DNA from: Magnetovibrio sp.
GTDB taxonomy: Bacteria > Pseudomonadota > Alphaproteobacteria > Rhodospirillales > Magnetovibrionaceae
Direction of reading: 5' to 3'
Length of the DNA: 64,000 nt
NCBI RefSeq assembly: GCF_036568125.1
Contig: NZ_DATCTF010000013.1
Location: 1-64,000 of the forward strand
The notes below the pieces were generated by a model. That model did no database searches, was not told where the DNA came from, and worked only from the letters and a program-made list of their open reading frames with translations. Made by a program: the position numbers and the translations under genes. Positions 1 to 64,000 of this stretch are shown here, one piece after another (the stretch's first letter is position 1; every line of letters begins with the position of its first letter).

Positions 1-90
1 GGCCAACCCTTGGTCGCAAGCGGGACCAAATCGCCGTAAGTGATCGCGAGAGATTAAGGGGTCTTACACAATTCGTTACACGATTTGGGT

Positions 91-119
91 TTGCCGGCTC
101 AGCAACTAGCCTGTAAACT
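91..119 (+). promoter_or_regulatory. Candidate sigma-70 promoter for tRNA-Ser
   Basis: A -35-like TTGCCG (91-96) and a -10-like TAAACT (114-119) are separated by 17 bp. Transcription would start about 10 bases before the tRNA. The rest of 1-136 shows no gene that I can support. Confidence 0.5.
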
Positions 120-136
120 ACTGATTCTAAAGACAC

Positions 137-226
<90 letters not shown>

Positions 227-234
227 TAATGCTG

Positions 235-265
235 AAAGGCCCCGGGTGGCTGGGGCTTTTCTTTA
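235..265 (+). terminator. Intrinsic terminator of tRNA-Ser
   Basis: A stem of about nine pairs (235-243 with 252-260, core GCCCC/GGGGC, one G-T pair) runs into a T-rich tail just after the tRNA. Confidence 0.75.
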
Positions 266-270
266 TCTAA

Positions 271-308
271 AAACGGGCTGCACCTTACCAGGGGTGCAGC
301 CCGTTTTT
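271..308. terminator. Bidirectional intrinsic terminator
   Basis: A perfect 14-bp stem (271-284 with 293-306) has an 8-base loop and is followed by T on the plus strand. The A run at its other end gives a T run on the minus strand. It sits between the rightward tRNA and the leftward histidine kinase gene and can serve both. Confidence 0.85.
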
Positions 309-376
309 GTTAGAATGTCCCGCTTTGGCGTAGGTCTGACCTAAAATGTTGGTCATCTCACCAGGGATGCATGGTG

Positions 377-3013
377 TTACACGGCTGACCGCAACGCGGC
401 GGTGAGCGCCTTGAGAACATCGGGGATGTTGAGTGGTTTGGTTAGATAGTTGTCGAATCCGGCATCCAACGCGAATTGAATATCTTTTTCCATGGCGTTG
501 GCGCTGATGGCGATGATGGGAATCTGCTTCGTCAAGGGATTGCGGCGCAAGGACCGCATGGCGTCGATGCCGTTCATGCCGGGAAGGTGAATATCCATCA
601 AGATGACATCCGGGTGGTCTGATTCCGCCAGCGCGATCCCAAGTTCCGCAGTGTGTGCCGAGATCAATTCATAGCGATCATAATTGTCGAGGATCATTTC
701 CATGAGCTGAAGATTGGCGGGATTGTCTTCCACGTAGAGAATCTTCCGGCTCGGCTCGCCGTCGTCTTGTTCTCCTGGCGCCACACCGATGTCGTATGCT
801 TGTTTGAGGCGCTGAAGGTTTTCCTCGGTAGAGGCCAGGGGAAGTTCGAACCAGAACAACGAGCCCTTTCCCACGGTCGAGGTGAAGCCGATTGTGCCGC
901 CCATCAAGTGGACAAGCTCTTGGGTAATGGTCAGGCCGATGCCGGTGCCTTCGATATCGCTGCTTTCTGCCCCCAGACGGTTGAAAGGCGCGAACACCTC
1001 GTCGTGAAGGTCTTCGTCGATGCCCAGGCCGGTGTCTTCGACTTCAAATCGACAAAGCTCTCCTACGGCGTGGCAACGCAGATATATGGCCCCGCTTTCT
1101 CGATTGTATTTGGCGGCGTTGGATAGCAGGTTGAGAAGAATCTGCTGCAGCCGGGTATGATCGGCATAGACGAACATGGTTTGCGGGTCGGGAATGTCAT
1201 ACTCAAGGTGAATGTTGCGTTTATCGGCCATCGACTGGGCCATGGTCAGCGCGTCTATGAGTTGCCCGGCGACATCGATGGCTTCGATCGATACCGTCAA
1301 GTTGCCGCTTTCGATTTTGGCCAAGTTGAGAACCTGATCGATCAGCTCCAACAGGTGGTATCCGCCTTTGAGGATCTGTCCTACGGCGTTTTGCTGGGCC
1401 TGGGTGAGCGGGTTGGCCGTTTCCATCTCCAGCAGTTGTCCAAAACCGAGAATGGCGTTGAGTGGTGTGCGCAGTTCATGGCTCATGGATGACAGGAACT
1501 GCGATTTAGCCAAATTCGCTTGTTCGGCCTCGATGCGGGCTGCGTTCAGGCGGTCCTCGAAGTGCTTGCGTTCCGAAATGTCGCGCATGATGCCGATGAA
1601 TTTATGCTCGCCATCCAGTTCCATAGGCGAGACGTTCAGTTCCAACGGGAAGGTCCTGCCGCTCTTGCGAAGTCCAAGTAGGTCGCGGGAACGATTGATG
1701 ATGCGCGGCGCATGCAGATCGGAATGTTTGAGATAACTGTCGTGTGCTGCTCGTTCGTTCTCGGGCATGAGAATTGAGATGTTGTGACCAATGGCCTCGG
1801 CGGCGGTATAGCCGAAAATCTGTTCGGCGGACGGGTTGAAGGTTTCAATAATGCCTTTGTTCGACAGAGTGATGATGCCTTCGGCGCTGTTGTTGATGAT
1901 GCTTTGAAAACGCCGCTCGCGTTGTTCGATTTCACGTTGGGATTCGTCAGCCAATTGGCGATACGCTTGTTGCAGTTCGTCAACCAGCGTGGTGAAGGCT
2001 TCGGCTAGGTCGTCCACCTCATCTTGTCCATCCGAAGTGAAGGAAACGTCGAACATTTTGAGTTGCGAAATTTTCACGGCCTCTTCGCGAAGTCGGGAAA
2101 GCTTGCGGGTTTGCCAGCGCGACATCAAAAAACTACCAAGCAAGGCGACGATGAAAACGGCCGCGCTTGTGCCAGCAACGTTGGTCAACAGCTCATCCAA
2201 GGGGGTTTGAACAAAAGCCTGCTTTGCGACAAGTTTGATGCTTAAAGAGACGCCATCGACGTTTTGGGGCATGGATAGCGTCAGTTGTGCGCTTGGGCCG
2301 TCGGCTGCGATCGTTTTGACCGGAGTGGCAGCAACTTCCTCGGTCTTTAAGCTCAGGGCGGATAACCACGGTTCTTCGTCAAAGGTGCGATGGATGAATT
2401 CAAAGTTCAGCCAGTCTTGCAAGTTGACTTGAAAAACCAACGCACCTTCGGCCATGCCCGTGTTGCGATAGATGATCGGCTGGGCAAGCAGCAGGTAGGG
2501 AACCTCGTCGATCAGTTCGACGCGACCTTTTCCCTGGGCGGTGTCGACGACGCCCGCGATCCAGGACGAAGGGAGCAGCAACTTGGAAGCTGGGCGATTG
2601 GATGCCAGGGGCTCGCCTTGGAAGTTGGTCATGACCACGGTGACCTTGAAACCTTCCAAAGAGGAAATGCCCCCGAGGAAATCGCGCAGGTAGACCGTTC
2701 GCCCAATGTCATCTGCGAGCGCGTTGGCGATCAGTGCATTGGACGACATTTCGCGCAAATTCGCCGCCAGGGACGAAATACGCGCTTCGAAGTCATGGCG
2801 CAATGTGCGGGCTTGGCCATCCAACGCTTGGTGGGCCACTTTCAGAGACATATCGCGCAGAGCATTGTAGGAAAAAAACGACGTGATCAGAATGACCGCT
2901 AGCGACAGGGCTGCCGTCGAAAGCATAATGCTTGCGGCGAAGCCATGCCGCCAGCTTCGCCGGACGGTGCGCTCTACGCTATTCGCCCCCATAGGCTCAG
3001 TCATTCGCGTCAT
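377..3013 (-). CDS. Hybrid sensor histidine kinase (HAMP-PAS-HisKA-HATPase-REC)
   Basis: A membrane-bound hybrid sensor kinase of 878 aa. Two membrane segments (about residues 26-48 and 278-300) enclose a periplasmic sensing domain of about 230 residues. A HAMP-like linker follows, then a PAS domain (about 365-480), HisKA with SMSHELRTPLNA, an ATPase domain with N box LLNLLSNAAKYN and glycine motifs DTGLGI and GTGIGL, and a C-terminal receiver with VEDN, MDIHLPG and the conserved K of LTKP. There is no HPt domain, so the next phosphotransfer partner is elsewhere. The gene starts 12 bases after a periplasmic binding-protein gene on the same strand, so the two are probably co-transcribed and the binding protein may be the ligand receptor. 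The ligand is unknown. Confidence 0.92.
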   Translation of the reverse strand: MTRMTEPMGANSVERTVRRSWRHGFAASIMLSTAALSLAVILITSFFSYNALRDMSLKVAHQALDGQARTLRHDFEARISSLAANLREMSSNALIANALADDIGRTVYLRDFLGGISSLEGFKVTVVMTNFQGEPLASNRPASKLLLPSSWIAGVVDTAQGKGRVELIDEVPYLLLAQPIIYRNTGMAEGALVFQVNLQDWLNFEFIHRTFDEEPWLSALSLKTEEVAATPVKTIAADGPSAQLTLSMPQNVDGVSLSIKLVAKQAFVQTPLDELLTNVAGTSAAVFIVALLGSFLMSRWQTRKLSRLREEAVKISQLKMFDVSFTSDGQDEVDDLAEAFTTLVDELQQAYRQLADESQREIEQRERRFQSIINNSAEGIITLSNKGIIETFNPSAEQIFGYTAAEAIGHNISILMPENERAAHDSYLKHSDLHAPRIINRSRDLLGLRKSGRTFPLELNVSPMELDGEHKFIGIMRDISERKHFEDRLNAARIEAEQANLAKSQFLSSMSHELRTPLNAILGFGQLLEMETANPLTQAQQNAVGQILKGGYHLLELIDQVLNLAKIESGNLTVSIEAIDVAGQLIDALTMAQSMADKRNIHLEYDIPDPQTMFVYADHTRLQQILLNLLSNAAKYNRESGAIYLRCHAVGELCRFEVEDTGLGIDEDLHDEVFAPFNRLGAESSDIEGTGIGLTITQELVHLMGGTIGFTSTVGKGSLFWFELPLASTEENLQRLKQAYDIGVAPGEQDDGEPSRKILYVEDNPANLQLMEMILDNYDRYELISAHTAELGIALAESDHPDVILMDIHLPGMNGIDAMRSLRRNPLTKQIPIIAISANAMEKDIQFALDAGFDNYLTKPLNIPDVLKALTAALRSAV

Positions 3014-3025
3014 ATCTCATTCCTG

Positions 3026-4213
3026 TTAACGCGTAGCGGGAACGAGCGTGCCGTCTTCGAGGTATTTGGCGAAAAAAACCAAATCAGGGCTTAAGGCGTC
3101 GTGGTTGGTGTCGCTGAAGGGGCGTTCGTAGTTGCGCACCAATCCATCATGTGCGCCAAGGTTTTCCAATGCATGGCGAATGGCTGCACGGTCGGTGGTG
3201 CCGGCCGCATCGACGGCTTTTGCCAAGATGTGCATCATATCGTAAGCGTGTCCGACGCCGACGGGTGATTCGAGTTTTTCGACGTCCTTCACACCGGCCA
3301 TGTCGGCGACGGTTTTCTCAAACACTTTGCGCGCGTTGGGCATCGCGGTGGCGAAGCTGAAGGTTTGCACGATGGTGAAATCAAGATCCAGCAAGGCGGG
3401 ACCGCTGGTTTCAACCATGTTGCCGCCGGTGACCCCCCAGTGTGAAATGATCGGCACGCGGGCGACGTTCGGCTGTGCGCCAAGCTGACGCACCAGCACG
3501 GATCCTTCGAGGTCGTTGGCAACCAGCAAAATGGCCTGTGCGCCGCTATCGATCAGGGCTTGGTAATGCTGAAGCATGTCCTGTTCGCCCCAGTTGTACC
3601 AAACGGTGCCGACCAAGGTGGTTTCAGGGTGGACCTCCAACTCTTTGCCAAGGGCCTTTTGGTTGCTGCGTCCCCAGCCGGTATTGGGCAGCAACAGACC
3701 GATTTTGTCGCCACCCTTCGCGTGGGCCTGAACCCGCATCGCAGGCATGGCCCATGAATCTTTGAGCGACAAACGAAACGAATAATTGGGGGTATAGGTG
3801 TGATTGGTGATGCCATCAGCAGCCGCCCAGACATCGAGCAATGGAAGCTTCAATTCATGTGTCCGCTCCAATTGCTGCAAGAGAACGGGACTGAAACGAC
3901 CACCGAACATGGCAATCAGATCTTGCGTTGCGGCAAAATCCTCAAGATTGGCGATGCCGCGTGCGGGCACGGAACGGTTATCTTTAACCAACAATTCGAT
4001 CGGGCGTCCGTTTAAGACACCGCCTGCAGCGTTGATTTCGTGGATGGCAGCCTTCAGACCCAATTCGATGGCTTGTGCGGAGGTCGAATTTTTGACCCCA
4101 TAGGCCCCGTCAAAACCAACGTAAACCGGGCGGGTGTCCTGCGCGTGGGCCGACAGGACAGAAAAGAAAGCGGAGACTATGGCGATAAAAAATGTTTGCA
4201 GCGAATATTTCAT
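3026..4213 (-). CDS. Branched-chain amino acid-type periplasmic binding protein, probable co-sensor
   Basis: A 395-aa periplasmic ligand-binding protein of the LivJ/LivK (Peripla_BP_6) type. The Sec signal ends near SAHAQ, and the mature part opens with VYVGFDGAYG and continues with the family's ELGLKAAIHEINAAGG segment. I chose the ATG at 4213 because AGG lies 9 bases upstream; an in-frame codon 36 bases earlier has no such site. No permease or ATPase gene is adjacent. The neighbour is the hybrid kinase just downstream, so by analogy with TorT/TorS and LuxP/LuxQ it probably presents a ligand to that kinase rather than feeding a transporter. The ligand cannot be read from the sequence. Confidence 0.88.
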   Translation of the reverse strand: MKYSLQTFFIAIVSAFFSVLSAHAQDTRPVYVGFDGAYGVKNSTSAQAIELGLKAAIHEINAAGGVLNGRPIELLVKDNRSVPARGIANLEDFAATQDLIAMFGGRFSPVLLQQLERTHELKLPLLDVWAAADGITNHTYTPNYSFRLSLKDSWAMPAMRVQAHAKGGDKIGLLLPNTGWGRSNQKALGKELEVHPETTLVGTVWYNWGEQDMLQHYQALIDSGAQAILLVANDLEGSVLVRQLGAQPNVARVPIISHWGVTGGNMVETSGPALLDLDFTIVQTFSFATAMPNARKVFEKTVADMAGVKDVEKLESPVGVGHAYDMMHILAKAVDAAGTTDRAAIRHALENLGAHDGLVRNYERPFSDTNHDALSPDLVFFAKYLEDGTLVPATR

Positions 4214-4444
4214 AAAAAAACCTCGGTCAAATGGACGCGATTGCAGCAAATAGCGGGGTCACGCGAGAAGGTATCATAAATGATAATATGATCTGAACCG
4301 CTATTAAATGATACGTACTGACTACAGTTGTGTTCAATTATTCGTTGGTTCATTGTGCCCCGATCACACAGAATCCCGTTTGCCTTTGATAGTTGGAACG
4401 CAATTGCGTAGGCTGTCAGCAGTGTGGCTGTCGAGGAGGGTGGA
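4214..4444. promoter_or_regulatory. Divergent promoter region with inverted repeats
   Basis: This AT-rich region lies between the leftward sensor operon and the rightward HAD gene. It contains the palindrome TATCATAAATGATA (4272-4285). A wider inverted repeat places GTATCAT (4271-4277) opposite ATGATAC (4308-4314). The repeats are seen directly; that they are operators is inference. Confidence 0.4.
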
Positions 4445-5251
4445 GTGAAATCTCTTGATCAATTTTCCATCGTGGATCGGCAGCGCGTCCGTTGCGTACT
4501 CACCGATATCGATGACACTCTGACCACCGACGGACGGCTCACCGCCGAAGCATATGGCGCGCTGGAAGCTCTGCAAAAGCAAGGGCTGTTGGTGATCGCC
4601 GTGACGGGTCGGCCGGCGGGATGGTGCGATCACATTGCGCGCATGTGGCCGGTCGATGCGGTGGTGGGTGAGAACGGCGCGTTCTATTTTCGGTACGATG
4701 CGAAACAGCACAAACTGGTGAAACGGTTTCTGCTCTCCGGTGAAGAACGTGCGGCTAACCGTCGGCGTTTGGAATTGCTCCAAACGCAGATCCTTTCCGA
4801 GGTTCCGGGGGCGGCGCTGGCGTCCGACCAACTGTACCGCGAAGCCGATCTCGCCATTGATTTTTGCGAGGACGTGGCGCCGTTGCCGTGGTCCGAGGTC
4901 GAGCGGATCGTCGGCCTGTTCACCGCCGCCGGGGCCACGGCCAAAATCAGTTCGATTCATGTTAACGGCTGGTTTGGAACCTACGACAAGCTGACCATGA
5001 CGCGGATCATGATGGACGAATGTTTCGGCCTTGATTTGGATCGCGACAAAGCGTCGTTCGTGTTCGTCGGGGACTCGCCCAACGATGCGCCGATGTTTGC
5101 GTTCTTTCCCCATGCGGTGGGCGTGGCTAACCTTGTCCAGTTTGAAGATCGGCTCGAGGCTCACCCCACCTATGTGACCGATGCACCATGCGGTGCGGGT
5201 TTCGCCGCGTTAGCCAACGCCTTGATCGCGGCCCATATCATAGGCACATAA
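4445..5251 (+). CDS. HAD-superfamily phosphatase (Cof / sucrose-phosphatase-like)
   Basis: A cytoplasmic HAD hydrolase of 268 aa. Motif I is LTDIDDTL (nucleophile Asp and acid/base Asp), motif II is VTGRPAGW, a VGENGAFYF segment follows, and motif IV is GDSPNDAPMF. A large cap region between motifs II and IV resembles Cof-type and mannosyl-3-phosphoglycerate or sucrose-phosphate phosphatases. I placed the start at GTG 4445 because GGAGG lies 5 bases upstream; an in-frame GTG at 4424 would add seven residues. It precedes the phosphonate importer on the same strand by 126 bp, so a role in that pathway is possible but unproven. The substrate is unknown. Confidence 0.82.
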   Translation: MKSLDQFSIVDRQRVRCVLTDIDDTLTTDGRLTAEAYGALEALQKQGLLVIAVTGRPAGWCDHIARMWPVDAVVGENGAFYFRYDAKQHKLVKRFLLSGEERAANRRRLELLQTQILSEVPGAALASDQLYREADLAIDFCEDVAPLPWSEVERIVGLFTAAGATAKISSIHVNGWFGTYDKLTMTRIMMDECFGLDLDRDKASFVFVGDSPNDAPMFAFFPHAVGVANLVQFEDRLEAHPTYVTDAPCGAGFAALANALIAAHIIGT

Positions 5252-5271
5252 GTACGATTATTATTCGCCGG

Positions 5272-5300
5272 TTCAACAACTTGCGCATGCATGTTACAAT
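5272..5300 (+). promoter_or_regulatory. Candidate promoter before phnD
   Basis: TACAAT (5295-5300) is a good -10 element, 17 bp downstream of a weak -35-like TTCAAC (5272-5277). The activator-type spacing with a poor -35 would suit control by a regulator such as PhoB, but I could not find a convincing Pho box. Confidence 0.4.
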
Positions 5301-5321
5301 GGTAACCTGATACAGGGGGAC

Positions 5322-5354
5322 GGGCTAACGGATATCAAAAAATCCGCGTAGCCC
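5322..5354 (+). promoter_or_regulatory. Interrupted hairpin in the phnD leader
   Basis: GGGCTA (5322-5327) pairs with TAGCCC (5349-5354), and CGGAT (5329-5333) pairs with ATCCG (5342-5346). No T run follows, so this is not a standard terminator. It lies 22 bases before the phnD start codon and could affect translation or mRNA stability. Confidence 0.45.
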
Positions 5355-5376
5355 CAAGCATAGGGAGCTATTCACT

Positions 5377-6387
5377 ATGACCACTATCTTGTTACGCAGG
5401 ACCTTTTTGTCGGCAATGACGGTGCTTTGCGCGGGCGCGTTTTTGGCCGGGCTGAGCAGCCCCGTCGCCGCCGCGGAATGCAAAAACCGTGGCGATCTGG
5501 ACATCCGTTATTGCGACGAAAACGGCGATCTGGTCGCCGACACGCCAACCGATCCGGCCGAATGGCTCGATCCCAGCACGTTGGTGTTCTCTTACACTCC
5601 GGTGGAAGATCCATCGGTGTATGAAAATGTATTTACCGAATTCATGGATTACCTTGCCAAAAAAACCGGCAAGCGCGTTTCCTGGTACGGCGCGGAATCC
5701 TATGCCGCCCAGGTTGAGGCCATGCGTTCGGGACGCTTGCACGTCGCCGGTATTTCAACCGGGCCAACGGTATATGGCGTGAACCTGGCGGGATATGTGC
5801 CGTTCACCATCATGGGTGAAAAGGGCAACGTGTTCGGCTACAAACTGCAACTGATCACCAAGGCCGATTCCGACATCAAGACCGTCGCGGATATGAAAGG
5901 GCGCAAGATCGCCCACGTGACGCCGACGTCGAATTCCGGCAACCAAGCGCCACGCGCTTTCTTCAAGGAAATGGGTGTGACGCCTGACGTGGACTATGAG
6001 GTGATCTATTCGGGCAAACACGACAACTCGGTTATGGGCGTGGTCAACGGTGATTACGACGCTGCGCCGATCGCGTCGAGCGTGATGGACCGGATGATCA
6101 TGAAGGGCATGCTCAAACGCGAAGACATTCGGGTGATTTGGGAATCGCAATACTTTCCGACCACCTCGTATGGGTATGTCTATAACTTGAAACCGGATCT
6201 GGCGGCCAAAATTGTCGATGCGTTCCTGTCCTTCGATTGGGCGGGTACCGCACTGGCGAATGAATTCAAGCCGCGTGACCGGTTCATTCCCATCACCTTC
6301 AAAGAACATTGGGCGCCGATCCGTCTGATTCAAAAAGACAACGGCGTCGTCTACTCGCAAGAAGCCTTGGAGGCTTTGAAGAAATAA
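5377..6387 (+). CDS. phnD: Phosphonate-type ABC transporter, periplasmic binding protein
   Basis: A periplasmic substrate-binding protein of 336 aa that delivers phosphonate, phosphite or a related ester to the PhnC/PhnE transporter. The Sec signal peptide (about residues 1-32) ends in SSPVAAAE. The PhnD-family pattern is clear: TLVFSYTPVEDPSVYENVF, then the ligand-pocket region MRSGRLHVAGISTGP and GRKIAHVTPTSNSGNQAPR. AGGGAG lies 10 bases before the ATG. The gene heads a four-gene unit with the ATPase and two permeases. The family also includes phosphite and aminoethylphosphonate binders, and no C-P lyase, phosphonatase or phosphite dehydrogenase gene is near to settle the substrate. Confidence 0.93.
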   Translation: MTTILLRRTFLSAMTVLCAGAFLAGLSSPVAAAECKNRGDLDIRYCDENGDLVADTPTDPAEWLDPSTLVFSYTPVEDPSVYENVFTEFMDYLAKKTGKRVSWYGAESYAAQVEAMRSGRLHVAGISTGPTVYGVNLAGYVPFTIMGEKGNVFGYKLQLITKADSDIKTVADMKGRKIAHVTPTSNSGNQAPRAFFKEMGVTPDVDYEVIYSGKHDNSVMGVVNGDYDAAPIASSVMDRMIMKGMLKREDIRVIWESQYFPTTSYGYVYNLKPDLAAKIVDAFLSFDWAGTALANEFKPRDRFIPITFKEHWAPIRLIQKDNGVVYSQEALEALKK

Positions 6388-6426
6388 CCAATACCATACC
6401 AAACTCTTGTGAGGTTAACTGAATAC

Positions 6427-6463
6427 CCGCCGCTCCGTACTGTACTTCCCCCAGGAGCGGCGG
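6427..6463 (+). promoter_or_regulatory. 10-bp hairpin between phnD and phnC
   Basis: A perfect stem CCGCCGCTCC/GGAGCGGCGG (6427-6436 with 6454-6463) has a 17-base loop and only a weak T tail. Such hairpins after a binding-protein gene usually protect the upstream mRNA or cut read-through, so that the binding protein is made in excess over the transporter. Confidence 0.6.
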
Positions 6464-6485
6464 TTCATTCCCGTAGGATCTCTCC

Positions 6486-7310
6486 ATGCTGACCATCACC
6501 AATCTGACCAAGACCTACCCCACCGGCACCGCCGCATTGAAAAGTGTGAACTTCACAATTTCAGAACCGCAAGTGGTGGCGATCATCGGCCCGTCCGGTT
6601 CGGGCAAAAGTACGTTGATTCGTTGTATCAACCGTTTGATCGAGCCGAGTTCCGGCGCGGTCGTACTCGAAGATGAAAACATCACGGTTCTGGGACGCCG
6701 CGATCTGCGCAAGGCGCGTCGTCGCATGGGCATGATCTTTCAAGAATACAATTTGGTCGAACGTTTAACGGTGATGGAGAACGTGCTTTCGGGGCGACTG
6801 GGTTATGTCAGTTTTTGGCAGGCGTTTCGCCGCAAATTTCCGCCCGAAGACGTCGCCAAGGCGTTTCAATTGCTCGACCGTGTCGGCCTGGAAGGTTACC
6901 ACAACACCCGCGCGGATGCGCTTTCTGGCGGTGAGCGTCAGCGCGTCGGCATTGCGCGTGCGTTGATGCAAAACCCGGCCTTGTTGTTGGTCGACGAACC
7001 GACCGCGAGTCTCGATCCCAAGACCTCGCGCCAGGTTATGCGTCTGCTGGTGGAACTGTCGAAAGAATTCGGCACGTTGACGCTGGTGAACATCCACGAT
7101 GTGGCGCTGGCGCAAATGTTTGCCGACCGCATCATCGGTCTGCGCCAAGGCGAGGTGGTGTTCGACGGCACCGCCGATCAAGTGACGGAACAAACATTGA
7201 CCGACATTTACGGTGAAGAAGATTGGAGCGCCACCATCCGCAAAGTCCCCGAAGGCGAAGATGACGACGAGGGCGACGATGATGTCGGCAAGGCCAAGGC
7301 GGCCAGTTGA
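6486..7310 (+). CDS. phnC: Phosphonate-type ABC transporter, ATPase
   Basis: The cytoplasmic ATPase of the importer, 274 aa. Walker A is GPSGSGKST (about residue 37), the Q loop is in [16 protein letters not shown], the ABC signature is [15 protein letters not shown], and Walker B is [12 protein letters not shown]; the switch His is in VNIHDVALA. The first 245 residues match the PhnC family in length and motifs. The last 20 or so form a very acidic tail rich in Glu and Asp, which looks like an extension. It lies between phnD and the two permease genes, 33 bp before the first. Confidence 0.94.
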
Positions 7311-7342
7311 GGCGTCGTTTCTAAAAGACGAGGTGAGCAACG

Positions 7343-8173
7343 ATGAGTGTCAGCAATTTAGCTTCCAATCCGCAAAACGGTGCGCCTGCACCGCGTGAAT
7401 GGCAGACCATCAAGCTGATCGAAAATCCGCTGTATCGTTACGGCCTGATCGTCGCCGCGATCGCCTATTTGATTTTTGCGGTCACCACGCTGGAGGTGGA
7501 TTGGAGCCGTATTTACACGGGCCTTCCTCGCGCCGGCGACATATTCGTGCGCATGGTGCCGCCCGATTTCTCACGCTGGAACCTGTTGGTGCGCGGCGTT
7601 TTGGAAAGTGTGCAAATCGCGCTTGCGGCGAGCTTTTTCGGTATGATCTTTGCGGTGCCTTTGGGGCTGTGCGGTGCGCGCAATTTGGTGCCCCAGCCGG
7701 TTTATCTGGTGGCGCGCACATTGATCGTTTTGACGCGTTCTTTCCACGAAATCATCATTGCGATCTTTTTTGTCAAAATTTTCGGCTTCGGTCCGTTGGC
7801 CGGCGTTTTGACACTGATCGTGGCGTCGACAAACTTCATTGCAAAGATGCTCGCCGAAGATATTGAGAACATGCCCGCGGGGCAGCTCGAAGCCGTACGC
7901 GCGACCGGGGCCAGTTTTCCGAAGCTGTTGATATACTGCATCTCGCCGCAAGCGTTGCCACGGTATCTTGGTGTTTCCATCTACCGTCTCGATGCCAATA
8001 TCCGTCACTCCACCGTGGTCGGCATCGTCGGCGCGGGGGGCATCGGACAGGTTCTCGCGGCCACCTTTACCCGCTACGACTATGATTTTAGTCTCGCCAT
8101 TTTGATATGTATCGTGGCGTTGGTGTTCATCGGTGAGTTTTTCTCCAACTGGGTACGGGGGCGGTTGAGATGA
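7343..8173 (+). CDS. phnE: Phosphonate-type ABC transporter, permease 1
   Basis: An inner-membrane permease of 276 aa with about six membrane segments. The cytoplasmic coupling loop that docks on PhnC is visible as EAVRATGASFPKLLIYCISP, followed by the family's YRLDANIRHSTVVGIVGAGG. GAGGTGA lies 7 bases before the ATG. The stop codon overlaps the start of the second permease (ATGA), so the two are translationally coupled and probably form a heterodimeric pore. Confidence 0.94.
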   Translation: MSVSNLASNPQNGAPAPREWQTIKLIENPLYRYGLIVAAIAYLIFAVTTLEVDWSRIYTGLPRAGDIFVRMVPPDFSRWNLLVRGVLESVQIALAASFFGMIFAVPLGLCGARNLVPQPVYLVARTLIVLTRSFHEIIIAIFFVKIFGFGPLAGVLTLIVASTNFIAKMLAEDIENMPAGQLEAVRATGASFPKLLIYCISPQALPRYLGVSIYRLDANIRHSTVVGIVGAGGIGQVLAATFTRYDYDFSLAILICIVALVFIGEFFSNWVRGRLR

Positions 8174-8982
8174 CCGACGTCAAACACGCCAAGAAATACC
8201 CCGAGATCTGGCGACGGTTCTCGCCGCGCGAAACGCTCATCCGTTACGTCTGGTACGTGTCCATCGTCGGCATCGCTGTGTGGTCCGTATCGGATCTCAA
8301 CATTCCGTGGTTTTATTTTCTCGACGCCCACGTTCAAGCAGGCGATCTGCTGACACGCATGTGGCCGCCGGCTTGGGGGTATTTCGATCAGTTGCTCGGC
8401 GCGTTGCTGGAAACGGTGCATATCGCGACGCTGGGTACGGTGGTCACGGTGGTGATTTCTTTCCCCATCGCTTTTTTAGCCGCACGCAACACCACCCTAA
8501 ACGCCGTCACGTGGTTGATCGGGCGCTTGATCTTGGTGACGTCACGTTCCGTGAACACGGTGATCTGGGGCTTGCTGTTCGTCGCCATTTTTGGTCCAGG
8601 GGCGCTGGCGGGCATTTGGGCCATTGCAATGCGTTCCATCGGTTTTACCGGAAAACTGATCGCCGAAGCCATCGAGGAAATCGACCAAGGCCCCGTTGAA
8701 GCGATCGAATCCACCGGTGCGTCGCGCCTCCAGGTTCTGTGGTTCGGAATCTTGCCCCAGGTTTTGCCGGTCATTTACGGAACGGTGGTGTATCGCTGGG
8801 ACATCAACATCCGCGAGTCCACCGTGCTTGGTTTTGTCGGTGCGGGCGGCATCGGGATTTTGCTCTATTCGTCTGTCAATCAGTTCCTGTGGCGGGAAGT
8901 GTCGGTGATCTTGATTTCGGTGTTCATCGTGGTGGTGATCAGCGAATTCATTTCCGCATCCGTGCGGGAACGCATCACCTAA
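8170..8982 (+). CDS. phnE: Phosphonate-type ABC transporter, permease 2
   Basis: The second permease of the importer, 270 aa, homologous in layout to the first. It has the same coupling-loop pattern, AIESTGASRLQVLWFGILPQ, and YRWDINIRESTVLGFVGAGG near the C terminus. It overlaps the first permease by four bases. Its own 3' end overlaps by four bases the stop of the leftward HAD gene, so there is no room for a terminator between them. A two-permease arrangement is known for phn transporters. Confidence 0.94.
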   Translation: MTDVKHAKKYPEIWRRFSPRETLIRYVWYVSIVGIAVWSVSDLNIPWFYFLDAHVQAGDLLTRMWPPAWGYFDQLLGALLETVHIATLGTVVTVVISFPIAFLAARNTTLNAVTWLIGRLILVTSRSVNTVIWGLLFVAIFGPGALAGIWAIAMRSIGFTGKLIAEAIEEIDQGPVEAIESTGASRLQVLWFGILPQVLPVIYGTVVYRWDINIRESTVLGFVGAGGIGILLYSSVNQFLWREVSVILISVFIVVVISEFISASVRERIT

Positions 8983-9614
8983 ACGAACGTCAAGCCGCGT
9001 AAGTCTGGAACCGTGTGCGTGCCTTGGGGGAAGGGACTGGGGCGGTTAGTGGCGACGCGACCGATAAATGCGATCCCCGTTTCGTGGGCAGCGGTCCAGT
9101 CGGCCATGGCGTCGCCGATAAACACACAGTCATTTGGGTTCAATCCATGCGTCGCGGCGAGCGCGCGTACGATGTCGGTTTTGGATGTCGGCGAACCGTG
9201 CACACTGGTGAGCCAACCCATCATGGCGCGGCGTTGAGCGATGCGTTTGATTTCGTCGTCAGGCGTGCCGGACACCACGAACAGCTTGCAGATTTTATGA
9301 TGAGATTGCAGCAGCTCCAGCGCGCCGAGCACCCACGGCGCGTCCACCACCGCGTCCTCGACCAGTTGGGCATAGCGGAGCGTTAAGGCGTCGAGCTCAT
9401 CTTGGTTTAACCGTTTACCGAGAAAGTGCTCATGGCAATGGCGTAACTTGACGACCCGCGAGATGCCGTCGTGCGCGCCGTGGTAGGCCATGATATGCGC
9501 CAGCACATCGGCAGGCTGATCGGCGTAAATCGCTTTGAACGCCTTGGATTTGATCTCGACCGATTCAACCAAGACGCCATCGAAATCGAGAAAAAGGGCC
9601 TGTACGTGTTTCAC
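8979..9614 (-). CDS. HAD-superfamily hydrolase (phosphoglycolate phosphatase / beta-PGM-like)
   Basis: A small cytoplasmic HAD phosphatase of 211 aa with a helical cap. Motif I is LFLDFDGVLVESV, motif II is in KLFVVSGTPDDE, the motif III lysine is in GSPTSKTDIV, and motif IV is CVFIGDAMADWTAA. The family includes phosphoglycolate phosphatases, beta-phosphoglucomutases and phosphonatases. I do not see the PhnX lysine context clearly enough to call it a phosphonoacetaldehyde hydrolase. It converges on the phnE2 gene with a four-base overlap. Its substrate is unknown. Confidence 0.82.
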   Translation of the reverse strand: MKHVQALFLDFDGVLVESVEIKSKAFKAIYADQPADVLAHIMAYHGAHDGISRVVKLRHCHEHFLGKRLNQDELDALTLRYAQLVEDAVVDAPWVLGALELLQSHHKICKLFVVSGTPDDEIKRIAQRRAMMGWLTSVHGSPTSKTDIVRALAATHGLNPNDCVFIGDAMADWTAAHETGIAFIGRVATNRPSPFPQGTHTVPDLRGLTFV

Positions 9615-9647
9615 GGTTGTGGCTTTCGTTGTGCTTTGGAGGGTGTA

Positions 9648-9835
9648 TTTTGATACACTGACGCGCAGTTATAAAGGTTGGGGGTGAGAAATATCGGTTT
9701 ACGCCAGCCCTTGGGCTCTATAGAACACAGCCAAGTTGAATTGTTCCGCCGCGCACGAGGTCGCGGCGACGTGCCGCCGCCTCAGCGAAAGAGACGCAAT
9801 ACGGCGCACGAAACCCGCGTTCCGAAAGAAAAAAA
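9648..9835 (+). promoter_or_regulatory. Promoter and long structured leader of the DEAD-box helicase gene
   Basis: A -10-like TATAAA (9670-9675) lies 16 bp after TTTTGA (9648-9653). A start near 9682 would give an untranslated leader of about 150 bases. Within it CGCCGCG (9747-9753) pairs with CGCGGCG (9762-9768). No clear Shine-Dalgarno sequence precedes the ATG, only an A-rich stretch. Long leaders with structure are typical of cold-shock helicase genes; that this one is cold-regulated is inference. Confidence 0.45.
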
Positions 9836-11815
9836 ATGATAGATTTCGAAGGCGTCATTCCGGCGCTTGGCCAGGCGTTGAATAAGCGCGGCTACACCGA
9901 ATTGACCCAAGTGCAAAAGGCGGTTCTGGCTCCCGAACTGAAAGACGCCGACGCATTGGTGTCGGCGCAGACCGGCTCGGGTAAGACCGTGGCGTTCGGT
10001 TTGGCGATGGCCCCAACGCTGCTGGGCGACGAAGAACGCTTCGACCGCGCCGACAAGCCGTTGGCTTTGGCAGTGGCGCCGACACGCGAATTGGCGCTGC
10101 AGGTGATGCGCGAACTGGAATGGCTGTACGCCGAAACCGGTGCCAAGGTGGTTTCGTGCGTCGGTGGCATGGACATGCGCACCGAGCGGCGCAACCTGCA
10201 AAACGGCGCGCACATCGTGGTCGGCACGCCCGGGCGCTTGCGCGATCATATCGAACGCGGCTCGTTCGACACTTCCAACCTCAAGGGCGTGGTGCTGGAC
10301 GAAGCGGACGAAATGCTCGATCTCGGCTTTCGCGATGATTTGGAATACATCCTCGATGCCGCACCGGCGGATCGGCGCACGTTGTTGTTTTCGGCCACCG
10401 TGTCGCGTCCCATCGCCACATTGGCCAAGCGCTTTCAGCGCGATGCGGTGCGTGTCACCACCACGGCGGAACGCGAACAGCACCTCGACATCGAATACCG
10501 CGCCTTGACGATTGCGCCCAACGATCGGGAAAACGCCATCATCAACGTGTTGCGCTATTACGAAGCCAAAAGCGCCATCGTTTTCTGCGCCACCCGCGCC
10601 ACCGTCAACCACATGACCAGCCGCTTCAACAACCGCGGCTTTTCGGTGGTCGCATTGTCGGGCGAACTGAGCCAAAACGAACGTACCCATGCCTTGCAGG
10701 CCATGCGCGACGGCCGCGCACGGGTGTGCATCGCCACCGACGTGGCAGCGCGCGGCATCGATTTGCCGAACCTGGAACTGGTCATTCACGCCGATATCCC
10801 CAAAAGCCGCGAACCGCTGTTGCACCGTAGCGGACGCACCGGCCGCGCCGGGCGCAAGGGCACCAGCGTGTTGATCGTGCCGCACAACTGGCGCAAGCGC
10901 ACCGAACGTTTGTTGAGCAGCGCCAACATCGAGGCCGAATGGGCCGCACCGCCATCGTTGGATGAAATCGCCCAGCGCGACCATCAGCGCATTCTCGACG
11001 CCCCGGCGCTGTCGGAGCCTTTGAGCGACGACGAAAAGGCCTTCGCCCAAGAACTGCTCTCCAAGCACGGCGCGGAGCAAATCGCGGCGGCGTATTTGCG
11101 TCTGCATCGTTCCGACCAACCGGCGCCTGAGGAACTGATCGACGCCGGACCGCAAGAACGCGAAAAGCCGCAGCGCGATGACTTCAAGAACGGCGTATGG
11201 TTCTCGTTGTCGGTGGGCCGCAAGCACAATGCCGAACCGCGCTGGTTGTTACCGATGCTGTGTCGTGCCGGTCACATCACCAAGCGCGACATCGGGGCGA
11301 TTAAAATTCATCAAAACGAAACCCATATCGAGCTCGCGCCCGAAAGCGTCGACAAATTTCTCGAAGCCATCGGCCCCAGCCGTAAGGTGGAAAAAACCAT
11401 CACCGTGGATCGCCTCAAAGGCGTGCCGGATGCGCCGAAGGATGAGCCCAAAGGCAACTTTAAAGACGGCCCGCCCGCCAATCCCTATGCAAAAAAGCGC
11501 CCGTTCAAGGGCAAGTCTCATGGTGCGAAAAAACCTTACGGCGATAAGCCGAGTTTTGAGCAGGACCGCGCCCCGGCGAAACGCAAGACCTTGACCATCG
11601 ATGCGAAACCGGACGGGAAAGCCGATTCCAAGCCGTGGGAAAAGGCGGCAAAAAAGCCGAAAAAAACCTACAAACCGAAATTTGCCAAGGGCGATGACAA
11701 GTCGGGCTCGAAAACGGGGTCCAAGTCCGATGCAAAGCCGCGCACAAGCGGGTTCGGCGCTCACAAGGCCGGCTCCAGCCCTTTGAAGCGCAAAAAGACC
11801 TACAGAAAGGACTAA
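9836..11815 (+). CDS. DEAD-box RNA helicase with DbpA-type RNA-binding domain
   Basis: An ATP-dependent RNA helicase of 659 aa, CsdA/DeaD/DbpA-like, expected to act in ribosome assembly or mRNA turnover. The core shows AQTGSGKT (motif I), PTRELALQ (Ia), DEADEMLDLGF (II), FSATVSRP (III), ATDVAARGIDLP (V) and HRSGRTGRAGRKG (VI). After a linker comes the DbpA-type RNA-recognition domain (about residues 455-520, starting VWFSLSVGRKHNAEPRWLLP). The last 130 residues are a low-complexity Lys/Pro/Gly-rich basic tail that probably binds RNA without a fixed fold. It is transcribed alone from a long leader. Confidence 0.95.
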   Translation: MIDFEGVIPALGQALNKRGYTELTQVQKAVLAPELKDADALVSAQTGSGKTVAFGLAMAPTLLGDEERFDRADKPLALAVAPTRELALQVMRELEWLYAETGAKVVSCVGGMDMRTERRNLQNGAHIVVGTPGRLRDHIERGSFDTSNLKGVVLDEADEMLDLGFRDDLEYILDAAPADRRTLLFSATVSRPIATLAKRFQRDAVRVTTTAEREQHLDIEYRALTIAPNDRENAIINVLRYYEAKSAIVFCATRATVNHMTSRFNNRGFSVVALSGELSQNERTHALQAMRDGRARVCIATDVAARGIDLPNLELVIHADIPKSREPLLHRSGRTGRAGRKGTSVLIVPHNWRKRTERLLSSANIEAEWAAPPSLDEIAQRDHQRILDAPALSEPLSDDEKAFAQELLSKHGAEQIAAAYLRLHRSDQPAPEELIDAGPQEREKPQRDDFKNGVWFSLSVGRKHNAEPRWLLPMLCRAGHITKRDIGAIKIHQNETHIELAPESVDKFLEAIGPSRKVEKTITVDRLKGVPDAPKDEPKGNFKDGPPANPYAKKRPFKGKSHGAKKPYGDKPSFEQDRAPAKRKTLTIDAKPDGKADSKPWEKAAKKPKKTYKPKFAKGDDKSGSKTGSKSDAKPRTSGFGAHKAGSSPLKRKKTYRKD

Positions 11816-11869
11816 GCGCCTCAAAGGCGGTAAGTTCGTTCATTTTGAGGGCCCGTGCCGCTTGTTTCG

Positions 11870-12520
11870 TCAGGCGTGCGGGCCTTCGATGCATTCGCCG
11901 AGCAGATGCAGCAACGCGTCGCTGGTCATTTTCATGATGTGATCGTGCACCGGACCTTTGTAGGCGATTTCCTGATTGGCCAGAGCCATATCCCATTCCA
12001 GTAGGATGGACGCCATCGCGGTGGCCCGTTCAGACGGGCAGGACGGTGCGAAGTGGAGAATGTATCCCGCAATCTTGGCGGTGGCCCAGTTGAGATAGTC
12101 CTGATCCAACTTGCGCAGGTCCGCGAACACGCCCATGGCCTGCATCAGCCTGGATTCCAGCTTGGCGGAATAACCGACGTCCTCAAGTGCGACGAGAAAA
12201 TTCATGAAAAAATCCCGCCAGTCGGTGGTGCCGTCCAGGGCTTGGTCCGCCTCGGAAAAAACCACCTTGGCCGCCGCGATCCAGCTTTCGTACAAGCTGT
12301 AGACGATGGCATGCTTGTTGGGAAAAAACTGATACAGGGTCGAGATGTTAACCCCGGCCCGCTTGGCAATATGCCGGGTGGTGAGCTTTTCGATGCCATG
12401 TTCGGACAGCAAATCTGCAGCCGACTGCAAAATTCGTTCAAGCGCGTCGCGAGAACGGTCTTGATGCGGGGCGCGGCGTTGTTGCAGATGCTCTGGCGGA
12501 ATGGGCTGGGCCCTGGACAT
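11870..12520 (-). CDS. TetR-family transcriptional regulator
   Basis: A 216-aa repressor-type protein. The helix-turn-helix lies at about residues 30-75: ILQSAADLLSEHGIEKLTTR, then HIAKRAGVNISTLYQFFPNK, which is the TetR consensus. The C-terminal ligand-binding domain is divergent and gives no hint of the effector. No obvious target gene is divergently transcribed close by. A palindrome at 12644-12657, about 125 bp upstream of its start, may be its operator or that of another regulator. Confidence 0.9.
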   Translation of the reverse strand: MSRAQPIPPEHLQQRRAPHQDRSRDALERILQSAADLLSEHGIEKLTTRHIAKRAGVNISTLYQFFPNKHAIVYSLYESWIAAAKVVFSEADQALDGTTDWRDFFMNFLVALEDVGYSAKLESRLMQAMGVFADLRKLDQDYLNWATAKIAGYILHFAPSCPSERATAMASILLEWDMALANQEIAYKGPVHDHIMKMTSDALLHLLGECIEGPHA

Positions 12521-12599
12521 GTCGCCAATCCTGTTCGTTGCGGTTGAACTCTATTGCTACCTTATTCTGCGATGATGAAGCAAATGGTCCGAGGTGCAA

Positions 12600-12735
12600 T
12601 CGTCAGCTTGCAAAACATAAACTTTTGTTTTATTTTTTGTCGCATGTGAACTCACATATGACTTTAATTGGGTGACGACTGTGCAAGCCGTTTCGGCGGT
12701 TTGGCCTTCTACCCTCGCAGGCGTTACCCGAATTC
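12600..12735 (+). ncRNA. Possible small RNA ahead of an orphan terminator
   Basis: The gap 12521-12857 holds no recognisable protein gene. A strong rightward terminator (12736-12768) has no gene in front of it on the plus strand. The stretch before it is AT-rich around 12610-12640, contains the palindrome ATGTGAACTCACAT (12644-12657), and then a small CCGTTTCGG-type hairpin near 12685. A short transcript from this region is an inference; its 5' end is not defined. Confidence 0.3.
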
Positions 12736-12768
12736 AACCGGATCCCGTTCTCGGGGTCCGGTTTTTTC
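12736..12768 (+). terminator. Strong intrinsic terminator with no upstream gene
   Basis: A 12-bp stem (AACCGGATCCCG with CGGGGTCCGGTT, one T-G pair) has a TTCT loop and runs into a T run. It is one of the best terminators in the window but follows no plus-strand gene. Confidence 0.85.
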
Positions 12769-12857
12769 TGCCATAGGCCGGGACAAGCCCCTGGCGATGC
12801 GAACGGGCACGGAGTAAATTCAGGGTCACTCGCGTTACCTTGGTCAGGAATATTGTT

Positions 12858-14264
12858 ATGCCCAATTGTCTCATCGATCCGATCGACTCAGCTGTGCCCG
12901 TCGAAACCATCCGCGAAGAGGCGTATGATGGTTGGCTTGCGGGTCAATCCGATGCCGTGCGCCGTTGGCTGACGGCTTGCGGGTTTAAGGGGCAGGGCGG
13001 TCAAGTGGCATTGCTGCCGGGCGAGCAAGGTCCGCGCGGGGCGATATACGTGATCGGCGGCAACGAAGATCGCGGTGGGCTGTGGTCTTGGTCCGGTCTT
13101 TGGGATGGCTTGAAGAGCGGTGTGTACCGCATCGTTACTGAACTCAGCGCTGCGGACGCTTTTGACGCGGCGATGGGTTTTGCGTTGGCTGCGTATAGCT
13201 TTGATCGCTACAGAAAAGTCGAAAACACCGAACAGGACGACGCGGACACGCTGTTACTGGTGTGGCCGGAAGGCTGCGATCAAGCCGCCGTGCGTGGGGC
13301 ATATGGCGCGACCGTTTTGGTGCGCGATTTAATCAACACCCCGGCGTCCGACCTCGGCCCGACGGAGCTGTCGGCGGCGGCCAAGGAACTGGCGGATGCT
13401 TCTGGTGCGTCGTTTCGCGAAATCGTCGGCGTGGATTTGATCCGCGAAGATTTCCCCGCCGTTTACGCGGTCGGACGTGGCGCGGAAGAAAGCCGTGCGC
13501 CGCGCTTGCTTGAATTCACCTGGGGCCGCGCCGACGCCCCAACCGTGACGTTGGTTGGCAAAGGCGTGACCTTCGACACCGGCGGTTTGGACATCAAGTC
13601 GACAACCGGCATGAAGCTGATGAAAAAAGACATGGGCGGCGCTGCGCATGCGTTGGGCTTGGCGTCGATGATCATGGCGGCGAAGCTGGATGTGCGGCTG
13701 CGGGTCATCATCGCGGCGGTGGAAAACAGCGTGTCCGGCACCGCCATGCGCCCCTTGGACGTCATCGGCACACGCAAGGGCCTCAGCGTCGAAATCGGCA
13801 ACACCGATGCCGAAGGGCGGGTGATCCTGGCCGATGCCTTGGCGTTGGCCAGCGAAGACCGCCCCGATATCGTGTTCGATTTCGCGACCTTGACGGGCGC
13901 GGCGCGGGTCGCGTTGGGGACGGAACTTCCGGCGCTGTTTTGCAATGACGATACTCTGGCCGCAGAAATACTCGATGCGGGCACACAAACCGCCGACCCG
14001 CTGTGGCGCCTACCGCTGCATGGGCCTTACAAAAAACAGACCAAAAGCAAGATCGCGGATTTGCGCAACGATACGGACAGCTCGTATGGCGGCGCGATCA
14101 TGGCGGCATTATTCTTGGAACATTTCGTCGGCGAAGGCGTATCGTGGGCACATGTGGATTTGATGGGATGGAACGTATCGGCGCAATCGGGCAAGCCCGA
14201 AGGCGGTGAAGCCATGTCGATGCGTGCCCTGTTCGAGGTGTTGGCCCGCCGATACGGCAGTTGA
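12858..14264 (+). CDS. Leucyl aminopeptidase family (M17) metallopeptidase
   Basis: A cytosolic dizinc aminopeptidase of 468 aa that removes N-terminal residues from peptides. The N-terminal macro-like domain is followed by the catalytic domain with VGKGVTFDTGGLDIKS (metal-binding Lys and Asp), MKKDMGGAAH and NTDAEGRVILADAL (metal-binding Asp and Glu, catalytic Arg). I chose the ATG at 12858 because AGGA lies 8 bases upstream; an in-frame TTG 18 bases earlier has no site. It is somewhat shorter than E. coli PepA and closer to the PepB-like branch common in alphaproteobacteria. It stands alone between a terminator and a MarR-type gene. Confidence 0.92.
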   Translation: MPNCLIDPIDSAVPVETIREEAYDGWLAGQSDAVRRWLTACGFKGQGGQVALLPGEQGPRGAIYVIGGNEDRGGLWSWSGLWDGLKSGVYRIVTELSAADAFDAAMGFALAAYSFDRYRKVENTEQDDADTLLLVWPEGCDQAAVRGAYGATVLVRDLINTPASDLGPTELSAAAKELADASGASFREIVGVDLIREDFPAVYAVGRGAEESRAPRLLEFTWGRADAPTVTLVGKGVTFDTGGLDIKSTTGMKLMKKDMGGAAHALGLASMIMAAKLDVRLRVIIAAVENSVSGTAMRPLDVIGTRKGLSVEIGNTDAEGRVILADALALASEDRPDIVFDFATLTGAARVALGTELPALFCNDDTLAAEILDAGTQTADPLWRLPLHGPYKKQTKSKIADLRNDTDSSYGGAIMAALFLEHFVGEGVSWAHVDLMGWNVSAQSGKPEGGEAMSMRALFEVLARRYGS

Positions 14265-14371
14265 ACGAGCATTGTGACTTGCCCCGATCATCGGCGTCGG
14301 CTACAAATAGACCGCTATCGTAACGAATCGATTCGCACACTCGTTTCGCGCAAAAGGGGAAACACGCCATC

Positions 14372-14728
14372 ATGTCCATCGAACTTTCCGAACTGGATGC
14401 TTTGGATTTGTGGCGTCGCGCCATCGTCAGCAGCGTACGTTTGGATGCACCGGACCTGACGGCGCGTCAAATGGCCTTGTTGTTGACCGTTTACCTGACC
14501 CCGCCGCCGCACACCGTGCGTGGCTTGGCCGATACGCTCAAGGTTTCAAAACCTGCCATCACTCGCGCCATCGACCGCCTCGGCGATATGGAGTTGGTGC
14601 GCCGCAAGGTCGATGAAGAGGACCGTCGGTCTGTGTTGATCCAGCGCACCGTGCGCGGTTCGGTGTTTTTGCGCGAATACGGCGAACTGATTGTCGCTGC
14701 GGCGCGCGGCATCGCCAACAAAGCGTAA
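14372..14728 (+). CDS. MarR-type winged-helix regulator
   Basis: A small DNA-binding protein of 118 aa. The winged helix-turn-helix reads VRGLADTLKVSKPAITRAID, followed by the wing VRRKVDEEDRRSVLIQRT, which is the MarR signature (DxRxxxxxLT). The dimerisation helices at both ends are shorter than in classic MarR proteins of about 140 aa. It follows the aminopeptidase by about 107 bp and may have its own promoter. Targets are unknown. Confidence 0.82.
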   Translation: MSIELSELDALDLWRRAIVSSVRLDAPDLTARQMALLLTVYLTPPPHTVRGLADTLKVSKPAITRAIDRLGDMELVRRKVDEEDRRSVLIQRTVRGSVFLREYGELIVAAARGIANKA

Positions 14729-14737
14729 AGCGACGCT

Positions 14738-14977
14738 TTATTTATCTCCACAACAAGAGGCATTGGCCTGTATGGGCGGGCACGGCGTGTCCGCGTACGA
14801 GCAAAAGACGCAGCAATCGCCCGGTTTGGGCTTCAGCACCGCGCCGCAACCCTTGCAGTCGTAAAAATACTGACACGCGTCCGTGGGCATGGTTTCGGTT
14901 TCGACGTGGCCGCAGTGTGGGCACGTGATGGTCGATGTGAGCTTGATGTTCCTGGCGTCACGCGGATCAGCCATCAC
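14738..14977 (-). CDS. Cys-rich small protein (GDCCVFCSY family), unknown function
   Basis: A 79-aa protein with eleven cysteines, arranged as CPHCGH, then CKGCG, then GDCCVFCSY, a PCPP motif and a final CC pair. The first CxxC and CxxCG pairs look like a zinc ribbon. The GDCCVFCSY...PCPP block is a conserved signature I have seen in uncharacterised proteobacterial proteins. Its start overlaps by four bases the stop of the NDUFA9-like gene (ATGA), so the two are translationally coupled. A metal or redox role is likely from the cysteines; nothing more can be said. Confidence 0.8.
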   Translation of the reverse strand: MMADPRDARNIKLTSTITCPHCGHVETETMPTDACQYFYDCKGCGAVLKPKPGDCCVFCSYADTPCPPIQANASCCGDK

Positions 14978-16005
14978 ACCTCACGCATGCGCACGCGCCG
15001 ACCCGACGGCGGCTGGTAGCTGCTCAGATACGTGGGCAGAACCGATTCGATGCCCTGCGGCGTGATTCCCAAATCCTTGATGGTGGGATTTTCGCCACTG
15101 AGCACGTTGTCGGTCTTGAGCAACCGCACCTGATCGCGGGTCAGCGGTTTGCCGGGCACGAATTCCATGAAAAACGCGGTGATGTACGCCAGCGGAATCG
15201 GATAGGGCACGATCAAGCGTTTGCGCCCGGTGACTTTGAGCATCAGTTCCATCAAGCGGCGGAAGGTGTAGACCCGCGGCCCGGTCAGCTCGTAGACCTT
15301 GCCGTGGGCGTCGGCGCTATCGAGGCTCTTGATCACGGCGTCGGCGACGTCGCCGACATAGATGGGCTGAAAACGGGTGCCGCCGAAATCGCAGAATTCG
15401 AACGTGGGAAAGCGCCACTGGGTGTCTTGACCGGCTTCCATTTTGAATTTAGGCATGATCGGACAGCCGATGATCGGCACCACCGGGCTCCACCGCGCGA
15501 TCGCGGCGAACATGTTCATGAAACCGTCTTCGGGCCCGAGGATGATCGACGGGCGCAAGATCACCGCTTCTGGAAAAGCGCTTAAAACGGCGCTTTCGCC
15601 TGCGGCCTTGGTCTGGGCGTAGGTGGAATTGGAATCCGCATCCGCGCCCAACGCTGAGATCTGCACCAAGGATTTGACGCCTGCGGCCTTTGCGGCCTTT
15701 GCGACATTGCCCGCGCCCTCGACATGGGCACGTTGAAAGGTGTTGCGGCCGATCGACGCCAGCAGGCCGACGCAGTTGACCACCGCGTCCGCCCCCTCGA
15801 CGGCGCGCGCGACTTCGGCGGCGTTGGCGATGTTGGCTTTGACGGCGACGATCTGGCCTGGATTGCCCAAGGGTTTGAGGAAAATTGCCGATTCGGGATC
15901 GCGGCAAGCGACGCGCACACGATCGCCACGGTTCGCCAGGCGTTGCACGATGTGTCTGCCGACAAAACCGTTTCCGCCGAATACGGTGACCAGACGAGTA
16001 GCCAT
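14974..16005 (-). CDS. NDUFA9-like NAD(P)-binding protein (atypical SDR)
   Basis: A 343-aa Rossmann-fold protein of the atypical short-chain dehydrogenase group. It opens with VTVFGGNGFVGRHIVQRLA, the glycine-rich NAD(P) site, and has the family's NCVGLLASIGRNTFQRAHVEG segment. Bacterial relatives are called complex I NDUFA9 subunit family because they resemble the mitochondrial accessory subunit and are widespread in alphaproteobacteria. Whether the bacterial protein binds complex I is not established. It lies 60 bp after a methyltransferase gene and overlaps the Cys-rich gene. Confidence 0.9.
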   Translation of the reverse strand: MATRLVTVFGGNGFVGRHIVQRLANRGDRVRVACRDPESAIFLKPLGNPGQIVAVKANIANAAEVARAVEGADAVVNCVGLLASIGRNTFQRAHVEGAGNVAKAAKAAGVKSLVQISALGADADSNSTYAQTKAAGESAVLSAFPEAVILRPSIILGPEDGFMNMFAAIARWSPVVPIIGCPIMPKFKMEAGQDTQWRFPTFEFCDFGGTRFQPIYVGDVADAVIKSLDSADAHGKVYELTGPRVYTFRRLMELMLKVTGRKRLIVPYPIPLAYITAFFMEFVPGKPLTRDQVRLLKTDNVLSGENPTIKDLGITPQGIESVLPTYLSSYQPPSGRRVRMREV

Positions 16006-16065
16006 AAATCCCTCCTCAAAACAAATGATGCGTTTGTTGCGTCCCTGGCGACGATATTCGACTCT

Positions 16066-16689
16066 CTAGCCGCGCCGGGCAAGTCCCTTGTAGTGATACG
16101 TCAGCAGTTTCGGCCCATCTAGATAACCTTGTTCAAGCCGTTCAAGCGCGAATCCGGCGGCTGCGATGAGTTGGTCGGGGCGACGATTGAGATGGCAGCC
16201 CCCCGCGCAGCAAGACCACGCCGGTGTCAGGCGGTCCTGCCACCGCGCCAAACGGTCCTCGGGTGCGCGGCCGTGTTCGACGAACAAAAGCCGTCCGCCG
16301 GGTTTGAGAACCCTATACATAGCTTGCAATGCTTTTATTGGATCAGGAATGGTGCACAGCGTCCAGGTTGTGACCACGGTGTCGATGCTGGAGGGCTCAA
16401 GCGGGATATCTTCGCCTTTGAGGGCCAGGAACTCGACCTCAAATGAAGTGTTGGCGGCTTTCGGCTGCGCCTTACGGCGCAGCTTTTCGCTGGGCTCTAA
16501 GGCAAAAAGTTTACACACCTCGGGGCCGTAAAAAGGCATGTTGAGACCCGAGCCCGCGCCAATTTCCAACACAACGCCGGAGGCTTGGGGGATCAGTTGC
16601 TGACGCTCGCGACTGGCCATCGGCGCGCGCATGGCGACGTCGATCAGATGCGGCAAAACGTGGCGGTCATAGTGGTCTCGAAGGGACAT
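16066..16689 (-). CDS. Class I SAM-dependent methyltransferase
   Basis: A 207-aa methyltransferase of the Methyltransf_11 / UbiE-like type. Motif I is VVLEIGAGSGLNMPFY, the acidic residue ending strand 2 is in LFALEPSEKL, and the later motifs are in VVTTWTLCTIPDP and LKPGGRLLFVEHG. The C-terminal CCAGGCHLNRRPDQLI segment is found in phospholipid N-methyltransferase-like and phosphatidylethanolamine methyltransferase-like proteins, so a lipid or quinone substrate is possible. It is the first gene of a probable three-gene leftward unit with the NDUFA9-like and Cys-rich genes. Confidence 0.85.
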   Translation of the reverse strand: MSLRDHYDRHVLPHLIDVAMRAPMASRERQQLIPQASGVVLEIGAGSGLNMPFYGPEVCKLFALEPSEKLRRKAQPKAANTSFEVEFLALKGEDIPLEPSSIDTVVTTWTLCTIPDPIKALQAMYRVLKPGGRLLFVEHGRAPEDRLARWQDRLTPAWSCCAGGCHLNRRPDQLIAAAGFALERLEQGYLDGPKLLTYHYKGLARRG

Positions 16690-16769
16690 GCCCGTACCAT
16701 ACGCCAGCAGCGTTTTTCGATCCAGAGAACTTGAATCGCAAGAAAAACAGGGTAGCCACCGTTATCTGG

Positions 16770-16798
16770 TTGACATCTATCGCACAGAGCTTTAGTTG
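16770..16798 (+). promoter_or_regulatory. Candidate tRNA-Leu promoter
   Basis: A perfect -35 TTGACA (16770-16775) lies about 17 bp before a weak -10-like TAGTTG. The tRNA starts about 40 bases later, consistent with a short 5' leader removed by RNase P. Confidence 0.4.
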
Positions 16799-16839
16799 AT
16801 GCGCCGGACGGCAAAGGCCGCAAGGTCGGTAACTCGTCA

Positions 16840-16926
16840 GCCCAGGTGGCGGAATTGGTAGACGCGCAGGTTTCAGGTACCTGTGGCCGCAAGGTCGTGG
16901 AAGTTCGAGTCTTCTCCTGGGCACCA
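16840..16926 (+). tRNA. tRNA-Leu (CAG)
   Basis: The acceptor stem GCCCAGG pairs with CCTGGGC, followed by discriminator A and an encoded CCA. The anticodon stem CAGGT/ACCTG encloses TTCAGGT, giving CAG. The long variable arm and the D-loop GGTAGACGC are typical of tRNA-Leu. Confidence 0.97.
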
Positions 16927-17028
16927 TCCTCTCAATGCTTTAAAGTCGTCTGACGAGTAAAGCACGATGGGGGGCCGGTTCGTGTGACGAGTGCGCGGCT
17001 CACCGTAAACGGACGGAAAGAGCACGCG

Positions 17029-17652
17029 ATGACGGATCCCAAAATTCATCTCTATAAAAACGACTTGCCCGATGGGTTGGTCTTCAAGGACGCCATTGCG
17101 GTCGATAGCGAGGCCATGGGCCTCAATCCGCTGCGTGACCGTCTGTGCGTGGTGCAGCTGTCGGGCGGTGACGGGGTGTGTCATCTGGTGCAGATCGCCC
17201 AAGGTCAGAGCGAAGCGCCGAACCTCAAGCGGTTGATGGAAGATGAGAGCATCGTCAAGATTTTCCATTTCGCGCGTTTTGACGTGATGATCCTCAAGCA
17301 CGCGTTGGGCATCCGCACCAATCCGGTTTTTTGCACCAAGATCGCGTCCAAGCTGGCGCGCACCTATACCGACCGTCACGGCTACAAGGAAGTGTGCCGC
17401 GAATTGGCCGGGGTGGAAATTTCCAAAGAGCAGCAATCGTCCGATTGGGGCCAAGATACCTTGAGCGATGACCAGTTGCTCTACGCCGCGACGGACGTGT
17501 TGTATCTGCATACCGTGCGCGAAAAGCTGATGACTATGCTGGCCCGCGAAGGCCGCACCGAACTGGCGCAAAGCTGTTTCGATTTCTTGCACACCCGCAC
17601 CGACCTGGATCTCGCGGGCTGGTCTGAAAACGATATTTTCGCTCATAAGTGA
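17029..17652 (+). CDS. rnd: RNase D-like 3'-5' exoribonuclease
   Basis: A 207-aa exonuclease consisting of the DEDD catalytic domain only, without the HRDC domains of the longer E. coli enzyme; the short form is common in alphaproteobacteria. Catalytic acids lie in IAVDSEAMGLNP, in KIFHFARFDVMIL, and in YAATDVLYLHTVREKL, which also carries the DEDDy tyrosine. It is expected to trim the 3' ends of tRNA and other stable RNA, which fits the tRNA-Leu gene 100 bp upstream, though linkage may be chance. The start was placed at the ATG at 17029; an in-frame earlier codon at 16984 has no ribosome site. Confidence 0.9.
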   Translation: MTDPKIHLYKNDLPDGLVFKDAIAVDSEAMGLNPLRDRLCVVQLSGGDGVCHLVQIAQGQSEAPNLKRLMEDESIVKIFHFARFDVMILKHALGIRTNPVFCTKIASKLARTYTDRHGYKEVCRELAGVEISKEQQSSDWGQDTLSDDQLLYAATDVLYLHTVREKLMTMLAREGRTELAQSCFDFLHTRTDLDLAGWSENDIFAHK

Positions 17653-17662
17653 GGGCTGAACG

Positions 17663-17688
17663 GCGCGCCTTGATCCGATCCGGCGCGC
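17663..17688 (+). terminator. Possible terminator after rnd
   Basis: GCGCGCC (17663-17669) pairs with GGCGCGC (17682-17688) over a 12-base loop. A short T-rich tail (ATATTTT) follows after eight bases, so this is a weak candidate. Confidence 0.4.
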
Positions 17689-17791
17689 GGCCCATATTTT
17701 CGTTGAATTTAAGGGGCTCGAAAGACTTTTAGCGTATGCTTTGGATCGGTCCTCAACGGCCTTTGATCTAAGCGATGGAGCACCGCCGGAG

Positions 17792-18790
17792 ATGGCGCAA
17801 AGCAACACTCAGACCATGAACCAGAACCAGACCATGACGCATTCAGATTTGGACTCCGCGCGCCGCGTGCTCAACACCGAAGCCACCGCGCTCGAGGAAC
17901 TGGCGCTCAGCCTCGACGGACCCTTTGTCGAAGCCCTGGACCTCATCGACAAGGCCAGCGGTCGCGTGGTCGTCACCGGCATGGGCAAAAGCGGTCATGT
18001 CGCCAACAAAATCGTCGCGACTCTGGCTTCGACCGGTCAACCGGCATTTTTCGTCCATCCCGGCGAAGCCAGTCACGGCGATCTGGGCATGGTACAGCGC
18101 GATGACGTGGTGATCGCCCTGTCCAATTCCGGCGAAACTTCGGAACTGTCCGACATCATTGCCTTTACCCGCCGTTACCGTATCGGCTTGATCGCCATGA
18201 CCCGTGGCGCGAATTCCACCTTGGCCGATGCCGCCGACGTGGCGCTGGTGCTGCCCGACAGCCCCGAGGCTTGTCCGATGGGGCTCGCGCCGACCACTTC
18301 GACCACCATGATGTTGGCGTTGGGCGACGCCTTGGCGGTGTGCCTGTTGGAACGCAAGGGCTTTTCGGCCCAAGACTTCCGGAATTTTCATCCTGGCGGC
18401 AAATTGGGCCAGCGTCTGCTAAAGGTCGCCGACTTGATGCACAGCGGCGAGCAACTGCCGCTGGTCGGCCAGGATACGCCAATGTCGGATGCTCTGATCG
18501 TGATGTCGCAAAAAAGTTTCGGCGTGGTCGGCGTGGTCGATCAGGACGGTGTGCTTGGCGGGGTCATCACCGACGGCGATTTGCGTCGCCATATGAGCAA
18601 GGATCTCATCGACCAGCGCGCCGGCGACGTCATGACCAAAGGCTGCATTTCGGTCAAACCGTCGCAGATCGCCAGCGAAGCCTTGGCGATCATGAACGAG
18701 CGTAAAATCACCTCGCTGTTTTGTGTCGATGGCACCAAGCCGGTCGGTATTCTACACATTCACGATTGCCTCCGGGCCGGCGTGGCGTGA
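17792..18790 (+). CDS. kdsD: Arabinose-5-phosphate isomerase (KpsF/GutQ family)
   Basis: Converts ribulose 5-phosphate to arabinose 5-phosphate, the first step of KDO synthesis for LPS. The protein of about 332 aa has an N-terminal SIS sugar-isomerase domain (VVTGMGKSGHVANKIVATLA; FVHPGEASHGDLGM; ALSNSGETSEL) and two C-terminal CBS domains from about residue 200. Its stop overlaps the lptC start (ATGA), tying KDO synthesis to LPS export in one operon. The start is uncertain: ATG at 17792 gives the usual length, but in-frame codons exist at 17741, 17816 and 17834 and none has an ideally spaced site. Confidence 0.93.
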   Translation: MAQSNTQTMNQNQTMTHSDLDSARRVLNTEATALEELALSLDGPFVEALDLIDKASGRVVVTGMGKSGHVANKIVATLASTGQPAFFVHPGEASHGDLGMVQRDDVVIALSNSGETSELSDIIAFTRRYRIGLIAMTRGANSTLADAADVALVLPDSPEACPMGLAPTTSTTMMLALGDALAVCLLERKGFSAQDFRNFHPGGKLGQRLLKVADLMHSGEQLPLVGQDTPMSDALIVMSQKSFGVVGVVDQDGVLGGVITDGDLRRHMSKDLIDQRAGDVMTKGCISVKPSQIASEALAIMNERKITSLFCVDGTKPVGILHIHDCLRAGVA

Positions 18791-19626
18791 TGAGCGGCGG
18801 GTTCGGCCCCACTCACCCGGAGTCCGGCGAGATCACCGACGCCGAGCTCAACGCCAGCCCGCTCGCAGCTAATCTGGTCGGCGGCGACGAAGGTCGTGGC
18901 CTGGAGGGCTATCGCCGTCCGCGCGTCCGTTCGGGCGGCGGCTATTCGCGGTTTGTGTCGTGGATGAAGGTATTGCTGCCGTTTTTGGCGTTGGGCTTGA
19001 TCGCGCTGATCGTCATCTGGCCGCGGTTGAAAACCGAAGACACCTTTCGCATCGGCTTTTCTTCAGTGCGTCTGTCGGGAAGCGCCCTGCCCGGGGTCGA
19101 CAACGCGCGCTACATGGGCACCGACGAAAACCGCCAGCCCTACAGCATCACCGCCGATTTGGCGCGCATCAGCGCCAAGGTCGAGGGTCTTATCAGTCTC
19201 GAAATGCCCAAGGCAGATTTGACCTTGGAAGACGGAACGTGGTTGGTTCTCACCGCCGATAACGGCGAATTTCTTCAGGGCGAACAGCAGCTCGACCTGG
19301 AAGGCAACGTCAACTTGTTTCACGATACCGGCTATGAAATATCCACCGGCCAGTTGGTGGTGGATTTGAGAAGCAACGTTGCCGAAAGCAAAATGCCGGT
19401 CGCGGGCCATGGTCCGTTTGGCGAATTGACGTCGGCGGGGCTGAAGCTGATCGACAAGGGCCGGATCATCTATTTTACCGGCCCGGCGACCTTGGTTCTG
19501 TACCCGTCGCCAGGCGATCAGGACCGGCCACCGGCCACGGGCCAAGCTACGAGCCAAGCTACGGGCCAAGCTACGGGCCAAACCACCGGCCATACGAACG
19601 GGAACAACACCGGAGCACCGCAATGA
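18790..19626 (+). CDS. lptC: LPS export ABC transporter, LptC component
   Basis: The bitopic inner-membrane protein that passes LPS from LptB2FG to LptA, 278 aa. After about 55 N-terminal cytoplasmic residues comes one membrane helix (MKVLLPFLALGLIALIVIWP), then a periplasmic beta-jellyroll with the family's MGTDENRQPYSITADLARIS and LTADNGEF. The first ATG overlaps the kdsD stop. The last 30 or so residues are a Gly/Gln/Thr repeat tail encoded by a 12-bp minisatellite, which is not part of the LptC fold. The stop overlaps lptA by four bases. Confidence 0.93.
   Translation: MSGGFGPTHPESGEITDAELNASPLAANLVGGDEGRGLEGYRRPRVRSGGGYSRFVSWMKVLLPFLALGLIALIVIWPRLKTEDTFRIGFSSVRLSGSALPGVDNARYMGTDENRQPYSITADLARISAKVEGLISLEMPKADLTLEDGTWLVLTADNGEFLQGEQQLDLEGNVNLFHDTGYEISTGQLVVDLRSNVAESKMPVAGHGPFGELTSAGLKLIDKGRIIYFTGPATLVLYPSPGDQDRPPATGQATSQATGQATGQTTGHTNGNNTGAPQ
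19537..19584 (+). repeat. 12-bp tandem repeat inside the 3' end of lptC
   Basis: Four consecutive copies of ACGGGCCAAGCT, the second with one change and the last with two, encode a repeated Thr-Gly-Gln-Ala tetrapeptide (one copy reads Ser). The period is a multiple of three, so copy-number change would not shift the frame. Confidence 0.85.
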
Positions 19627-20495
19627 TGCGCACTGCAAATTTGGTTTCTTTGCTTTTGGCTGTGGTGTGCGCCGCCGCCGTTTCCGCTGCGAGCGGGGCG
19701 TGGGCGCAAGGCCTGGATTTGCGCGGCGGCGAAGACGGCCTGCCGATTGCCATCAACGCCAGTGGCGGCATCGAGTGGAACCAAGAGGAAAAGGTTTTCA
19801 TCGCGTCCGGCCCGGCTAAGGCCACCCAGGGTGATATGGTGCTCGATGCCGACGAATTGCGGGCTTACTATCGTGACGGCGCCACCGGGGGCAGCGAGAT
19901 TTTTCGTCTCGATGCCATCGGCAACGTGCGCATCACCTCGCCGGGACGCGTGGCAACGGGCGGACGGGCCGTTTATGACGTCGACAAATCCGTGGTGGTG
20001 CTGAAAGAAGGCAATCCGGTGAAGTTGATTTCCGGGGCCGACATCATCATCGCAAAAGGTCAGTTGGAGTTTTGGGACAAGCGTTCGTTGGCGGTGGCGC
20101 GCGGCGGCGCGCAGGCGGCGCGGGTCGACAAGCGCATCCGCGCCGATGTCTTGACCGCGCATTTTTCCAAAGGCGAGGGCGGAAAAACGCAGGTTGAACT
20201 GATCGAAGCGTTCGACAACGTCCGTATTGACACGGCCAACGAACAGGTCTTTTCTGATCGTGCTGCATATAATGTGCCAACTGGGCTTGCCCGGCTCACA
20301 GGTTCGGTTAAGATTGAACGCGGCGGCAATCAATTGAATGGTTGCAGCGCGGACATCGACCTCAACACCGGCATCAGCCGCTTGAACAGCTGTGAAGGTG
20401 CGGGGGTCAGTGGCACCACGGCGGGCGCGCAAACGCCCAGCGCCTCGACACCGGGCCGCGTACATGGCGTTTTGACGCCGAAGGACCGAAAATAA
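19623..20495 (+). CDS. lptA: LPS transport periplasmic protein LptA
   Basis: The periplasmic bridge protein carrying LPS to the outer membrane, 290 aa. A Sec signal ends near SGAWAQG. Repeated beta-jellyroll strands follow the OstA pattern (EWNQEEKVFIASGPAKATQG; DELRAYYRD; AYDNVRID-like turns; NVPTGLARLTGSVKIERGGN). It is longer than E. coli LptA (185 aa), with a Ser/Thr-rich C-terminal extension. It overlaps lptC by four bases and is followed by lptB after 45 bp. Confidence 0.93.
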   Translation: MMRTANLVSLLLAVVCAAAVSAASGAWAQGLDLRGGEDGLPIAINASGGIEWNQEEKVFIASGPAKATQGDMVLDADELRAYYRDGATGGSEIFRLDAIGNVRITSPGRVATGGRAVYDVDKSVVVLKEGNPVKLISGADIIIAKGQLEFWDKRSLAVARGGAQAARVDKRIRADVLTAHFSKGEGGKTQVELIEAFDNVRIDTANEQVFSDRAAYNVPTGLARLTGSVKIERGGNQLNGCSADIDLNTGISRLNSCEGAGVSGTTAGAQTPSASTPGRVHGVLTPKDRK

Positions 20496-20540
20496 CCGCC
20501 GCGTCAACGGAACGCGGACGAAAGGACGACAGAGCAAACC

Positions 20541-21344
20541 ATGGACGAGACCGGCAACTCCAGCGCCAACCGCCCCACACAGCCCGCCTTCAAGGTGGTG
20601 GCGGACGCCGATACGGCGCCGGCACGCGGTCTGGTGGCGCAGACGTTGGGCAAACGCTACAAGAAACGCCCCGTGGTTTCCGATGTTTCCATGACCATTC
20701 AACGCGGCGAAGCGGTCGGACTGCTGGGCCCCAATGGCGCGGGCAAGACAACCTGCTTTTACATGATCACCGGCTTGGTACAGCCCGATTACGGCCGTAT
20801 CGTCTTGGACGGTGACGATATCACCGGTCTGCCCATGTACCGCCGCGCACGCCTCGGCATTGGCTATTTGCCCCAGGAAGCGTCGATTTTTCGCGGTTTG
20901 AGCGTCGAAGAAAACATTCGCGCGGTGTTGGAGGTGGTCGAACCCGACCGCCATATCCGCGAGGCCTCGCTCGACGCCTTGTTGGCTGAATTTTCGATCA
21001 CCCACCTGCGCCGCACGCCGTCTCTGGCGCTGTCGGGCGGTGAGCGGCGCCGAGTCGAAATCGCCCGCTGTCTGGCGTCCAACCCGCACTTCATCTTGCT
21101 CGACGAGCCGTTTGCAGGCATTGACCCCATCGCCGTCGGCGATATCCGCGATCTCGTCCGCCACCTCAAAGATCGCGGCATTGGCGTTTTGATCACCGAC
21201 CACAATGTGCGCGAAACGCTCGATGTGATCGATCGGGCATACATCATCCACAACGGTATGATGTTGATGGAGGGCACGCCATCGGACATCGTCGGCAACG
21301 AAGATGTGCGGCGTGTGTATCTCGGTGACCGCTTCAGCCTGTAA
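20541..21344 (+). CDS. lptB: LPS export ABC transporter ATPase
   Basis: The cytoplasmic ATPase driving LPS extraction by LptFG, 267 aa. Walker A GPNGAGKTT, Q loop GYLPQEASIFRGLSVEEN, signature LSGGERRRVEIARCL, Walker B FILLDEPFAGIDPI and the switch His in ITDHNVRETL all match LptB closely. A 25-residue N-terminal extension precedes the usual start (GLVAQTLGKRYKKRPVV). The order lptA-lptB-rpoN is the standard alphaproteobacterial and enteric arrangement. Confidence 0.96.
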   Translation: MDETGNSSANRPTQPAFKVVADADTAPARGLVAQTLGKRYKKRPVVSDVSMTIQRGEAVGLLGPNGAGKTTCFYMITGLVQPDYGRIVLDGDDITGLPMYRRARLGIGYLPQEASIFRGLSVEENIRAVLEVVEPDRHIREASLDALLAEFSITHLRRTPSLALSGGERRRVEIARCLASNPHFILLDEPFAGIDPIAVGDIRDLVRHLKDRGIGVLITDHNVRETLDVIDRAYIIHNGMMLMEGTPSDIVGNEDVRRVYLGDRFSL

Positions 21345-21401
21345 AGAGCGCATGGGGAGACGTTCACAAGCGCCGTTGCGGCGCGCGTCGGAGCATGACC
21401 C

Positions 21402-22964
21402 ATGGTTCTGACCCCCAGGCTCGATCTTAGACAATCCCAATCCCTGGTGATGACGCCGCAATTGCAGCAGGCGATCAAACTGTTGCAGTTGACCAACATC
21501 GAGCTCAGCGCGTTCGTCGAGCAGGAATTGGAGCAAAACCCGCTGCTGGAAAGAATCGACCCGGGCGCGCCCGACGCCGGCGAGGTGCGTGGCGAGGGGG
21601 TCGACGAAATCGCCAGCGACGCGCTGCCGCAAACCGAATTGGAGACCGCACAAAGCGCGGATACGGCGGACATTCTCTCGCGCAGTGCCGAAACCGGCGA
21701 GAATATCGACGGCGGCCAATCCATGGACGTCGAGGTCGATAACGATTGGTCCAGCGACACACCGGGCCCCGAAACGGTGACGGATCGCGGCTTAGATCAG
21801 GGCGGCCTCTCTGGCACATCGTCTGGCGCGTCTACGTACGGCGACGACCTGCCGGGTATTGAGCAGACCCTCGCCCAAGAAGAATCCATGCGCGAGCATC
21901 TGCTCGCCGAATTGGGCATGTTGGTTGAAAATCCGATGGAACGCCTGATCGGCGCGCATCTGATCGACATGCTCGATGAAGCGGGCTACGTCCAAGGCAG
22001 CCTGGAAAAGCTGGCCGAACAGTTGGGATGTGATGAGGCCGATATCGAAGCCGTGCTGTTCAAATTGCAAGGTGTCGAGCCTGCGGGCTTGTTCGCACGC
22101 GACTTGGCGGAATGTCTGGCCTTGCAGTTGAAGGAAAAAGGCCGTCTCGATCCGGCCATCCAGGCGTTGCTCGACAATCTCGAACTGCTGGCAAAGCGCG
22201 ACCTCAAAGGGCTGATGAAGGTCTGCGGCGTAGATGAGGAAGACATTCAGGACATGGTTGCGGAAATTCGCGCCCTCGATCCGCGTCCCGGCCGCGCCTT
22301 CAATCACGACGTCGCCCAGACGGTGGTGCCTGATGTTTTGATGCATGCCGGCCCGGATGGCGGCTGGCTGGTGGAGCTGAATTCCGAAACCTTGCCGCGC
22401 GTTCTGGTCAACAACACCTATTACGCCGAGATCAATCAGAGCGCCAAAAGCGACCAGGACAAGCGCTATATCCACGATTGTCTGCAAACCGCCAATTGGC
22501 TTGTCAAATCGTTGCACCAGCGCGCCACTACGATCTTGAAAGTCGCTAGCGAAATTGTGCGCCAGCAAGACGGTTTTTTCCGTCACGGGGTGTCGGCGCT
22601 AAAACCCTTGGTGTTGCGCGATATCGCCGATGTGATCGAAATGCATGAAAGCACGGTGTCGCGGGTGACATCGAACAAGTACATCGCGACGCCCCGGGGC
22701 ATCTTTGAGTTGAAGTACTTCTTTACATCATCGGTAGGTGGAAACAGCGGTGGGGACGGTCATTCGTCGGAATCCGTGCGTCAGAGAATTAAGGATTTGG
22801 TCGACGCCGAAGACCCCAAAAAGGTCCTTTCCGACGACAAGATCGTCACCATCTTGAAAGCCGAAGGCATTGAAGTCGCACGCAGAACCGTTGCCAAGTA
22901 CCGTGACTCTCTGGGTATCTCGTCGTCGGTGCAGCGGCGTCGGGAAAAGACCTCGCGCCTATGA
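21402..22964 (+). CDS. rpoN: RNA polymerase sigma-54 factor
   Basis: A sigma factor of 520 aa for -24/-12 promoters, dependent on AAA+ activators. The Gln-rich N-terminal activator region begins LDLRQSQSLVMTPQLQQAIK; an acidic region II follows (about residues 60-160). The core-binding domain is next, then the helix-turn-helix HESTVSRVTSNKYIATPRG, and the RpoN box ARRTVAKYRDSLGI near the C terminus. It lies downstream of lptB and upstream of hpf and ptsN, the conserved nitrogen-PTS neighbourhood. Confidence 0.97.
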   Translation: MVLTPRLDLRQSQSLVMTPQLQQAIKLLQLTNIELSAFVEQELEQNPLLERIDPGAPDAGEVRGEGVDEIASDALPQTELETAQSADTADILSRSAETGENIDGGQSMDVEVDNDWSSDTPGPETVTDRGLDQGGLSGTSSGASTYGDDLPGIEQTLAQEESMREHLLAELGMLVENPMERLIGAHLIDMLDEAGYVQGSLEKLAEQLGCDEADIEAVLFKLQGVEPAGLFARDLAECLALQLKEKGRLDPAIQALLDNLELLAKRDLKGLMKVCGVDEEDIQDMVAEIRALDPRPGRAFNHDVAQTVVPDVLMHAGPDGGWLVELNSETLPRVLVNNTYYAEINQSAKSDQDKRYIHDCLQTANWLVKSLHQRATTILKVASEIVRQQDGFFRHGVSALKPLVLRDIADVIEMHESTVSRVTSNKYIATPRGIFELKYFFTSSVGGNSGGDGHSSESVRQRIKDLVDAEDPKKVLSDDKIVTILKAEGIEVARRTVAKYRDSLGISSSVQRRREKTSRL

Positions 22965-23237
22965 GGCGAAAAGACCCAATTTTATGGGGATGACGGGGAT
23001 TGACTTCGCCCCTTGACTTCCCCCGGCGAGAGAACTAATTTCCGCACCTCTTCGGGTGCTCAGCGATTTGGTGCACCCAGGCTGATATCGGCCGTGCCCT
23101 CGGGTTGCAATATGAAGAGACCACACGTGTGGTTCCGGGGGAAGCAAAGGATAAACCGACTTAATTGGTTGCGGGTGCGCGGGTTTCATAGCGCGGGCCG
23201 GCACCCCTGAAAAGAACGCTTAAGGATCTGCTTTTCA
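22965..23237 (+). promoter_or_regulatory. rpoN-hpf intergenic region with a 14-bp palindrome
   Basis: No gene is visible in these 273 bases. ACCACACGTGTGGT (23120-23133) is a perfect palindrome. A small hairpin GCACC-TCTTC-GGGTGC lies near 23044. The region probably carries the hpf promoter, but I cannot point to a convincing -35/-10 pair. Confidence 0.4.
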
Positions 23238-23819
23238 ATGGACATCACCGTCAAGGGGAAACAGATGGACGTGGGCGATGCGCTCCGTACCCATACTGAA
23301 GACACCCTTTCTTCCGCCGTTAGCAAATATTTCGACCGCGCGCTTGACGCGACCGTGGTTTTTTCCAAGGTGCAAAACGGCTTTCATGCCGACATCATCG
23401 TGCACGCGGGTCGTGGCATCACGGTACAGGGCCAAGGCGAAGCGGTTGACGCTTACCCGGCACTGGACACCGCGCTGGAACGCATTGCCAAGCAACTGCG
23501 CCGTTACCACCGCAAGCTGGTGAATCACCACGCCAACGCCAATGCGGAAGTGACCCAGGCGCAATACTCCATTCTCGGCCAGACCGAGGAAGAGGAGGTT
23601 CATGAAGAGCATCACCCGGCCATCGTCGCAGAAATGCCGCACGAAATTGCCACGATGAGCGTGAGCGAAGCCGTGATGCGTCTCGACCTCGGCAACTTGC
23701 CGGTGGTGATGTTCAAAAATGGCGGCCATGGCGGTCTGAACGTTGTTTACCGTCGCCAAGACGGCAACGTGGGTTGGATCGATCCGCAAACCACCGCATC
23801 GAGCGACAGCGCAAGCTAA
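23238..23819 (+). CDS. hpf: Ribosome hibernation promoting factor, long form
   Basis: A 193-aa protein that inactivates ribosomes in slow growth by forming 100S dimers. The N-terminal S30AE domain (about 1-100: MDITVKGKQMDVGDALRTH; FHADIIVHAGRGITVQGQGE) binds the decoding site. The C-terminal domain (about 135-185: MSVSEAVMRLDLGNLPVVMF; WIDPQ) is the dimerisation module of the long form. AAGGA precedes the ATG by 12 bases. The position between rpoN and ptsN is conserved, and the long gap upstream suggests its own promoter. Confidence 0.95.
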   Translation: MDITVKGKQMDVGDALRTHTEDTLSSAVSKYFDRALDATVVFSKVQNGFHADIIVHAGRGITVQGQGEAVDAYPALDTALERIAKQLRRYHRKLVNHHANANAEVTQAQYSILGQTEEEEVHEEHHPAIVAEMPHEIATMSVSEAVMRLDLGNLPVVMFKNGGHGGLNVVYRRQDGNVGWIDPQTTASSDSAS

Positions 23820-23858
23820 CAGCAGATACGGACGCAAGAGAGCTTTAAGGAAACGACC

Positions 23859-24323
23859 ATGGAAATCAGTGACTTGATTACGGTCGAAGGTGTGGTGGCA
23901 AATCTTCGCGTCACCAGCAAAAAGCAGGCGTTGCAAGAACTGTCCAAGCGCGCCGCGACCGTTACCGGTCAGCACGAACGAGCCATCTTCGACGTATTGA
24001 TGGAACGTGAACGCCTGGGTACCACTGGGGTCGGAAATGGCATCGCCATTCCCCATGGTAAATTGGCGCCTTTGGATCAGCTTTACGGGTTGTTTGCGCG
24101 GTTGGAAACACCGATCGATTTCCATTCCATCGACGAACAGCCGGTGGACTTGGTGTTCTTGCTGCTGGCCCCGGAAACGGCCGGTGCGGATCATCTCAAA
24201 GCTCTGGCGCGGGTGTCGCGTCTGCTGCGTGACAGCGCGGTATGCGAAAAATTGCGCGGTACGGACGACGCGGAAGCGTTGTACGTATTGCTGACGGAAT
24301 CGAGCGCTTCACAAGCGGCATAA
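23859..24323 (+). CDS. ptsN: Nitrogen-PTS enzyme IIA
   Basis: Regulatory phosphocarrier of the nitrogen-related PTS, 154 aa, not a sugar transporter. The phosphorylated histidine is in NGIAIPHGKL (about residue 66). The fold signature ELSKRAATVTG and MERERLGTTGVG matches the family. It lies 39 bp after hpf and is followed by two hairpins, the second a good terminator, so it is the last gene of the block. Confidence 0.95.
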   Translation: MEISDLITVEGVVANLRVTSKKQALQELSKRAATVTGQHERAIFDVLMERERLGTTGVGNGIAIPHGKLAPLDQLYGLFARLETPIDFHSIDEQPVDLVFLLLAPETAGADHLKALARVSRLLRDSAVCEKLRGTDDAEALYVLLTESSASQAA

Positions 24324-24354
24324 GCTAGGACGACTTGATTTCAAGATTTTCGGG

Positions 24355-24381
24355 GGAGGTTTCCGCTTCGGCGGAAACTCC
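24355..24381 (+). other. Hairpin with TTCG tetraloop after ptsN
   Basis: GGAG/CTCC and TTTCCGC/GCGGAAA pair around a TTCG loop with one bulged G. It precedes the terminator by 10 bases and may stabilise the 3' end or assist release. Confidence 0.55.
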
Positions 24382-24391
24382 AAGAAAACTC

Positions 24392-24421
24392 AGGCATGTG
24401 CTTTTGCACATGCCTTTTTTT
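24392..24421. terminator. Intrinsic terminator between ptsN and the AhpD-like gene
   Basis: AGGCATGTGC/GCACATGCCT is a perfect 10-bp stem with a TTTT loop and an eight-base T run on the plus strand. It lies between converging genes; the minus strand tail (GAGTTTTCTT) is weaker. Confidence 0.9.
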
Positions 24422-24443
24422 CACATCTGAGCGACGGGTGACG

Positions 24444-24788
24444 TTAGACGTCGGGGAACACGTCTGCCATAACGTCGAGGGCGAAGCGCGCGTGCGCGGT
24501 GGCGGGGCCTCCGCCCATTTCGATGCCGACTTCGATGGCTTCCAAGACCTGTTGCTCGGTCGCGCCGGCCTTGGCAGCTTGTTCGATGTGCCATTGCATG
24601 CACGATTCGCAATCAATCACCACCGATATGCCGATGGCGATCAGTTCCTTGCTCATTTTTGACAGCGCCCCGTCGCTGAACGCGGCGGATTCCATGTCGA
24701 GAAAGGCTTTGTAGACCTTGGAGTTAAGCGCCAGCATCTTGGCGTGGGCTTGTTTACGTTTGGCGCTCATGTCGCGAAGTATGGACAT
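24444..24788 (-). CDS. AhpD-like / carboxymuconolactone decarboxylase family protein
   Basis: A small all-helical protein of about 114 aa with the AhpD redox motif VIDCESCMQWHIEQA (CxxC plus the downstream His) and the family's GATEQQVLEAIEVGIEMGG. Members reduce peroxiredoxins or act as alkylhydroperoxidases; some bind ligands without redox activity. The start at 24788 is preceded by a GGGA site; ATGs at 24809 and 24770 are alternatives. No peroxiredoxin gene is adjacent. Confidence 0.85.
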   Translation of the reverse strand: MSILRDMSAKRKQAHAKMLALNSKVYKAFLDMESAAFSDGALSKMSKELIAIGISVVIDCESCMQWHIEQAAKAGATEQQVLEAIEVGIEMGGGPATAHARFALDVMADVFPDV

Positions 24789-24872
24789 CGTGGCAATTCC
24801 CAAATCCATGTTGATGTGGATGCGGGCTCAGAGTGCGCGCAAAACGGCGCGTGGAGTGTCAGCGGTGCGCCG

Positions 24873-25121
24873 TCAGTGGACGCTCAGCGCTTCCAGTTCG
24901 TTCTGGCGGATGGTGACGAACGCTTCATCGCGGTTATCGACCGTGGTGAGTTCCGTTCCGTCGGCCGCGAAAATGCCATAGACGGCATCGCCGTCCACTT
25001 CGACGGGTTTGACATACGCCACATCTTCCATCCCCCAAGCGGCGAGATCGAATTGGGTCACCCAGTTTTGCTCAGGTTCGATGCCGATGGCGGCGTAGGC
25101 GTGGGTCGGATAGCGGTTCAT
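24873..25121 (-). CDS. DUF1150 family protein
   Basis: An 82-aa protein of the uncharacterised DUF1150 family, found almost only in alphaproteobacteria. Recognisable pieces are ALGIEPEQ-like AAIGIEPEQN, VAYVKPVEVDGDAVYGIFAA and the C-terminal RDEAFVTIRQNELEALSVH. It sits just downstream of hsp20 on the same strand, a pairing common in the class, so it may belong to the heat-shock response. GGAG 9 bases before the ATG at 25121 supports that start over an upstream in-frame ATG. Confidence 0.88.
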   Translation of the reverse strand: MNRYPTHAYAAIGIEPEQNWVTQFDLAAWGMEDVAYVKPVEVDGDAVYGIFAADGTELTTVDNRDEAFVTIRQNELEALSVH

Positions 25122-25206
25122 TGGTCCATGCTCCGTGTTGCCCTTATGCATCAAGTAGACGCTGTTTTCCCTAACACTCGGTTAAGAGCATGTGGGAAGC
25201 GGCGAT

Positions 25207-25668
25207 TTATTGTGAATCGACGTTGATGGTCTTGGCCGTGTCGCCGGGTTGGTTCGCGCTGGCGTTGATTTTGATCGTGCGCACTTCGGGTTCGTGGACG
25301 GGGCGTTCGAGATCGACGTGCAACAGCCCGTTGTCGAGGTTGGCGCCGAGGATCTCGATGCCTTCGGCGAGCACAAAGGTGCGTTGGAATTGCCGTTTGC
25401 CGATGCCACGGTGGAGGTAAACGCGATCCTTGTCGTCTTCGCTCGGACGACCGCGTACCACCAACTGGGTGTCTTCGACGGTGACGCTCAGATCGTCCAT
25501 GGAAAAGCCGGCGACAGCGAGGCTGATGCGCAGCTTGTATTCACCGGTTTGTTCGATGTTGTAGGGCGGATAGCCTTCGTTCGAGGCCTTGGCGGCGCGG
25601 TCGAGCATTTGCTCGAGATGGTCGAAGCCCAACAAAAACGGGCTGTTGAAGGCGATGTTGCGGGACAT
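25207..25668 (-). CDS. Small heat shock protein (Hsp20 / IbpA-like)
   Basis: An ATP-independent holdase chaperone of 153 aa. The alpha-crystallin domain (about residues 38-125) includes YKLRISLAVAGF, LVVRGRP and YLHRGIGKRQFQRTFVLAEG, with the I-x-I/V-type C-terminal tail beyond. The N terminus (FNSPFLLGFDHLEQMLDRAA) is the IbpA type of alphaproteobacteria. GAGGAGG lies 7 bases before the ATG at 25668. A GC-rich hairpin GCCCC-TCA-GGGGGC in the leader (about 25728-25742) could be a thermosensor, but I have no direct sign of that. Confidence 0.94.
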   Translation of the reverse strand: MSRNIAFNSPFLLGFDHLEQMLDRAAKASNEGYPPYNIEQTGEYKLRISLAVAGFSMDDLSVTVEDTQLVVRGRPSEDDKDRVYLHRGIGKRQFQRTFVLAEGIEILGANLDNGLLHVDLERPVHEPEVRTIKINASANQPGDTAKTINVDSQ

Positions 25669-25798
25669 GACGGCGTCCTCCTCTGTGAGCGAGTCCGAAG
25701 CTTGATGGCACGTGTAGGCCCCCCTGAGGGGCACCCCGTCTTCGGCCCAAATGGCGCCGTCGACGTTAACGATAATGTGGGCGCATGGAACCGACCTG

Positions 25799-28327
25799 TC
25801 AACGGCTCGAATTGTGAACGCTTTTGCCGCTCAAGGGACGGGATAAGGTGCGTTCCGGGGGGAAGATACAGGTGACCGCAGTACCATTTTCAAGTGCGCT
25901 TTCCAGCTCCAACCGCCCGCCGTGAAGCTCCATCAACGAGCGTGAGAGATTTAGTCCTAAGCCGCTGCCTTCATGAGGCCGGGTGGTGATGTCGCTGATT
26001 TGGCCAAACGGTTCAAGGGCCTGGGGCATGGCGCGGTGATCCATGCCGATACCGGTGTCGGAAACGATGAAAACCAGACCGCCCGCGCCGTTGACCAGTC
26101 CCTCAATTTTGATCGCGCCGTTTTCGACGTTGAATTTGATGGCGTTGGACAACAGGTTGATGACGATTTGCTTGAGCCGCAACGGATCGGCGTCGAGCAG
26201 TGGCAGATCAGCGGGCAGGTCTTCTTCGATGGTGATGTTTTTGGACAATGCCTGGGTGTCCATCAAGGTGCGGCAGGCGGCGACGATGTCATGGAGATCA
26301 ACCGCTTCGGTGACCAAGTCGAGATGTCCGGCCTCGATTTTCGACACATCCAATATGTCGGTGATGATGTCCAACAGGTGCTTGCCGGACGTCCCGATGT
26401 CATCGATGTAGCTTGCGTACTTGTCATTCTTGATGGGGCCGAAGGCCTCGATCTTGATCATATCGGCAAAACCGATGATGGCGTTGAGCGGCGTGCGCAG
26501 TTCGTGGCTCATATTGGCAAGGAATTGGGACTTGGCATAGTTGGCGTACTCGGCTTCTTCTTTGGCGTGAACCAGCTCGCGCTCGATCTGAATGCGTTGG
26601 GTGATGTCGCGGATCACACCGATGAAGCCCAAAATCTCACCCTGTTTGTCGTGGACCGGAGTGCCGAGCGTTTCGCCGGAAAATACGGTCCCATCCTTAC
26701 GTCGATAGTTGACCACATAAGGCTTGTTTTCGTTTTGCGCGCCTTGATGAAAGCGCAACCGGCCCTGGCGAATGAATTCTTCTTCGCTGGCGTAAAGAAC
26801 GTTTGTTTTTTTGCCGACCAGTTCGTTTTCACGATAGCCGAATATTTCGTGAAGACCGGGATTGGTGGCGACGATTTGGCGGTTCACATTGGTGTAGACC
26901 ACGGCGTCCGGGATACCACGGAAAATGGCTTCGAACATGGAGCGCTGGCGCTCGACCTCACGTTCGGACTGGCGTCGTTCGGTGATGTCGTTGGCCGTCC
27001 ACAACACCAAGGTTTTGGGGCCCATGACGATTGGTTCGCTGGAAATGATGCATTCGACAATGGTGCCGTCTTTGGCTTTCAGGCGGGCTTCAAAATTATG
27101 AATCCGGCCATGAACGTTCAACTCATCAAGAATGTGTTCGCGGTCGTGAAGATCGGCCCAAATATCCAGTTCGAACGCGGTGTGACCAATCACTTCGTCA
27201 CGTTTGAATTTCAAGGCTGTTAGCCAGGCATTGTTGACGTCTACGTGCTCACCGGTGTCGGGGTGCGACAGTGCAATTAGGTTAGGGCTGGACTGAAACG
27301 CCTTGGTGAACAGTTCGCGCGATTGGTTGAGACGCTCTTCTTGGCGCTTGCGTTCGGTGATGTCTTCCTTAACGGCGACGAAGTTGCAAATTTCGCCGTT
27401 TTCATCGCGAATGGGCGAAATCGAGGCTCGCTCCCAATAGGTGCCGCCGTCTTTGTGGGTGTTGAGGAATTCGCCGTGCCAGTCCTCGCCGGATGAAATG
27501 GTGCGCCACAGGGTGCGGTACTCTTCTTGCGAAGTATGTCCCGACTTCAGTATGCGCGGGTTTTGACCGACAACTTCGTCTAAGCGATAGCCGGTGACAC
27601 TGAGAAATTTTGGATTAACGTACTCGATGATGCCGCTCGTATCAGTGATCATGATCGATGCAGGACTTTGATCAATGCCGCGGGCCAATTTGTTGAGGCT
27701 CAGTTGTGCCGCGCTACGTTGGATGTCTAAGCGATGAAGGATCAGCAAGGCAAACCCGCCGACGACGACAAAACCTACGTTCATGACGATCGAGATCGTG
27801 CGCAAAAAGCGGTTGTTCGATTGGGTAAGGGCGTGCAGATCGTCTTTGATGGCGGCGGCAACCTCAAAGGCCTGGCTGATGATCGTTTCAAAGGCCGCAT
27901 CCAGGGTGTTGATGGTGGCGGAGTCGTTTCGGGCCATTTGGCGGGCCTCGCCGATGGTTCTGAGCTGCAGCAAAATCGCTTCGAGCCGATCAAGATTGTT
28001 CGTCACCGACGGCTGGGGTCCGTAACGCGAAAGACCGGAAGGCTGAGCGGCAATCCGCATTCTGGCAATACTGTGCTGGGCGTCGTGATAATGACCCCAT
28101 ACATCGTCCAGCGTGACATTCGGATCACCCCGCACGTATTCCTCGAACCACAAATGAAAGCGGGTCAATTGAAGCGTGATGCTGACGCTGGCGTCCATCA
28201 ACGGCAATAAGGTGTTGAGGGTTTTTTGACCGATATGCGAAAGCGTGACATTGGTCGCGACCGCCAAGGCAACGCTCGCGATGATGAAACCGTACCTAAT
28301 CCCCGAACGGCGCCAACGCGCAATCAT
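25799..28327 (-). CDS. Membrane histidine kinase with tandem PAS domains
   Basis: A sensor kinase of 842 aa. Two membrane segments (about 13-30 and 185-206) enclose a helical periplasmic domain. Three PAS/PAC modules follow (first with IIEYVNPKFLSVTGYRLDEV, second with LTALKFKRDEVIGH, third with IVATNPGLHEIFGYRENELV), then HisKA (FLANMSHELRTPLNAIIGFA) and HATPase (LKQIVINLLSNAIKFN; DTGIGM; GSGLGLNLS). There is no receiver domain and no response regulator gene nearby, so it is an orphan. It is transcribed away from a binding-protein/kinase pair across a shared 210-bp region, and its kinase core resembles that of the second kinase, suggesting a common response partner. Confidence 0.92.
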   Translation of the reverse strand: MIARWRRSGIRYGFIIASVALAVATNVTLSHIGQKTLNTLLPLMDASVSITLQLTRFHLWFEEYVRGDPNVTLDDVWGHYHDAQHSIARMRIAAQPSGLSRYGPQPSVTNNLDRLEAILLQLRTIGEARQMARNDSATINTLDAAFETIISQAFEVAAAIKDDLHALTQSNNRFLRTISIVMNVGFVVVGGFALLILHRLDIQRSAAQLSLNKLARGIDQSPASIMITDTSGIIEYVNPKFLSVTGYRLDEVVGQNPRILKSGHTSQEEYRTLWRTISSGEDWHGEFLNTHKDGGTYWERASISPIRDENGEICNFVAVKEDITERKRQEERLNQSRELFTKAFQSSPNLIALSHPDTGEHVDVNNAWLTALKFKRDEVIGHTAFELDIWADLHDREHILDELNVHGRIHNFEARLKAKDGTIVECIISSEPIVMGPKTLVLWTANDITERRQSEREVERQRSMFEAIFRGIPDAVVYTNVNRQIVATNPGLHEIFGYRENELVGKKTNVLYASEEEFIRQGRLRFHQGAQNENKPYVVNYRRKDGTVFSGETLGTPVHDKQGEILGFIGVIRDITQRIQIERELVHAKEEAEYANYAKSQFLANMSHELRTPLNAIIGFADMIKIEAFGPIKNDKYASYIDDIGTSGKHLLDIITDILDVSKIEAGHLDLVTEAVDLHDIVAACRTLMDTQALSKNITIEEDLPADLPLLDADPLRLKQIVINLLSNAIKFNVENGAIKIEGLVNGAGGLVFIVSDTGIGMDHRAMPQALEPFGQISDITTRPHEGSGLGLNLSRSLMELHGGRLELESALENGTAVTCIFPPERTLSRPLSGKSVHNSSR

Positions 28328-28537
28328 AACGGCCTTTCAAATCTTTAAATGCACCGAGTCCATACGGCGGCACCGGGCGTTTGCTTATAATATAAATGGT
28401 AACGCATTGATCGCACAAAGAGGAGTTGAAACGCCTCTCAAGCGCAGATTGTTTGCCATTTGTTATAATCATACCAGAGTGCGATACTGTCTGGGCATTC
28501 GAAGATTTGGGCGCGGTACAATCTTGGGGAAGGAAGT
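28328..28537. promoter_or_regulatory. AT-rich divergent promoter region between two sensor genes
   Basis: This gap holds candidate -10 elements TATAAT (28463-28468) and TACAAT (28517-28522) rightwards, and an AT-rich TTATAATATAA near 28385 that could serve the leftward kinase. None has a clear -35, which would fit activator control. Confidence 0.35.
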
Positions 28538-29326
28538 ATGTTCGCAAAATTGATGGACGCGCGCACCACATGGCTGCTGTTTGCCTTTTTCGGGCTTGCC
28601 ATTGCGCCGAACGTCGCGCGCGCCGCTAGCCAAAACGATGGCGTCGAGCCGGACGTCTATATCCTAAACACCAGCACCGGCGCCCCTTATGCAACGGCTG
28701 ATCACATGGGGTTTCAAGACCTGATCGTCGACGAGGCGTTTCGTCGCATCGGCCTTAAGGGCCGGGTGGAAAGTTATGAAGCATCCGCGCGCGCGCTGAT
28801 CAATGCTAATGAGGGCATCGATCACGGCGTCGCCATGCGCATCCAGGGGTTGGAGAAAAAGTACCCCAACTTGGTCCGCGTGCCGGAGCGTCTGGTTGAA
28901 AACGATTTCGTCGCCTATTCGTCTGGCCTGGAGTTGAGCACGGACAGTTGGGACAGCCTCAAACCTTATGTGGTCGCCTACATCAATGGTTGGGTGGTGT
29001 TTGAACGCAACTTGGCTGAGGATCAAAACAAAACCGCAGTCAGAGACCCGCGTCAAATGTTTGAAATGCTCGCCAAGGGCCGCGTCGACCTGGTGCTGTA
29101 TGAGCGCTGGCAGGGCTTGCAGCGGGCCCAAGAAACGGCCCTTGCGGTGAAGGTCCACGAGCCGCCTTTGGCGTCTGCGGATATGTTCATTTACGTCCAC
29201 AAGAAATACGCCCATCTGGTTCCGAAATTGGCCCAGGCACTCCGCGATATGAAAGCGGATGGGACCTATCAAAAGATTTTTGCAAAGACGCTGTCGTCGT
29301 TGTTGCCGCAAGCGCCGAACCCATAA
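28538..29326 (+). CDS. Family 3-type extracellular solute-binding protein
   Basis: A periplasmic protein of 262 aa. A Sec signal (about residues 1-30) ends at VARAAS. The mature chain resembles SBP family 3 proteins (APYATADHMGFQDLIVDEAF; MLAKGRVDLVLYERWQG; LRDMKADGTYQKIFAKTL), the last being the family's C-terminal helix pattern. No ABC permease or ATPase is adjacent. The next gene, six bases downstream, is a histidine kinase, so it may be a ligand sensor partner. GGAAG precedes the ATG. Confidence 0.85.
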   Translation: MFAKLMDARTTWLLFAFFGLAIAPNVARAASQNDGVEPDVYILNTSTGAPYATADHMGFQDLIVDEAFRRIGLKGRVESYEASARALINANEGIDHGVAMRIQGLEKKYPNLVRVPERLVENDFVAYSSGLELSTDSWDSLKPYVVAYINGWVVFERNLAEDQNKTAVRDPRQMFEMLAKGRVDLVLYERWQGLQRAQETALAVKVHEPPLASADMFIYVHKKYAHLVPKLAQALRDMKADGTYQKIFAKTLSSLLPQAPNP

Positions 29327-29332
29327 GGAAGC

Positions 29333-31741
29333 GTGATTGGTATGGATGGCCTATGGCACCCCAATAGGATTGCATGGAAGCTGATCAAGGCGCTGATCTT
29401 GTTCAGTTCCATGATCACGTTGGTGTCGACCGGGGTGCAGTTGTGGTCCGAATACGGGCGCGATATGGACGCGATTCAGTCGCGCTTCGTTCAGGTGGAG
29501 CGTAGCTATCTCGACAGCATTTCTGAAAATGTGTGGGAATCGGACACGGGGCGTCTGAACCTGTTGGTCAACGGCATCATTGAATTTCCGGATTTCAAAT
29601 ATGCTGCGGTGCGTGAAAAAAACGGCGATATCCTCGCCAGCGTCGGCGACCTTGGCGACGAAAAAGTGATCCGCAACGTCTATCCACTTCATTATGCGTT
29701 TCGCGGCGCAAACTTGAAGATCGGCGAGTTGGAAATCGTCGCCAGTCTGACGGCCGTGTACGATCGTATCGCCGACCGGGTGTGGTTGATCTTGATTTCC
29801 AATGCCATCAAGACCTTCTTGGTAGCGCTGTTTATGTTTGGCATGGTGTATTGGCTGCTGACACGTCATTTGGACGTGATGGCGGCATTTGCCCGCCGTC
29901 TTGATTTTTCGTTGCCGGAAGACCCATTGAAGCTGGAGCGCGGAATCTTCGGCGGCAAACGCGACGAATTGGACCAGTTGGCGGAATCCCTCAACGACAT
30001 GCAGGCCAAGCTGTTCAATTCCTACGAAGAATTGCGCGCCTTATACAACGATCTCGAAGACCGCGTGGTGGAGCGCACCCGGGCCCTGTCAAATGAGGTC
30101 GAGCAACACAAACGCACCGAGAAAAAGCTCGCCGACAGCGAAGCCCGGGTTCTGGATATGGTGGAGTCCGCATCCGACTGGTTGTGGGAAATGGGACCGG
30201 ACTTGCGCTTCACGGATGTCTCTTCCGGTGCAATGCGCACCGCGAACGTCGATCCAAGGCGGGCGATTGGCTACACCCGTCACGAGTTGGCGACCGAATC
30301 GGGAAACGTGGAAAAATGGCGCGATCATTTGGCGGACCTAGAAGCACACAGGCCGTTTCGCGATTTCGTTTATGAAACACAAAGCGATGACGGTACGCCG
30401 GTATTTCTGAAAATCAGCGGCAAACCCGTGTTTGCGGACGATGGGTCGTTTCGGGGTTATCGCGGCGTTGGTTCGAACGTAACCCGGCAGGTCGAAGCGG
30501 AACGCAAAGCCTCCAAGGTGGAGGAACAACTGCGTGTGCTGTCGGAAGCTGTCGAGCAAAACCCCTCGATGGTTTTCATCACCGACGATGACGGCGCTAT
30601 CCAGTATGTGAATGCAAAGTTTAGCGAGATTAGCGGCTACAGCCGCGAGGAAGTATTGGGGTGCAATCCGCGCTTGTTGAAATCCGAAGACACCTCACCC
30701 GAAGTGTACGAAGAGCTGTGGGGAGATCTCAAATCCGGTCGCGAGTGGCGTGGTGAGATCAAGGACAAACGTAAGGATGGGAGCTATTTTTGGGCGTACG
30801 CTGTGATTGCCCCGGTGAAAGACGAGACAGGTGCTATCACTCATTTCGTCGCGACCCATGAAGACATTACCTTACGAAAGGCCGCCGAGGCGCAGTTGCA
30901 TGAAGCGACCGAACGGGCCCAATTGGCAAGTCGCACCAAATCCGAGTTGATGGCCAACATGTCGCATGAATTGCGCACGCCGCTGAACGCGATCATCGGC
31001 TTCTCGGATTCAATGAGATCAGGCGTTTTCGGGCCATTGCAGAACGAGCGCTATCAAGACTACATCAATGACATTCACAACAGCGGTCAGCATCTGCTGG
31101 AGTTGATCAACGACATTCTCGACGTATCGGCGGTCGAGGCGGGCAAGATGGAATTGCAATCTGCGCCCATTGACGTCTGCGACGCGGTGCTGACGTGCCT
31201 GAAATTGGTTCACCATCGCGCGCAGAGCGCAGGGGTCCACCTGTCCCATCATATCGAAAAGGACATACCGAATTTGCTGTGTGACGAGCGGCGCCTGAAA
31301 CAGGTTCTGCTGAATTTGCTGTCGAACGCGGTAAAGTTCACCCCCGAACGCGGTCGGGTGTCGCTCAACGTTTCCTTGGCATCGGACGGCGGTCTGCGCT
31401 TCGAGGTCGAAGACACCGGAATCGGCATGGATGAAAAGGGAATTGAAATTGCGCTGACCCCGTTCGGTCAAGTCGACAGTAACTTATCGCGGCGTTACGA
31501 CGGAACGGGCCTAGGCTTGCCACTTTCAATAAATTTAGTCGAACTGCACAACGGTGTTCTGGATCTTCGTTCGCGCCTGGGGCACGGCACCACCGTGGTG
31601 GTTCACTTTCCACCAGAACGCACCATCATACGCGGCGGTCGAAGCGAGAATGCGCAATCACCGGACCCGGGCGCCGAGGGGGAGGGGCGAACGTCCGGGC
31701 CCGATGATCACAATGACAAGAAAATCCCGACGGTCCATTGA
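29333..31741 (+). CDS. Membrane histidine kinase with coiled coil and PAS domains
   Basis: A sensor kinase of 802 aa. Membrane segments at about 15-33 and 147-170 flank a 110-residue periplasmic domain (FVQVERSYLDSISENVWESD is typical of such sensors). A HAMP-like region and a coiled coil (EDRVVERTRALSNEVEQHKR) lead to two PAS domains, then HisKA (ELMANMSHELRTPLNAIIGF) and HATPase (LKQVLLNLLSNAVKFT; DTGIGMDE; GTGLGLPLS). No receiver domain is present. It starts six bases after the solute-binding protein gene (GTG 29333, or ATG 29342), so the two are very likely co-expressed and functionally linked. Confidence 0.92.
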   Translation: MIGMDGLWHPNRIAWKLIKALILFSSMITLVSTGVQLWSEYGRDMDAIQSRFVQVERSYLDSISENVWESDTGRLNLLVNGIIEFPDFKYAAVREKNGDILASVGDLGDEKVIRNVYPLHYAFRGANLKIGELEIVASLTAVYDRIADRVWLILISNAIKTFLVALFMFGMVYWLLTRHLDVMAAFARRLDFSLPEDPLKLERGIFGGKRDELDQLAESLNDMQAKLFNSYEELRALYNDLEDRVVERTRALSNEVEQHKRTEKKLADSEARVLDMVESASDWLWEMGPDLRFTDVSSGAMRTANVDPRRAIGYTRHELATESGNVEKWRDHLADLEAHRPFRDFVYETQSDDGTPVFLKISGKPVFADDGSFRGYRGVGSNVTRQVEAERKASKVEEQLRVLSEAVEQNPSMVFITDDDGAIQYVNAKFSEISGYSREEVLGCNPRLLKSEDTSPEVYEELWGDLKSGREWRGEIKDKRKDGSYFWAYAVIAPVKDETGAITHFVATHEDITLRKAAEAQLHEATERAQLASRTKSELMANMSHELRTPLNAIIGFSDSMRSGVFGPLQNERYQDYINDIHNSGQHLLELINDILDVSAVEAGKMELQSAPIDVCDAVLTCLKLVHHRAQSAGVHLSHHIEKDIPNLLCDERRLKQVLLNLLSNAVKFTPERGRVSLNVSLASDGGLRFEVEDTGIGMDEKGIEIALTPFGQVDSNLSRRYDGTGLGLPLSINLVELHNGVLDLRSRLGHGTTVVVHFPPERTIIRGGRSENAQSPDPGAEGEGRTSGPDDHNDKKIPTVH

Positions 31742-31826
31742 AGTTCAAGATGAACTGTGCACCCAATGGACCGACGTCGCCGCATCTGCGATGAACGCGT
31801 ATGCGATGGAGGATCGCCTTGCCTGA

Positions 31827-31844
31827 AGCCCCGATCGGGGGGCT
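31827..31844. terminator. Short hairpin between converging genes
   Basis: AGCCCC pairs with GGGGCT around a short loop. No T run follows on either strand, so termination here may be weak or factor-dependent. Confidence 0.35.
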
Positions 31845-31860
31845 CAACGTGAAGGTGAGG

Positions 31861-32349
31861 TTATTGGGCGGCTTCCATGCGCGAGGATGAGCCGGCTTTT
31901 TTGATAACGCTTTTGAGCAAGCGCAAATTGTTGATCAACACCGGCGGCAACGATGCCAGCGCGACCGCGAACACCACCGTCACGATGCCCGAGGGGCTGG
32001 AATGGATCACCTGCGGCGCGGTGTAAGCCAAGGTGGCGATCGCGGCGATGCCTAAGGTTACGGTGCGCATGTTCGAGCAGCGCTGGCATTCCACGGTGCG
32101 TTTTTTAACGTAATGGATGTCATAGCCGTCGAAGTTTTCAACGCCAAGATATTCGTTACCGGAACTTTTACAGTAATCGCGCACGTTCGGTTCAGCAAAG
32201 CTGTCGGTGGTCATCACGCCGAACACGCTATGATCGGCAGCTTTCTTCAACGCGCTTTTCAGTTTGAGGATCGGGATCGGGCATTCGGAGCCCTTGGCAT
32301 CGATCAGAGTGCTGGTGCCGGAAACGGCATCGAGAGGTATGGAGTTCAT
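31861..32349 (-). CDS. TusA-like sulfur carrier fused to a membrane anchor
   Basis: A 162-aa protein. Residues about 13-82 are a TusA (SirA) fold with the active-site motif KGSECPIPILKLKSALKKA, whose cysteine carries persulfide sulfur in the family, and with VMTTDSFAEPNVRDYCKSSG. After a basic linker with a second CxxC pair (VECQRCSNMR) come two hydrophobic segments (about 99-115 and 120-140) and a basic cytoplasmic tail. Free TusA is about 80 aa and soluble, so the membrane part is an added domain. In a cell with Apr it may handle sulfur at the membrane; that is inference. Confidence 0.82.
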   Translation of the reverse strand: MNSIPLDAVSGTSTLIDAKGSECPIPILKLKSALKKAADHSVFGVMTTDSFAEPNVRDYCKSSGNEYLGVENFDGYDIHYVKKRTVECQRCSNMRTVTLGIAAIATLAYTAPQVIHSSPSGIVTVVFAVALASLPPVLINNLRLLKSVIKKAGSSSRMEAAQ

Positions 32350-32897
32350 GGGGGAGGTCCGCTTTCATCAACGCTGTAACACGCAACGGCAACAAATCCG
32401 CTGCACCGAAATCTTCACCAACTGCAAATATCGCCCTTGGTTGCGCAGACGTCGGCCCCTCGTTGAGCCTGGCGGGTGCGGTACGCCAAGAGGAAATAAT
32501 CAAACATGCTGCATTGCGACAGTTGTTTTGTGCACCGCACCATATCCGCACACGGACACTAAGTCCACCCTTAAGTGTGGGATCGAGTTTTGATGCAATT
32601 TAATGTGCGTTTACAGCAGGTTGTGCTGTGCGGGGCGGGTAATATAAAGGAAAATTACAAGAATTTATGGATATTTGTTCACGGATTCGGGTAAGGGACA
32701 AAGTCGCATCAGCGGCTGACTGCGTCGAATATAATTGACGTTGATCAAGTCGCAAACGAATTACGCATGTCATGGTGTGGAACCTGGGCTTGCCATTAGG
32801 GGGCAGGCTCAGTAAAGTTCGCCGATCAGTTTGCATGTTGGTCTCTGTGAGGGGTGGAAGCCATCACCCGCTGCGGAGATCGGGGGAAACGACGCTG
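32350..32897 (+). promoter_or_regulatory. Upstream region of the metal-uptake operon
   Basis: This 548-bp gap contains no gene that I can support. It is the divergent promoter region between the TusA-like gene and the metal island, AT-rich around 32640-32760. An FNR-type box lies at 32735-32748. I looked for a cobalamin riboswitch and did not find its conserved core. Confidence 0.5.
32735..32748. promoter_or_regulatory. FNR/FixK-type binding site
   Basis: TTGACGTTGATCAA matches the alphaproteobacterial FNR/FixK pattern TTGAY-N4-RTCAA at every fixed position. It lies about 150 bp before the first gene of the metal island. Binding is inferred. Confidence 0.6.
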
Positions 32898-33317
32898 ATG
32901 ATTGTCACTGCGGCCAAATCACGCCTCAAACGCATCTTGTTCACCGCGCGCCGCCAAGGCACCGTGTGGCTGGCTGTGTTCGCGGTTCTGGCCCAAGTGC
33001 TGATGCCGTTCGGTCAAGCCTTGGCGCTCGGTGCCAACGCGGATTACGAATATCAGGTCATCTGTACCGCCACGGGGATCACGCAAGTGGCCGTCGGGGC
33101 GGACGGTCAGCCGATCGAACCCTTGGACGTGCCGAAATCGTGCCCGTTCTGTTTCTTGCACAGCTCTGTGGTATTGCTGCAGCCCGAGCAGGTTCCGACG
33201 CCGGGCATGCGTATGGTCGTCGTGCCGGTCGCGTTCGAGCATCCCGCGCATCAACGGACCGCCAGCATTTGGCGGGGCTCCCCTCAGCCCTCAAGGGCGC
33301 CTCCCGTCTCCATTTGA
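32898..33317 (+). CDS. DUF2946-type protein
   Basis: A small exported or membrane-anchored protein of 139 aa. An N-terminal hydrophobic segment (VWLAVFAVLAQVLMPFGQAL) acts as signal or anchor, and a conserved CPFCFLHS motif lies near residue 80. DUF2946 proteins are commonly encoded beside TonB-dependent copper receptors and this one precedes such a receptor, but the function is unknown. The ATG at 32898 gives a normal length and places the hydrophobic segment near the N terminus; earlier in-frame starts at 32772 or 32835 would add an atypical extension. Confidence 0.75.
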   Translation: MIVTAAKSRLKRILFTARRQGTVWLAVFAVLAQVLMPFGQALALGANADYEYQVICTATGITQVAVGADGQPIEPLDVPKSCPFCFLHSSVVLLQPEQVPTPGMRMVVVPVAFEHPAHQRTASIWRGSPQPSRAPPVSI

Positions 33318-33439
33318 TTTTCATTTCCGCGTGAGCGGCTGATCTGGCCATCTGGCCGGATATAAGAGCCTCTGCGCGTTCGCCAAAAATCAAATGAGAC
33401 GACAAGGGGGTGCGCCCTGAACGCGGCGCGCGAAACCAA

Positions 33440-35557
33440 ATGCAAAATAAAATCTGGATGCCGGGCAAAACCGGCATGGCCTTGAGCGCTTTCCTGCTTT
33501 CCACCACCGCGGCCGTCCCTTTGTGGGCTCAAGACGCGGTGAATACCCAGCTTGATGAAGTTTCGGTAACCGCCACCCGCTCAGAGCGCGGCACCAAAGA
33601 GGTTCCGGCCTCCATTACCGTGATCGGTGCCAAGCGCATCGACAACGAGAAAATGTTCAACATCAAAGACGCCATTCAGGGTACGCCCGGCGTACAGATC
33701 AACTCGGCCAACGGCGGGTTTGATTCGCGCTTGGTGATTCGCGGTGCGGGGCAAAAAGCCAACTACGGCGTGCGAGAAATCATGGTCATGCGTGATGGCG
33801 TGCCGATGACAGACCCCGATAGCTTTACGCGTTTCGATTTCATCGACACCCAGGATATCGAGCGTATCGAAGTAACCAAAGGTCCTGGCTCCATTTACGG
33901 CGCGGGCTCTGCCGGCGGCGTGATCCAAATTTTGTCAAAATCGGTTTTCGATCCGGGCAACAACACTGTTCGCTTAGGTGCGGGTACCGCCGGCACCACG
34001 AATGCGCATGCTCGCGTGGGGTCGATGATGGGCGACAACGATGCCATCGCAGTGACCTTTTCGCGCCGTGCCATCGACAACAGCTGGCGACCGCGCAACT
34101 CGTTCGAAAGCACCCAAGGCAGTATCAAGCATGGCCATATGTTTGAGAATGGCGGCACTTGGGAATCGGAAATCAGTTTTTCGAACGTCAATATGGAGAT
34201 CCCCGGTTCCATGAGCGCGGCCCAGTACGAGGAGTTCCGCAGAACCGGCAAGCAGATCGGCAACAGCGATGCATTCGACTTTTCGGGACGCGATTCCAAC
34301 AGCTATTTCATCAACTCGAAATACGAGCTTGAGGATGGGGACATCACCTACAAGCCACGCGTTTACGCCAACAAGTGGAGCCATTACCACCCGGTAACCG
34401 GTGCGATCAACGTCAGCGGCGACAACGTCACCGCCGGTGCGGACGGGGAAGTTCACTACAAACACCAATTGTGGGGTCCTTCTACCCTGGTCGCTGGCGT
34501 CAGCGCGCGGATCGACGATACCAACGACGCTCGTAAGTATCGTTACCGCGACTTGACCACAGGTTTCGGCGGTCGCATCACGGCGGTTCTGTCCGACCAG
34601 CCGGGCGCGTTGCTGGAAAGCGAGGATGCCCGAAATACCCTTGTCGGTGCGTTTGCCCAGGAAACCGTGCGCCCGAACGAGAAAACGCTGGTCGATGTTA
34701 GCTTGCGTTTGGACCGCTCCGTCTTTGACATCGCGACCAATGAAATTGCGAAATATGACTTCGCCACCGGAACCTATGTCGCCGGGGCCGGAAATACTCA
34801 AGTGGACAAAACCTTCGATTTGGTTTCGATGCGCATCGGTAGCAGCTATGCGTGGAATGAGCAGATGAACGTCTACGGCTCATTGGCGATGTCCGATCAG
34901 GTACCCTCAGCCGGCGAAATCGGCACCAACACGTCTTTGACCGCATCGACCGCATCGACCGTTGAAGTCGGCCTCAAAGGACGCCAAGCGGGTCTGAGTT
35001 ACGACGCCGCAGTGTATTTCACCTCGGTCCAAGATGAGATCGTGTCAGTTTCGGAAAACGGTCAGACCACGTTTAGAAACGCGGGCGAAGTGGAAAAGAA
35101 AGGCCTAGAACTTTCCGCCACCTATGGCTTGTCGGAAGAATGGTCCATCGGCGGCAACTACGCTTTCAGCGACTTCACCTTCAAGAGCTTCAACGAGCCG
35201 GTCAACAATGTGAACGTCAGCCGCGCCGGAAACAATATGCCGTATGTTCCCCGCCATCAGTATTCCCTGTCGGTCAACTACGACAGCGGCTGGGGGCTCA
35301 CGGGCGGGCTGCGTTCGGAAACGTGGAGCGCCTATTGGATGGACAACGCCAATAGCGAAAAGTACAGCAGTTACAAATATATAACGAGCGCCAACGTCAG
35401 CTATGACATATCCGAAAAGCAGTCCTTTTCGCTGAACGTCGAAAACATCCTCGACAAACACTACGCCGTCGAGGCGAAGAAAAGCACGCGCGGAGTGCAA
35501 ACGTATTCCGCCGCGCAGCCGCGCACGTTTGTCCTGACTTACCGCCAAGATTTTTGA
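33440..35557 (+). CDS. TonB-dependent outer membrane receptor
   Basis: An outer-membrane receptor of about 705 aa for a scarce metal or metal complex. A signal peptide ends at PLWAQ. The TonB box is in QLDEVSVTATRSERGTKE. The plug domain follows (about 40-150: IKDAIQGTPGVQI; VMRDGVPMTDPDS; IERIEVTKGPGSIYGAGSAG), then a 22-strand-type barrel ending YRQDF with terminal Phe. The ligand cannot be told from sequence, but neighbours favour copper. Start uncertain: an in-frame GTG lies at 33410, and ATG 33440 gives a normal signal peptide. Confidence 0.93.
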   Translation: MQNKIWMPGKTGMALSAFLLSTTAAVPLWAQDAVNTQLDEVSVTATRSERGTKEVPASITVIGAKRIDNEKMFNIKDAIQGTPGVQINSANGGFDSRLVIRGAGQKANYGVREIMVMRDGVPMTDPDSFTRFDFIDTQDIERIEVTKGPGSIYGAGSAGGVIQILSKSVFDPGNNTVRLGAGTAGTTNAHARVGSMMGDNDAIAVTFSRRAIDNSWRPRNSFESTQGSIKHGHMFENGGTWESEISFSNVNMEIPGSMSAAQYEEFRRTGKQIGNSDAFDFSGRDSNSYFINSKYELEDGDITYKPRVYANKWSHYHPVTGAINVSGDNVTAGADGEVHYKHQLWGPSTLVAGVSARIDDTNDARKYRYRDLTTGFGGRITAVLSDQPGALLESEDARNTLVGAFAQETVRPNEKTLVDVSLRLDRSVFDIATNEIAKYDFATGTYVAGAGNTQVDKTFDLVSMRIGSSYAWNEQMNVYGSLAMSDQVPSAGEIGTNTSLTASTASTVEVGLKGRQAGLSYDAAVYFTSVQDEIVSVSENGQTTFRNAGEVEKKGLELSATYGLSEEWSIGGNYAFSDFTFKSFNEPVNNVNVSRAGNNMPYVPRHQYSLSVNYDSGWGLTGGLRSETWSAYWMDNANSEKYSSYKYITSANVSYDISEKQSFSLNVENILDKHYAVEAKKSTRGVQTYSAAQPRTFVLTYRQDF

Positions 35558-35570
35558 TGGGGAAGCGAAC

Positions 35571-36434
35571 ATGAGGACGACATTGAAAATTGCCTGCGTC
35601 GCGTTGCTGTGCGGCACAAGCGTCGCCCAGGCCCAGCATGCGGGTCATGGCGACATGGCCAAAGGGCCGTCCGCACCCGATTGGACGGCTTACCCCGTCA
35701 TCGCGGCGGGCGGTGGGTTTAGCCGCAGTGGCGCTAAATTTCAGGCCTACAACATGCATGCCATGGACGCTGCGTCTTACGCATCGTTCGATGGTCAGAC
35801 GGTCGAAGACCTAAATAAAGCGACCCAGTCCCTGAAGGTCGATGAAAACGGCGCGTTGTCGGTGAAGTCCGGGGCCAAGGGCGGTTACTATCTGGTTCGT
35901 GTTTCGGGCCATGGACCGGGGGGGGAAGAGGCCTCCGCGACGACGCTTAAATACTTCTCCAACCCCGGACCCGCGCCGCGCGATCTGTTGAACATCGCCC
36001 GGCCCGGTTTCGAGATTATGCCCGCCGTGTTGCCGCGTGAACACGGCCATTATCGAGAATATGAAACCTGGCGCTTCAGCGTACGCATGGACGGCAAGCC
36101 GATGGCGGGCCTGCCTGTGGTGATGGAAACCTCCAACGGCAGCAAAGCCGAATACGTCACCCAAGCCGATGGAAGCGTGGACATCACGTTTCCGGGGGAC
36201 TTCAAGGATATCCCCAAGGACCAGTGGCGACATGGCAGCCCGCCAGCGTCGAAATTCGTGGTGGCGGTGCGCAACGGCGGTTTGCTCGCGACCTATAACG
36301 ACAGCTACGAGCTTGGTGCGTACGGCGACAAAAATCTTTGGGCCGGGATTGGCTTCACCATGTTGGGCATGATCGCCGCCGTGCCTTTGGTTCGCCGTCG
36401 CAAGCCTGCCAAGAATTCTCAGGGGGAGGCCTGA
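35571..36434 (+). CDS. Periplasmic Ig/CNA-like domain protein with C-terminal anchor (DUF4198-like)
   Basis: A 287-aa exported protein. A signal peptide (about 1-22) is followed by an HAGHGDMAK stretch that could bind metal, then two beta-rich regions of a carboxypeptidase-regulatory / DUF4198-like type (KPMAGLPVVMETSNGSKAEY), and a C-terminal membrane helix (GIGFTMLGMIAAVPLV) with a basic stop. DUF4198-like proteins are encoded with metal uptake systems and are thought to be periplasmic metal-handling or adaptor proteins. It lies 14 bp after the receptor and 4 bp before the Fe-S protein gene. Confidence 0.75.
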   Translation: MRTTLKIACVALLCGTSVAQAQHAGHGDMAKGPSAPDWTAYPVIAAGGGFSRSGAKFQAYNMHAMDAASYASFDGQTVEDLNKATQSLKVDENGALSVKSGAKGGYYLVRVSGHGPGGEEASATTLKYFSNPGPAPRDLLNIARPGFEIMPAVLPREHGHYREYETWRFSVRMDGKPMAGLPVVMETSNGSKAEYVTQADGSVDITFPGDFKDIPKDQWRHGSPPASKFVVAVRNGGLLATYNDSYELGAYGDKNLWAGIGFTMLGMIAAVPLVRRRKPAKNSQGEA

Positions 36435-36438
36435 CATC

Positions 36439-37482
36439 ATGACGAATTTTTTGACGCTTTCGCGCATTCGCCTGTCTGTTCAGGTCATGATGTTGGTGTT
36501 TACCGTCTACGGCGGGGCCTTGGTCGGTCATTATTTGGCGGACAAGGTCACCGGCGCGTTGCCGGCACTGTCGTGCGCTTACGATCAAAAGAACTCGGCG
36601 TACTGCGTGCTGATTCCGATGCAGCATCAATTGCATCACCGGGTCGGCGAAAGCATCGTGCGCATGCAGCAGTTCAGTTTCGACTACATCATCCCGCTGG
36701 GTTTCACCATGTTGACCTTCTTGGCATTCTTCATGGTACTCAATAAGGCCTTCTGCGGGTGGATTTGCCCGTTGGGCACGGTGCAGGAACTGATCTACAA
36801 GGTCGGTCGGCGCATGCGTCTGCCGGTGCGCCGTTTCACCCAGGCAACGGTCGGGCGCATCCGCCCGGTCAAGTGGGCGGTGCTGATCTTGCTGGTTCTG
36901 GTGCTGCCGCTGATGGCGGGTCTGGGTTACACCAGCTATGTCACCGGCGACGCTTATTGCCAAGTGTGTCCGTCCCGCGTCGTGACCACCTTGCTGACCG
37001 CCAATACCGAACAGATCGCTGTCAATACGGCCGACCCCACTGCATTTGCGTTCAGTGCGGCGCGGAGCGCGATTGTCGGTTTCATACTGATCCTCGCGTT
37101 TGGCATGCGCCAGCCGTTTTGCCGGGTTTGCCCGATGCTGGCGTTGCATGCGGTATTTCGCCGCATCGTGCCGCTGCGACTGGCCAAGAAAGCAACAGGC
37201 GACAAGTGCGGGAAATGCAAAGCCTGCTATCAAGCATGTCCTATGGACATCCATGAGGTGGCGTTTGAGTTCGGATCCAAGGCATTCCACCAAGACTGCA
37301 CCATGTGTGGGCGGTGCGTGGAGTTTTGTCCCGATGACGGCATGTTGGCATTGAAACTTGGTCCGATCCCGCTGTTTACGGCATCGGGGGCGTATATGAA
37401 GCGCCGCGCCAAGATCGACAAGCCGGACGGCACCTTGCCCAACACCAAAAAGCCGACGCCCAAAGCGGCACCGGCGGAGTAA
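36439..37482 (+). CDS. NapH/CcoG-like polyferredoxin membrane protein
   Basis: A 347-aa inner-membrane electron-transfer protein with about five membrane segments. Membrane-proximal cysteine motifs FCGWICPLG, YCQVCPSRV and FCRVCPMLA are of the NapH/NosR/CcoG type. Two C-terminal [4Fe-4S] ferredoxin motifs follow, CGKCKACYQACPMD and CTMCGRCVEFCPDD. Family members pass electrons from quinol or cytoplasmic donors to the periplasm; CcoG reduces Cu(II) to Cu(I). In this operon it is likely a metal reductase. GGGAGG precedes the ATG by 11 bases. No napA, nos or cco genes are adjacent, so a role in those systems is not indicated. Confidence 0.85.
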   Translation: MTNFLTLSRIRLSVQVMMLVFTVYGGALVGHYLADKVTGALPALSCAYDQKNSAYCVLIPMQHQLHHRVGESIVRMQQFSFDYIIPLGFTMLTFLAFFMVLNKAFCGWICPLGTVQELIYKVGRRMRLPVRRFTQATVGRIRPVKWAVLILLVLVLPLMAGLGYTSYVTGDAYCQVCPSRVVTTLLTANTEQIAVNTADPTAFAFSAARSAIVGFILILAFGMRQPFCRVCPMLALHAVFRRIVPLRLAKKATGDKCGKCKACYQACPMDIHEVAFEFGSKAFHQDCTMCGRCVEFCPDDGMLALKLGPIPLFTASGAYMKRRAKIDKPDGTLPNTKKPTPKAAPAE

Positions 37483-37487
37483 CGGCC

Positions 37488-38150
37488 ATGGGACCGGAAT
37501 TCTATGGACCGGATACTCCTGCCGCGGCGGTGGGCTTGCTGTCCATCTGGATTCTCGGTTTGTCCGTTGGACTGACCGCGTGTACCGCCACGTGCCTGCC
37601 GTTCATGGGTGCGCTGGTCGTGGGCGACGGTCAGTCCGCGGGTACGGCGTTTCGCCAAACGGGCTCGTTTGCGCTGGGCAAGATCTTGGCCTACGCCGTA
37701 CTCGGCATGGCGGCGGGTTTGTTGGGTGAGGTGCTGCTCGACGTGGTCGAAAGCAATCTCGGCCACTGGCTGATCGGCGGGGTGAGCATTGCTACCGGGT
37801 TGTGGCTGGTGCTGGCGGGCAAGGTCGCTATGGGCTGCGCGACGTCGCGGGTGATGCGCGGTGCGCCGCCGTTCGCGTTGGGCTTCGTGCTCAGCTTCGT
37901 GCCGTGCGCGCCGTTGGCGGCATTGCTGGCGGCGGCGGCGTTGGGTGCCGATCCGATCCATGGGTTGGCTATGGGTGCGGTGTTCGGTTTGGGCGCGGCG
38001 TTGACGCCGCTGTTCATCGTGGTGCCGCTTCTGGGCCGCCTGGGGCGGGAAATGACCGCCGAGCGACCGGGTCTGCTTCTGATGATGCGCTGGTTGGGGG
38101 CGTTGATTTTGATCGCGCTCGGCCTGCGCCGTATTTTGTTGGCGTGGTGA
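37488..38150 (+). CDS. SafE/CcdA-like membrane protein
   Basis: A 220-aa inner-membrane protein with six predicted membrane segments. Two cysteine motifs lie in or near helices: LTACTATCLPFMGALV near residue 27 and SFVPCAPLAALL near 135, in the pattern of CcdA/DsbD and SafE-type proteins. Such proteins carry electrons or metals across the membrane. It follows the Fe-S protein by five bases and precedes tonB by ten. A role as metal transporter across the inner membrane is plausible because no other inner-membrane importer is present in the island. Confidence 0.78.
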   Translation: MGPEFYGPDTPAAAVGLLSIWILGLSVGLTACTATCLPFMGALVVGDGQSAGTAFRQTGSFALGKILAYAVLGMAAGLLGEVLLDVVESNLGHWLIGGVSIATGLWLVLAGKVAMGCATSRVMRGAPPFALGFVLSFVPCAPLAALLAAAALGADPIHGLAMGAVFGLGAALTPLFIVVPLLGRLGREMTAERPGLLLMMRWLGALILIALGLRRILLAW

Positions 38151-38160
38151 GGAGACGTCC

Positions 38161-38931
38161 ATGATGGCGCTGACCATGAACCGCATCGCTCCGCCGACCG
38201 CCGCCTTCGTGGTGGCGAGCGGCGTACATGTGGCGATCGCGTTGGCGTTGTTGTGGATGCCTAAGCCGGATATCACACCGCCCGTCGCGGTGGGTGGGTT
38301 CGAGGTGGTGGACCTCTCAGCGTTCGGTGTCGCGGCGCAGCCGGAACCCGAACCGGTCGAGGAAAAGCCCATCGAGGAAGCAAAAGTCGAGCCCGAACCG
38401 ATCCCGGAGCCGCTTCCCGAACCGGAACCGATCCCCGAGCCTAAGGTCGAGGCTGCCCCCGAGCCTGCACCGGTTGAAATCCCAAAGCCGGTGGTCAAAC
38501 CTCAGCCTAAACCTCAGCCGAAGCCGGTGGTAAAACCGAAACCCAAGCCTGTGCAAAAGGTCGAGGCGAAACCAACACCCGAACCGAAACCGCAAGCCAA
38601 ACCGCAAAAAGCGCAGCCCAGCGCCCCTGGCAGTCTGAACGCGTTCGTGCCGCCGACCAGCACGGCGGCTTACCTGCGCAACCCCAAGCCGTCGTATCCG
38701 CCGCTGGCGCAACGACGCGGTATGGAAGGTGTGGTGCTTTTACTGGTCGAAGTCTCGGCCCAAGGACTGCCGACGTCGGTGACGGTGAAGAAAACCAGCG
38801 GTTTCATGCTGTTGGACAAAGCCGCATTGAAAGCCGTGCGTTCCTGGCGCTTTGCCCCGGCCAAACGCGGCAGCGTACCGGTCGCGGCGGCGGTCGAAGT
38901 GCCGATTCGATTTAAACTGAACGATGCATAA
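38161..38931 (+). CDS. tonB: TonB energy-transducing protein
   Basis: Couples the proton motive force from ExbBD to the outer-membrane receptor. The 256-aa protein has an N-terminal membrane helix, then a long Pro/Glu/Lys-rich periplasm-spanning stretch (about residues 58-155, PEPEPVEEKP and KPQPKPQPKP repeats), and the TonB C-terminal domain (NPKPSYPPLAQRRGMEGVVL; VKKTSGFMLLDKAALKAVRS; RFKL). GAGGAG lies 6 bases before the ATG. It lies 14 bp before exbB; its location in this operon suggests a dedicated TonB for the receptor above. Confidence 0.95.
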   Translation: MMALTMNRIAPPTAAFVVASGVHVAIALALLWMPKPDITPPVAVGGFEVVDLSAFGVAAQPEPEPVEEKPIEEAKVEPEPIPEPLPEPEPIPEPKVEAAPEPAPVEIPKPVVKPQPKPQPKPVVKPKPKPVQKVEAKPTPEPKPQAKPQKAQPSAPGSLNAFVPPTSTAAYLRNPKPSYPPLAQRRGMEGVVLLLVEVSAQGLPTSVTVKKTSGFMLLDKAALKAVRSWRFAPAKRGSVPVAAAVEVPIRFKLNDA

Positions 38932-38944
38932 GAAGGACTAAAAC

Positions 38945-39535
38945 GTGGAAAGCGGAAATCTTGAGCTGCTGTCGTGGTGGGGCGATGCCGACTGGATCGT
39001 ACGCGGGGTGTTCATCATCTTGATCGCGCTGTCGGTGATCAGTTGGACCATCATGGTCTATAAATCGTGGCAGCTTTCATCAGTCTATCGACGGGAACGA
39101 GCCTATCGCGGTCAAGGCGCCCCCGCATACGGCCTGCCATCGGCCCACGTGGTCACGGGACTGACCGACATCACCGGCGACGAGCGCGAAACCATGGCGG
39201 GTGCTCTGGTGCGTGAAAGTCGCCTGGACATGGAAGCGGGCTTGACGTTGCTGGCGACCATCGGCAACACCGCACCGTTCATTGGTCTGTTCGGCACCGT
39301 GTGGGGCATCATGCACGCCCTGCAAAGTTTGGGCGGGGCCGAGGCTTTGAGCATGGACATGGTCGCGGGGCCGGTGGCCGAAGCCTTGGTAGCGACGGCG
39401 GCGGGGCTGTTCACTGCAATTCCGGCGGTGGTCGGCTATAACCTGCTTCTGCGCCAACTGCGCCGCCTGTTCGGCGTGGTCGAAGCCAACGCGGTGCGCA
39501 TCCTCGCTGGCGCGAACAAGAACGGGAGCGCGTGA
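38945..39535 (+). CDS. exbB: Biopolymer transport protein ExbB (MotA/TolQ family)
   Basis: The proton channel of the TonB complex, 196 aa, with three membrane segments. The MotA/TolQ/ExbB signature is LLATIGNTAPFIGLFGTVWG and the third helix region is AGPVAEALVATAAGLFTAIP. Fourteen bases separate it from tonB and one from exbD. Confidence 0.95.
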   Translation: MESGNLELLSWWGDADWIVRGVFIILIALSVISWTIMVYKSWQLSSVYRRERAYRGQGAPAYGLPSAHVVTGLTDITGDERETMAGALVRESRLDMEAGLTLLATIGNTAPFIGLFGTVWGIMHALQSLGGAEALSMDMVAGPVAEALVATAAGLFTAIPAVVGYNLLLRQLRRLFGVVEANAVRILAGANKNGSA

Positions 39536-39536
39536 C

Positions 39537-39947
39537 ATGGCGGGCGGCATTTCCGGCGGCGATCCCGATCAGCCAATGAGCGAAATCAACGTCACGCCCC
39601 TGGTTGACGTGATGTTGGTGTTGTTGGTGATTTTCATCGTCGCCGCGCCATTGATGGCCGAGGCATTGCGCGTCGATCTGCCCAAGGCCAGCGCCGAGCC
39701 GATGACCGAGCCCGATGTCACCACGCTGGAGGTGATGGCCGATGGCACCTTGCGCTTGGATGGCGACGTGATCGGCGACGATTTGTTGCCGGCGCGCCTC
39801 AAGGCGATCGCCCACGAAGATTCCCAGCGCGTTCTGAAATTGGGCGGTGACGGCGCGGTGCCTTATCAGCGCATCGCCGAAGTATTGGCGATGGCCAAGC
39901 AAAGCGGCATCGGTCGGATCGCCTTCGCCACCCAATCGCCGCGTTAG
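39537..39947 (+). CDS. exbD: Biopolymer transport protein ExbD
   Basis: The third component of the TonB complex, 136 aa, with one membrane helix carrying the proton-translocating aspartate in EINVTPLVDVMLVLLVIF and a periplasmic domain. It is the last gene of the island. Its 3' end overlaps by four bases the stop of the leftward radical SAM gene. Confidence 0.95.
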   Translation: MAGGISGGDPDQPMSEINVTPLVDVMLVLLVIFIVAAPLMAEALRVDLPKASAEPMTEPDVTTLEVMADGTLRLDGDVIGDDLLPARLKAIAHEDSQRVLKLGGDGAVPYQRIAEVLAMAKQSGIGRIAFATQSPR

Positions 39948-41344
39948 GCGTTTTTAGACAGCAAGCTGAGCCCCTGGCGGACATGTTCGATCAAGCGGCG
40001 CGGGTTGATCAGGTTGCGCCACACGGTGCGCAGCAAAAAGCCCGGGCGGAGATAAAAACGCCGGTTGAAACGCTTGCGCAGACGCAAGATCTCCTGCGGG
40101 CTCAAGGTGTCGCTCGACAGCACCGAGGTTTCGCCGCTTTGGTCCATGTTGGCCAGTTCTTCGCTGACCAACCCTTGTTCGACCATCTGGCGGCGCAGCT
40201 TGGTTCCGGCGCGCGGGATCGCGGTGTGCACCGACAAATAATCGGGATCCAAATGGCAGACGAAATCCATGGTCGCTTCGATGTCGTCCGCCGTTTCGCC
40301 GGGCAGGCCGACGATCACCGTGGCGACCGTTTCCAGCCCCGCGTTGCGGCATGCGGTGAACGCAGCTTTCATTTCCGGGGTCGCGAAATCTTTCTGAATA
40401 GCCTGCAATGTTTCAGGCTTGGCGGTTTCCACGCCCATGATCACGGTGTGGCAGCCCTTTGCCGCCATGGCTTTTGCCAGCTCGGCATCGATGCAGTCGG
40501 GACGGGTGAAGCAGGTCCAGCCGAAACGATCTCGCCCGCCCGGCAACACGTCGAGAAACGCCGTTGCGCGCGGCCGACTGATGGCGAACGTTTGGTCCCA
40601 CAGCGCAAATTCGCGAATGCCGAGGGCTCGAAGATGTTCAAACTCGGCGGCGACCTCCTCGATCGGACGGGCATGGTAGTGCAGTTGGGACATGACGCAA
40701 AACGAACAGCGGTAGGGGCAGCCATAATCCGTCAGCACGCTGGCGAACGGGGTGCGCGCGGCAAAGGGAAAGCGATAGGGCAACGGCTTGAACAATTCAT
40801 GCGGCGGCAAGCCGACGCTGTAGTTTTTTGCGTTGCCGGTGTCGTCGGGGCCTTGTTCGATACCGTGAGCGGTTTTGTAGATCAGATCGACCAGGTCCTC
40901 GGTCTCGCCGCTGGCGAAGCGCACCGGCGATGCGGCGGAAAAGTCCAGCGCAACGGCGTCAAGCAATCCACTTTCGATCCATTGGCGGCCGTGTTCGCGC
41001 AACACGTCGCCGCTGCCGATCATAATCGCGCGGGGTAGCTCGACGCGCAGGGCATTGAGAAACTCGGCGTCTTCGTCCACGCTGACCGCGCCGACCAGGG
41101 TGAACACGGCGTCAGGGGCCGCAGCTTTGGCTGCCGTCAAGGTTTCTGCGATGCCGAGGTTTTGGACGATGGCGTCGATGGCCTGCACGGTCCATCCCGC
41201 GCGTTTGAACTGTGCGCCCGCATGCAGCAGGTCGACCGGCGGGAAGGTATAGCCGGTACGCGAAAGTTTGCTACAGTAATAATCCCGGATATAGGTTTCC
41301 CGACCGGGGGGATTGAGGAGCAACGCGCGGCGTGTCGAATTCAT
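39944..41344 (-). CDS. B12-binding-domain radical SAM protein
   Basis: A 466-aa enzyme of the cobalamin-binding radical SAM class (BchE/HpnJ-like). The N-terminal region (about 1-150) has the Rossmann B12-binding fold (LLLNPPGRETYI; DLLHAGAQFKRAGWTVQAID). The SAM/[4Fe-4S] motif is LTDYGCPYRCSFCVMSQ, followed by the family's IREFALWDQTFAISRPR and GVETAKPETLQAIQKD. Substrates in the class include porphyrins, hopanoids and glycolipids; none can be assigned. AGGGTGA lies just before the ATG, whose 5' region overlaps the rightward glycosyltransferase region. Confidence 0.88.
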   Translation of the reverse strand: MNSTRRALLLNPPGRETYIRDYYCSKLSRTGYTFPPVDLLHAGAQFKRAGWTVQAIDAIVQNLGIAETLTAAKAAAPDAVFTLVGAVSVDEDAEFLNALRVELPRAIMIGSGDVLREHGRQWIESGLLDAVALDFSAASPVRFASGETEDLVDLIYKTAHGIEQGPDDTGNAKNYSVGLPPHELFKPLPYRFPFAARTPFASVLTDYGCPYRCSFCVMSQLHYHARPIEEVAAEFEHLRALGIREFALWDQTFAISRPRATAFLDVLPGGRDRFGWTCFTRPDCIDAELAKAMAAKGCHTVIMGVETAKPETLQAIQKDFATPEMKAAFTACRNAGLETVATVIVGLPGETADDIEATMDFVCHLDPDYLSVHTAIPRAGTKLRRQMVEQGLVSEELANMDQSGETSVLSSDTLSPQEILRLRKRFNRRFYLRPGFLLRTVWRNLINPRRLIEHVRQGLSLLSKNA

Positions 41345-41448
41345 TGCATCACCCTGATCAGCGCAAAAGCGTCAGCTTGGCGTCGCTTCAGTACATCGAA
41401 AAAGTCTTTGGCAGTATAGTTTGCGGACTTTTGCACATACCAGCGAAA

Positions 41449-42549
41449 ATGATCCCCAGACCTCGGGACATGAACCCTGAGCATGTGCGCAAGATGCTGG
41501 TGATCAAGTTTTTCGGCATCGGTAGTCTGGTTTTGGCGACGCCATTTTTTCGCGAAGTGCGCAAACGCTTCCCCAACGCACAAATCCACCTCTTGACGCT
41601 GTCGAGCAACCGCCAAGTGATGGAGATGATCGAAGATGTCGATCAAACCCACTTCGTTGATCTCGGCGGCAGCATCGGGGCCGCCGTTGTGGCGTATGCC
41701 GGCTGCTTGTGGTCGACCTTGCGCCGCCGCTATGACGTCGTCATCGACATGGAGTTCTACACCCGTGCGTCCGCCGTGGTGTCGTTGGCGTCCTGGGCGC
41801 CGGTGCGCATCGGCTATCACGCCCAAGGTATTTATCGCGGCGACATCCAAAGCCACCGGGTGCCGTTCAACAGCTATTGGCACGTGTCGCGCAATTTTTT
41901 GAGCCTGTTGGAGCCTTACGGCTACCGGGTCAATGAGACGGAGGCCGTTCCAGCCCTGAAGATCGCGGCGGGGCTGCGCAAGCCCGCCGAAGCGCTGGCA
42001 GAGAAACTGGGTGGCGGGCGTTACGTCGTGATCAACGTCAACGCCGGGGAATTGGCTTACGAGCGGCGCTGGTTCCCCGCTCGTTTCGCCGATTTGGCGG
42101 CGCGTTTGAGCCAAAGGTTCGATCTGACCTGCGTGTTCATCGGTGCGCCGTCCGAACGAACCTATGTGCAAGCGGTGGCATCGGATGCCGAAGCGCAGGG
42201 CGCACGGGTCGTCAATGCGGCCGGCAAACTGGACCTCATGTCCTTGGCGCAGATATGCCGAGACAGCGCATTGGTGATCAGCAACGATTCCGGCCCGTTG
42301 CACATTGCGGCGGCTACGGGCACGCCGGTGGTGGGTTTTTTCGGCCCCGAAACGCCGGTGCTCTATGGACCTGCGGGGGCGGGGCACTTGGTGTTTCACA
42401 AGAACCTCAGTTGTTCGCCGTGTATCAACATTGAACAGGGCAAGCGATTCAAATGCTGGCATGCGACCGCGATCTGCCAGCAAGCAACCACTGCCGCCGA
42501 CGCGTTCGAGGCAATTTCGGCGCGCTATGACGACGTGCTCAAGGCATGA
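41449..42549 (+). CDS. Family 9 glycosyltransferase (heptosyltransferase-like)
   Basis: A cytoplasmic GT9 enzyme of about 366 aa, adding heptose or another sugar to the LPS core or a related glycan. The N domain is VIKFFGIGSLVLATPFFREV, the C-domain nucleotide-sugar region has YVVINVNAGELAYERRWFP, and the acceptor/nucleotide motif is ALVISNDSGPLHIAAATGTP. A Cys-rich SCSPCINIEQ loop lies near the C terminus, as in many GT9 enzymes. The start is uncertain: ATG 41449 gives the usual length, ATG 41470 is possible, and an earlier GTG (41332) would overlap the divergent radical SAM gene. Confidence 0.85.
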   Translation: MIPRPRDMNPEHVRKMLVIKFFGIGSLVLATPFFREVRKRFPNAQIHLLTLSSNRQVMEMIEDVDQTHFVDLGGSIGAAVVAYAGCLWSTLRRRYDVVIDMEFYTRASAVVSLASWAPVRIGYHAQGIYRGDIQSHRVPFNSYWHVSRNFLSLLEPYGYRVNETEAVPALKIAAGLRKPAEALAEKLGGGRYVVINVNAGELAYERRWFPARFADLAARLSQRFDLTCVFIGAPSERTYVQAVASDAEAQGARVVNAAGKLDLMSLAQICRDSALVISNDSGPLHIAAATGTPVVGFFGPETPVLYGPAGAGHLVFHKNLSCSPCINIEQGKRFKCWHATAICQQATTAADAFEAISARYDDVLKA

Positions 42550-42623
42550 TGAACGGGCTTCGATACGCTGGTCGCAATCGCCGTTTCGTGACATCATATC
42601 CCTAGGCTCACAGGTCTGATTTC

Positions 42624-42734
42624 ATGGCTAAAAATTCCATTGCGGCGCGTGACGAACAGGCCTATATGAAGCGCCGCATTTGGGCCCATCGAGGGCCCTG
42701 GGAAGGCAGATATGATCAGGGATGCTGTCGTTGA
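42624..42734 (+). CDS. Possible small peptide (36 aa) ahead of the GNAT/C39 gene
   Basis: An ATG-started frame of 36 codons overlaps the GNAT gene start by 23 bases in another frame. The peptide is basic with an RDEQAYMKRRIW core, two tryptophans and a CC near the end. A weak AGG lies 8-9 bases upstream. The overlap would couple it to the next gene. No relatives are known to me; it could also be a translational leader or a chance frame. Confidence 0.3.
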   Translation: MAKNSIAARDEQAYMKRRIWAHRGPWEGRYDQGCCR

Positions 42735-43821
42735 CGACGTGCCCGCTTTAGTCGATCTCGAAAACCGCTGTTTCGAGACCGATCGCCTATCCGCCCGCAG
42801 CTTCCGCCGCTTTCTTGCCAAGGGTAAGGCAATGGTGCTTGTCGATGAAGACGACGATCACCTCCTGAACGGATACGCGCTGGTGCTGTTTCATCCCAAC
42901 ACCGCCTTGGCGCGGTTGTATTCTCTGGCCGTCGATCCCGACTTGCGCGGTCGCGGCATCGCGCGTGCTTTGTTGACGCAAGCGGAAAGTCGCACGCTGG
43001 ACCGCGACGCCACGCGCATGCGCTTGGAGGTTCACCAAGACAACGCCGCCGCGCAAAGCCTGTATCATCAATTGGGATATCGTGCCTTTGCCATACATCC
43101 CGATTACTATGAGGATCACGCCAGCGCGGTGCGCATGGAAAAGCGTCTCGCCCCGCATTTGGCGCAAGACCTCAATCGTGTGCCATATTACGCCCAAACG
43201 CTGAACTTCACCTGCGGCCCGGCCTGTCTGATCATGGCGATGAAAACCCTGCAGCCCGGCCTGACCGTCAACCGCCAGTTGGAACTGCAGCTGTGGCGCG
43301 AAGCCACCACCATTTTCATGACCGCCGGGCACGGCGGTTGCGGCGCGCTGGGGCTTGCGTTGGCGGCGTGGCGGCGCGGGTTCGGCGTCGACGTGGCGAT
43401 GAGCGACGAAACCGAAATGTTCATTTCGTCGGTGCGCAGCGAAGACAAAAAAGACGTCATTCGCATGGTCGAGGAAGGCTTTCTCGAAGAAGCCGCCGAA
43501 ACGGACATCGCCATGCGCGGCGAGCCGATGGATGCGAACGAACTGTGCGAGCACATCAGGCGCGGCCATATTCCCATCGTCTTGATCAGTGCGTATCGGC
43601 TGAGCGGCGACAAAGAGCCGCACTGGGTGGTGCTGAGCGCGTTCGACGAGCACTTCATTTATATCAACGACCCGTTTCCTGAACCGGAAAAGAATCGCTT
43701 CGACACGGATTGCATCGGTATCCCCATCACCCGCGCGGAACTGACGCGCATGATGCGGTTCGGAAGCCGCAAGCACTTTGCCTCGGTTGTCATTCATCCT
43801 TTGCGAAAGGGCAAACTCTGA
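42712..43821 (+). CDS. GNAT acetyltransferase fused to a C39-like peptidase domain
   Basis: A 369-aa two-domain protein. Residues about 1-145 are a GNAT N-acetyltransferase with the acetyl-CoA loop SLAVDPDLRGRGIARALL and YHQLGYRAF. Residues about 160-365 are a papain-like C39/double-glycine-type domain: the putative catalytic Cys is in LNFTCGPACLIMAMKTLQP, a His in EPHWVVLSAFDEHF and an Asp in YINDPFPEPE. The stop codon abuts the ATG of the RLAN/ATP-grasp gene with no gap, so the two act together. The combination is known in genome surveys of ATP-grasp amidoligases, but no product has been assigned to my knowledge. Confidence 0.87.
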   Translation: MIRDAVVDDVPALVDLENRCFETDRLSARSFRRFLAKGKAMVLVDEDDDHLLNGYALVLFHPNTALARLYSLAVDPDLRGRGIARALLTQAESRTLDRDATRMRLEVHQDNAAAQSLYHQLGYRAFAIHPDYYEDHASAVRMEKRLAPHLAQDLNRVPYYAQTLNFTCGPACLIMAMKTLQPGLTVNRQLELQLWREATTIFMTAGHGGCGALGLALAAWRRGFGVDVAMSDETEMFISSVRSEDKKDVIRMVEEGFLEEAAETDIAMRGEPMDANELCEHIRRGHIPIVLISAYRLSGDKEPHWVVLSAFDEHFIYINDPFPEPEKNRFDTDCIGIPITRAELTRMMRFGSRKHFASVVIHPLRKGKL

Positions 43822-45300
43822 ATGCCACGTTACGCCATCATCGTCGACCGCCTGAGCGATTGGAAAGGTCCCGCGGAAGGCTTCAACCTCATCAGCGCCG
43901 ACGCGTTTCTCACCAATAAGACCAAGCACAAGCGTCGGCCCGCGCGGGTCATCAATTTGTGCCGCCATTACGATTATCTGAGTGCCGGCTATTATTGCTC
44001 GTTGCTGGCCGAAGCCCGCGGCCAGATCCCGATGCCCACGGTGGCCGACGTGTTGAGCTTGCAACGCAAGAACCTCTACGCCTTTGCCCTGGCGGAACTG
44101 AACACCATCTTGAACCGCATCATCAAACGGCTGGCGGATGCACCGGAAAGCTCCTTTTCGCTGACCGTGTTTTTCGGCAAGCCCGACGATTCGCGCTTCA
44201 AGCGGTTGGCGGCGGAATGCTTCGACACCTTCCGTTATCCGATTTTGCAACTCGACATTAAGCCGGGCAAACGCTGGGAAATCTCCGCCATCCGCCCGCT
44301 GGGTCTGCACCAGGTGCCCGGCGATCTGGCGACGATGTTTTACGATGCGATGCGCACCTACACCCGCACCCGCAAGGAACTGAGCGGGGGGCGCCCGCCC
44401 GCTCAATACAACCTCGCGATTTTGTACGATCCGGACGAAGCGTTGCCGCCGTCCGACGCGGCGGCGTTCGAAAAGTTTAGGCGTGTCGGTCAAGGCCTGC
44501 GCATGGACGTGGAACTGATCACCAAGAAGGATTATCGCCGTCTGCCCGAATTCGATGCGCTGTTTATCCGCACCAACACGTCCATCGACCACTATACCTA
44601 CCAGTTTGCCAAGAAGGCCGAGCAGGAAGGTCTGGTGGTGATCGACGATCCGACCTCGATCCTGCGCTGCACCAACAAGGTCTATCTGCACGAACTTCTG
44701 CAACGACACGGCTTGCCGACGCCCAAGTCGCGGGTTGTCAACCGTCTCGACTTCGGTCCCGAAACCGCTGCCGAACTGGAAGCGGAACTGGGCTATCCGA
44801 TCATCTTGAAAATTCCCGACGGATCGTTTTCGCGCGGCATGCACAAGGCGGAAACACGCCAGCAAGTGCTCGATGGCGGCGCGGACCTGTTGAAAAGTTC
44901 ACGCCTGATCTTGGCGCAGGAATTCGTCTACACGCCGTTTGATTGGCGCGTCGGCGTGCTGCGGGGCGAGCCGCTCTATGTCTGTCAATACCTGATGTCG
45001 CGCAATCACTGGCAAATCGTCAATCACGGCAAAGATGGCAGCTTTCGCCAAGGCGGCTGGAAAACCTTCGCGGTCGAGGATGCCCCTGCCGAAGTGGTCG
45101 AGGTCGCCCGCAAGGCCGCCCACTTGATCGGCGACGGTTTGTACGGCGTCGATCTGAAGCAGACCGACAAAGGCCTGATGATCATCGAAGTCAACGATAA
45201 CCCATCGCTGGAAACCCAGGTCGAGGATAAGGTGCTCAAAGACGAACTGTATGAACGCATCCTCAAGGAATTCATCCGCCGTATTGACGGTGCGGCGTAG
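43822..45300 (+). CDS. RimK-type ATP-grasp ligase with RLAN domain
   Basis: A 492-aa enzyme expected to join an amino acid, often glutamate, to a peptide or amine using ATP. The N-terminal third is a RimK-like N-terminal (RLAN) domain (IIVDRLSDWKGPAEGFNLI; YLSAGYYCSLLAEARGQIP). The C-terminal ATP-grasp (about 255-490) has LKIPDGSFSRGMHKAE (glycine-rich loop), LAQEFVYTPFDWRVGVLRGE, and MIIEVNDNPSLETQ (metal-binding Glu and Asn). It abuts the GNAT/C39 gene. It is longer than E. coli RimK (300 aa), which lacks the RLAN domain. Confidence 0.9.
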   Translation: MPRYAIIVDRLSDWKGPAEGFNLISADAFLTNKTKHKRRPARVINLCRHYDYLSAGYYCSLLAEARGQIPMPTVADVLSLQRKNLYAFALAELNTILNRIIKRLADAPESSFSLTVFFGKPDDSRFKRLAAECFDTFRYPILQLDIKPGKRWEISAIRPLGLHQVPGDLATMFYDAMRTYTRTRKELSGGRPPAQYNLAILYDPDEALPPSDAAAFEKFRRVGQGLRMDVELITKKDYRRLPEFDALFIRTNTSIDHYTYQFAKKAEQEGLVVIDDPTSILRCTNKVYLHELLQRHGLPTPKSRVVNRLDFGPETAAELEAELGYPIILKIPDGSFSRGMHKAETRQQVLDGGADLLKSSRLILAQEFVYTPFDWRVGVLRGEPLYVCQYLMSRNHWQIVNHGKDGSFRQGGWKTFAVEDAPAEVVEVARKAAHLIGDGLYGVDLKQTDKGLMIIEVNDNPSLETQVEDKVLKDELYERILKEFIRRIDGAA

Positions 45301-45338
45301 AGTGCGTTCGATCAAATTCGGCTAAAGCACCAAAAGAA

Positions 45339-45372
45339 CGAAGGCTCCGAAGCCGGTGCTTCGGAGCCTTCG
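45339..45372. terminator. Bidirectional-type hairpin between the ATP-grasp and FKBP genes
   Basis: A perfect 15-bp stem (45339-45353 with 45358-45372) has a CGGT loop. On the minus strand the stem is followed by TTCTTTT, so it should terminate the leftward FKBP transcript; the plus strand lacks a T run. Confidence 0.8.
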
Positions 45373-45410
45373 AGAAACGCGGTGGGCTCGCCGGTGGATG
45401 CGACGATCTC

Positions 45411-45920
45411 TTAGATCGGCACCTTGACGGCTCCGCCGACGTCCGGCTCATCGACGATCGCGCCGCCGAATTCGATTTCTTCCTCGGTGGCGTTCCGGAC
45501 GTTCAGGACCTCGAGCTTGAAAATCACGTGACGGCCAGAAAGTGGATTGTTGCCGTCGACCGTGAGGGTCGTGTCGTCCATGCGGGTGACGATGAAGTTG
45601 CGGGGTTCGCCTTTGGCATTTTCCATGGTGATGGTGGTGCCGACTTCCCGGTATTCTTCGGGGACGTTTTCGATGCGGTCGGTAAAGACCAAGGATTCAT
45701 CGCGCGGGCCATAGAGTATATTGCAATCGATGGGGACCTCGATGATGTCACCCTTTTTCTTGCCTTCTAATTCTTTGGTGACGCTTTCATCCAGAGCGCT
45801 CGCCATGCCGTGCACGTAGCCGATGGGGTATTCCACCGCGATCAGGCTTTCGCCCGACTTTTGGTCGATCACCTTGTAGCTGAGTTCGACAAACTTGTTA
45901 TCTTGAATCGTTTCGCTCAT
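45411..45920 (-). CDS. FKBP-type peptidyl-prolyl isomerase (SlyD-like)
   Basis: A 169-aa protein of the FKBP/SlyD type, with an FKBP core (NKFVELSYKVIDQKSGES; MASALDESVTKELEGKKKGD; IFKLEVLNVRNATEEEIEFG) and an inserted flap-like domain between. It lacks the His-rich metal-binding tail of E. coli SlyD. It lies 20 bp after a 117-aa protein gene and downstream of aprA, so it may help fold or mature Apr proteins or the neighbouring unknown. This is inferred from position only. Confidence 0.85.
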   Translation of the reverse strand: MSETIQDNKFVELSYKVIDQKSGESLIAVEYPIGYVHGMASALDESVTKELEGKKKGDIIEVPIDCNILYGPRDESLVFTDRIENVPEEYREVGTTITMENAKGEPRNFIVTRMDDTTLTVDGNNPLSGRHVIFKLEVLNVRNATEEEIEFGGAIVDEPDVGGAVKVPI

Positions 45921-45940
45921 ATCAGGTCACAATCGGGGTC

Positions 45941-46294
45941 TTAGAAGACGGAGGCGCCAAAAATCTTGATCTCGTCTTGGTCATTGAAACCGAGAACCAA
46001 GCGGCCGAGCCATTCGCCTTCCTTCTTGGTGCTGCGCACACGGTACAAAACCGTGACATGGAGGCCACGACGGATCATGCCGAGATAGTCGTAGACCTCG
46101 GAAAGGCTCCGGGTCAGTTCGCTTTGCGCGAATTGCTTGCCGACTTCGATTTCGTTCAAGCCTTGGATCAGGCTGTAGTCAAAGTTGCGGATGAATTTTC
46201 CGTATTTACCTTCGTTGGAAGCCCTGACGAGCTCCGTCCACAACGGCTCGGCAACGGTCAAAATTTCATCGTCGGTGAGTTCGGTAATGTTCAT
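45941..46294 (-). CDS. Unknown 117-aa protein in the apr region
   Basis: I do not recognise this protein. It is soluble, slightly acidic, with helices in the first half (MNITELTDDEILTVAEPLW) and beta-like strands in the second (GLHVTVLYRVRS; EWLGRLVLGFNDQDEIKIFG). The size and layout resemble a cystatin-like or NTF2-like fold, but this is a weak impression. It lies between aprA and the FKBP-type gene on the same strand, separated from aprA by two hairpins, so it probably shares transcription with aprA at a lower level. Confidence 0.75.
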   Translation of the reverse strand: MNITELTDDEILTVAEPLWTELVRASNEGKYGKFIRNFDYSLIQGLNEIEVGKQFAQSELTRSLSEVYDYLGMIRRGLHVTVLYRVRSTKKEGEWLGRLVLGFNDQDEIKIFGASVF

Positions 46295-46330
46295 TTGAGT
46301 CCTCAGTCACACTGAAAAGAAAATCTTGCT

Positions 46331-46411
46331 GGGGCATAAAAAAAGATCAACACGGGAATGCTGATCTTTTTTCATGCCCCGGCAGAAGATCGAAGCGACC
46401 TTCTGCCGGGG
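46331..46411 (-). terminator. Double hairpin after aprA (attenuator/terminator)
   Basis: Two hairpins overlap. CCCCGGCAGAAG/CTTCTGCCGGGG (46377-46388 with 46400-46411) has a 12-bp stem. The second pairs GGGGCAT with ATGCCCC (46331-46337, 46374-46380), with AAAAAAGATCA/TGATCTTTTT inside, giving a T run on the minus strand. They share 46377-46380, so they cannot both form fully. Confidence 0.75.
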
Positions 46412-46421
46412 TGTATGAAGA

Positions 46422-48305
46422 TTACTCGGCTGCTGCAGCTTTTTCTACATCAACCAAGTGATACAGGGGTGCCTTCTCCATGGTGTATTTGCCAGTCTTC
46501 GGATCACGGCGCGACACGGTCAGAACGTGCCAGTTTTCGTCATCCAGTTTCATGGCGTCACCACGGTAGTAGTAACCCGGCCAACGGGTTTCCTTGCGGA
46601 ACAAGGTGTGCTGCATCACACACTCGGACGTACGATGACGGTGCTTGACTTCCCAGGCACGCAGCAATTCGTGAAGGTCCTTGGCAGCAATCTTCTCGAG
46701 ATCTTCTTCCATGATCTTGAGCTTCTTGAGGCCAATGTTCAGCAGTTTGTCGTTGGTCATGTAGTTGACCGTCACGCCACCGCAGTATTCGTCCATCAGC
46801 TTTTGCAGACGGTCGAGAGACTGACGCGGGTTGTGGTAGTTCGGGTTGACCTCACCAGCCACGATCTCGTTGCGATGAACCTTGTAGTGTTCCATCGGCT
46901 TGTAGACTTCTTCACGCAGCTTGGCGATGGTCGCTTCGGAAACGCGAATGCCTTCGGCCTTGCCGTCGTCGATGTACTTACAAGCAGCTTTCGCAGCGAT
47001 GCGGCCTTCGGTGAAGGAACCGGACGAGAACGCGTGCGGCGTACCGCCGACCGCGTCACCGGCGCCGAACAGACCTTCGACGGTCATCATGCGGTTGTAG
47101 CCCCACTGGTATTCGGGCGGGGACACGTCTTCCGGACCGGAGCACCAAGCGCCGCAACCGGTGGCATGGGAACCCATGACGTACGGCTCGGACGTGGTCA
47201 GTTCCGGGTTTTCGTTCTTCGGGTCAACGTCCGTGGCAGCCCACAGAACGGCCTGACCAACGGTCATACCCAAGAAGTTGTGCCAGCCGATTTCTTCCAG
47301 ATGCGGGTCTTGGAACGAGTGCATGGTGACCATGTGGATCGGACCGCGACCGGCGTTCACCTCGTTGATGATCGCGTGGTTACGCAGGCAGGTCGGGATC
47401 GGACGGTGCGTCGCGTGGGAAAGTTCCGGATCCAGGTATTCCTTGCCGACCATCTGTTGCAGGGCCGGGAACCACTTGGATTCGTATTCTTCACCGTATG
47501 CGTTTTGCGTGTAGGTCTTCAGGTGCAGGAAGTAAGCACCGACCGGGCCGTAACCGTCCTTGAAGCGAGCCAGAACGATACGGTTTTCCATCTGGGTCAT
47601 TTTCGCGCCGGCGTTGATCATCAACGCATAAGCGGAACCAGAGGACCACGGTGCGTACCAAACGCGACCGGCGCCTTCACCCACGGAACGCGGTTTGAAG
47701 ATGTTGGATGCACCACCTGCGCCGCAAATCACGGTTTTGGATTTGAAGACGTGGTAGTTACCCGTGCGGACGTTGAAACCAACGGCACCGGCAACGCGGT
47801 TTTCTTTGGCTTCGTCCATCAGCAGGTGGGTGACGCAGACACGGTTGTAAACCTTGTCGGCCGACTTCTTCGCGGCTTCGGCCACGATCGGCTTATAGGA
47901 TTCACCGTGGATCATGATCTGCCAGCGACCTTCACGCAGGTAGGAACCTTTTTCCTTGTTGCGCATGATCGGCAGGCCCCACTCTTCGAACTGGTGGACC
48001 GCGGAGTCGACGTGGCGGGCCATGTCGAACAGCAGATCTTCACGCACCATGCCCATCAAGTCGATGCGGGCATAACGCACGTGGTCTTCCGGGTTGTTTT
48101 CACCAAAACGGGTGCCCATGTAACAGTTGATCGCGTAGAGACCCTGGGCAACAGCGCCGGAACGGTCGATGTTGGCCTTTTCGGCAATCACGATCTTCTT
48201 GTTTTTACCCCAGTAGCGGGCTTCGAAAGCTGCGCCCGTACCGCCAAGGCCAGCACCGGCGACCAGGATGTCGATGTTATCTTCGACGATAGTTTTGTAA
48301 GCCAT
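46422..48305 (-). CDS. aprA: Adenylylsulfate (APS) reductase, alpha subunit
   Basis: The FAD-containing catalytic subunit of dissimilatory APS reductase, 627 aa, which interconverts APS and sulfite plus AMP. The FAD-binding motif is DILVAGAGLGGTGAAFEA; further conserved segments include ERSGAVAQGLYAINCYMG-type NIDRSGAVAQGLYAINCY, CGAGGASNIFKPRSVGEG and YEPVMGSHATG-like EPYVMGSHATGCGAWCSG. It overlaps aprB at the ATG. The codon bias is strong, consistent with high expression. In an aerobic alphaproteobacterium it most likely works oxidatively, turning sulfite into APS for energy. No ATP sulfurylase (sat) gene is within the window. Confidence 0.96.
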   Translation of the reverse strand: MAYKTIVEDNIDILVAGAGLGGTGAAFEARYWGKNKKIVIAEKANIDRSGAVAQGLYAINCYMGTRFGENNPEDHVRYARIDLMGMVREDLLFDMARHVDSAVHQFEEWGLPIMRNKEKGSYLREGRWQIMIHGESYKPIVAEAAKKSADKVYNRVCVTHLLMDEAKENRVAGAVGFNVRTGNYHVFKSKTVICGAGGASNIFKPRSVGEGAGRVWYAPWSSGSAYALMINAGAKMTQMENRIVLARFKDGYGPVGAYFLHLKTYTQNAYGEEYESKWFPALQQMVGKEYLDPELSHATHRPIPTCLRNHAIINEVNAGRGPIHMVTMHSFQDPHLEEIGWHNFLGMTVGQAVLWAATDVDPKNENPELTTSEPYVMGSHATGCGAWCSGPEDVSPPEYQWGYNRMMTVEGLFGAGDAVGGTPHAFSSGSFTEGRIAAKAACKYIDDGKAEGIRVSEATIAKLREEVYKPMEHYKVHRNEIVAGEVNPNYHNPRQSLDRLQKLMDEYCGGVTVNYMTNDKLLNIGLKKLKIMEEDLEKIAAKDLHELLRAWEVKHRHRTSECVMQHTLFRKETRWPGYYYRGDAMKLDDENWHVLTVSRRDPKTGKYTMEKAPLYHLVDVEKAAAAE

Positions 48306-48787
48306 TAGTAGTAGACCCCCTTCTTCATCTGGAGTCCGTTGGATTCCAGGGTATGCAACCCGCCGTCATCCATACGGATGTACTTCGGCTCGTTATACAG
48401 CAACTGGCTGTCGCGCTGTTCCTGAGAAGGAGCAGAAGCGTTGGCGAGTTGAGGGATGGCCGTGCCCCAGGGCTTGGTGGTGATCGGAGCCAGCAGGTTC
48501 AGGTCTTTCTTGCCGTTGCGGAATTTGATGCGCCAAGCAATGACGCCCTTTTCCTCGTCACGGACAGCGCGGACGCTGTGGCCGAGCGGTGCAAAGTCGG
48601 CGTAGCCGCGCACGTCGATGGCGTTCTGCGGGCAAGCCTTCACACAGGAGTAGCACTCCCAGCACATGTTCGGTTCGATGTTGTAGGCACGACGGTAGGT
48701 CGTGTCGATGTGCATGATGTCGGACGGGCAGATATCAACGCAGTGTCCGCAGCCGTCACATCGTGTCATGTAGACAAAAGTAGGCAT
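48305..48787 (-). CDS. aprB: Adenylylsulfate reductase, beta subunit
   Basis: The iron-sulfur subunit, 160 aa, carrying two [4Fe-4S] clusters that connect AprA to its electron acceptor. Cluster motifs are TRCDGCGHCVDICPSDIMHI and MCWECYSCVKACPQNAIDV. The C-terminal tail (LLAPITTKPWGTAIPQLAN and after) wraps AprA in known structures. It lies 42 bp downstream of aprM, and its stop overlaps the aprA start. Confidence 0.97.
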   Translation of the reverse strand: MPTFVYMTRCDGCGHCVDICPSDIMHIDTTYRRAYNIEPNMCWECYSCVKACPQNAIDVRGYADFAPLGHSVRAVRDEEKGVIAWRIKFRNGKKDLNLLAPITTKPWGTAIPQLANASAPSQEQRDSQLLYNEPKYIRMDDGGLHTLESNGLQMKKGVYY

Positions 48788-48829
48788 AATTCGTTTCCTT
48801 CCCTGTTAGAAAGAATCTTTCAGGTTTGA

Positions 48830-49675
48830 TTAGTAGTGCTTAGGCTGCTCGCGCTTGATGCCAAGGCCCATGTAAGACGGGTTCGTGCCCATGTATTCCG
48901 GGATATCGGGGAACCGCTTTTGCAATGCGGGGTCCGTCAGATCTACCGGCTCCGGCAGGTTTTCACGGGAACCATCGGCTTTGATGACGCGCTTGTTGAA
49001 AGCAGCCGCCGGCTTGAAGAACATGTGAGCGAACTTCGACCACAAGACACCGGCAAACAGAACCGTAGCGGAGATGATGAACAACGCCAGGAACAGGGTC
49101 GTCCAAACGGCGACGCCTTTGGCTTGCAGGATGGCCCAGACCAGACCGAAGGTCGTGGTGCCCAGCAGGGACAGGATGAACATGTCAGCCTTCACGATGC
49201 GGTAGCAGGGAACACCTTCAGCAGCGACATCGACGCGGATGAAGAACCAGAACCAGTAACCGCCGAACATGACCATCGCGGCACCCAGGTGCCAGAGCTG
49301 AGAGACGATGCCCGGAGCTTCGTGGGTCGGGTAGGCGAACACCAAGGCAACGGTCGTCAAAATGAACAGAATGAAACCGTACATGGTGAACAGGTGCGAA
49401 ATCCGGCGTTTGGGGTTGCAGAACTCCCCCGACGTCGCCACATCTACGACAACCGTGCTAACGGCGATGCCGATCTTGTCGCCGGCACCCAGTACTCGCG
49501 TACGTGCAGCTTCGGCGGATTTGGCTTTGGCAAAAAAGTATTTGGCGCTTTTCTTGTGGATCATGTCCACAACCGTTCCGCCAACGACCAAGATCGCCAT
49601 TAAAATGACATAACCTTGGATAACGTTAAGCGGAATGGTCGTCGCAAGATCAGCGAATGGATTACTGGCGAACAT
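48830..49675 (-). CDS. aprM: AprM-type membrane anchor of APS reductase
   Basis: A 281-aa inner-membrane protein with about six segments, of the AprM type that links AprAB to the quinone pool in sulfur oxidisers lacking the Qmo complex. The N terminus is MFASNPFADLATTIPLNVIQ, then a CNPKRRISHLFTMYGFILF segment and histidines suited to quinone or haem contact (QLWHLGAAMVMFGGYW). The start at 49675 has GGAGG 6 bases upstream; an in-frame ATG 27 bases earlier has no site. It is the first gene of the apr transcript. The AprM call rests on context and pattern, not on alignment. Confidence 0.82.
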   Translation of the reverse strand: MFASNPFADLATTIPLNVIQGYVILMAILVVGGTVVDMIHKKSAKYFFAKAKSAEAARTRVLGAGDKIGIAVSTVVVDVATSGEFCNPKRRISHLFTMYGFILFILTTVALVFAYPTHEAPGIVSQLWHLGAAMVMFGGYWFWFFIRVDVAAEGVPCYRIVKADMFILSLLGTTTFGLVWAILQAKGVAVWTTLFLALFIISATVLFAGVLWSKFAHMFFKPAAAFNKRVIKADGSRENLPEPVDLTDPALQKRFPDIPEYMGTNPSYMGLGIKREQPKHY

Positions 49676-49747
49676 CAATTCCTCCCGTGTCGTAGTCGTC
49701 AATTATTGAAAAATCTATGTGTTTAGAGTCTTTTCCATTAGCGAGGC

Positions 49748-49775
49748 ATTATATAAAGGAATCTTGATTTGACAA
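49748..49775 (-). promoter_or_regulatory. Sigma-70 promoter of the apr operon
   Basis: On the minus strand TTGTCA (49770-49775) and a perfect TATAAT (49748-49753) are separated by 16 bp. The start would be near 49741, giving a leader of about 65 bases before aprM. Confidence 0.7.
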
Positions 49776-50298
49776 TCAGAATGATGGAAATGATCAAACG
49801 CGCGGCAATTTAATTTTTTGCTCAAGGACACACTGGAAATTTTAGTAGGTATATCCGTGTGTTTCAGCAAGATTTCAGCTTATCCATAATGAATCCAGAT
49901 CGAAAATGGGCTGATTCTCGGCCCATCAAACGCCCCATCCGATCTGCGTTGGGGATGGTGCCGGTCATCCAATCCGCCATGGTGCGGCGCACAATTGTTC
50001 AACTCGATTCCACCGACCTTTGCCGCAGTTCCTGTCCTAGGTGCTGGTCGGAAATGCATCGTCATACCTAAGTCTGTCGACGAGATGGGGGCCGCTGCCG
50101 CGTTGCCGATTGCCGGTGTTTTTGATCTTGCTTTGTCGGCTCTGCAGTTATGGGGTGTAAAAAGCTGCTTCCCTCCGACAAAACCATCCTATATATTCCA
50201 ACATTGAAATATGAAAAAATCTTCATGCCGGGGTGGGGTGTTCGCAGTTTTGCAGGGAACTGTCTCGGTTTGTAACTAGACAACAGGTGAGTTGAATT
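49776..50298. other. Long intergenic stretch between aprM and the 52-aa gene
   Basis: About 520 bases with no gene I can support. It must hold the promoter of the small gene; TATATT near 50192 is the best -10 but lacks a good -35. A 70-codon frame at 49995-50207 reads as plausible protein but has no ribosome binding site. Confidence 0.45.
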
Positions 50299-50457
50299 AT
50301 GGGTAACGTAAACGCTAAAGACCCGGTCCCTGATGGCAAGACCGAGTACTACACCACGAAGCAGCAACCGGTGAACGAAAAAGGTTTCGTTGGCTACAAG
50401 ACCGAATGGGTCGAGTGGCAAAAGGAAGTTCCCTACGAAACTCCGAAAAAGCCGTAA
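50299..50457 (+). CDS. 52-aa small protein beside the apr operon
   Basis: A clear short gene: AGGTGA lies 9 bases before the ATG, and a strong terminator follows 43 bases after the stop. The protein is hydrophilic, rich in Lys, Glu, Pro and Tyr, with no cysteine and no membrane segment. It begins MGNVNAKDPVPDG and contains FVGYKTEWVEWQKEVPYETP. Codon use resembles that of the highly expressed apr genes. I do not recognise it. It is read away from the apr operon; the setting suggests a small accessory protein made at high level, perhaps in sulfur metabolism. Confidence 0.75.
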   Translation: MGNVNAKDPVPDGKTEYYTTKQQPVNEKGFVGYKTEWVEWQKEVPYETPKKP

Positions 50458-50500
50458 GCTTTGCTGACGGGCGTGCGAAGCCCGTTTAGGAATGCAGAAA

Positions 50501-50530
50501 GGGAGGCGCTGGACGCCTCCCTTTCTTTTT
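50501..50530 (+). terminator. Strong intrinsic terminator of the 52-aa gene
   Basis: GGGAGGCG/CGCCTCCC is a perfect 8-bp stem with a CTGGA loop and a tail TTTCTTTTT. A smaller hairpin CGGGC/GCCCG precedes it at about 50469-50484. Confidence 0.9.
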
Positions 50531-50599
50531 GTCTGCCCGCAACAACCTTGTGAGATCATCCGACGCGGGCCGCCGTGCCGAACCCCGGCTTCTCGCTTC

Positions 50600-51154
50600 T
50601 TAAACGGGGTCTATCTGTTTTTTGATGAATTCGGCGCGTTTGTCGGCATCCATGACCACATCTTCCGTTGCAGGCACGCCCAACAGGAACCATTCCTGCG
50701 TGCCGTCTTCATATTCGATGGCGGGTCCATCTTCGCGGTGCAGTTTGCCCTTGGCCCACCACTGCTGCATTTCTTGCGGCTCGATCACGGCGGGGCCGTC
50801 ATCGCGGTGACGGGTGCCATGTGACCACCATTGCAAAGTTCCATCGTCTCTTTCAACAGCCGGACCGTCTTCGCGATGAAGCTTGCCGTTGAAATACCAT
50901 TCCTTGGATCCATACGCCTCGATAAGGGCCGGGCCGTCTTCACGGTGCAATTTGCCGTTTACCCACCATTCCTTGGTGCCATCGGCAAGCTCAACGGCCG
51001 GGCCGTCCAGGCGATGTTGTTTGCCGTTCAAAAACCAACCCTGCGAACCATCGGGGCGAATGGCGGCCGGGCCGTCTTCACGGTGCAAGGTTCCATCAAT
51101 CTGCCACTCGATCGTTCCGTCTTCTTGTTCGATTTTTTCGGGTGTTTGGGGCAT
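50600..51154 (-). CDS. HREDGPA tandem-repeat protein (MORN-like)
   Basis: A 184-aa protein made of six tandem repeats of about 23 residues, each with the pattern W-x-x-G-K-L-H-R-E-D-G-P-A followed by a DGTxEW turn, plus short ends. Repeats start near residues 17, 40, 63, 86, 109 and 132. Similar WxxNGKxHRxDGPA repeats occur in phage, giant virus and scattered bacterial proteins and resemble MORN repeats. The function is unknown. There is no signal peptide, so it is probably cytoplasmic. It is a single gene between the 52-aa gene and tRNA-Ala. Confidence 0.8.
   Translation of the reverse strand: MPQTPEKIEQEDGTIEWQIDGTLHREDGPAAIRPDGSQGWFLNGKQHRLDGPAVELADGTKEWWVNGKLHREDGPALIEAYGSKEWYFNGKLHREDGPAVERDDGTLQWWSHGTRHRDDGPAVIEPQEMQQWWAKGKLHREDGPAIEYEDGTQEWFLLGVPATEDVVMDADKRAEFIKKQIDPV
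50648..51108 (-). repeat. Six 69-bp tandem repeats within the repeat-protein gene
   Basis: The repeat unit of 69 bases encodes 23 residues, and copies differ mainly at third codon positions and in the loop between motifs. The divergence suggests age rather than recent amplification. The boundaries are approximate. Confidence 0.7.
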
Positions 51155-51490
51155 CTATAAAAAATCCGTTCTCTTCAGTCTTTGCGTCATGCCAGAAAAC
51201 AACAAGCTCTAAGCACGCTCAGCACATACACGGCGCTGGCGCCAGCGAGAATGTAACACAAGCACGATGGCGGACAATGGTATCGGTTGATCCGTGTCAT
51301 GAGGTGGCTGGTGAATAGGTAAGCCGAACAAGCCGGGGTTCAAGCGCCACTCCCAGAGAGTCTGTACTTAGTTAATTATTAGGTTCCGAACCGAACTCGA
51401 TTATCGCCATCGGTATATAAATATAAGGCGATACCGCATCTCACGGGTCACAAGTCGTTGGTCACGGATAGGCTATCGCCCAAAACGGAC
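51155..51490. other. Intergenic stretch with a 14-bp palindrome
   Basis: About 336 bases with no gene visible. CGCTGGCGCCAGCG (51234-51247) is a perfect palindrome. The AT-rich part near 51370-51425 may hold the promoter of the repeat-protein gene on the minus strand, but no clear -35/-10 pair was found. Confidence 0.5.
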
Positions 51491-51519
51491 AAAACCCCTT
51501 GGTTTCCCAAGGGGTTTTG
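51491..51519 (-). terminator. Intrinsic terminator of tRNA-Ala
   Basis: AAAACCCCTT and AAGGGGTTTT form a perfect 10-bp stem with a short loop; in the minus direction a T-rich stretch follows. It lies directly downstream of the tRNA. Confidence 0.85.
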
Positions 51520-51520
51520 A

Positions 51521-51596
<76 letters not shown>

Positions 51597-51760
51597 GAAT
51601 GTTTGGCAGCGCCCCGGTTGGGTCGGCCAAATCTGGCCATGGGGCGTGTGCGGCGGGAACTTAAAGGCGTGTCCCTGTTTGCGCAAGGGGAAAAATGACA
51701 CCCGGGTGACATTTTCGTCCCGACATGCGAACGCCGCGGCATTTTGCGCGCGGCGGTCGT

Positions 51761-52117
51761 TCAGTTGTCGAGGTTTTCTTTGTCGCCGGTGTCGATGACG
51801 CCGGAGATGCCGTCGTCATCGTCGTCGAGATCGGACGTATCTTCGATCAAATCGTCGTCGTCGTCGTCGTCGAGATCGACATCGTCATCGACCTCGATGT
51901 CCAGATCGATATCCAGATCGATATCATCGTCGTCATCGGTTGCGATTTTGGATTTCACCGGTGCTGCGATCGGCTCTGCTTTGGCTTTGGCCTTCGGCTT
52001 GCCCACCTCAACCACGGTTGAGCATTTGGGACAAGTCGGGGGCACTTTGCCAAGATCAAAAAAGCGCGTTTCGCAGTTCGGGCAATCGTGTTTTTCACCT
52101 AGGTTGGGCTTCGCCAC
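51761..52117 (-). CDS. FYDLN-type acidic zinc-ribbon protein (TIGR02300 family)
   Basis: A 118-aa protein of a family widespread in alphaproteobacteria. It starts with VAKPNLGEKHDCPNCETRFF and continues with FFDLGKVPPTCPKCSTVV, two CxxC pairs forming a zinc ribbon. The rest is low complexity and ends in a long run of Asp with Leu/Ile (DDDDDDLIED), reflected in a GAT/GTC repeat in the DNA. I placed the start at GTG 52117, which matches the family's MAKPE-type N terminus and has GGAG upstream. Divergent to aroA, a common alphaproteobacterial layout. The function is unknown. Confidence 0.88.
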   Translation of the reverse strand: MAKPNLGEKHDCPNCETRFFDLGKVPPTCPKCSTVVEVGKPKAKAKAEPIAAPVKSKIATDDDDDIDLDIDLDIEVDDDVDLDDDDDDDLIEDTSDLDDDDDGISGVIDTGDKENLDN

Positions 52118-52153
52118 GGGCCAGTCTCCGCAGTTCTTGGGACGTATAAAGAT

Positions 52154-53596
52154 ATGACAATCGCAATTGCCACGTTCCGCGGGTTCTGTCAAAAGGAAAA
52201 ACGTGCTAGAGACCGCATAACTGACTTTCCCTTTTCTGCTTTGAGGCCAAAAACCTTGCCTTCTTTGACATCCCACCTTTCCGGCCCGCTACGCGGCGTT
52301 GTTCGCGTTCCCGGCGATAAGTCCATTTCGCATCGTGCTTTGATGTTGGGTGCGGTCGCGTTGGGGCAAACGCGAATCACCGGATTGCTGGAAGGCGAAG
52401 ACGTGCTGTGCACCGCGGACGCGATGCGCGCGATGGGCGCCAAGGTCGAGCGGCTGGAGAGCGGCGAATGGGTGGTGAACGGCCTGGGCGTCGGTGGGTT
52501 GCTGACGCCTGATTGCGACCTCGATATGGGCAATTCCGGCACCGCGGCGCGGTTGCTGATGGGCCTTGTGGCGGGCCAGGGCTTGAAGGCCACGTTCACG
52601 GGCGATGCGTCTTTGTCGTCGCGCCCGATGAAGCGGGTGATCGATCCGTTGAGTCAGGTGGGCGCGGTGTTCGAGGCATCGGAGGGCGGACGCTTGCCGC
52701 TGACCATGACCGGCGCGCAAGACCCCATGCCGATCACCTACGAGCTTCCGGTGGCGTCGGCGCAGGTCAAGTCGGCGGTGATGCTGGCGGGCTTGGGTGC
52801 GCCCGGTGAAACCGTGGTGATCGAACCCAAGCCGACCCGCGACCACACCGAAAAAATGCTCACCCATTTCGGCGCGGACGTGCGGGTCGAGGAACTCGAC
52901 GGCGGCGCGCGGCGCATCACGTTGAAGGGCCAGCCGGAACTCAAGGGGCGCGACGTCATCGTGCCCGCCGATATTTCGTCGGCCGCGTTTGCGCTGGTCG
53001 CGGGCTGTATCGTCGACGGCAGCGACATCACCGTCACCAACGTCGGTTTGAATCCGTTGCGCGCCGGGGTGGTGGAAACGCTCAAGGATTTCGGCGCCAA
53101 CATCGAGATTTTGAACCAACGCATCGAGGCCGGCGAAATCGTCGGCGACGTGCGCGTGACGTCCGGGCTGCTCAAGGGCTGCACCGTTCCCGCCAGTCGC
53201 GCCCCGGCGCAGATCGACGAATATCCGGTGTTGTTCGCCGCCGCCGCGTGCGCCCAGGGCGAAAGCCGCTTTGAAGGCTTGGAAGAATTGCGGGTCAAGG
53301 AAAGCGACCGCTTGAGCGTGATGGCCGCGGGTCTCAAGGCGTGCGGCGTCGAGTTGCAAGAAGGTGACGACTGGTTGGCGATCAAAGGCGTCGGCGGCAC
53401 GGGCAAACGGGTGCCGGGTGGGGCCACGGTGGCGTCCAGCCTCGACCACCGCATCGCCATGTCGTTCTTGGTGCTGGGATGTGCAAGCGCAAAGCCCATC
53501 AGCGTCGATGACGCCAGCCCCATTGACACCAGTTTTCCCGGTTTTCGCGACCTGATGGAAGGTCTCGGCGCACAATTCAGTGAAAGGGAGGCGTGA
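52154..53596 (+). CDS. aroA: 3-phosphoshikimate 1-carboxyvinyltransferase (EPSP synthase)
   Basis: Adds enolpyruvyl to shikimate 3-phosphate in the shikimate pathway. The motifs are VPGDKSISHRALMLGA (shikimate phosphate binding), MGNSGTAARLLMGLV, FTGDASLSSRPMKRVIDPL and ELRVKESDRLSVMAAGLKA. The open frame of 480 aa is longer than most AroA (about 430-450), and the first 35 residues look unlike the family, so an internal start such as TTG 52256 is possible. The stop overlaps the cmk region, and these two with rpsA form a standard alphaproteobacterial order. Confidence 0.95.
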   Translation: MTIAIATFRGFCQKEKRARDRITDFPFSALRPKTLPSLTSHLSGPLRGVVRVPGDKSISHRALMLGAVALGQTRITGLLEGEDVLCTADAMRAMGAKVERLESGEWVVNGLGVGGLLTPDCDLDMGNSGTAARLLMGLVAGQGLKATFTGDASLSSRPMKRVIDPLSQVGAVFEASEGGRLPLTMTGAQDPMPITYELPVASAQVKSAVMLAGLGAPGETVVIEPKPTRDHTEKMLTHFGADVRVEELDGGARRITLKGQPELKGRDVIVPADISSAAFALVAGCIVDGSDITVTNVGLNPLRAGVVETLKDFGANIEILNQRIEAGEIVGDVRVTSGLLKGCTVPASRAPAQIDEYPVLFAAAACAQGESRFEGLEELRVKESDRLSVMAAGLKACGVELQEGDDWLAIKGVGGTGKRVPGGATVASSLDHRIAMSFLVLGCASAKPISVDDASPIDTSFPGFRDLMEGLGAQFSEREA

Positions 53597-53598
53597 GC

Positions 53599-54258
53599 AT
53601 GAGCGTTATTTTCGCCATCGACGGCCCTGCGGCGGCGGGCAAGGGCACCTTGGCCAAGCGGCTGGAGGCCCATTTTCAACTGGCCAAGCTCGATACCGGG
53701 CTGCTGTATCGCGCCACCGGCTACAAAGTGCTGGCGTCGGGCGGAGACCCGGAAGACCCCCAGGCGGCTGAGGATGCCGCGCGGGCCTTGAACCCGGCGG
53801 AGTTGGACAATCCCGAACTGCGCACCGACGAAGCCGCGCAAGCCGCATCCAAGGTTTCCGCGGTGCCCGGCGTGCGCGCCGCGTTGTTGGATTTTCAGCG
53901 CGATTTCGCCGAAAATCCGCCCGCCTTGGCCGACGGAAGCCCGGCCAAAGGGGCGATCCTCGACGGCCGCGACATCGGCACCACCGTGTGTCCGAACGCC
54001 CAAGTGAAGCTTTTTGTGACCGCAAGCACCGAAATCCGCGCCAAACGGCGCTTTAAAGAGTTGCAGGAACGCGGCCTTGAAGCTATATATGCGCGCGTTC
54101 TGGACGATATGAAGGAACGCGACGCCCGCGACAGTTCTCGCAGTGCGTCGCCGCTGGCCGCCGCAACTGACGCTTTGGTGCTCGATACCAGCGATATGGA
54201 CGCCGATCAGGCTTTTGCCGCGGCGCTCGACTTCATCGTCGCCAAGAACCTCTTCTGA
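53599..54258 (+). CDS. cmk: Cytidylate kinase
   Basis: Phosphorylates CMP and dCMP, 219 aa. The P-loop is AIDGPAAAGKGTLAK, followed by DTGLLYRATGYKVLASG (acceptor site), and LDGRDIGTTVCPNAQVKLFV and RRFKELQERG in the lid region. The ATG at 53599 has GGGAGG 7 bases upstream and was preferred over GTG 53593. It follows aroA closely and precedes rpsA after a terminator. Confidence 0.95.
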   Translation: MSVIFAIDGPAAAGKGTLAKRLEAHFQLAKLDTGLLYRATGYKVLASGGDPEDPQAAEDAARALNPAELDNPELRTDEAAQAASKVSAVPGVRAALLDFQRDFAENPPALADGSPAKGAILDGRDIGTTVCPNAQVKLFVTASTEIRAKRRFKELQERGLEAIYARVLDDMKERDARDSSRSASPLAAATDALVLDTSDMDADQAFAAALDFIVAKNLF

Positions 54259-54284
54259 TCATCGATTTTCAGAAGTGTTTAAGC

Positions 54285-54317
54285 CCCATATCCCGCAATA
54301 GGGATGTGGATTTTTGT
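54285..54317 (+). terminator. Terminator between cmk and rpsA
   Basis: CCATATCCC pairs with GGGATGTGG (one T-G pair) around a GCAATA loop, followed by ATTTTTG. It would partly isolate rpsA, which has its own promoter in most bacteria. Confidence 0.7.
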
Positions 54318-54384
54318 TTGATCTAAAGACCGTCGGAACCAACCGACTGGCCAGGAATGTGAAAAAAAAGGAAGACCTAGTCTT

Positions 54385-56070
54385 ATGACCACTGAAAATT
54401 TTGCGGACCTTCTCGAAGAGTCCTTTGCCCAGAATTCCATGCTCGAAGGCAGCGTCGTCACCGGCACCGTGCTGCGTGTGGACGGCGACGCCGTTCTGGT
54501 TGACGTCGGCATGAAGTCCGAAGGCCGTATTCCGTTGAAGGAATTCGGCGTCGGCGCTGACGCCCAGGCCGTTAAGCTCGGCGACCAGATCGACGTGTTT
54601 ATCGAGCGTTACGAAGACCGCGACGGCATGATCCGTCTTTCGCGCGAAAAAGCCCGTCGCGAAGAAGCTTGGATCCAGCTCGAAAAGCTGTTCGAAGCGC
54701 AAGAACGCGTCAACGGCACCATCTTTGGCCGCGTCAAAGGCGGCTTCATCGTTGATCTTAACGGCGCTGTGGCGTTCCTGCCCGGTTCCCAGGTCGACAT
54801 CCGCCCGGTGCGCGACGTCACCCCGCTGATGAACATGCCGCAGCCGTTCCAGATCTTGAAGATGGACCGCTCGCGCAACAACATCGTTGTGTCGCGCCGC
54901 GCCGTGCTGGAAGAAACCCGCGCCGAAGCCCGTTCCGAACTGATCGGCAAGCTGGCCGAAGGCGACGTGCTCGAAGGCGTGGTCAAGAACATCACCGATT
55001 ACGGTGCGTTCGTGGACCTCGGCGGCGTCGATGGTCTGCTGCACGTGACCGACATCGCGTGGAAGCGCATCAACCACCCGTCCGAAGCTTTGCAGGTTGG
55101 CGAAACCGTTAAGGTTCAAGTCATCCGCTTCAACGCCGATACGCAGCGCATCTCGCTGGGCATGAAGCAGCTCGAGTCCGATCCGTGGGAAGGCGTTGGC
55201 GCCAAATACCCGGTCGGCGCGAAGCTCAAGGGCCGCGTCACCAACATCACCGACTACGGCGCGTTCGTCGAGTTGGAAGCCGGTGTCGAAGGTCTGGTGC
55301 ACGTGTCCGAAATGTCTTGGACCAAGAAAAACGTCCACCCGGGCAAAATCGTTTCCACCAGCCAAGAAGTCGAAGTCATGGTGCTCGATGTCGATCCCGA
55401 CAAGCGCCGCATCTCTCTCGGCCTCAAGCAGTGCGGCGAAAACCCGTGGGACAGCTTCCTCACCACCCACACGGTGGGCACCGAAGTCGAAGGCGAGATC
55501 AAGAACATCACCGAATTCGGTCTGTTCATCGGTCTCACCGAAGAAATCGACGGCATGGTTCACCTGTCCGATCTCAGCTGGGATCAGTCCGGCGAAGAAG
55601 CCATCAAGGATTTCAAGAAGGGCGACATCGTCAAAGCCAAGGTGCTGGACGTTGACGTGGCGAAAGAGCGTATCTCTCTCGGCATCAAACAGCTCTCCAA
55701 GGATCCGTTTGAAGAAGGCATGGCCGGTCTCAAGCGCGGCACCGTTGTGACTTGTGAAATCACGGGCATCACCGACGGTGGCATCGAAGTCACCGCCGGC
55801 GACGGCGTGCCGGGCTTCATCCGCAAGACCGAACTCAGCCGCGAGCGTTCCGAACAGCGTCCCGACCGCTTCGCTGTTGGCGAAAAGGTCGATGCCAAGA
55901 TCACGCAGATCGACGCATCCAGCCGCAAGCTGACGCTTTCGATCAAAGCGCTCGAGTTCCAGGAAGAAAAGCAGGCGATGCAGGACTACGGTTCGTCCAA
56001 CTCCGGCGCATCCCTGGGCGACATCCTCGGCGCCGCGTTGCAAGAAAAGAACGCGTCTTCCGACGACTAA
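54385..56070 (+). CDS. rpsA: 30S ribosomal protein S1
   Basis: The 561-aa mRNA-binding ribosomal protein with six S1 domains. Repeats of the pattern VKNITDYGAFVDLGGVDGLL, VTNITDYGAFVELEAGVEGL and IKNITEFGLFIGLTEEIDGM are visible from about residue 20 to 530, each about 70-87 residues. The opening MTTENFADLLEESFAQNSML is the alphaproteobacterial N terminus. AGGAAGA precedes the start by 10 bases. The gene shows strong codon bias and is followed by a good terminator. Confidence 0.97.
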   Translation: MTTENFADLLEESFAQNSMLEGSVVTGTVLRVDGDAVLVDVGMKSEGRIPLKEFGVGADAQAVKLGDQIDVFIERYEDRDGMIRLSREKARREEAWIQLEKLFEAQERVNGTIFGRVKGGFIVDLNGAVAFLPGSQVDIRPVRDVTPLMNMPQPFQILKMDRSRNNIVVSRRAVLEETRAEARSELIGKLAEGDVLEGVVKNITDYGAFVDLGGVDGLLHVTDIAWKRINHPSEALQVGETVKVQVIRFNADTQRISLGMKQLESDPWEGVGAKYPVGAKLKGRVTNITDYGAFVELEAGVEGLVHVSEMSWTKKNVHPGKIVSTSQEVEVMVLDVDPDKRRISLGLKQCGENPWDSFLTTHTVGTEVEGEIKNITEFGLFIGLTEEIDGMVHLSDLSWDQSGEEAIKDFKKGDIVKAKVLDVDVAKERISLGIKQLSKDPFEEGMAGLKRGTVVTCEITGITDGGIEVTAGDGVPGFIRKTELSRERSEQRPDRFAVGEKVDAKITQIDASSRKLTLSIKALEFQEEKQAMQDYGSSNSGASLGDILGAALQEKNASSDD

Positions 56071-56094
56071 GTCTTCTTTTCGAACGACAAAAAC

Positions 56095-56129
56095 AACGCC
56101 CCCGGCCATCAGGTCGGGGGCGTTTTTTT
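56095..56129 (+). terminator. Intrinsic terminator of rpsA
   Basis: AACGCCCCCGGCC pairs with GGTCGGGGGCGTT (one G-T pair) around an ATCA loop and is followed by a T run. Confidence 0.9.
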
Positions 56130-56184
56130 GACCCTTGCACGATGTGTGGTTGTGTTAGACTGCGCGCCTATTCGTGTTTGAAAG

Positions 56185-57144
56185 ATGAGCCCGCACATGT
56201 CCCTCGATACCGACAAGCTTATGGAACGCCGCCGTCAACGCCGTCAGGCGATGTTGTGGAAGGTGGTTGCGGCGATCAGCATCACCGCGTTGATCGCCGT
56301 CGTGCTGGCGCGCACGCTGGGTCAAGACAGCGCTTTCAGCGATGGGCTCAGCGCCGGCGAGCTGTTGGGCGGCGGGCGCATCGCGCGGGTCAACATAACG
56401 GGCATCATCGTCGAAGACCGCCATCGCGACAAATTGCTGCAAGAGCTGAAAGACGACGACCACATCAAGGCCGTTCTGGTTGAAATCAACAGTCCCGGCG
56501 GCACGGTGGTCGGTGGGGAAAACCTCTATCTCGGTCTGCGCGACGTGGCTACAGAGAAACCGGTGGTCGCGGTGATGGGCTCGACCGCGACGTCGGCGGC
56601 TTATATGACGGCGATCGGCGCAGATCGCATTTTCGCCCGCCAAGGCACGCTGACGGGTTCCATCGGCGTGATCATGCAAACCGCTGACGTAACCCAATTG
56701 ATGGACAAAATCGGGGTGAAGCCGGAAACCATCAAAAGCGGCGCGTTGAAAGCGCAGCCCAATCCGATGGAGCCGTTGTCCGACGACGCCCGCGAACACG
56801 TCCAGCAGGTGGTGATGGACATGTACGACCTGTTCGTCGATATGGTCGCGGAACGCCGCGCCATGGATATCGACGCCACCAAGGCGTTGGCCGACGGGCG
56901 CGTGTTCACCGGCAAAAAAGCTTTGGACGCCGGGCTGATCGACGCCATCGGCGGCGAAGCCGAGGCGGTCGCGTGGCTGGAAACGGAGAAGGGCTTGGAG
57001 GCCGATTTGCCTGTGGTCGACAAAAAGCCCAAATATCCGCGTCCCGACGTCGTCGAACGCGTTTTTGGAGCGTTTGGAAAAGCGCTGGTTTCAGAACGAC
57101 TTACACTTGACGGGTTGCTCTCGGTTTGGCACCCTAATCTATAG
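56185..57144 (+). CDS. sppA: Signal peptide peptidase SppA (short form)
   Basis: An inner-membrane serine/lysine protease of 319 aa that clears signal peptides. One N-terminal membrane helix (about 22-45: [20 protein letters not shown]), then the protease fold with [20 protein letters not shown]. The Ser nucleophile is in [20 protein letters not shown] and the general-base Lys is in [32 protein letters not shown] marks the family. The start is either ATG 56185 or 56197. The gene lies in the conserved rpsA-sppA-ihfB order. Confidence 0.93.
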
Positions 57145-57277
57145 CTGTTGGCCGCGCGGCGCTGGGATGGGCAATTGGGTCCAGTTTCGGAGATCGACCG
57201 AGGCGTTTTACATCGGGTTTTGGCCCGGATTGCCTGGGGTTTTGCCGCAATGGGTAGGTCCGACAGGAGGTGAAAGC

Positions 57278-57559
57278 ATGACGAAATCTGAATTGATTCA
57301 ACGGCTCGCGGAAGCCAACCCGCATCTCTATTTGCGCGATGTGGAGCGTATCGTCACCACCATTTTCGACGAAATCACCGATGCGCTGGCTCAAGGCGAC
57401 CGGGTTGAACTGCGCGGCTTCGGCGCGTTCTCGGTCAAGGAACGCGGCTCTCGCACGGGGCGCAACCCGCGTACCGGCGAAGCGGTCGAGGTCCCGGCCA
57501 AGTACATTCCGTACTTCAAAACCGGTAAGCAGCTGCGCGAAAAACTGAACATGGGCTGA
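57278..57559 (+). CDS. ihfB: Integration host factor, beta subunit
   Basis: A 93-aa DNA-bending protein of the HU/IHF family. It opens [20 protein letters not shown] and has the IHF-type arm region [20 protein letters not shown], with proline in GRNPRTGE for DNA intercalation. AGGAGGTG at 57265-57272 is a near-perfect ribosome site before the ATG at 57278, which fixes the start; an upstream in-frame extension is not coding. IHF assists sigma-54 promoters and recombination. Confidence 0.95.
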
Positions 57560-57630
57560 TCCGTCCGCGCCGACGCACGTCTTGACCAAGACGGCGCGGT
57601 TGACGGATCGACCAAGACGGGGGCAAGCCT

Positions 57631-58059
57631 TTGAGGCGTCTTATCTCGTGGCTGATTATGGTGCCTGCGGCGGTGGCCGTGGTGATCTTCGCGCTCAACA
57701 ACAAAGAGGCGGCGACGCTCAACCTGTGGCCGTTCGCCATGACGCTCGATGTGCCGTTGTATTTGCTGCTGACCATCGTGCTCGGCGCTGGCGTGGTGCT
57801 GGGCGGGGTGGTCTCGTGGGCGGGCGCAGGACGGCTGCGTTCGGAATTGCGCAAGCAATCCTATAACGGTGAAGTCGCACGCCGCGAATTGAAAACGGAA
57901 CGTGAAAAAACCGCTCACCTGGAAGCCGAACTTAAGGGCATCAAGACCTTGCAAGATCATGCCGCCGCCAATGAACGGAAGGCTCGCGCCACGACCATCG
58001 AACACGGGCCCGCGTCCGGCGTCCAGGGTCAACTGCCCAAACCACAAAGCGCGGCCTGA
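57631..58059 (+). CDS. LapA-domain (DUF1049) membrane protein
   Basis: A 142-aa inner-membrane protein with two membrane segments (MRRLISWLIMVPAAVAVVIF and LYLLLTIVLGAGVVLGGVVS) and a C-terminal coiled coil (about 80-115, RRELKTEREKTAHLEAELK), the LapA/YciS layout. In E. coli LapA works with LapB to control LPS synthesis. The start is TTG 57631, since no ATG lies before the first membrane segment. No lapB gene is adjacent here. The ihfB-lapA-pyrF order is common in the class. Confidence 0.85.
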   Translation: MRRLISWLIMVPAAVAVVIFALNNKEAATLNLWPFAMTLDVPLYLLLTIVLGAGVVLGGVVSWAGAGRLRSELRKQSYNGEVARRELKTEREKTAHLEAELKGIKTLQDHAAANERKARATTIEHGPASGVQGQLPKPQSAA

Positions 58060-58138
58060 TTTCTTGCGCGATGTGACGCGATTTATTTTTGTACAATTAA
58101 GTCTTTGCCGTTGTGTAGGTGCGAGGTAAAAGAGTCTC

Positions 58139-58852
58139 ATGGTTGGGATCGAACACGCATGGCAACGTATTTTCGTCGCGCTGGACACTACGGATGTCGG
58201 GCGCGCGGTTGAGCTTGCTCATGGCTTGAAGGGCTCTGTCGGCGGGGTGAAGCTCGGCAAGGAGTTCTTCACCGCCCACGGCCCCGAAGGTGCGCACCGC
58301 GTCACCGAATGCGGCATGCCGTTGTTTCTCGATCTCAAGTATCACGACATTCCCAACACCGTGGCGGGTGCGATCCGCGCATCGCTGGCGCTAAATCCAT
58401 TCATCGTCAATGTGCACGCGGGCGGCGGACGGCGCATGATGGAGGCTGCCGTCGGCGCGGCCGATCAAGCTGAGGCAGGCAAACGCCCCAACGTCATCGG
58501 CGTAACGGTGCTGACCTCGATGGCGCGCGAAGACCTGGCCGAAGTCGGCATCGATGAAGAACCGCTCGAACACGTGCTGCGCCTCGGGCGCTTGGCTAAA
58601 TCCAGCGGTTTGGACGGTGTGGTGTGCTCGGCCAAGGAAGTGGTCGCGTTGCGTGGCTCGGTCGGTCACGATTTCATGCTGGTTGTGCCGGGCATCCGCC
58701 CCGCCTGGGCCAGCGCCGACGATCAGCGCCGGGTGGTGACGCCGAAGGACGCCATTGATCTGGGCGCCGACTATCTGGTTATCGGTCGGCCCATCACCGG
58801 ACACAAAGACCCCACCGAAGCCGCCCGCCTGATCGCCGAAGAACTGGCCTGA
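58139..58852 (+). CDS. pyrF: Orotidine 5'-phosphate decarboxylase
   Basis: Last step of UMP synthesis, 237 aa TIM barrel. Catalytic Lys-Asp-x-x-Asp motif in FLDLKYHDIPNTVAGAIRA, substrate-binding VNVHAGGGRRMMEAAV, GVVCSAKEVVALR and the phosphate-binding VPGIRPAW and IGRPITGHKDPTEAA. The ATG start at 58139 gives MVGIEHAWQRIFVALDTTDV, typical of the family. A short gap follows a membrane protein gene. Confidence 0.96.
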   Translation: MVGIEHAWQRIFVALDTTDVGRAVELAHGLKGSVGGVKLGKEFFTAHGPEGAHRVTECGMPLFLDLKYHDIPNTVAGAIRASLALNPFIVNVHAGGGRRMMEAAVGAADQAEAGKRPNVIGVTVLTSMAREDLAEVGIDEEPLEHVLRLGRLAKSSGLDGVVCSAKEVVALRGSVGHDFMLVVPGIRPAWASADDQRRVVTPKDAIDLGADYLVIGRPITGHKDPTEAARLIAEELA

Positions 58853-58940
58853 GGCCGATACCCTGTCCACCCGTTTTGCTCTAGCCCGCGCCCGCGTCAC
58901 TTCCTATAGTGAGCGCGCATCGACCGCTTGAGAGGGCCTT

Positions 58941-59846
58941 ATGAGCGACAACGACCTTGTTGAAAACACCGCCAAATTGAAAATTTTCGCGCTGGTGGCG
59001 GACAGCTACCGCGTGGTGTTCGGTAACCCAGGCACGATGGTGCGGATCTTGTGGCTGCCGATGGCGTTGATGGGGATCGTCAATTTTCGATTTCAGGATC
59101 GGAATTTTCAAGATCTCAATGCCGCACTGCAGGTGGACACTGATCCGGCCGCCTTGCAGGCCCAGTTGGACGCCGCGTTCGATCCGATGTTTTTCATCTA
59201 CATGCTGGTGTCGTGGGTGGTGATGTGCGCGGTGTTCGTGTCGCTGCACCGTTTCGTTTTGTTGGGCGAGCAGCCGCCGACGCTGGGTTTTACGGTGCGC
59301 AAGCGCGAATGGCGCTATTTGGGCTATGTGATCGCTATTCTCGTGACTGCTTCTGTGGCGATGTTTGTTTCCATGATGGGCCTGATCATATTGGAATTGC
59401 TTGTTTCAGCCTTGGTTGGCACGGAGGGCGCCATGGTTGGCATTCTGTTTTTTATGGTGGTGCTTGTATTGATGGTTATAAGTGTGACCATCTACGTTCG
59501 ACTGGGGTTCGTGTTGCCGACCATTGCACTCGATCAAGAAGGTGGGGTGCGACGTCGGTTTAAAGGGGCTTGGGCCCTGGCCAAGGGCAACACCCTGCGC
59601 ATGTTCGTGGCTTTGTTCGTGGCGTCGCTGCCCTATATGCTGATTTTTGGTATTTGGTCGTACGCCTTCATGCAGTCCGTGGCTGAGGCGATGGCGATGG
59701 GCAGCGGTTTTGAACCGAACATGATCATCACGATGGTGGTGTTCGGGGTGATTTCGTGGTTGTGGTATGGGGTGACGATTGCAATGTATTCCATCGCCTA
59801 CCGAACTTTGGAGCCGGTCGGACCGCAACAACAGGTCGAAACATGA
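58941..59846 (+). CDS. Multi-pass inner membrane protein, unknown
   Basis: A 301-aa protein with about six membrane segments (for example VVMCAVFVSLHRFVLLG, AILVTASVAMFVSMMGLIIL, MVVLVLMVISVTIYVRLGFV, MFVALFVASLPYMLIFGIWS). I do not recognise a function. The layout of a long amphipathic N terminus and helix pairs resembles uncharacterised membrane protein families of the YciC / DUF975 kind. Its stop overlaps the next membrane protein gene (ATGA), and both lie between pyrF and trpF. Confidence 0.75.
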   Translation: MSDNDLVENTAKLKIFALVADSYRVVFGNPGTMVRILWLPMALMGIVNFRFQDRNFQDLNAALQVDTDPAALQAQLDAAFDPMFFIYMLVSWVVMCAVFVSLHRFVLLGEQPPTLGFTVRKREWRYLGYVIAILVTASVAMFVSMMGLIILELLVSALVGTEGAMVGILFFMVVLVLMVISVTIYVRLGFVLPTIALDQEGGVRRRFKGAWALAKGNTLRMFVALFVASLPYMLIFGIWSYAFMQSVAEAMAMGSGFEPNMIITMVVFGVISWLWYGVTIAMYSIAYRTLEPVGPQQQVET

Positions 59847-60382
59847 CGCCCGAACACAATACCGGGGATGCGAAGCCCTTTCGTAGCCTTTCATACCAAG
59901 CTATTCAAACGCTGACACTGGCCTATCCGGTGGTGTTGCGCTTGGCGCTGTTGCCGTTCGTGCTGTCGGTCGGCGTGGTGATTTTGGCGCGTTTGGTGGG
60001 GCCGCCGGAACGCTACGCCTTCGATGCGCTGCACGGCTTGTTTTTATTGTCGTTCATCACCTCGGTGTCGCGGGTTGCGCAGAGCCGGGCGCTGGGACGG
60101 CTGGTGACGGGGCCGAGCTTTTTGGGCTTGGCCGTGCCAAACCCGCGCTGGCCGGGGGTGATGGCGCTGCTGGGTATGATCGCCGAATGCCTGCTTTTGA
60201 TGGTGCCGACCGCGTTGGTGTTGTTCGTGATCGCCGCGTTCATCGGCGGCGCGCTCGGCGACGTCGAGCTTGGTCACATGTCCGTGGCGCTGCACATCTT
60301 GCCGGAATTCATCCTCAACACCTGGTTGGGCTTGGTTATCGGTGCGGGGATGGCTAAGATCGCCGCGGATCGGAACGCTTAG
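59843..60382 (+). CDS. Membrane protein coupled to the preceding gene, unknown
   Basis: A 179-aa inner-membrane protein with about four segments (VVLRLALLPFVLSVGVVILA, LHGLFLLSFITSV, LLGMIAECLLLMVPTALVLF, ILPEFILNTWLGLVIGAGMA). It starts at ATG 59843, overlapping the stop of the previous gene. An earlier in-frame start at 59756 would overlap it by 90 bases. No function can be assigned. It probably forms a pair with the preceding membrane protein; both are usually seen near trpF in alphaproteobacteria only loosely. Confidence 0.7.
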   Translation: MTPEHNTGDAKPFRSLSYQAIQTLTLAYPVVLRLALLPFVLSVGVVILARLVGPPERYAFDALHGLFLLSFITSVSRVAQSRALGRLVTGPSFLGLAVPNPRWPGVMALLGMIAECLLLMVPTALVLFVIAAFIGGALGDVELGHMSVALHILPEFILNTWLGLVIGAGMAKIAADRNA

Positions 60383-60390
60383 GATACCTT

Positions 60391-61032
60391 ATGTCCATCG
60401 ACGTCAAAATTTGCGGCATCAATTCCGCCGAAGCGCTCGACGCCGCCGCAGCCGGCGGGGCGAAGATGCTGGGCTTTGTGTTTTTCGAAAAATCGCCGCG
60501 CAACGTCACCATTGACGAAGCGCGCGATTTGTTGACCCGCGTGCCCGAAGGGATCATCAAGGTCGCGTTAATGGTTAACCCCAACGATACCGAGACCCAA
60601 TCCATCGCGCGTCAGTTGCCGTTCGACATGATCCAGTTGCACGGTTCGGAAACCGTCGAACGGGTGGCCGAACTCAAAGCCATTACCGGATTGACGGTGA
60701 TGAAAGCCATCGGTATCGCAGGGTCGGACGATATTGCGCGTGCCCACACGTATGAAGAGGTGTGTGAACGCATCTTGCTCGACGCCAAGCCGCCGAAGGA
60801 CGCGACGCTGCCCGGCGGCAACGCTTTGAGCTTCGATTGGTCTCTGATCGCGGGTGAAAAGTGGCAGAAACCTTGGCTTTTGGCCGGTGGCCTCAACGCA
60901 GGCAATCTGGCCGAGGCGGTCAAAACCAGCGGCGCGGGCTTCGTCGACGTGTCGTCGGGGGTCGAAGACGCGCCGGGGCGGAAATCGGTGGAAAAAATCC
61001 GTCAATTTCTGCAACGCGCCCATTCCCTTTAA
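60391..61032 (+). CDS. trpF: Phosphoribosylanthranilate isomerase
   Basis: Third step of tryptophan synthesis from anthranilate, 213-aa TIM barrel. VKICGINSAEALDAAAAGGA carries the catalytic Cys, and LGFVFFEKSPRNVTIDEA the substrate-binding arginine region. QLHGSETVERVAELKA, WLLAGGLNAGNLAEAVK and VDVSSGVEDAPGRKS are family motifs; the last holds the second catalytic Asp. The first codon is ATG. trpB begins 121 bp downstream. Confidence 0.96.
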   Translation: MSIDVKICGINSAEALDAAAAGGAKMLGFVFFEKSPRNVTIDEARDLLTRVPEGIIKVALMVNPNDTETQSIARQLPFDMIQLHGSETVERVAELKAITGLTVMKAIGIAGSDDIARAHTYEEVCERILLDAKPPKDATLPGGNALSFDWSLIAGEKWQKPWLLAGGLNAGNLAEAVKTSGAGFVDVSSGVEDAPGRKSVEKIRQFLQRAHSL

Positions 61033-61153
61033 GGTCACGCGAATGCCACATTCGGCGGTTCAAATCGTTGGCAATCCGGCGCGGAGCTTGCTATGGTCCG
61101 CGCTCGCCCCATTTCGGCGCGAACGCCCTTAACCAAGCCCGTGAGTTAAGCCT

Positions 61154-62377
61154 GTGAGCAAGCCCAATACGTATCGCGAAGGCCCGGACGAAACCGGCCA
61201 TTTCGGCATCTTCGGCGGACAATTCGTCGCCGAAACCCTGATGCCGCTGGTCCATGAAGTCGCCGAGGCCTATGAAGCCGCCAAGGCCGACCCCGAATTC
61301 GCCCGCGAAAAGGCCTATTACCTGGCCCAATACGTCGGTCGGCCCAGCCCGCTGTTTCACGCCGAACGTCTCAGCAAGAAACTCGGCGGCGCGAAGGTCT
61401 ATTTGAAGCGCGAAGACCTCAATCACACCGGCGCGCACAAGGTCAACAACACCATCGGCCAGATCTTGCTGGCCAAGCGCATGGGCAAGACCCGCATCAT
61501 CGCCGAAACCGGCGCAGGCCAGCACGGCGTCGCCACCGCGACGGTATGCGCGCTGTTCGACATTCCGTGCACCATCTACATGGGCACCAAGGACATCGAA
61601 CGCCAAGCGCCCAACGTGTTCCGCATGAAGATGCTGGGCGCCGAAGTCAAGCCGGTGACGGTCGGTTCGTGCTCGCTCAAGGACGCCATGAACGAAGCCA
61701 TTCGCGACTGGGTCACCAACGTCGAAACCACCTATTTTCTGATCGGCACCGCTGCGGGCATGCATCCGTTCCCGATGATGGTGCGCGATTTTCAGACCGT
61801 GATCGGCGAAGAAGTCCGCGAACAGTGCATGGCCGCCGAAGGCCGCCTGCCCGACACCTTGGTCGCGTGCATCGGCGGCGGATCCAACGCCATCGGCCTG
61901 TTCCATCCGTTTTTGGACGACGCCGAGGTCAAGATCATCGGCACCGAAGCCGCCGGGCGCGGGATCGAAACGGGCAAACACGCCTCCAGCCTGACGGCGG
62001 GTTCGCCCGGCGTGTTGCACGGCAACCGCATGTACCTGCTGCAAGACGACGACGGCCAAGTGATGGAAGCCGACAGCATTTCTGCGGGCCTGGATTATCC
62101 CGGCATCGGCCCGGAACACTGCTGGCTGCATGACATCGGGCGGGTCCAATACGTGCCGGTGACCGACGACGAAGCGCTCGAAGCATTTCACACGCTGACC
62201 AAGTTGGAAGGCATCATTCCCGCGTTGGAAAGTTCCCACGCCATCGCCCACGTGATGAAAATCGCGCCGACCCTACCCAAAGATCACATCATCGTGGTGA
62301 ATTTGTCGGGTCGCGGCGACAAGGATCTCAACACCGTTGCGGCCAGCATGGGTGTCGATATGGGGGTGAACCTGTGA
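61154..62377 (+). CDS. trpB: Tryptophan synthase, beta chain
   Basis: The PLP-dependent subunit that joins indole and serine, 407 aa. The PLP lysine is in [19 protein letters not shown], the phosphate-binding Gly-rich loop in [12 protein letters not shown], and the C-terminal signature is [13 protein letters not shown]. It starts with GTG 61154, and the reading [20 protein letters not shown] is the TrpB N terminus. It overlaps trpA by four bases. Confidence 0.97.
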
Positions 62378-63225
62378 ACGCGATCAATGCAAAGGCCGTC
62401 AAAACGCGTCTCGCCAAACGATTCGAAGATCTCAAGTCCGAAGGCCGGGGCGGGTTGGTGACGTTCCTCACTGCCGGCGATCCCGACGGCGATACGGGGC
62501 TGGAAATTCTCAAAGGCCTGCCCGGTGCGGGCGCGGACATCATCGAACTGGGTATGCCGTTTTCCGATCCCATGGCCGACGGCCCCGCGATCCAAGCCAG
62601 TTCCCAGCGCGCGCTGGCAAACGGCATGACGTTGCGCAAGACCCTCGATCAGGTGCGCGAATTCCGCAAGGGCGACGACGCCACCCCGATCGTGTTGATG
62701 GGCTACTTCAACCCGATCCACCACTACGGCGTCGAGGCGTTCGTCGCTGACGCCAAATCCGCCGGGGTCGATGGCCTGATCATCGTCGATCTGCCGCCCG
62801 AGGAAGAGGCCGAGCTGTGCTTGCCGGCGCTCAAAGGCGGCATCAACTTTATCTATCTGACCGCCCCCACCACCGACGACAAGCGTTTGCCGCGTGTGGT
62901 GGAGAATGCGTCGGGTTTCGTTTATTATGTGTCGATCACCGGCATCACCGGCACGGCGTCCGCCGCCGTTGGCGATGTCGCGGCGGCGGTGACACGCATC
63001 CGCCGCCACACCGATTTGCCGGTCGCGGTGGGCTTTGGCATCACCACGCCCGAGGCGGCCGCCGATGTGGCGTCGGTTGCCGACGCTGCGGTGGTGGGGT
63101 CGGCGCTGGTTAAACGCATCCATGACAATCTGGATGCGGACGGTAAAGCCAAACCGGGCTTGGTGGGCGAGGTCTTGGGCTTCGTCACGCAGCTTGCGAA
63201 CGGCGTTCGCGGTTCAAAAAAATAA
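62374..63225 (+). CDS. trpA: Tryptophan synthase, alpha chain
   Basis: Cleaves indoleglycerol phosphate to indole, which passes to TrpB, 283 aa TIM barrel. The catalytic Glu and Asp are in [17 protein letters not shown] and in [20 protein letters not shown]. The phosphate-binding loops are in [17 protein letters not shown] and [17 protein letters not shown] 62374 overlaps the trpB stop. The trp genes here are only F, B and A; trpE, D and C lie elsewhere. Confidence 0.97.
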
Positions 63226-63250
63226 TGGGCAAGATGTTGAAGGAATACGC

Positions 63251-64000
63251 ATGAACTGGCTCAAGGATTTCGTCAGGCCGAAGCTCAAGGAATTGGTGGG
63301 CGGCGGAAAGGACATCCCCGAAAACCTGTGGCACCAGTGCCCAAGTTGTCAGCAGATGATCTTTCATCGCGATCTGGAAGCCAACATTCACGTCTGTCAG
63401 CATTGCGGCTATCACATGCGCATCGGCGTTGGAAAGCGCCTTGAACTGCTGTTCGACGGCGGCGAATACAAAACCGCGCAATTCTCATCGAAAGTCAGCG
63501 ATCCGCTGAAATTCCGCGATCTGAAAAAATATTCCGAGCGCATCAAGGACTCCCAATCCAAGACCGCCGAGGACGACGCCCTGATCGTCGCCCACGGCAA
63601 AATGGGCGGGCAGAACGTGGTCGTCGCGGCGTTCAATTTCGCGTTCATGGGCGGTTCCATGGGCACGGCGGTGGGCGAAGGCATCTTGACCGCGGCGCGC
63701 TTGGCGCAAGTGCAAGACGCGTCGTTGATCATCATTCCCGCATCGGGCGGCGCGCGCATGCAAGAAGGCATCTTGTCGCTGATGCAGATGGCGCGCACCA
63801 CCATCGCGGTGGAAGAGGTCAAGGAAAAAGGCCTGCCGTATCTGGTGCTGCTGACCGATCCGACCACCGGCGGCGTGTCGGCGTCGTTCGCCATGTTGGG
63901 CGACGTGGCGATCGCCGAACCCGGCTGCGTGATCGGCTTTGCCGGACGGCGCGTGATCGAGCAAACCATCCGCGAGCAACTGCCCGACGACTTCCAAACC
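63251..64000 (+). CDS. accD: Acetyl-CoA carboxylase carboxyltransferase, beta subunit (partial)
   Basis: The 3' end is cut by the window. The visible 250 codons start MNWLKDFVRPKLKELVGGGK and have the AccD zinc ribbon (CPSCQQMIFHRDLEANIHVC, then CGYHM), followed by the carboxyltransferase core FMGGSMGTAVGEGILTAARL, ASGGARMQEGILSLMQMART and LTDPTTGGVSASFAMLGDVA. It makes malonyl-CoA for fatty acid synthesis with AccA. AAGGA precedes the ATG. The order trpB-trpA-accD, with folC usually next, is standard in proteobacteria. Confidence 0.95.
   Translation, partial: MNWLKDFVRPKLKELVGGGKDIPENLWHQCPSCQQMIFHRDLEANIHVCQHCGYHMRIGVGKRLELLFDGGEYKTAQFSSKVSDPLKFRDLKKYSERIKDSQSKTAEDDALIVAHGKMGGQNVVVAAFNFAFMGGSMGTAVGEGILTAARLAQVQDASLIIIPASGGARMQEGILSLMQMARTTIAVEEVKEKGLPYLVLLTDPTTGGVSASFAMLGDVAIAEPGCVIGFAGRRVIEQTIREQLPDDFQT

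Follow-up and report, generated by a model that had tools for sequence, protein, structure and literature searches.

Positions 42712 to 45300 of the window, by which we mean the whole 64,000-nucleotide stretch of Magnetovibrio DNA analyzed here, are a two-gene unit. By analogy with known systems, the pair would form a small self-contained cytosolic pathway that builds and turns over an N-capped short peptide, a reading that we regard as a serious possibility just short of probable. Gene 1 (42712..43821, + strand) starts with ATG and encodes a GNAT-DUF3335 protein of 369 aa, and gene 2 (43822..45300, + strand), also with an ATG start, encodes an RLAN-RimK-type ATP-grasp ligase of 492 aa, as assigned from the list of open reading frames and Pfam. 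The TGA of gene 1 (43819-43821) directly abuts the ATG of gene 2 at 43822, and the zero gap reported in the initial annotation is thus exact. Shine-Dalgarno-like motifs were read from the sequence 5 nt 5' of the ATG at 42712 (GGGAAGG, 42700..42706, + strand) and, for gene 2, within gene 1 (AAAGGG, 43806..43811, + strand); one ribosome-binding site per gene is therefore plausible for the starts at 42712 and 43822. The pair is flanked upstream by a glycosyltransferase 9 gene and downstream by a convergent FKBP-like gene, neither of which recurs beside the pair in other lineages. A 15-bp hairpin (45339..45372, assigned to neither strand) with a T-run on its - strand side lies in the interval between gene 2 and the FKBP-type gene. 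Within the genus of the window the pair is patchy, being present in its own genome and in one of five others, which argues for an accessory function. Magnetovibrio blakemorei (L015) encodes close homologues of the two proteins. A defense-system reading was rejected, as PADLOC gave no match.

The initial annotation had described gene 1 as joining an acetyltransferase to a papain-like C39-type domain, and both halves scored above their Pfam cut-offs (PF00583 and PF11814). The RimI-like GNAT acetyltransferase domain (residues 12-123; 42745..43080, + strand; PF00583, E 1.5e-16) has kept the acetyl-CoA loop RGRGIA, as judged from alignment columns. Its score with the RimI model TIGR01575 was 77.6 bits, under the cut-off of 86.4, and a second RimI-like gene elsewhere in the same genome scored 79.1 bits. 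A GNAT tree was weakly supported and established no distinct stand-alone, RLAN-fused and DUF3335-fused types.

A profile search of the C39-like half (residues 157-361; 43180..43794, + strand) identified it as DUF3335, the PF11814 'Peptidase_C39 like' family, with 274 bits against a curated cut-off of 25 (E 8.9e-82). Conservation of active-site residues was scored over 61 DUF3335 relatives and 85 ligases, the denominators being the rows with a letter at the column in question. The papain-like active site comprises the oxyanion-type Gln162 and the nucleophile Cys168 (43195..43215, + strand; both 60/60), followed by His304 (61/61) and Asp320 (59/61, with Glu in the two others; 43621..43671, + strand). 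A family-specific loop, G-H-G-G-C (residues 206-210; 43327..43341, + strand), emerged from the alignment of relatives (G206 60/60, H207 55/60, G208 59/60, G209 60/60, C210 58/60), and we infer that it forms the substrate pocket. Structure prediction with AlphaFold2, for which rows from plasmid records were left out of the alignments, gave a papain fold (pLDDT 89.9) bearing the Gln-Cys-His-Asp set. Foldseek matched this model to the C39-like peptidase 3erv, the top single match, and to the PCAT1 peptidase, the acyl-enzyme of phytochelatin synthase Alr0975 (E 2e-5) and CtaG (E 1.2e-4). The fold model, these matches and the four residues place DUF3335 in the papain-like cysteine enzyme superfamily. 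It shares its Gln-Cys-His-Asp active site and fold with the C39 bacteriocin-leader peptidases (PF03412), but falls outside that family, with 14.6 bits against a cut-off of 22 and no ABC transporter (exporter) domain.

Both a hydrolase and a transferase activity have to be considered for DUF3335, because its structural neighbors include phytochelatin synthase and CtaG. As a transferase, like phytochelatin synthase, BtrH and CtaG, it would form an acyl-enzyme on Cys168 and pass the acyl group to another amine, and the pair would therefore make a longer or branched peptide or conjugate. A weak profile match to the BtrH_N-type protein CtaG (E 0.043) is consistent with this, and the superfamily is said in PMC10318531 to contain peptidases, acyltransferases and deamidases. 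We nevertheless consider it rather unlikely, since the best fold match is a peptidase and since the DUF3335 genes that occur away from the pair belong to importer operons, in one case behind a gene for an N-acetyl deacetylase, a setting that fits degradation better. In S. meliloti AK83 and Microvirga plasmids, a DUF3335 gene closes an ABC importer operon of the SBP5, or peptide, type, with phosphonate genes alongside. In another genome (G211) it follows an oligopeptide importer and a DoeB-like deacetylase gene (TIGR02994, E 4e-79, under the equivalog cut-off), and the N-terminus of this DUF3335 protein is only a decayed GNAT-like remnant. DoeB is the N-alpha-acetyl-diaminobutanoate deacetylase. 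The importer context points to a part for DUF3335 in the cytosolic breakdown of imported peptide-like compounds, in one case an N-acetylated one. On a Streptomyces plasmid, a DUF3335 gene adjoins what appears by eye to be a FecCD-type importer.

Gene 2 had been annotated as a RimK-type ligase with an extra RLAN domain, and the two corresponding families, PF14401 and PF08443, were both found above cut-off. An ordinary pre-ATP-grasp region (about residues 193-283; 44398..44670, + strand), which aligns with the N-terminal domain of the RimK of the same genome, leads into the ATP-grasp catalytic domain (residues 284-466; 44671..45219, + strand; PF08443, E 2.4e-11, 44 bits against a cut-off of 21). 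Alignment with the RimK ligands identifies the conserved Mg ligands as Asp444 (83/83), Glu456 (83/83) and Asn458 (82/83; 45151..45195, + strand). The two ATP lysines, K286 (85/85) and K330 (83/83), and R376 (85/85), the DxR arginine of the ligase, are equally well kept. Neither the Cys of gene 1 nor the metal ligands of the ligase, on which the initial annotation had made its reading depend, has been lost, because the catalytic residues are intact and nearly invariant. The nearest NCBIfam models of the ligase are those of the LysX and RimK families (E about 1e-24), and it lies under the cut-off of both, with 87.5 bits against 143.4 for the RimK subfamily or S6 ligase (TIGR00768) and 87.5 against 275.6 for LysX/ArgX (TIGR02144). 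A separate true RimK is encoded in the same genome (277 bits). RLAN ligases have an HWQI motif, kept almost without exception, in place of the RimK loop FRSNLHRGG, and the acceptor site is therefore probably not that of RimK.

The RLAN domain itself (residues 27-175; 43900..44346, + strand) was assigned with PF14401 (E 1.2e-42; 145.5 bits against a cut-off of 25), which upholds the name given to it before. To this we can add a predicted fold. A model of residues 1-200 (pLDDT 88.7) was compared with the PDB by Foldseek, and all of the best 50 matches shown were ATP-grasp-fold proteins, including LysX/ArgX, RimK, synapsin, ITPK, MdnB/C, PsnB, Ddl and their kin. The best match was LysX (E 3.5e-5), with a TM score of about 0.55 by query length and a high rmsd. 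RLAN is shorter than the metal-binding lobe would need, and it precedes a complete pre-ATP-grasp and ATP-grasp unit. In the model it thus resembles a truncated, lid-less ATP-grasp module, that is, a degenerate or pseudo-ATP-grasp. Sequence profiles gave no proof of this kinship: hhalign scored RLAN at 19.8 against the ATP-grasp module of the same ligase (mean of 14.4, sd of 2.7 and maximum of 24.7 over 60 controls with shuffled columns) and at 23.3 against RimK (shuffles: mean 13.9, maximum 21.0), scores that are neither significant nor consistent and that fall in two different registers. The case for relating RLAN to ATP-grasp is therefore one of structure comparison only. A profile search of the PDB with RLAN gave no match.

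The two families of the pair travel together. Among 299 Pseudomonadota genomes, drawn evenly and filtered at 90% completeness, RLAN was found in 60 (about 20%) and DUF3335 in 51, and 50 of these 51 also had RLAN (Fisher P = 1.4e-45). The same held at genus level (27/28, P = 5.8e-24). Chance association is excluded. The two genes lie no more than 6 kb apart in 48 of the 50 genomes with both, and apart in the other two. Among the 48 near pairs, the DUF3335 gene is upstream on the same strand in 27, divergent in 16, downstream in 4 and convergent in 1. RLAN ligases were also present in 53 of 199 sampled Planctomycetota genomes (27%).

A comparison of 105 RLAN loci, with neighbors taken within 4 kb, sorts the parts into core, optional and interchangeable ones. 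A GNAT without GCS2 was found at 83 loci, a GCS2 without GNAT at 15, both at none and neither at 7, 4 of which run off contig ends; many loci are near-copies (for example in Competibacteraceae), and these counts are therefore not independent. On these counts the core is an amine-capping enzyme plus the RLAN ligase. DUF3335 is an optional C-terminal add-on of the GNAT: it is missing from the neighborhood at 25 GNAT-type loci, and the product therefore does not need it. In RLAN genomes without DUF3335, a GNAT gene adjoins the ligase in 10 of 10. The initial annotation had seen ligation, cleavage and acetylation as one unit with the logic of a small peptide or amino-acid-conjugate pathway. A ligase, an N-acyltransferase and a papain-fold enzyme are indeed encoded, and their joint logic is still best read in that way, but cleavage lies outside the core and acetylation gives way to GCS2 at 15 loci.

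Gene fusions confirm the direct coupling of the capping enzyme and the ligase. Single GNAT-RLAN-ATP-grasp proteins occur at six loci (L044, L046, L047, L157, L236 and L237), the hosts being Thalassospira, a genome of the order of the window and two Planctomycetota, and an RLAN-ATP-grasp-GCS2 protein of about 1000 aa is encoded in four Planctomycetota (L220-L223). Parsimony mapping on the tree of the ligases required 11 changes for the state in which GNAT-DUF3335 is the sole GNAT, 6 of them forced by well-supported branches, and 3 for the presence of GCS2, which indicates that the peptidase has been gained and lost often and the capping enzyme swapped rarely. GCS2 is nearest to the YbdK/glutamate-cysteine ligase models, under their cut-offs. 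In 12 of the 15 GCS2-type loci a separate C39-like peptidase gene adjoins the ligase; its product shares the Gln/Cys/His/Asp set of DUF3335, and its profile is homologous to that of DUF3335 (hhalign 96.6%, E 5e-10). FGase genes (N-formylglutamate amidohydrolase family) were found in 7 of the 15. All-against-all clustering of neighbors revealed no third gene recurrent across families besides this GCS2/FGase/C39 set. One small branch of divergent loci encodes RLAN and ATP-grasp in two different genes (L225), and two further loci (L226 and L227) probably have the same split. Thalassospira-type loci carry two GNATs, which a one-cap scheme leaves unexplained, and neither a GNAT nor a GCS2 was recognized nearby in P. 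aeruginosa (L059) or at L225.

The families and the intact active sites suggest the following order of events for the N-capped peptide. The GNAT would acetylate an amino acid or a short peptide at its alpha-amine. The RimK-type ATP-grasp would then turn the free carboxylate of this capped acid into an acyl-phosphate and join it to the amine of a second, incoming amino acid, by family most likely Glu; consistent with this, the nearest relatives of the ligase, LysX and RimK, use Glu-type amines. RLAN, as a pseudo-ATP-grasp, may help the ligase to form or hold its substrate site. DUF3335, judging from its fold, residues and context, would hydrolyze an amide, either in the product or in a related peptide that has been imported, and we propose that the pair therefore serves both synthesis and turnover of the compound. 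In lineages where GCS2 stands in place of the GNAT, we propose that the cap is accordingly gamma-glutamyl instead of acetyl.

RimI and RimK act on ribosomal proteins. The GNAT is most like RimI (77.6 bits) and the ligase is most like RimK and LysX, which work on protein and carrier-protein carboxylates, and a protein substrate would therefore be conceivable. The GNAT might then acetylate a protein N-terminus, the ligase add Glu or another residue to a C-terminal or side-chain carboxylate of a protein, and DUF3335 remove the tag. Several observations make this tagging unlikely. The GNAT is swapped for GCS2, and the ligase is even fused to GCS2, a family that makes gamma-glutamyl small molecules. 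Furthermore, neighbor clustering showed no conserved target protein gene adjoining the unit across families, and separate genes of this genome already encode a RimK and a RimI-like protein. We consider it very improbable that the unit is a dedicated secondary-metabolite or RiPP cassette whose precursor peptide is encoded in the genome: similar enzymes are known from RiPP clusters, and the RiPP ATP-grasp ligases MdnB, MdnC and PsnB are among the RLAN fold matches, but the unit, in searches that were systematic for ORFs of 80 aa and longer, has two genes with non-conserved neighbors in most lineages and no constantly attached transporter or regulator, and its spread through Pseudomonadota and Planctomycetota is too broad for one specialized product.

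By analogy, the closest known logic for an N-capped peptide appears to be that of mammalian NAAG metabolism, followed by NAGGN and by glutathione/phytochelatin chemistry. In NAAG metabolism, the GNAT NAT8L makes the N-acetyl amino acid, the RimK-type ligases RIMKLA/RIMKLB add Glu, and the peptidase GCPII and aspartoacylase degrade the product. Collard et al. 2010 is cited in connection with this pathway. The window pair likewise encodes a GNAT and a RimK-type ligase together, along with a putative peptidase, but this peptidase is a papain-fold Cys enzyme rather than a metallopeptidase, and the ligase has RLAN. Bacterial NAGGN synthesis joins a GNAT and an ATP-grasp in one system that yields an N-acetyl dipeptide. 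The ATP-grasp and GNAT subfamilies differ from those of the window: the score with the NAGGN synthetase model TIGR03103 was 27.8 bits, where the cut-off is 569. Glutathione is made by GCS2/GshA and the ATP-grasp GshB, or by the fused GshF. The GCS2-type variants similarly pair a gamma-glutamyl-type ligase with an ATP-grasp beside a papain-fold enzyme, and the single proteins of L220-L223 recall bifunctional glutathione synthase in their arrangement, whereas the window version has a GNAT where GCS2 stands. More tentatively, and with some doubt, interchangeable capping (acetyl by GNAT, gamma-glutamyl by GCS2), a pseudo-ATP-grasp ligase and papain-fold turnover may define a widespread class of N-capped peptides in Pseudomonadota and Planctomycetota, a bacterial counterpart of NAAG and glutathione. 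If the exchange of caps is real, these bacteria carry an unrecognized peptide metabolite, which might be an osmolyte, a reserve or a thiol-like compound. The locus comparison narrows the candidate products to N-acetyl-X-Glu-type and gamma-Glu-X-Y-type peptides.

The pairing of GNAT-DUF3335 with an RLAN ligase is already recognized in the literature. An RLAN ligase with a GNAT-papain-like partner, of the domain families and with the fusion seen in the window, is said to feature in the survey of amidoligases by Iyer et al. (2009; Mol. Biosyst. 5:1636). Fusion of DUF3335 to GNAT domains is described as frequent in PMC10318531, which refers to that survey, in line with the earlier remark that similar unions appear in surveys of amidoligases. 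The mutual exclusion of GNAT and GCS2, the ligase-GCS2 fusion, the importer and deacetylase contexts and the likeness of RLAN to a pseudo-ATP-grasp emerged from the present comparison, and any of them could already be contained in the survey. A literature search for RLAN and DUF3335 turned up no paper on RLAN and no published substrate or product, in agreement with the initial annotation, which knew of no assigned product for the pair. A brackish-water genomics paper citing NAAG synthase proved unrelated to the pair. A Pseudomonas paper mentions PA1345 solely for a Cpx-box-like site upstream of the gene.

The RLAN domain and the RimK-type ATP-grasp ligase occur both fused to further enzymes and split apart. 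In the Planctomycetota loci L220, L221, L222 and L223, RLAN, ATP-grasp and GCS2 (a glutamate-cysteine ligase type enzyme) are joined in one chain of ~1000 aa. These fusion proteins are two amide ligases in a single polypeptide, and in this they resemble the bifunctional glutathione synthase. RLAN and ATP-grasp are encoded by separate adjoining genes in locus L225 (6753–7487 and 7551–8447), and probably likewise in L226 and L227. Because the two are distinct neighboring genes in these loci, RLAN can exist as a subunit of its own.

The GNAT content of RLAN loci also varied. Four loci (L044, L046, L047 and L157) each carry two GNATs: one is joined to the ligase, and the other, encoded on the opposite strand, forms a fusion with DUF3335. 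Neither GNAT nor GCS2 was found near the RLAN ligase of the P. aeruginosa plasmid locus L059, which lies close to genes for a glutamate/aspartate importer, a gamma-glutamyltransferase and an asparaginase; we take this plasmid region to be a copy of the P. aeruginosa PA1345 region. In three genomes (L139, 8027–8824; L142; L156), the RLAN/GNAT genes have a DUF155 (RMND1-type) gene as a neighbor no more than ~50 bp away.

DUF3335 genes were also found away from the ligase. In S. meliloti AK83 pSINME02 (L175, 2523–8615) and Microvirga pMVF16-1 (L176, 1611–7654), an ABC importer operon of the SBP5 type ends with a stand-alone DUF3335 gene. The former operon adjoins the phosphonate genes phnF and aepX, and the latter, judged by eye, apparent C-P lyase genes. 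These operons perhaps serve phosphonopeptide uptake and cleavage. The oligopeptide importer operon of L141 (6716–14397) closes with genes for an N-acetyl deacetylase resembling DoeB and for a DUF3335 protein whose decayed N-terminus is GNAT-like. A stand-alone DUF3335 gene of 233 aa (L140, 8620–9321), from a genome without RLAN, lies just upstream of an apparent lipoamide dehydrogenase gene inside a TCA-cycle gene cluster.

Judged from ORF translations alone, the window downstream of the pair (46422–49702, minus strand) appears to encode an adenylylsulfate reductase (AprAB) together with a membrane partner.
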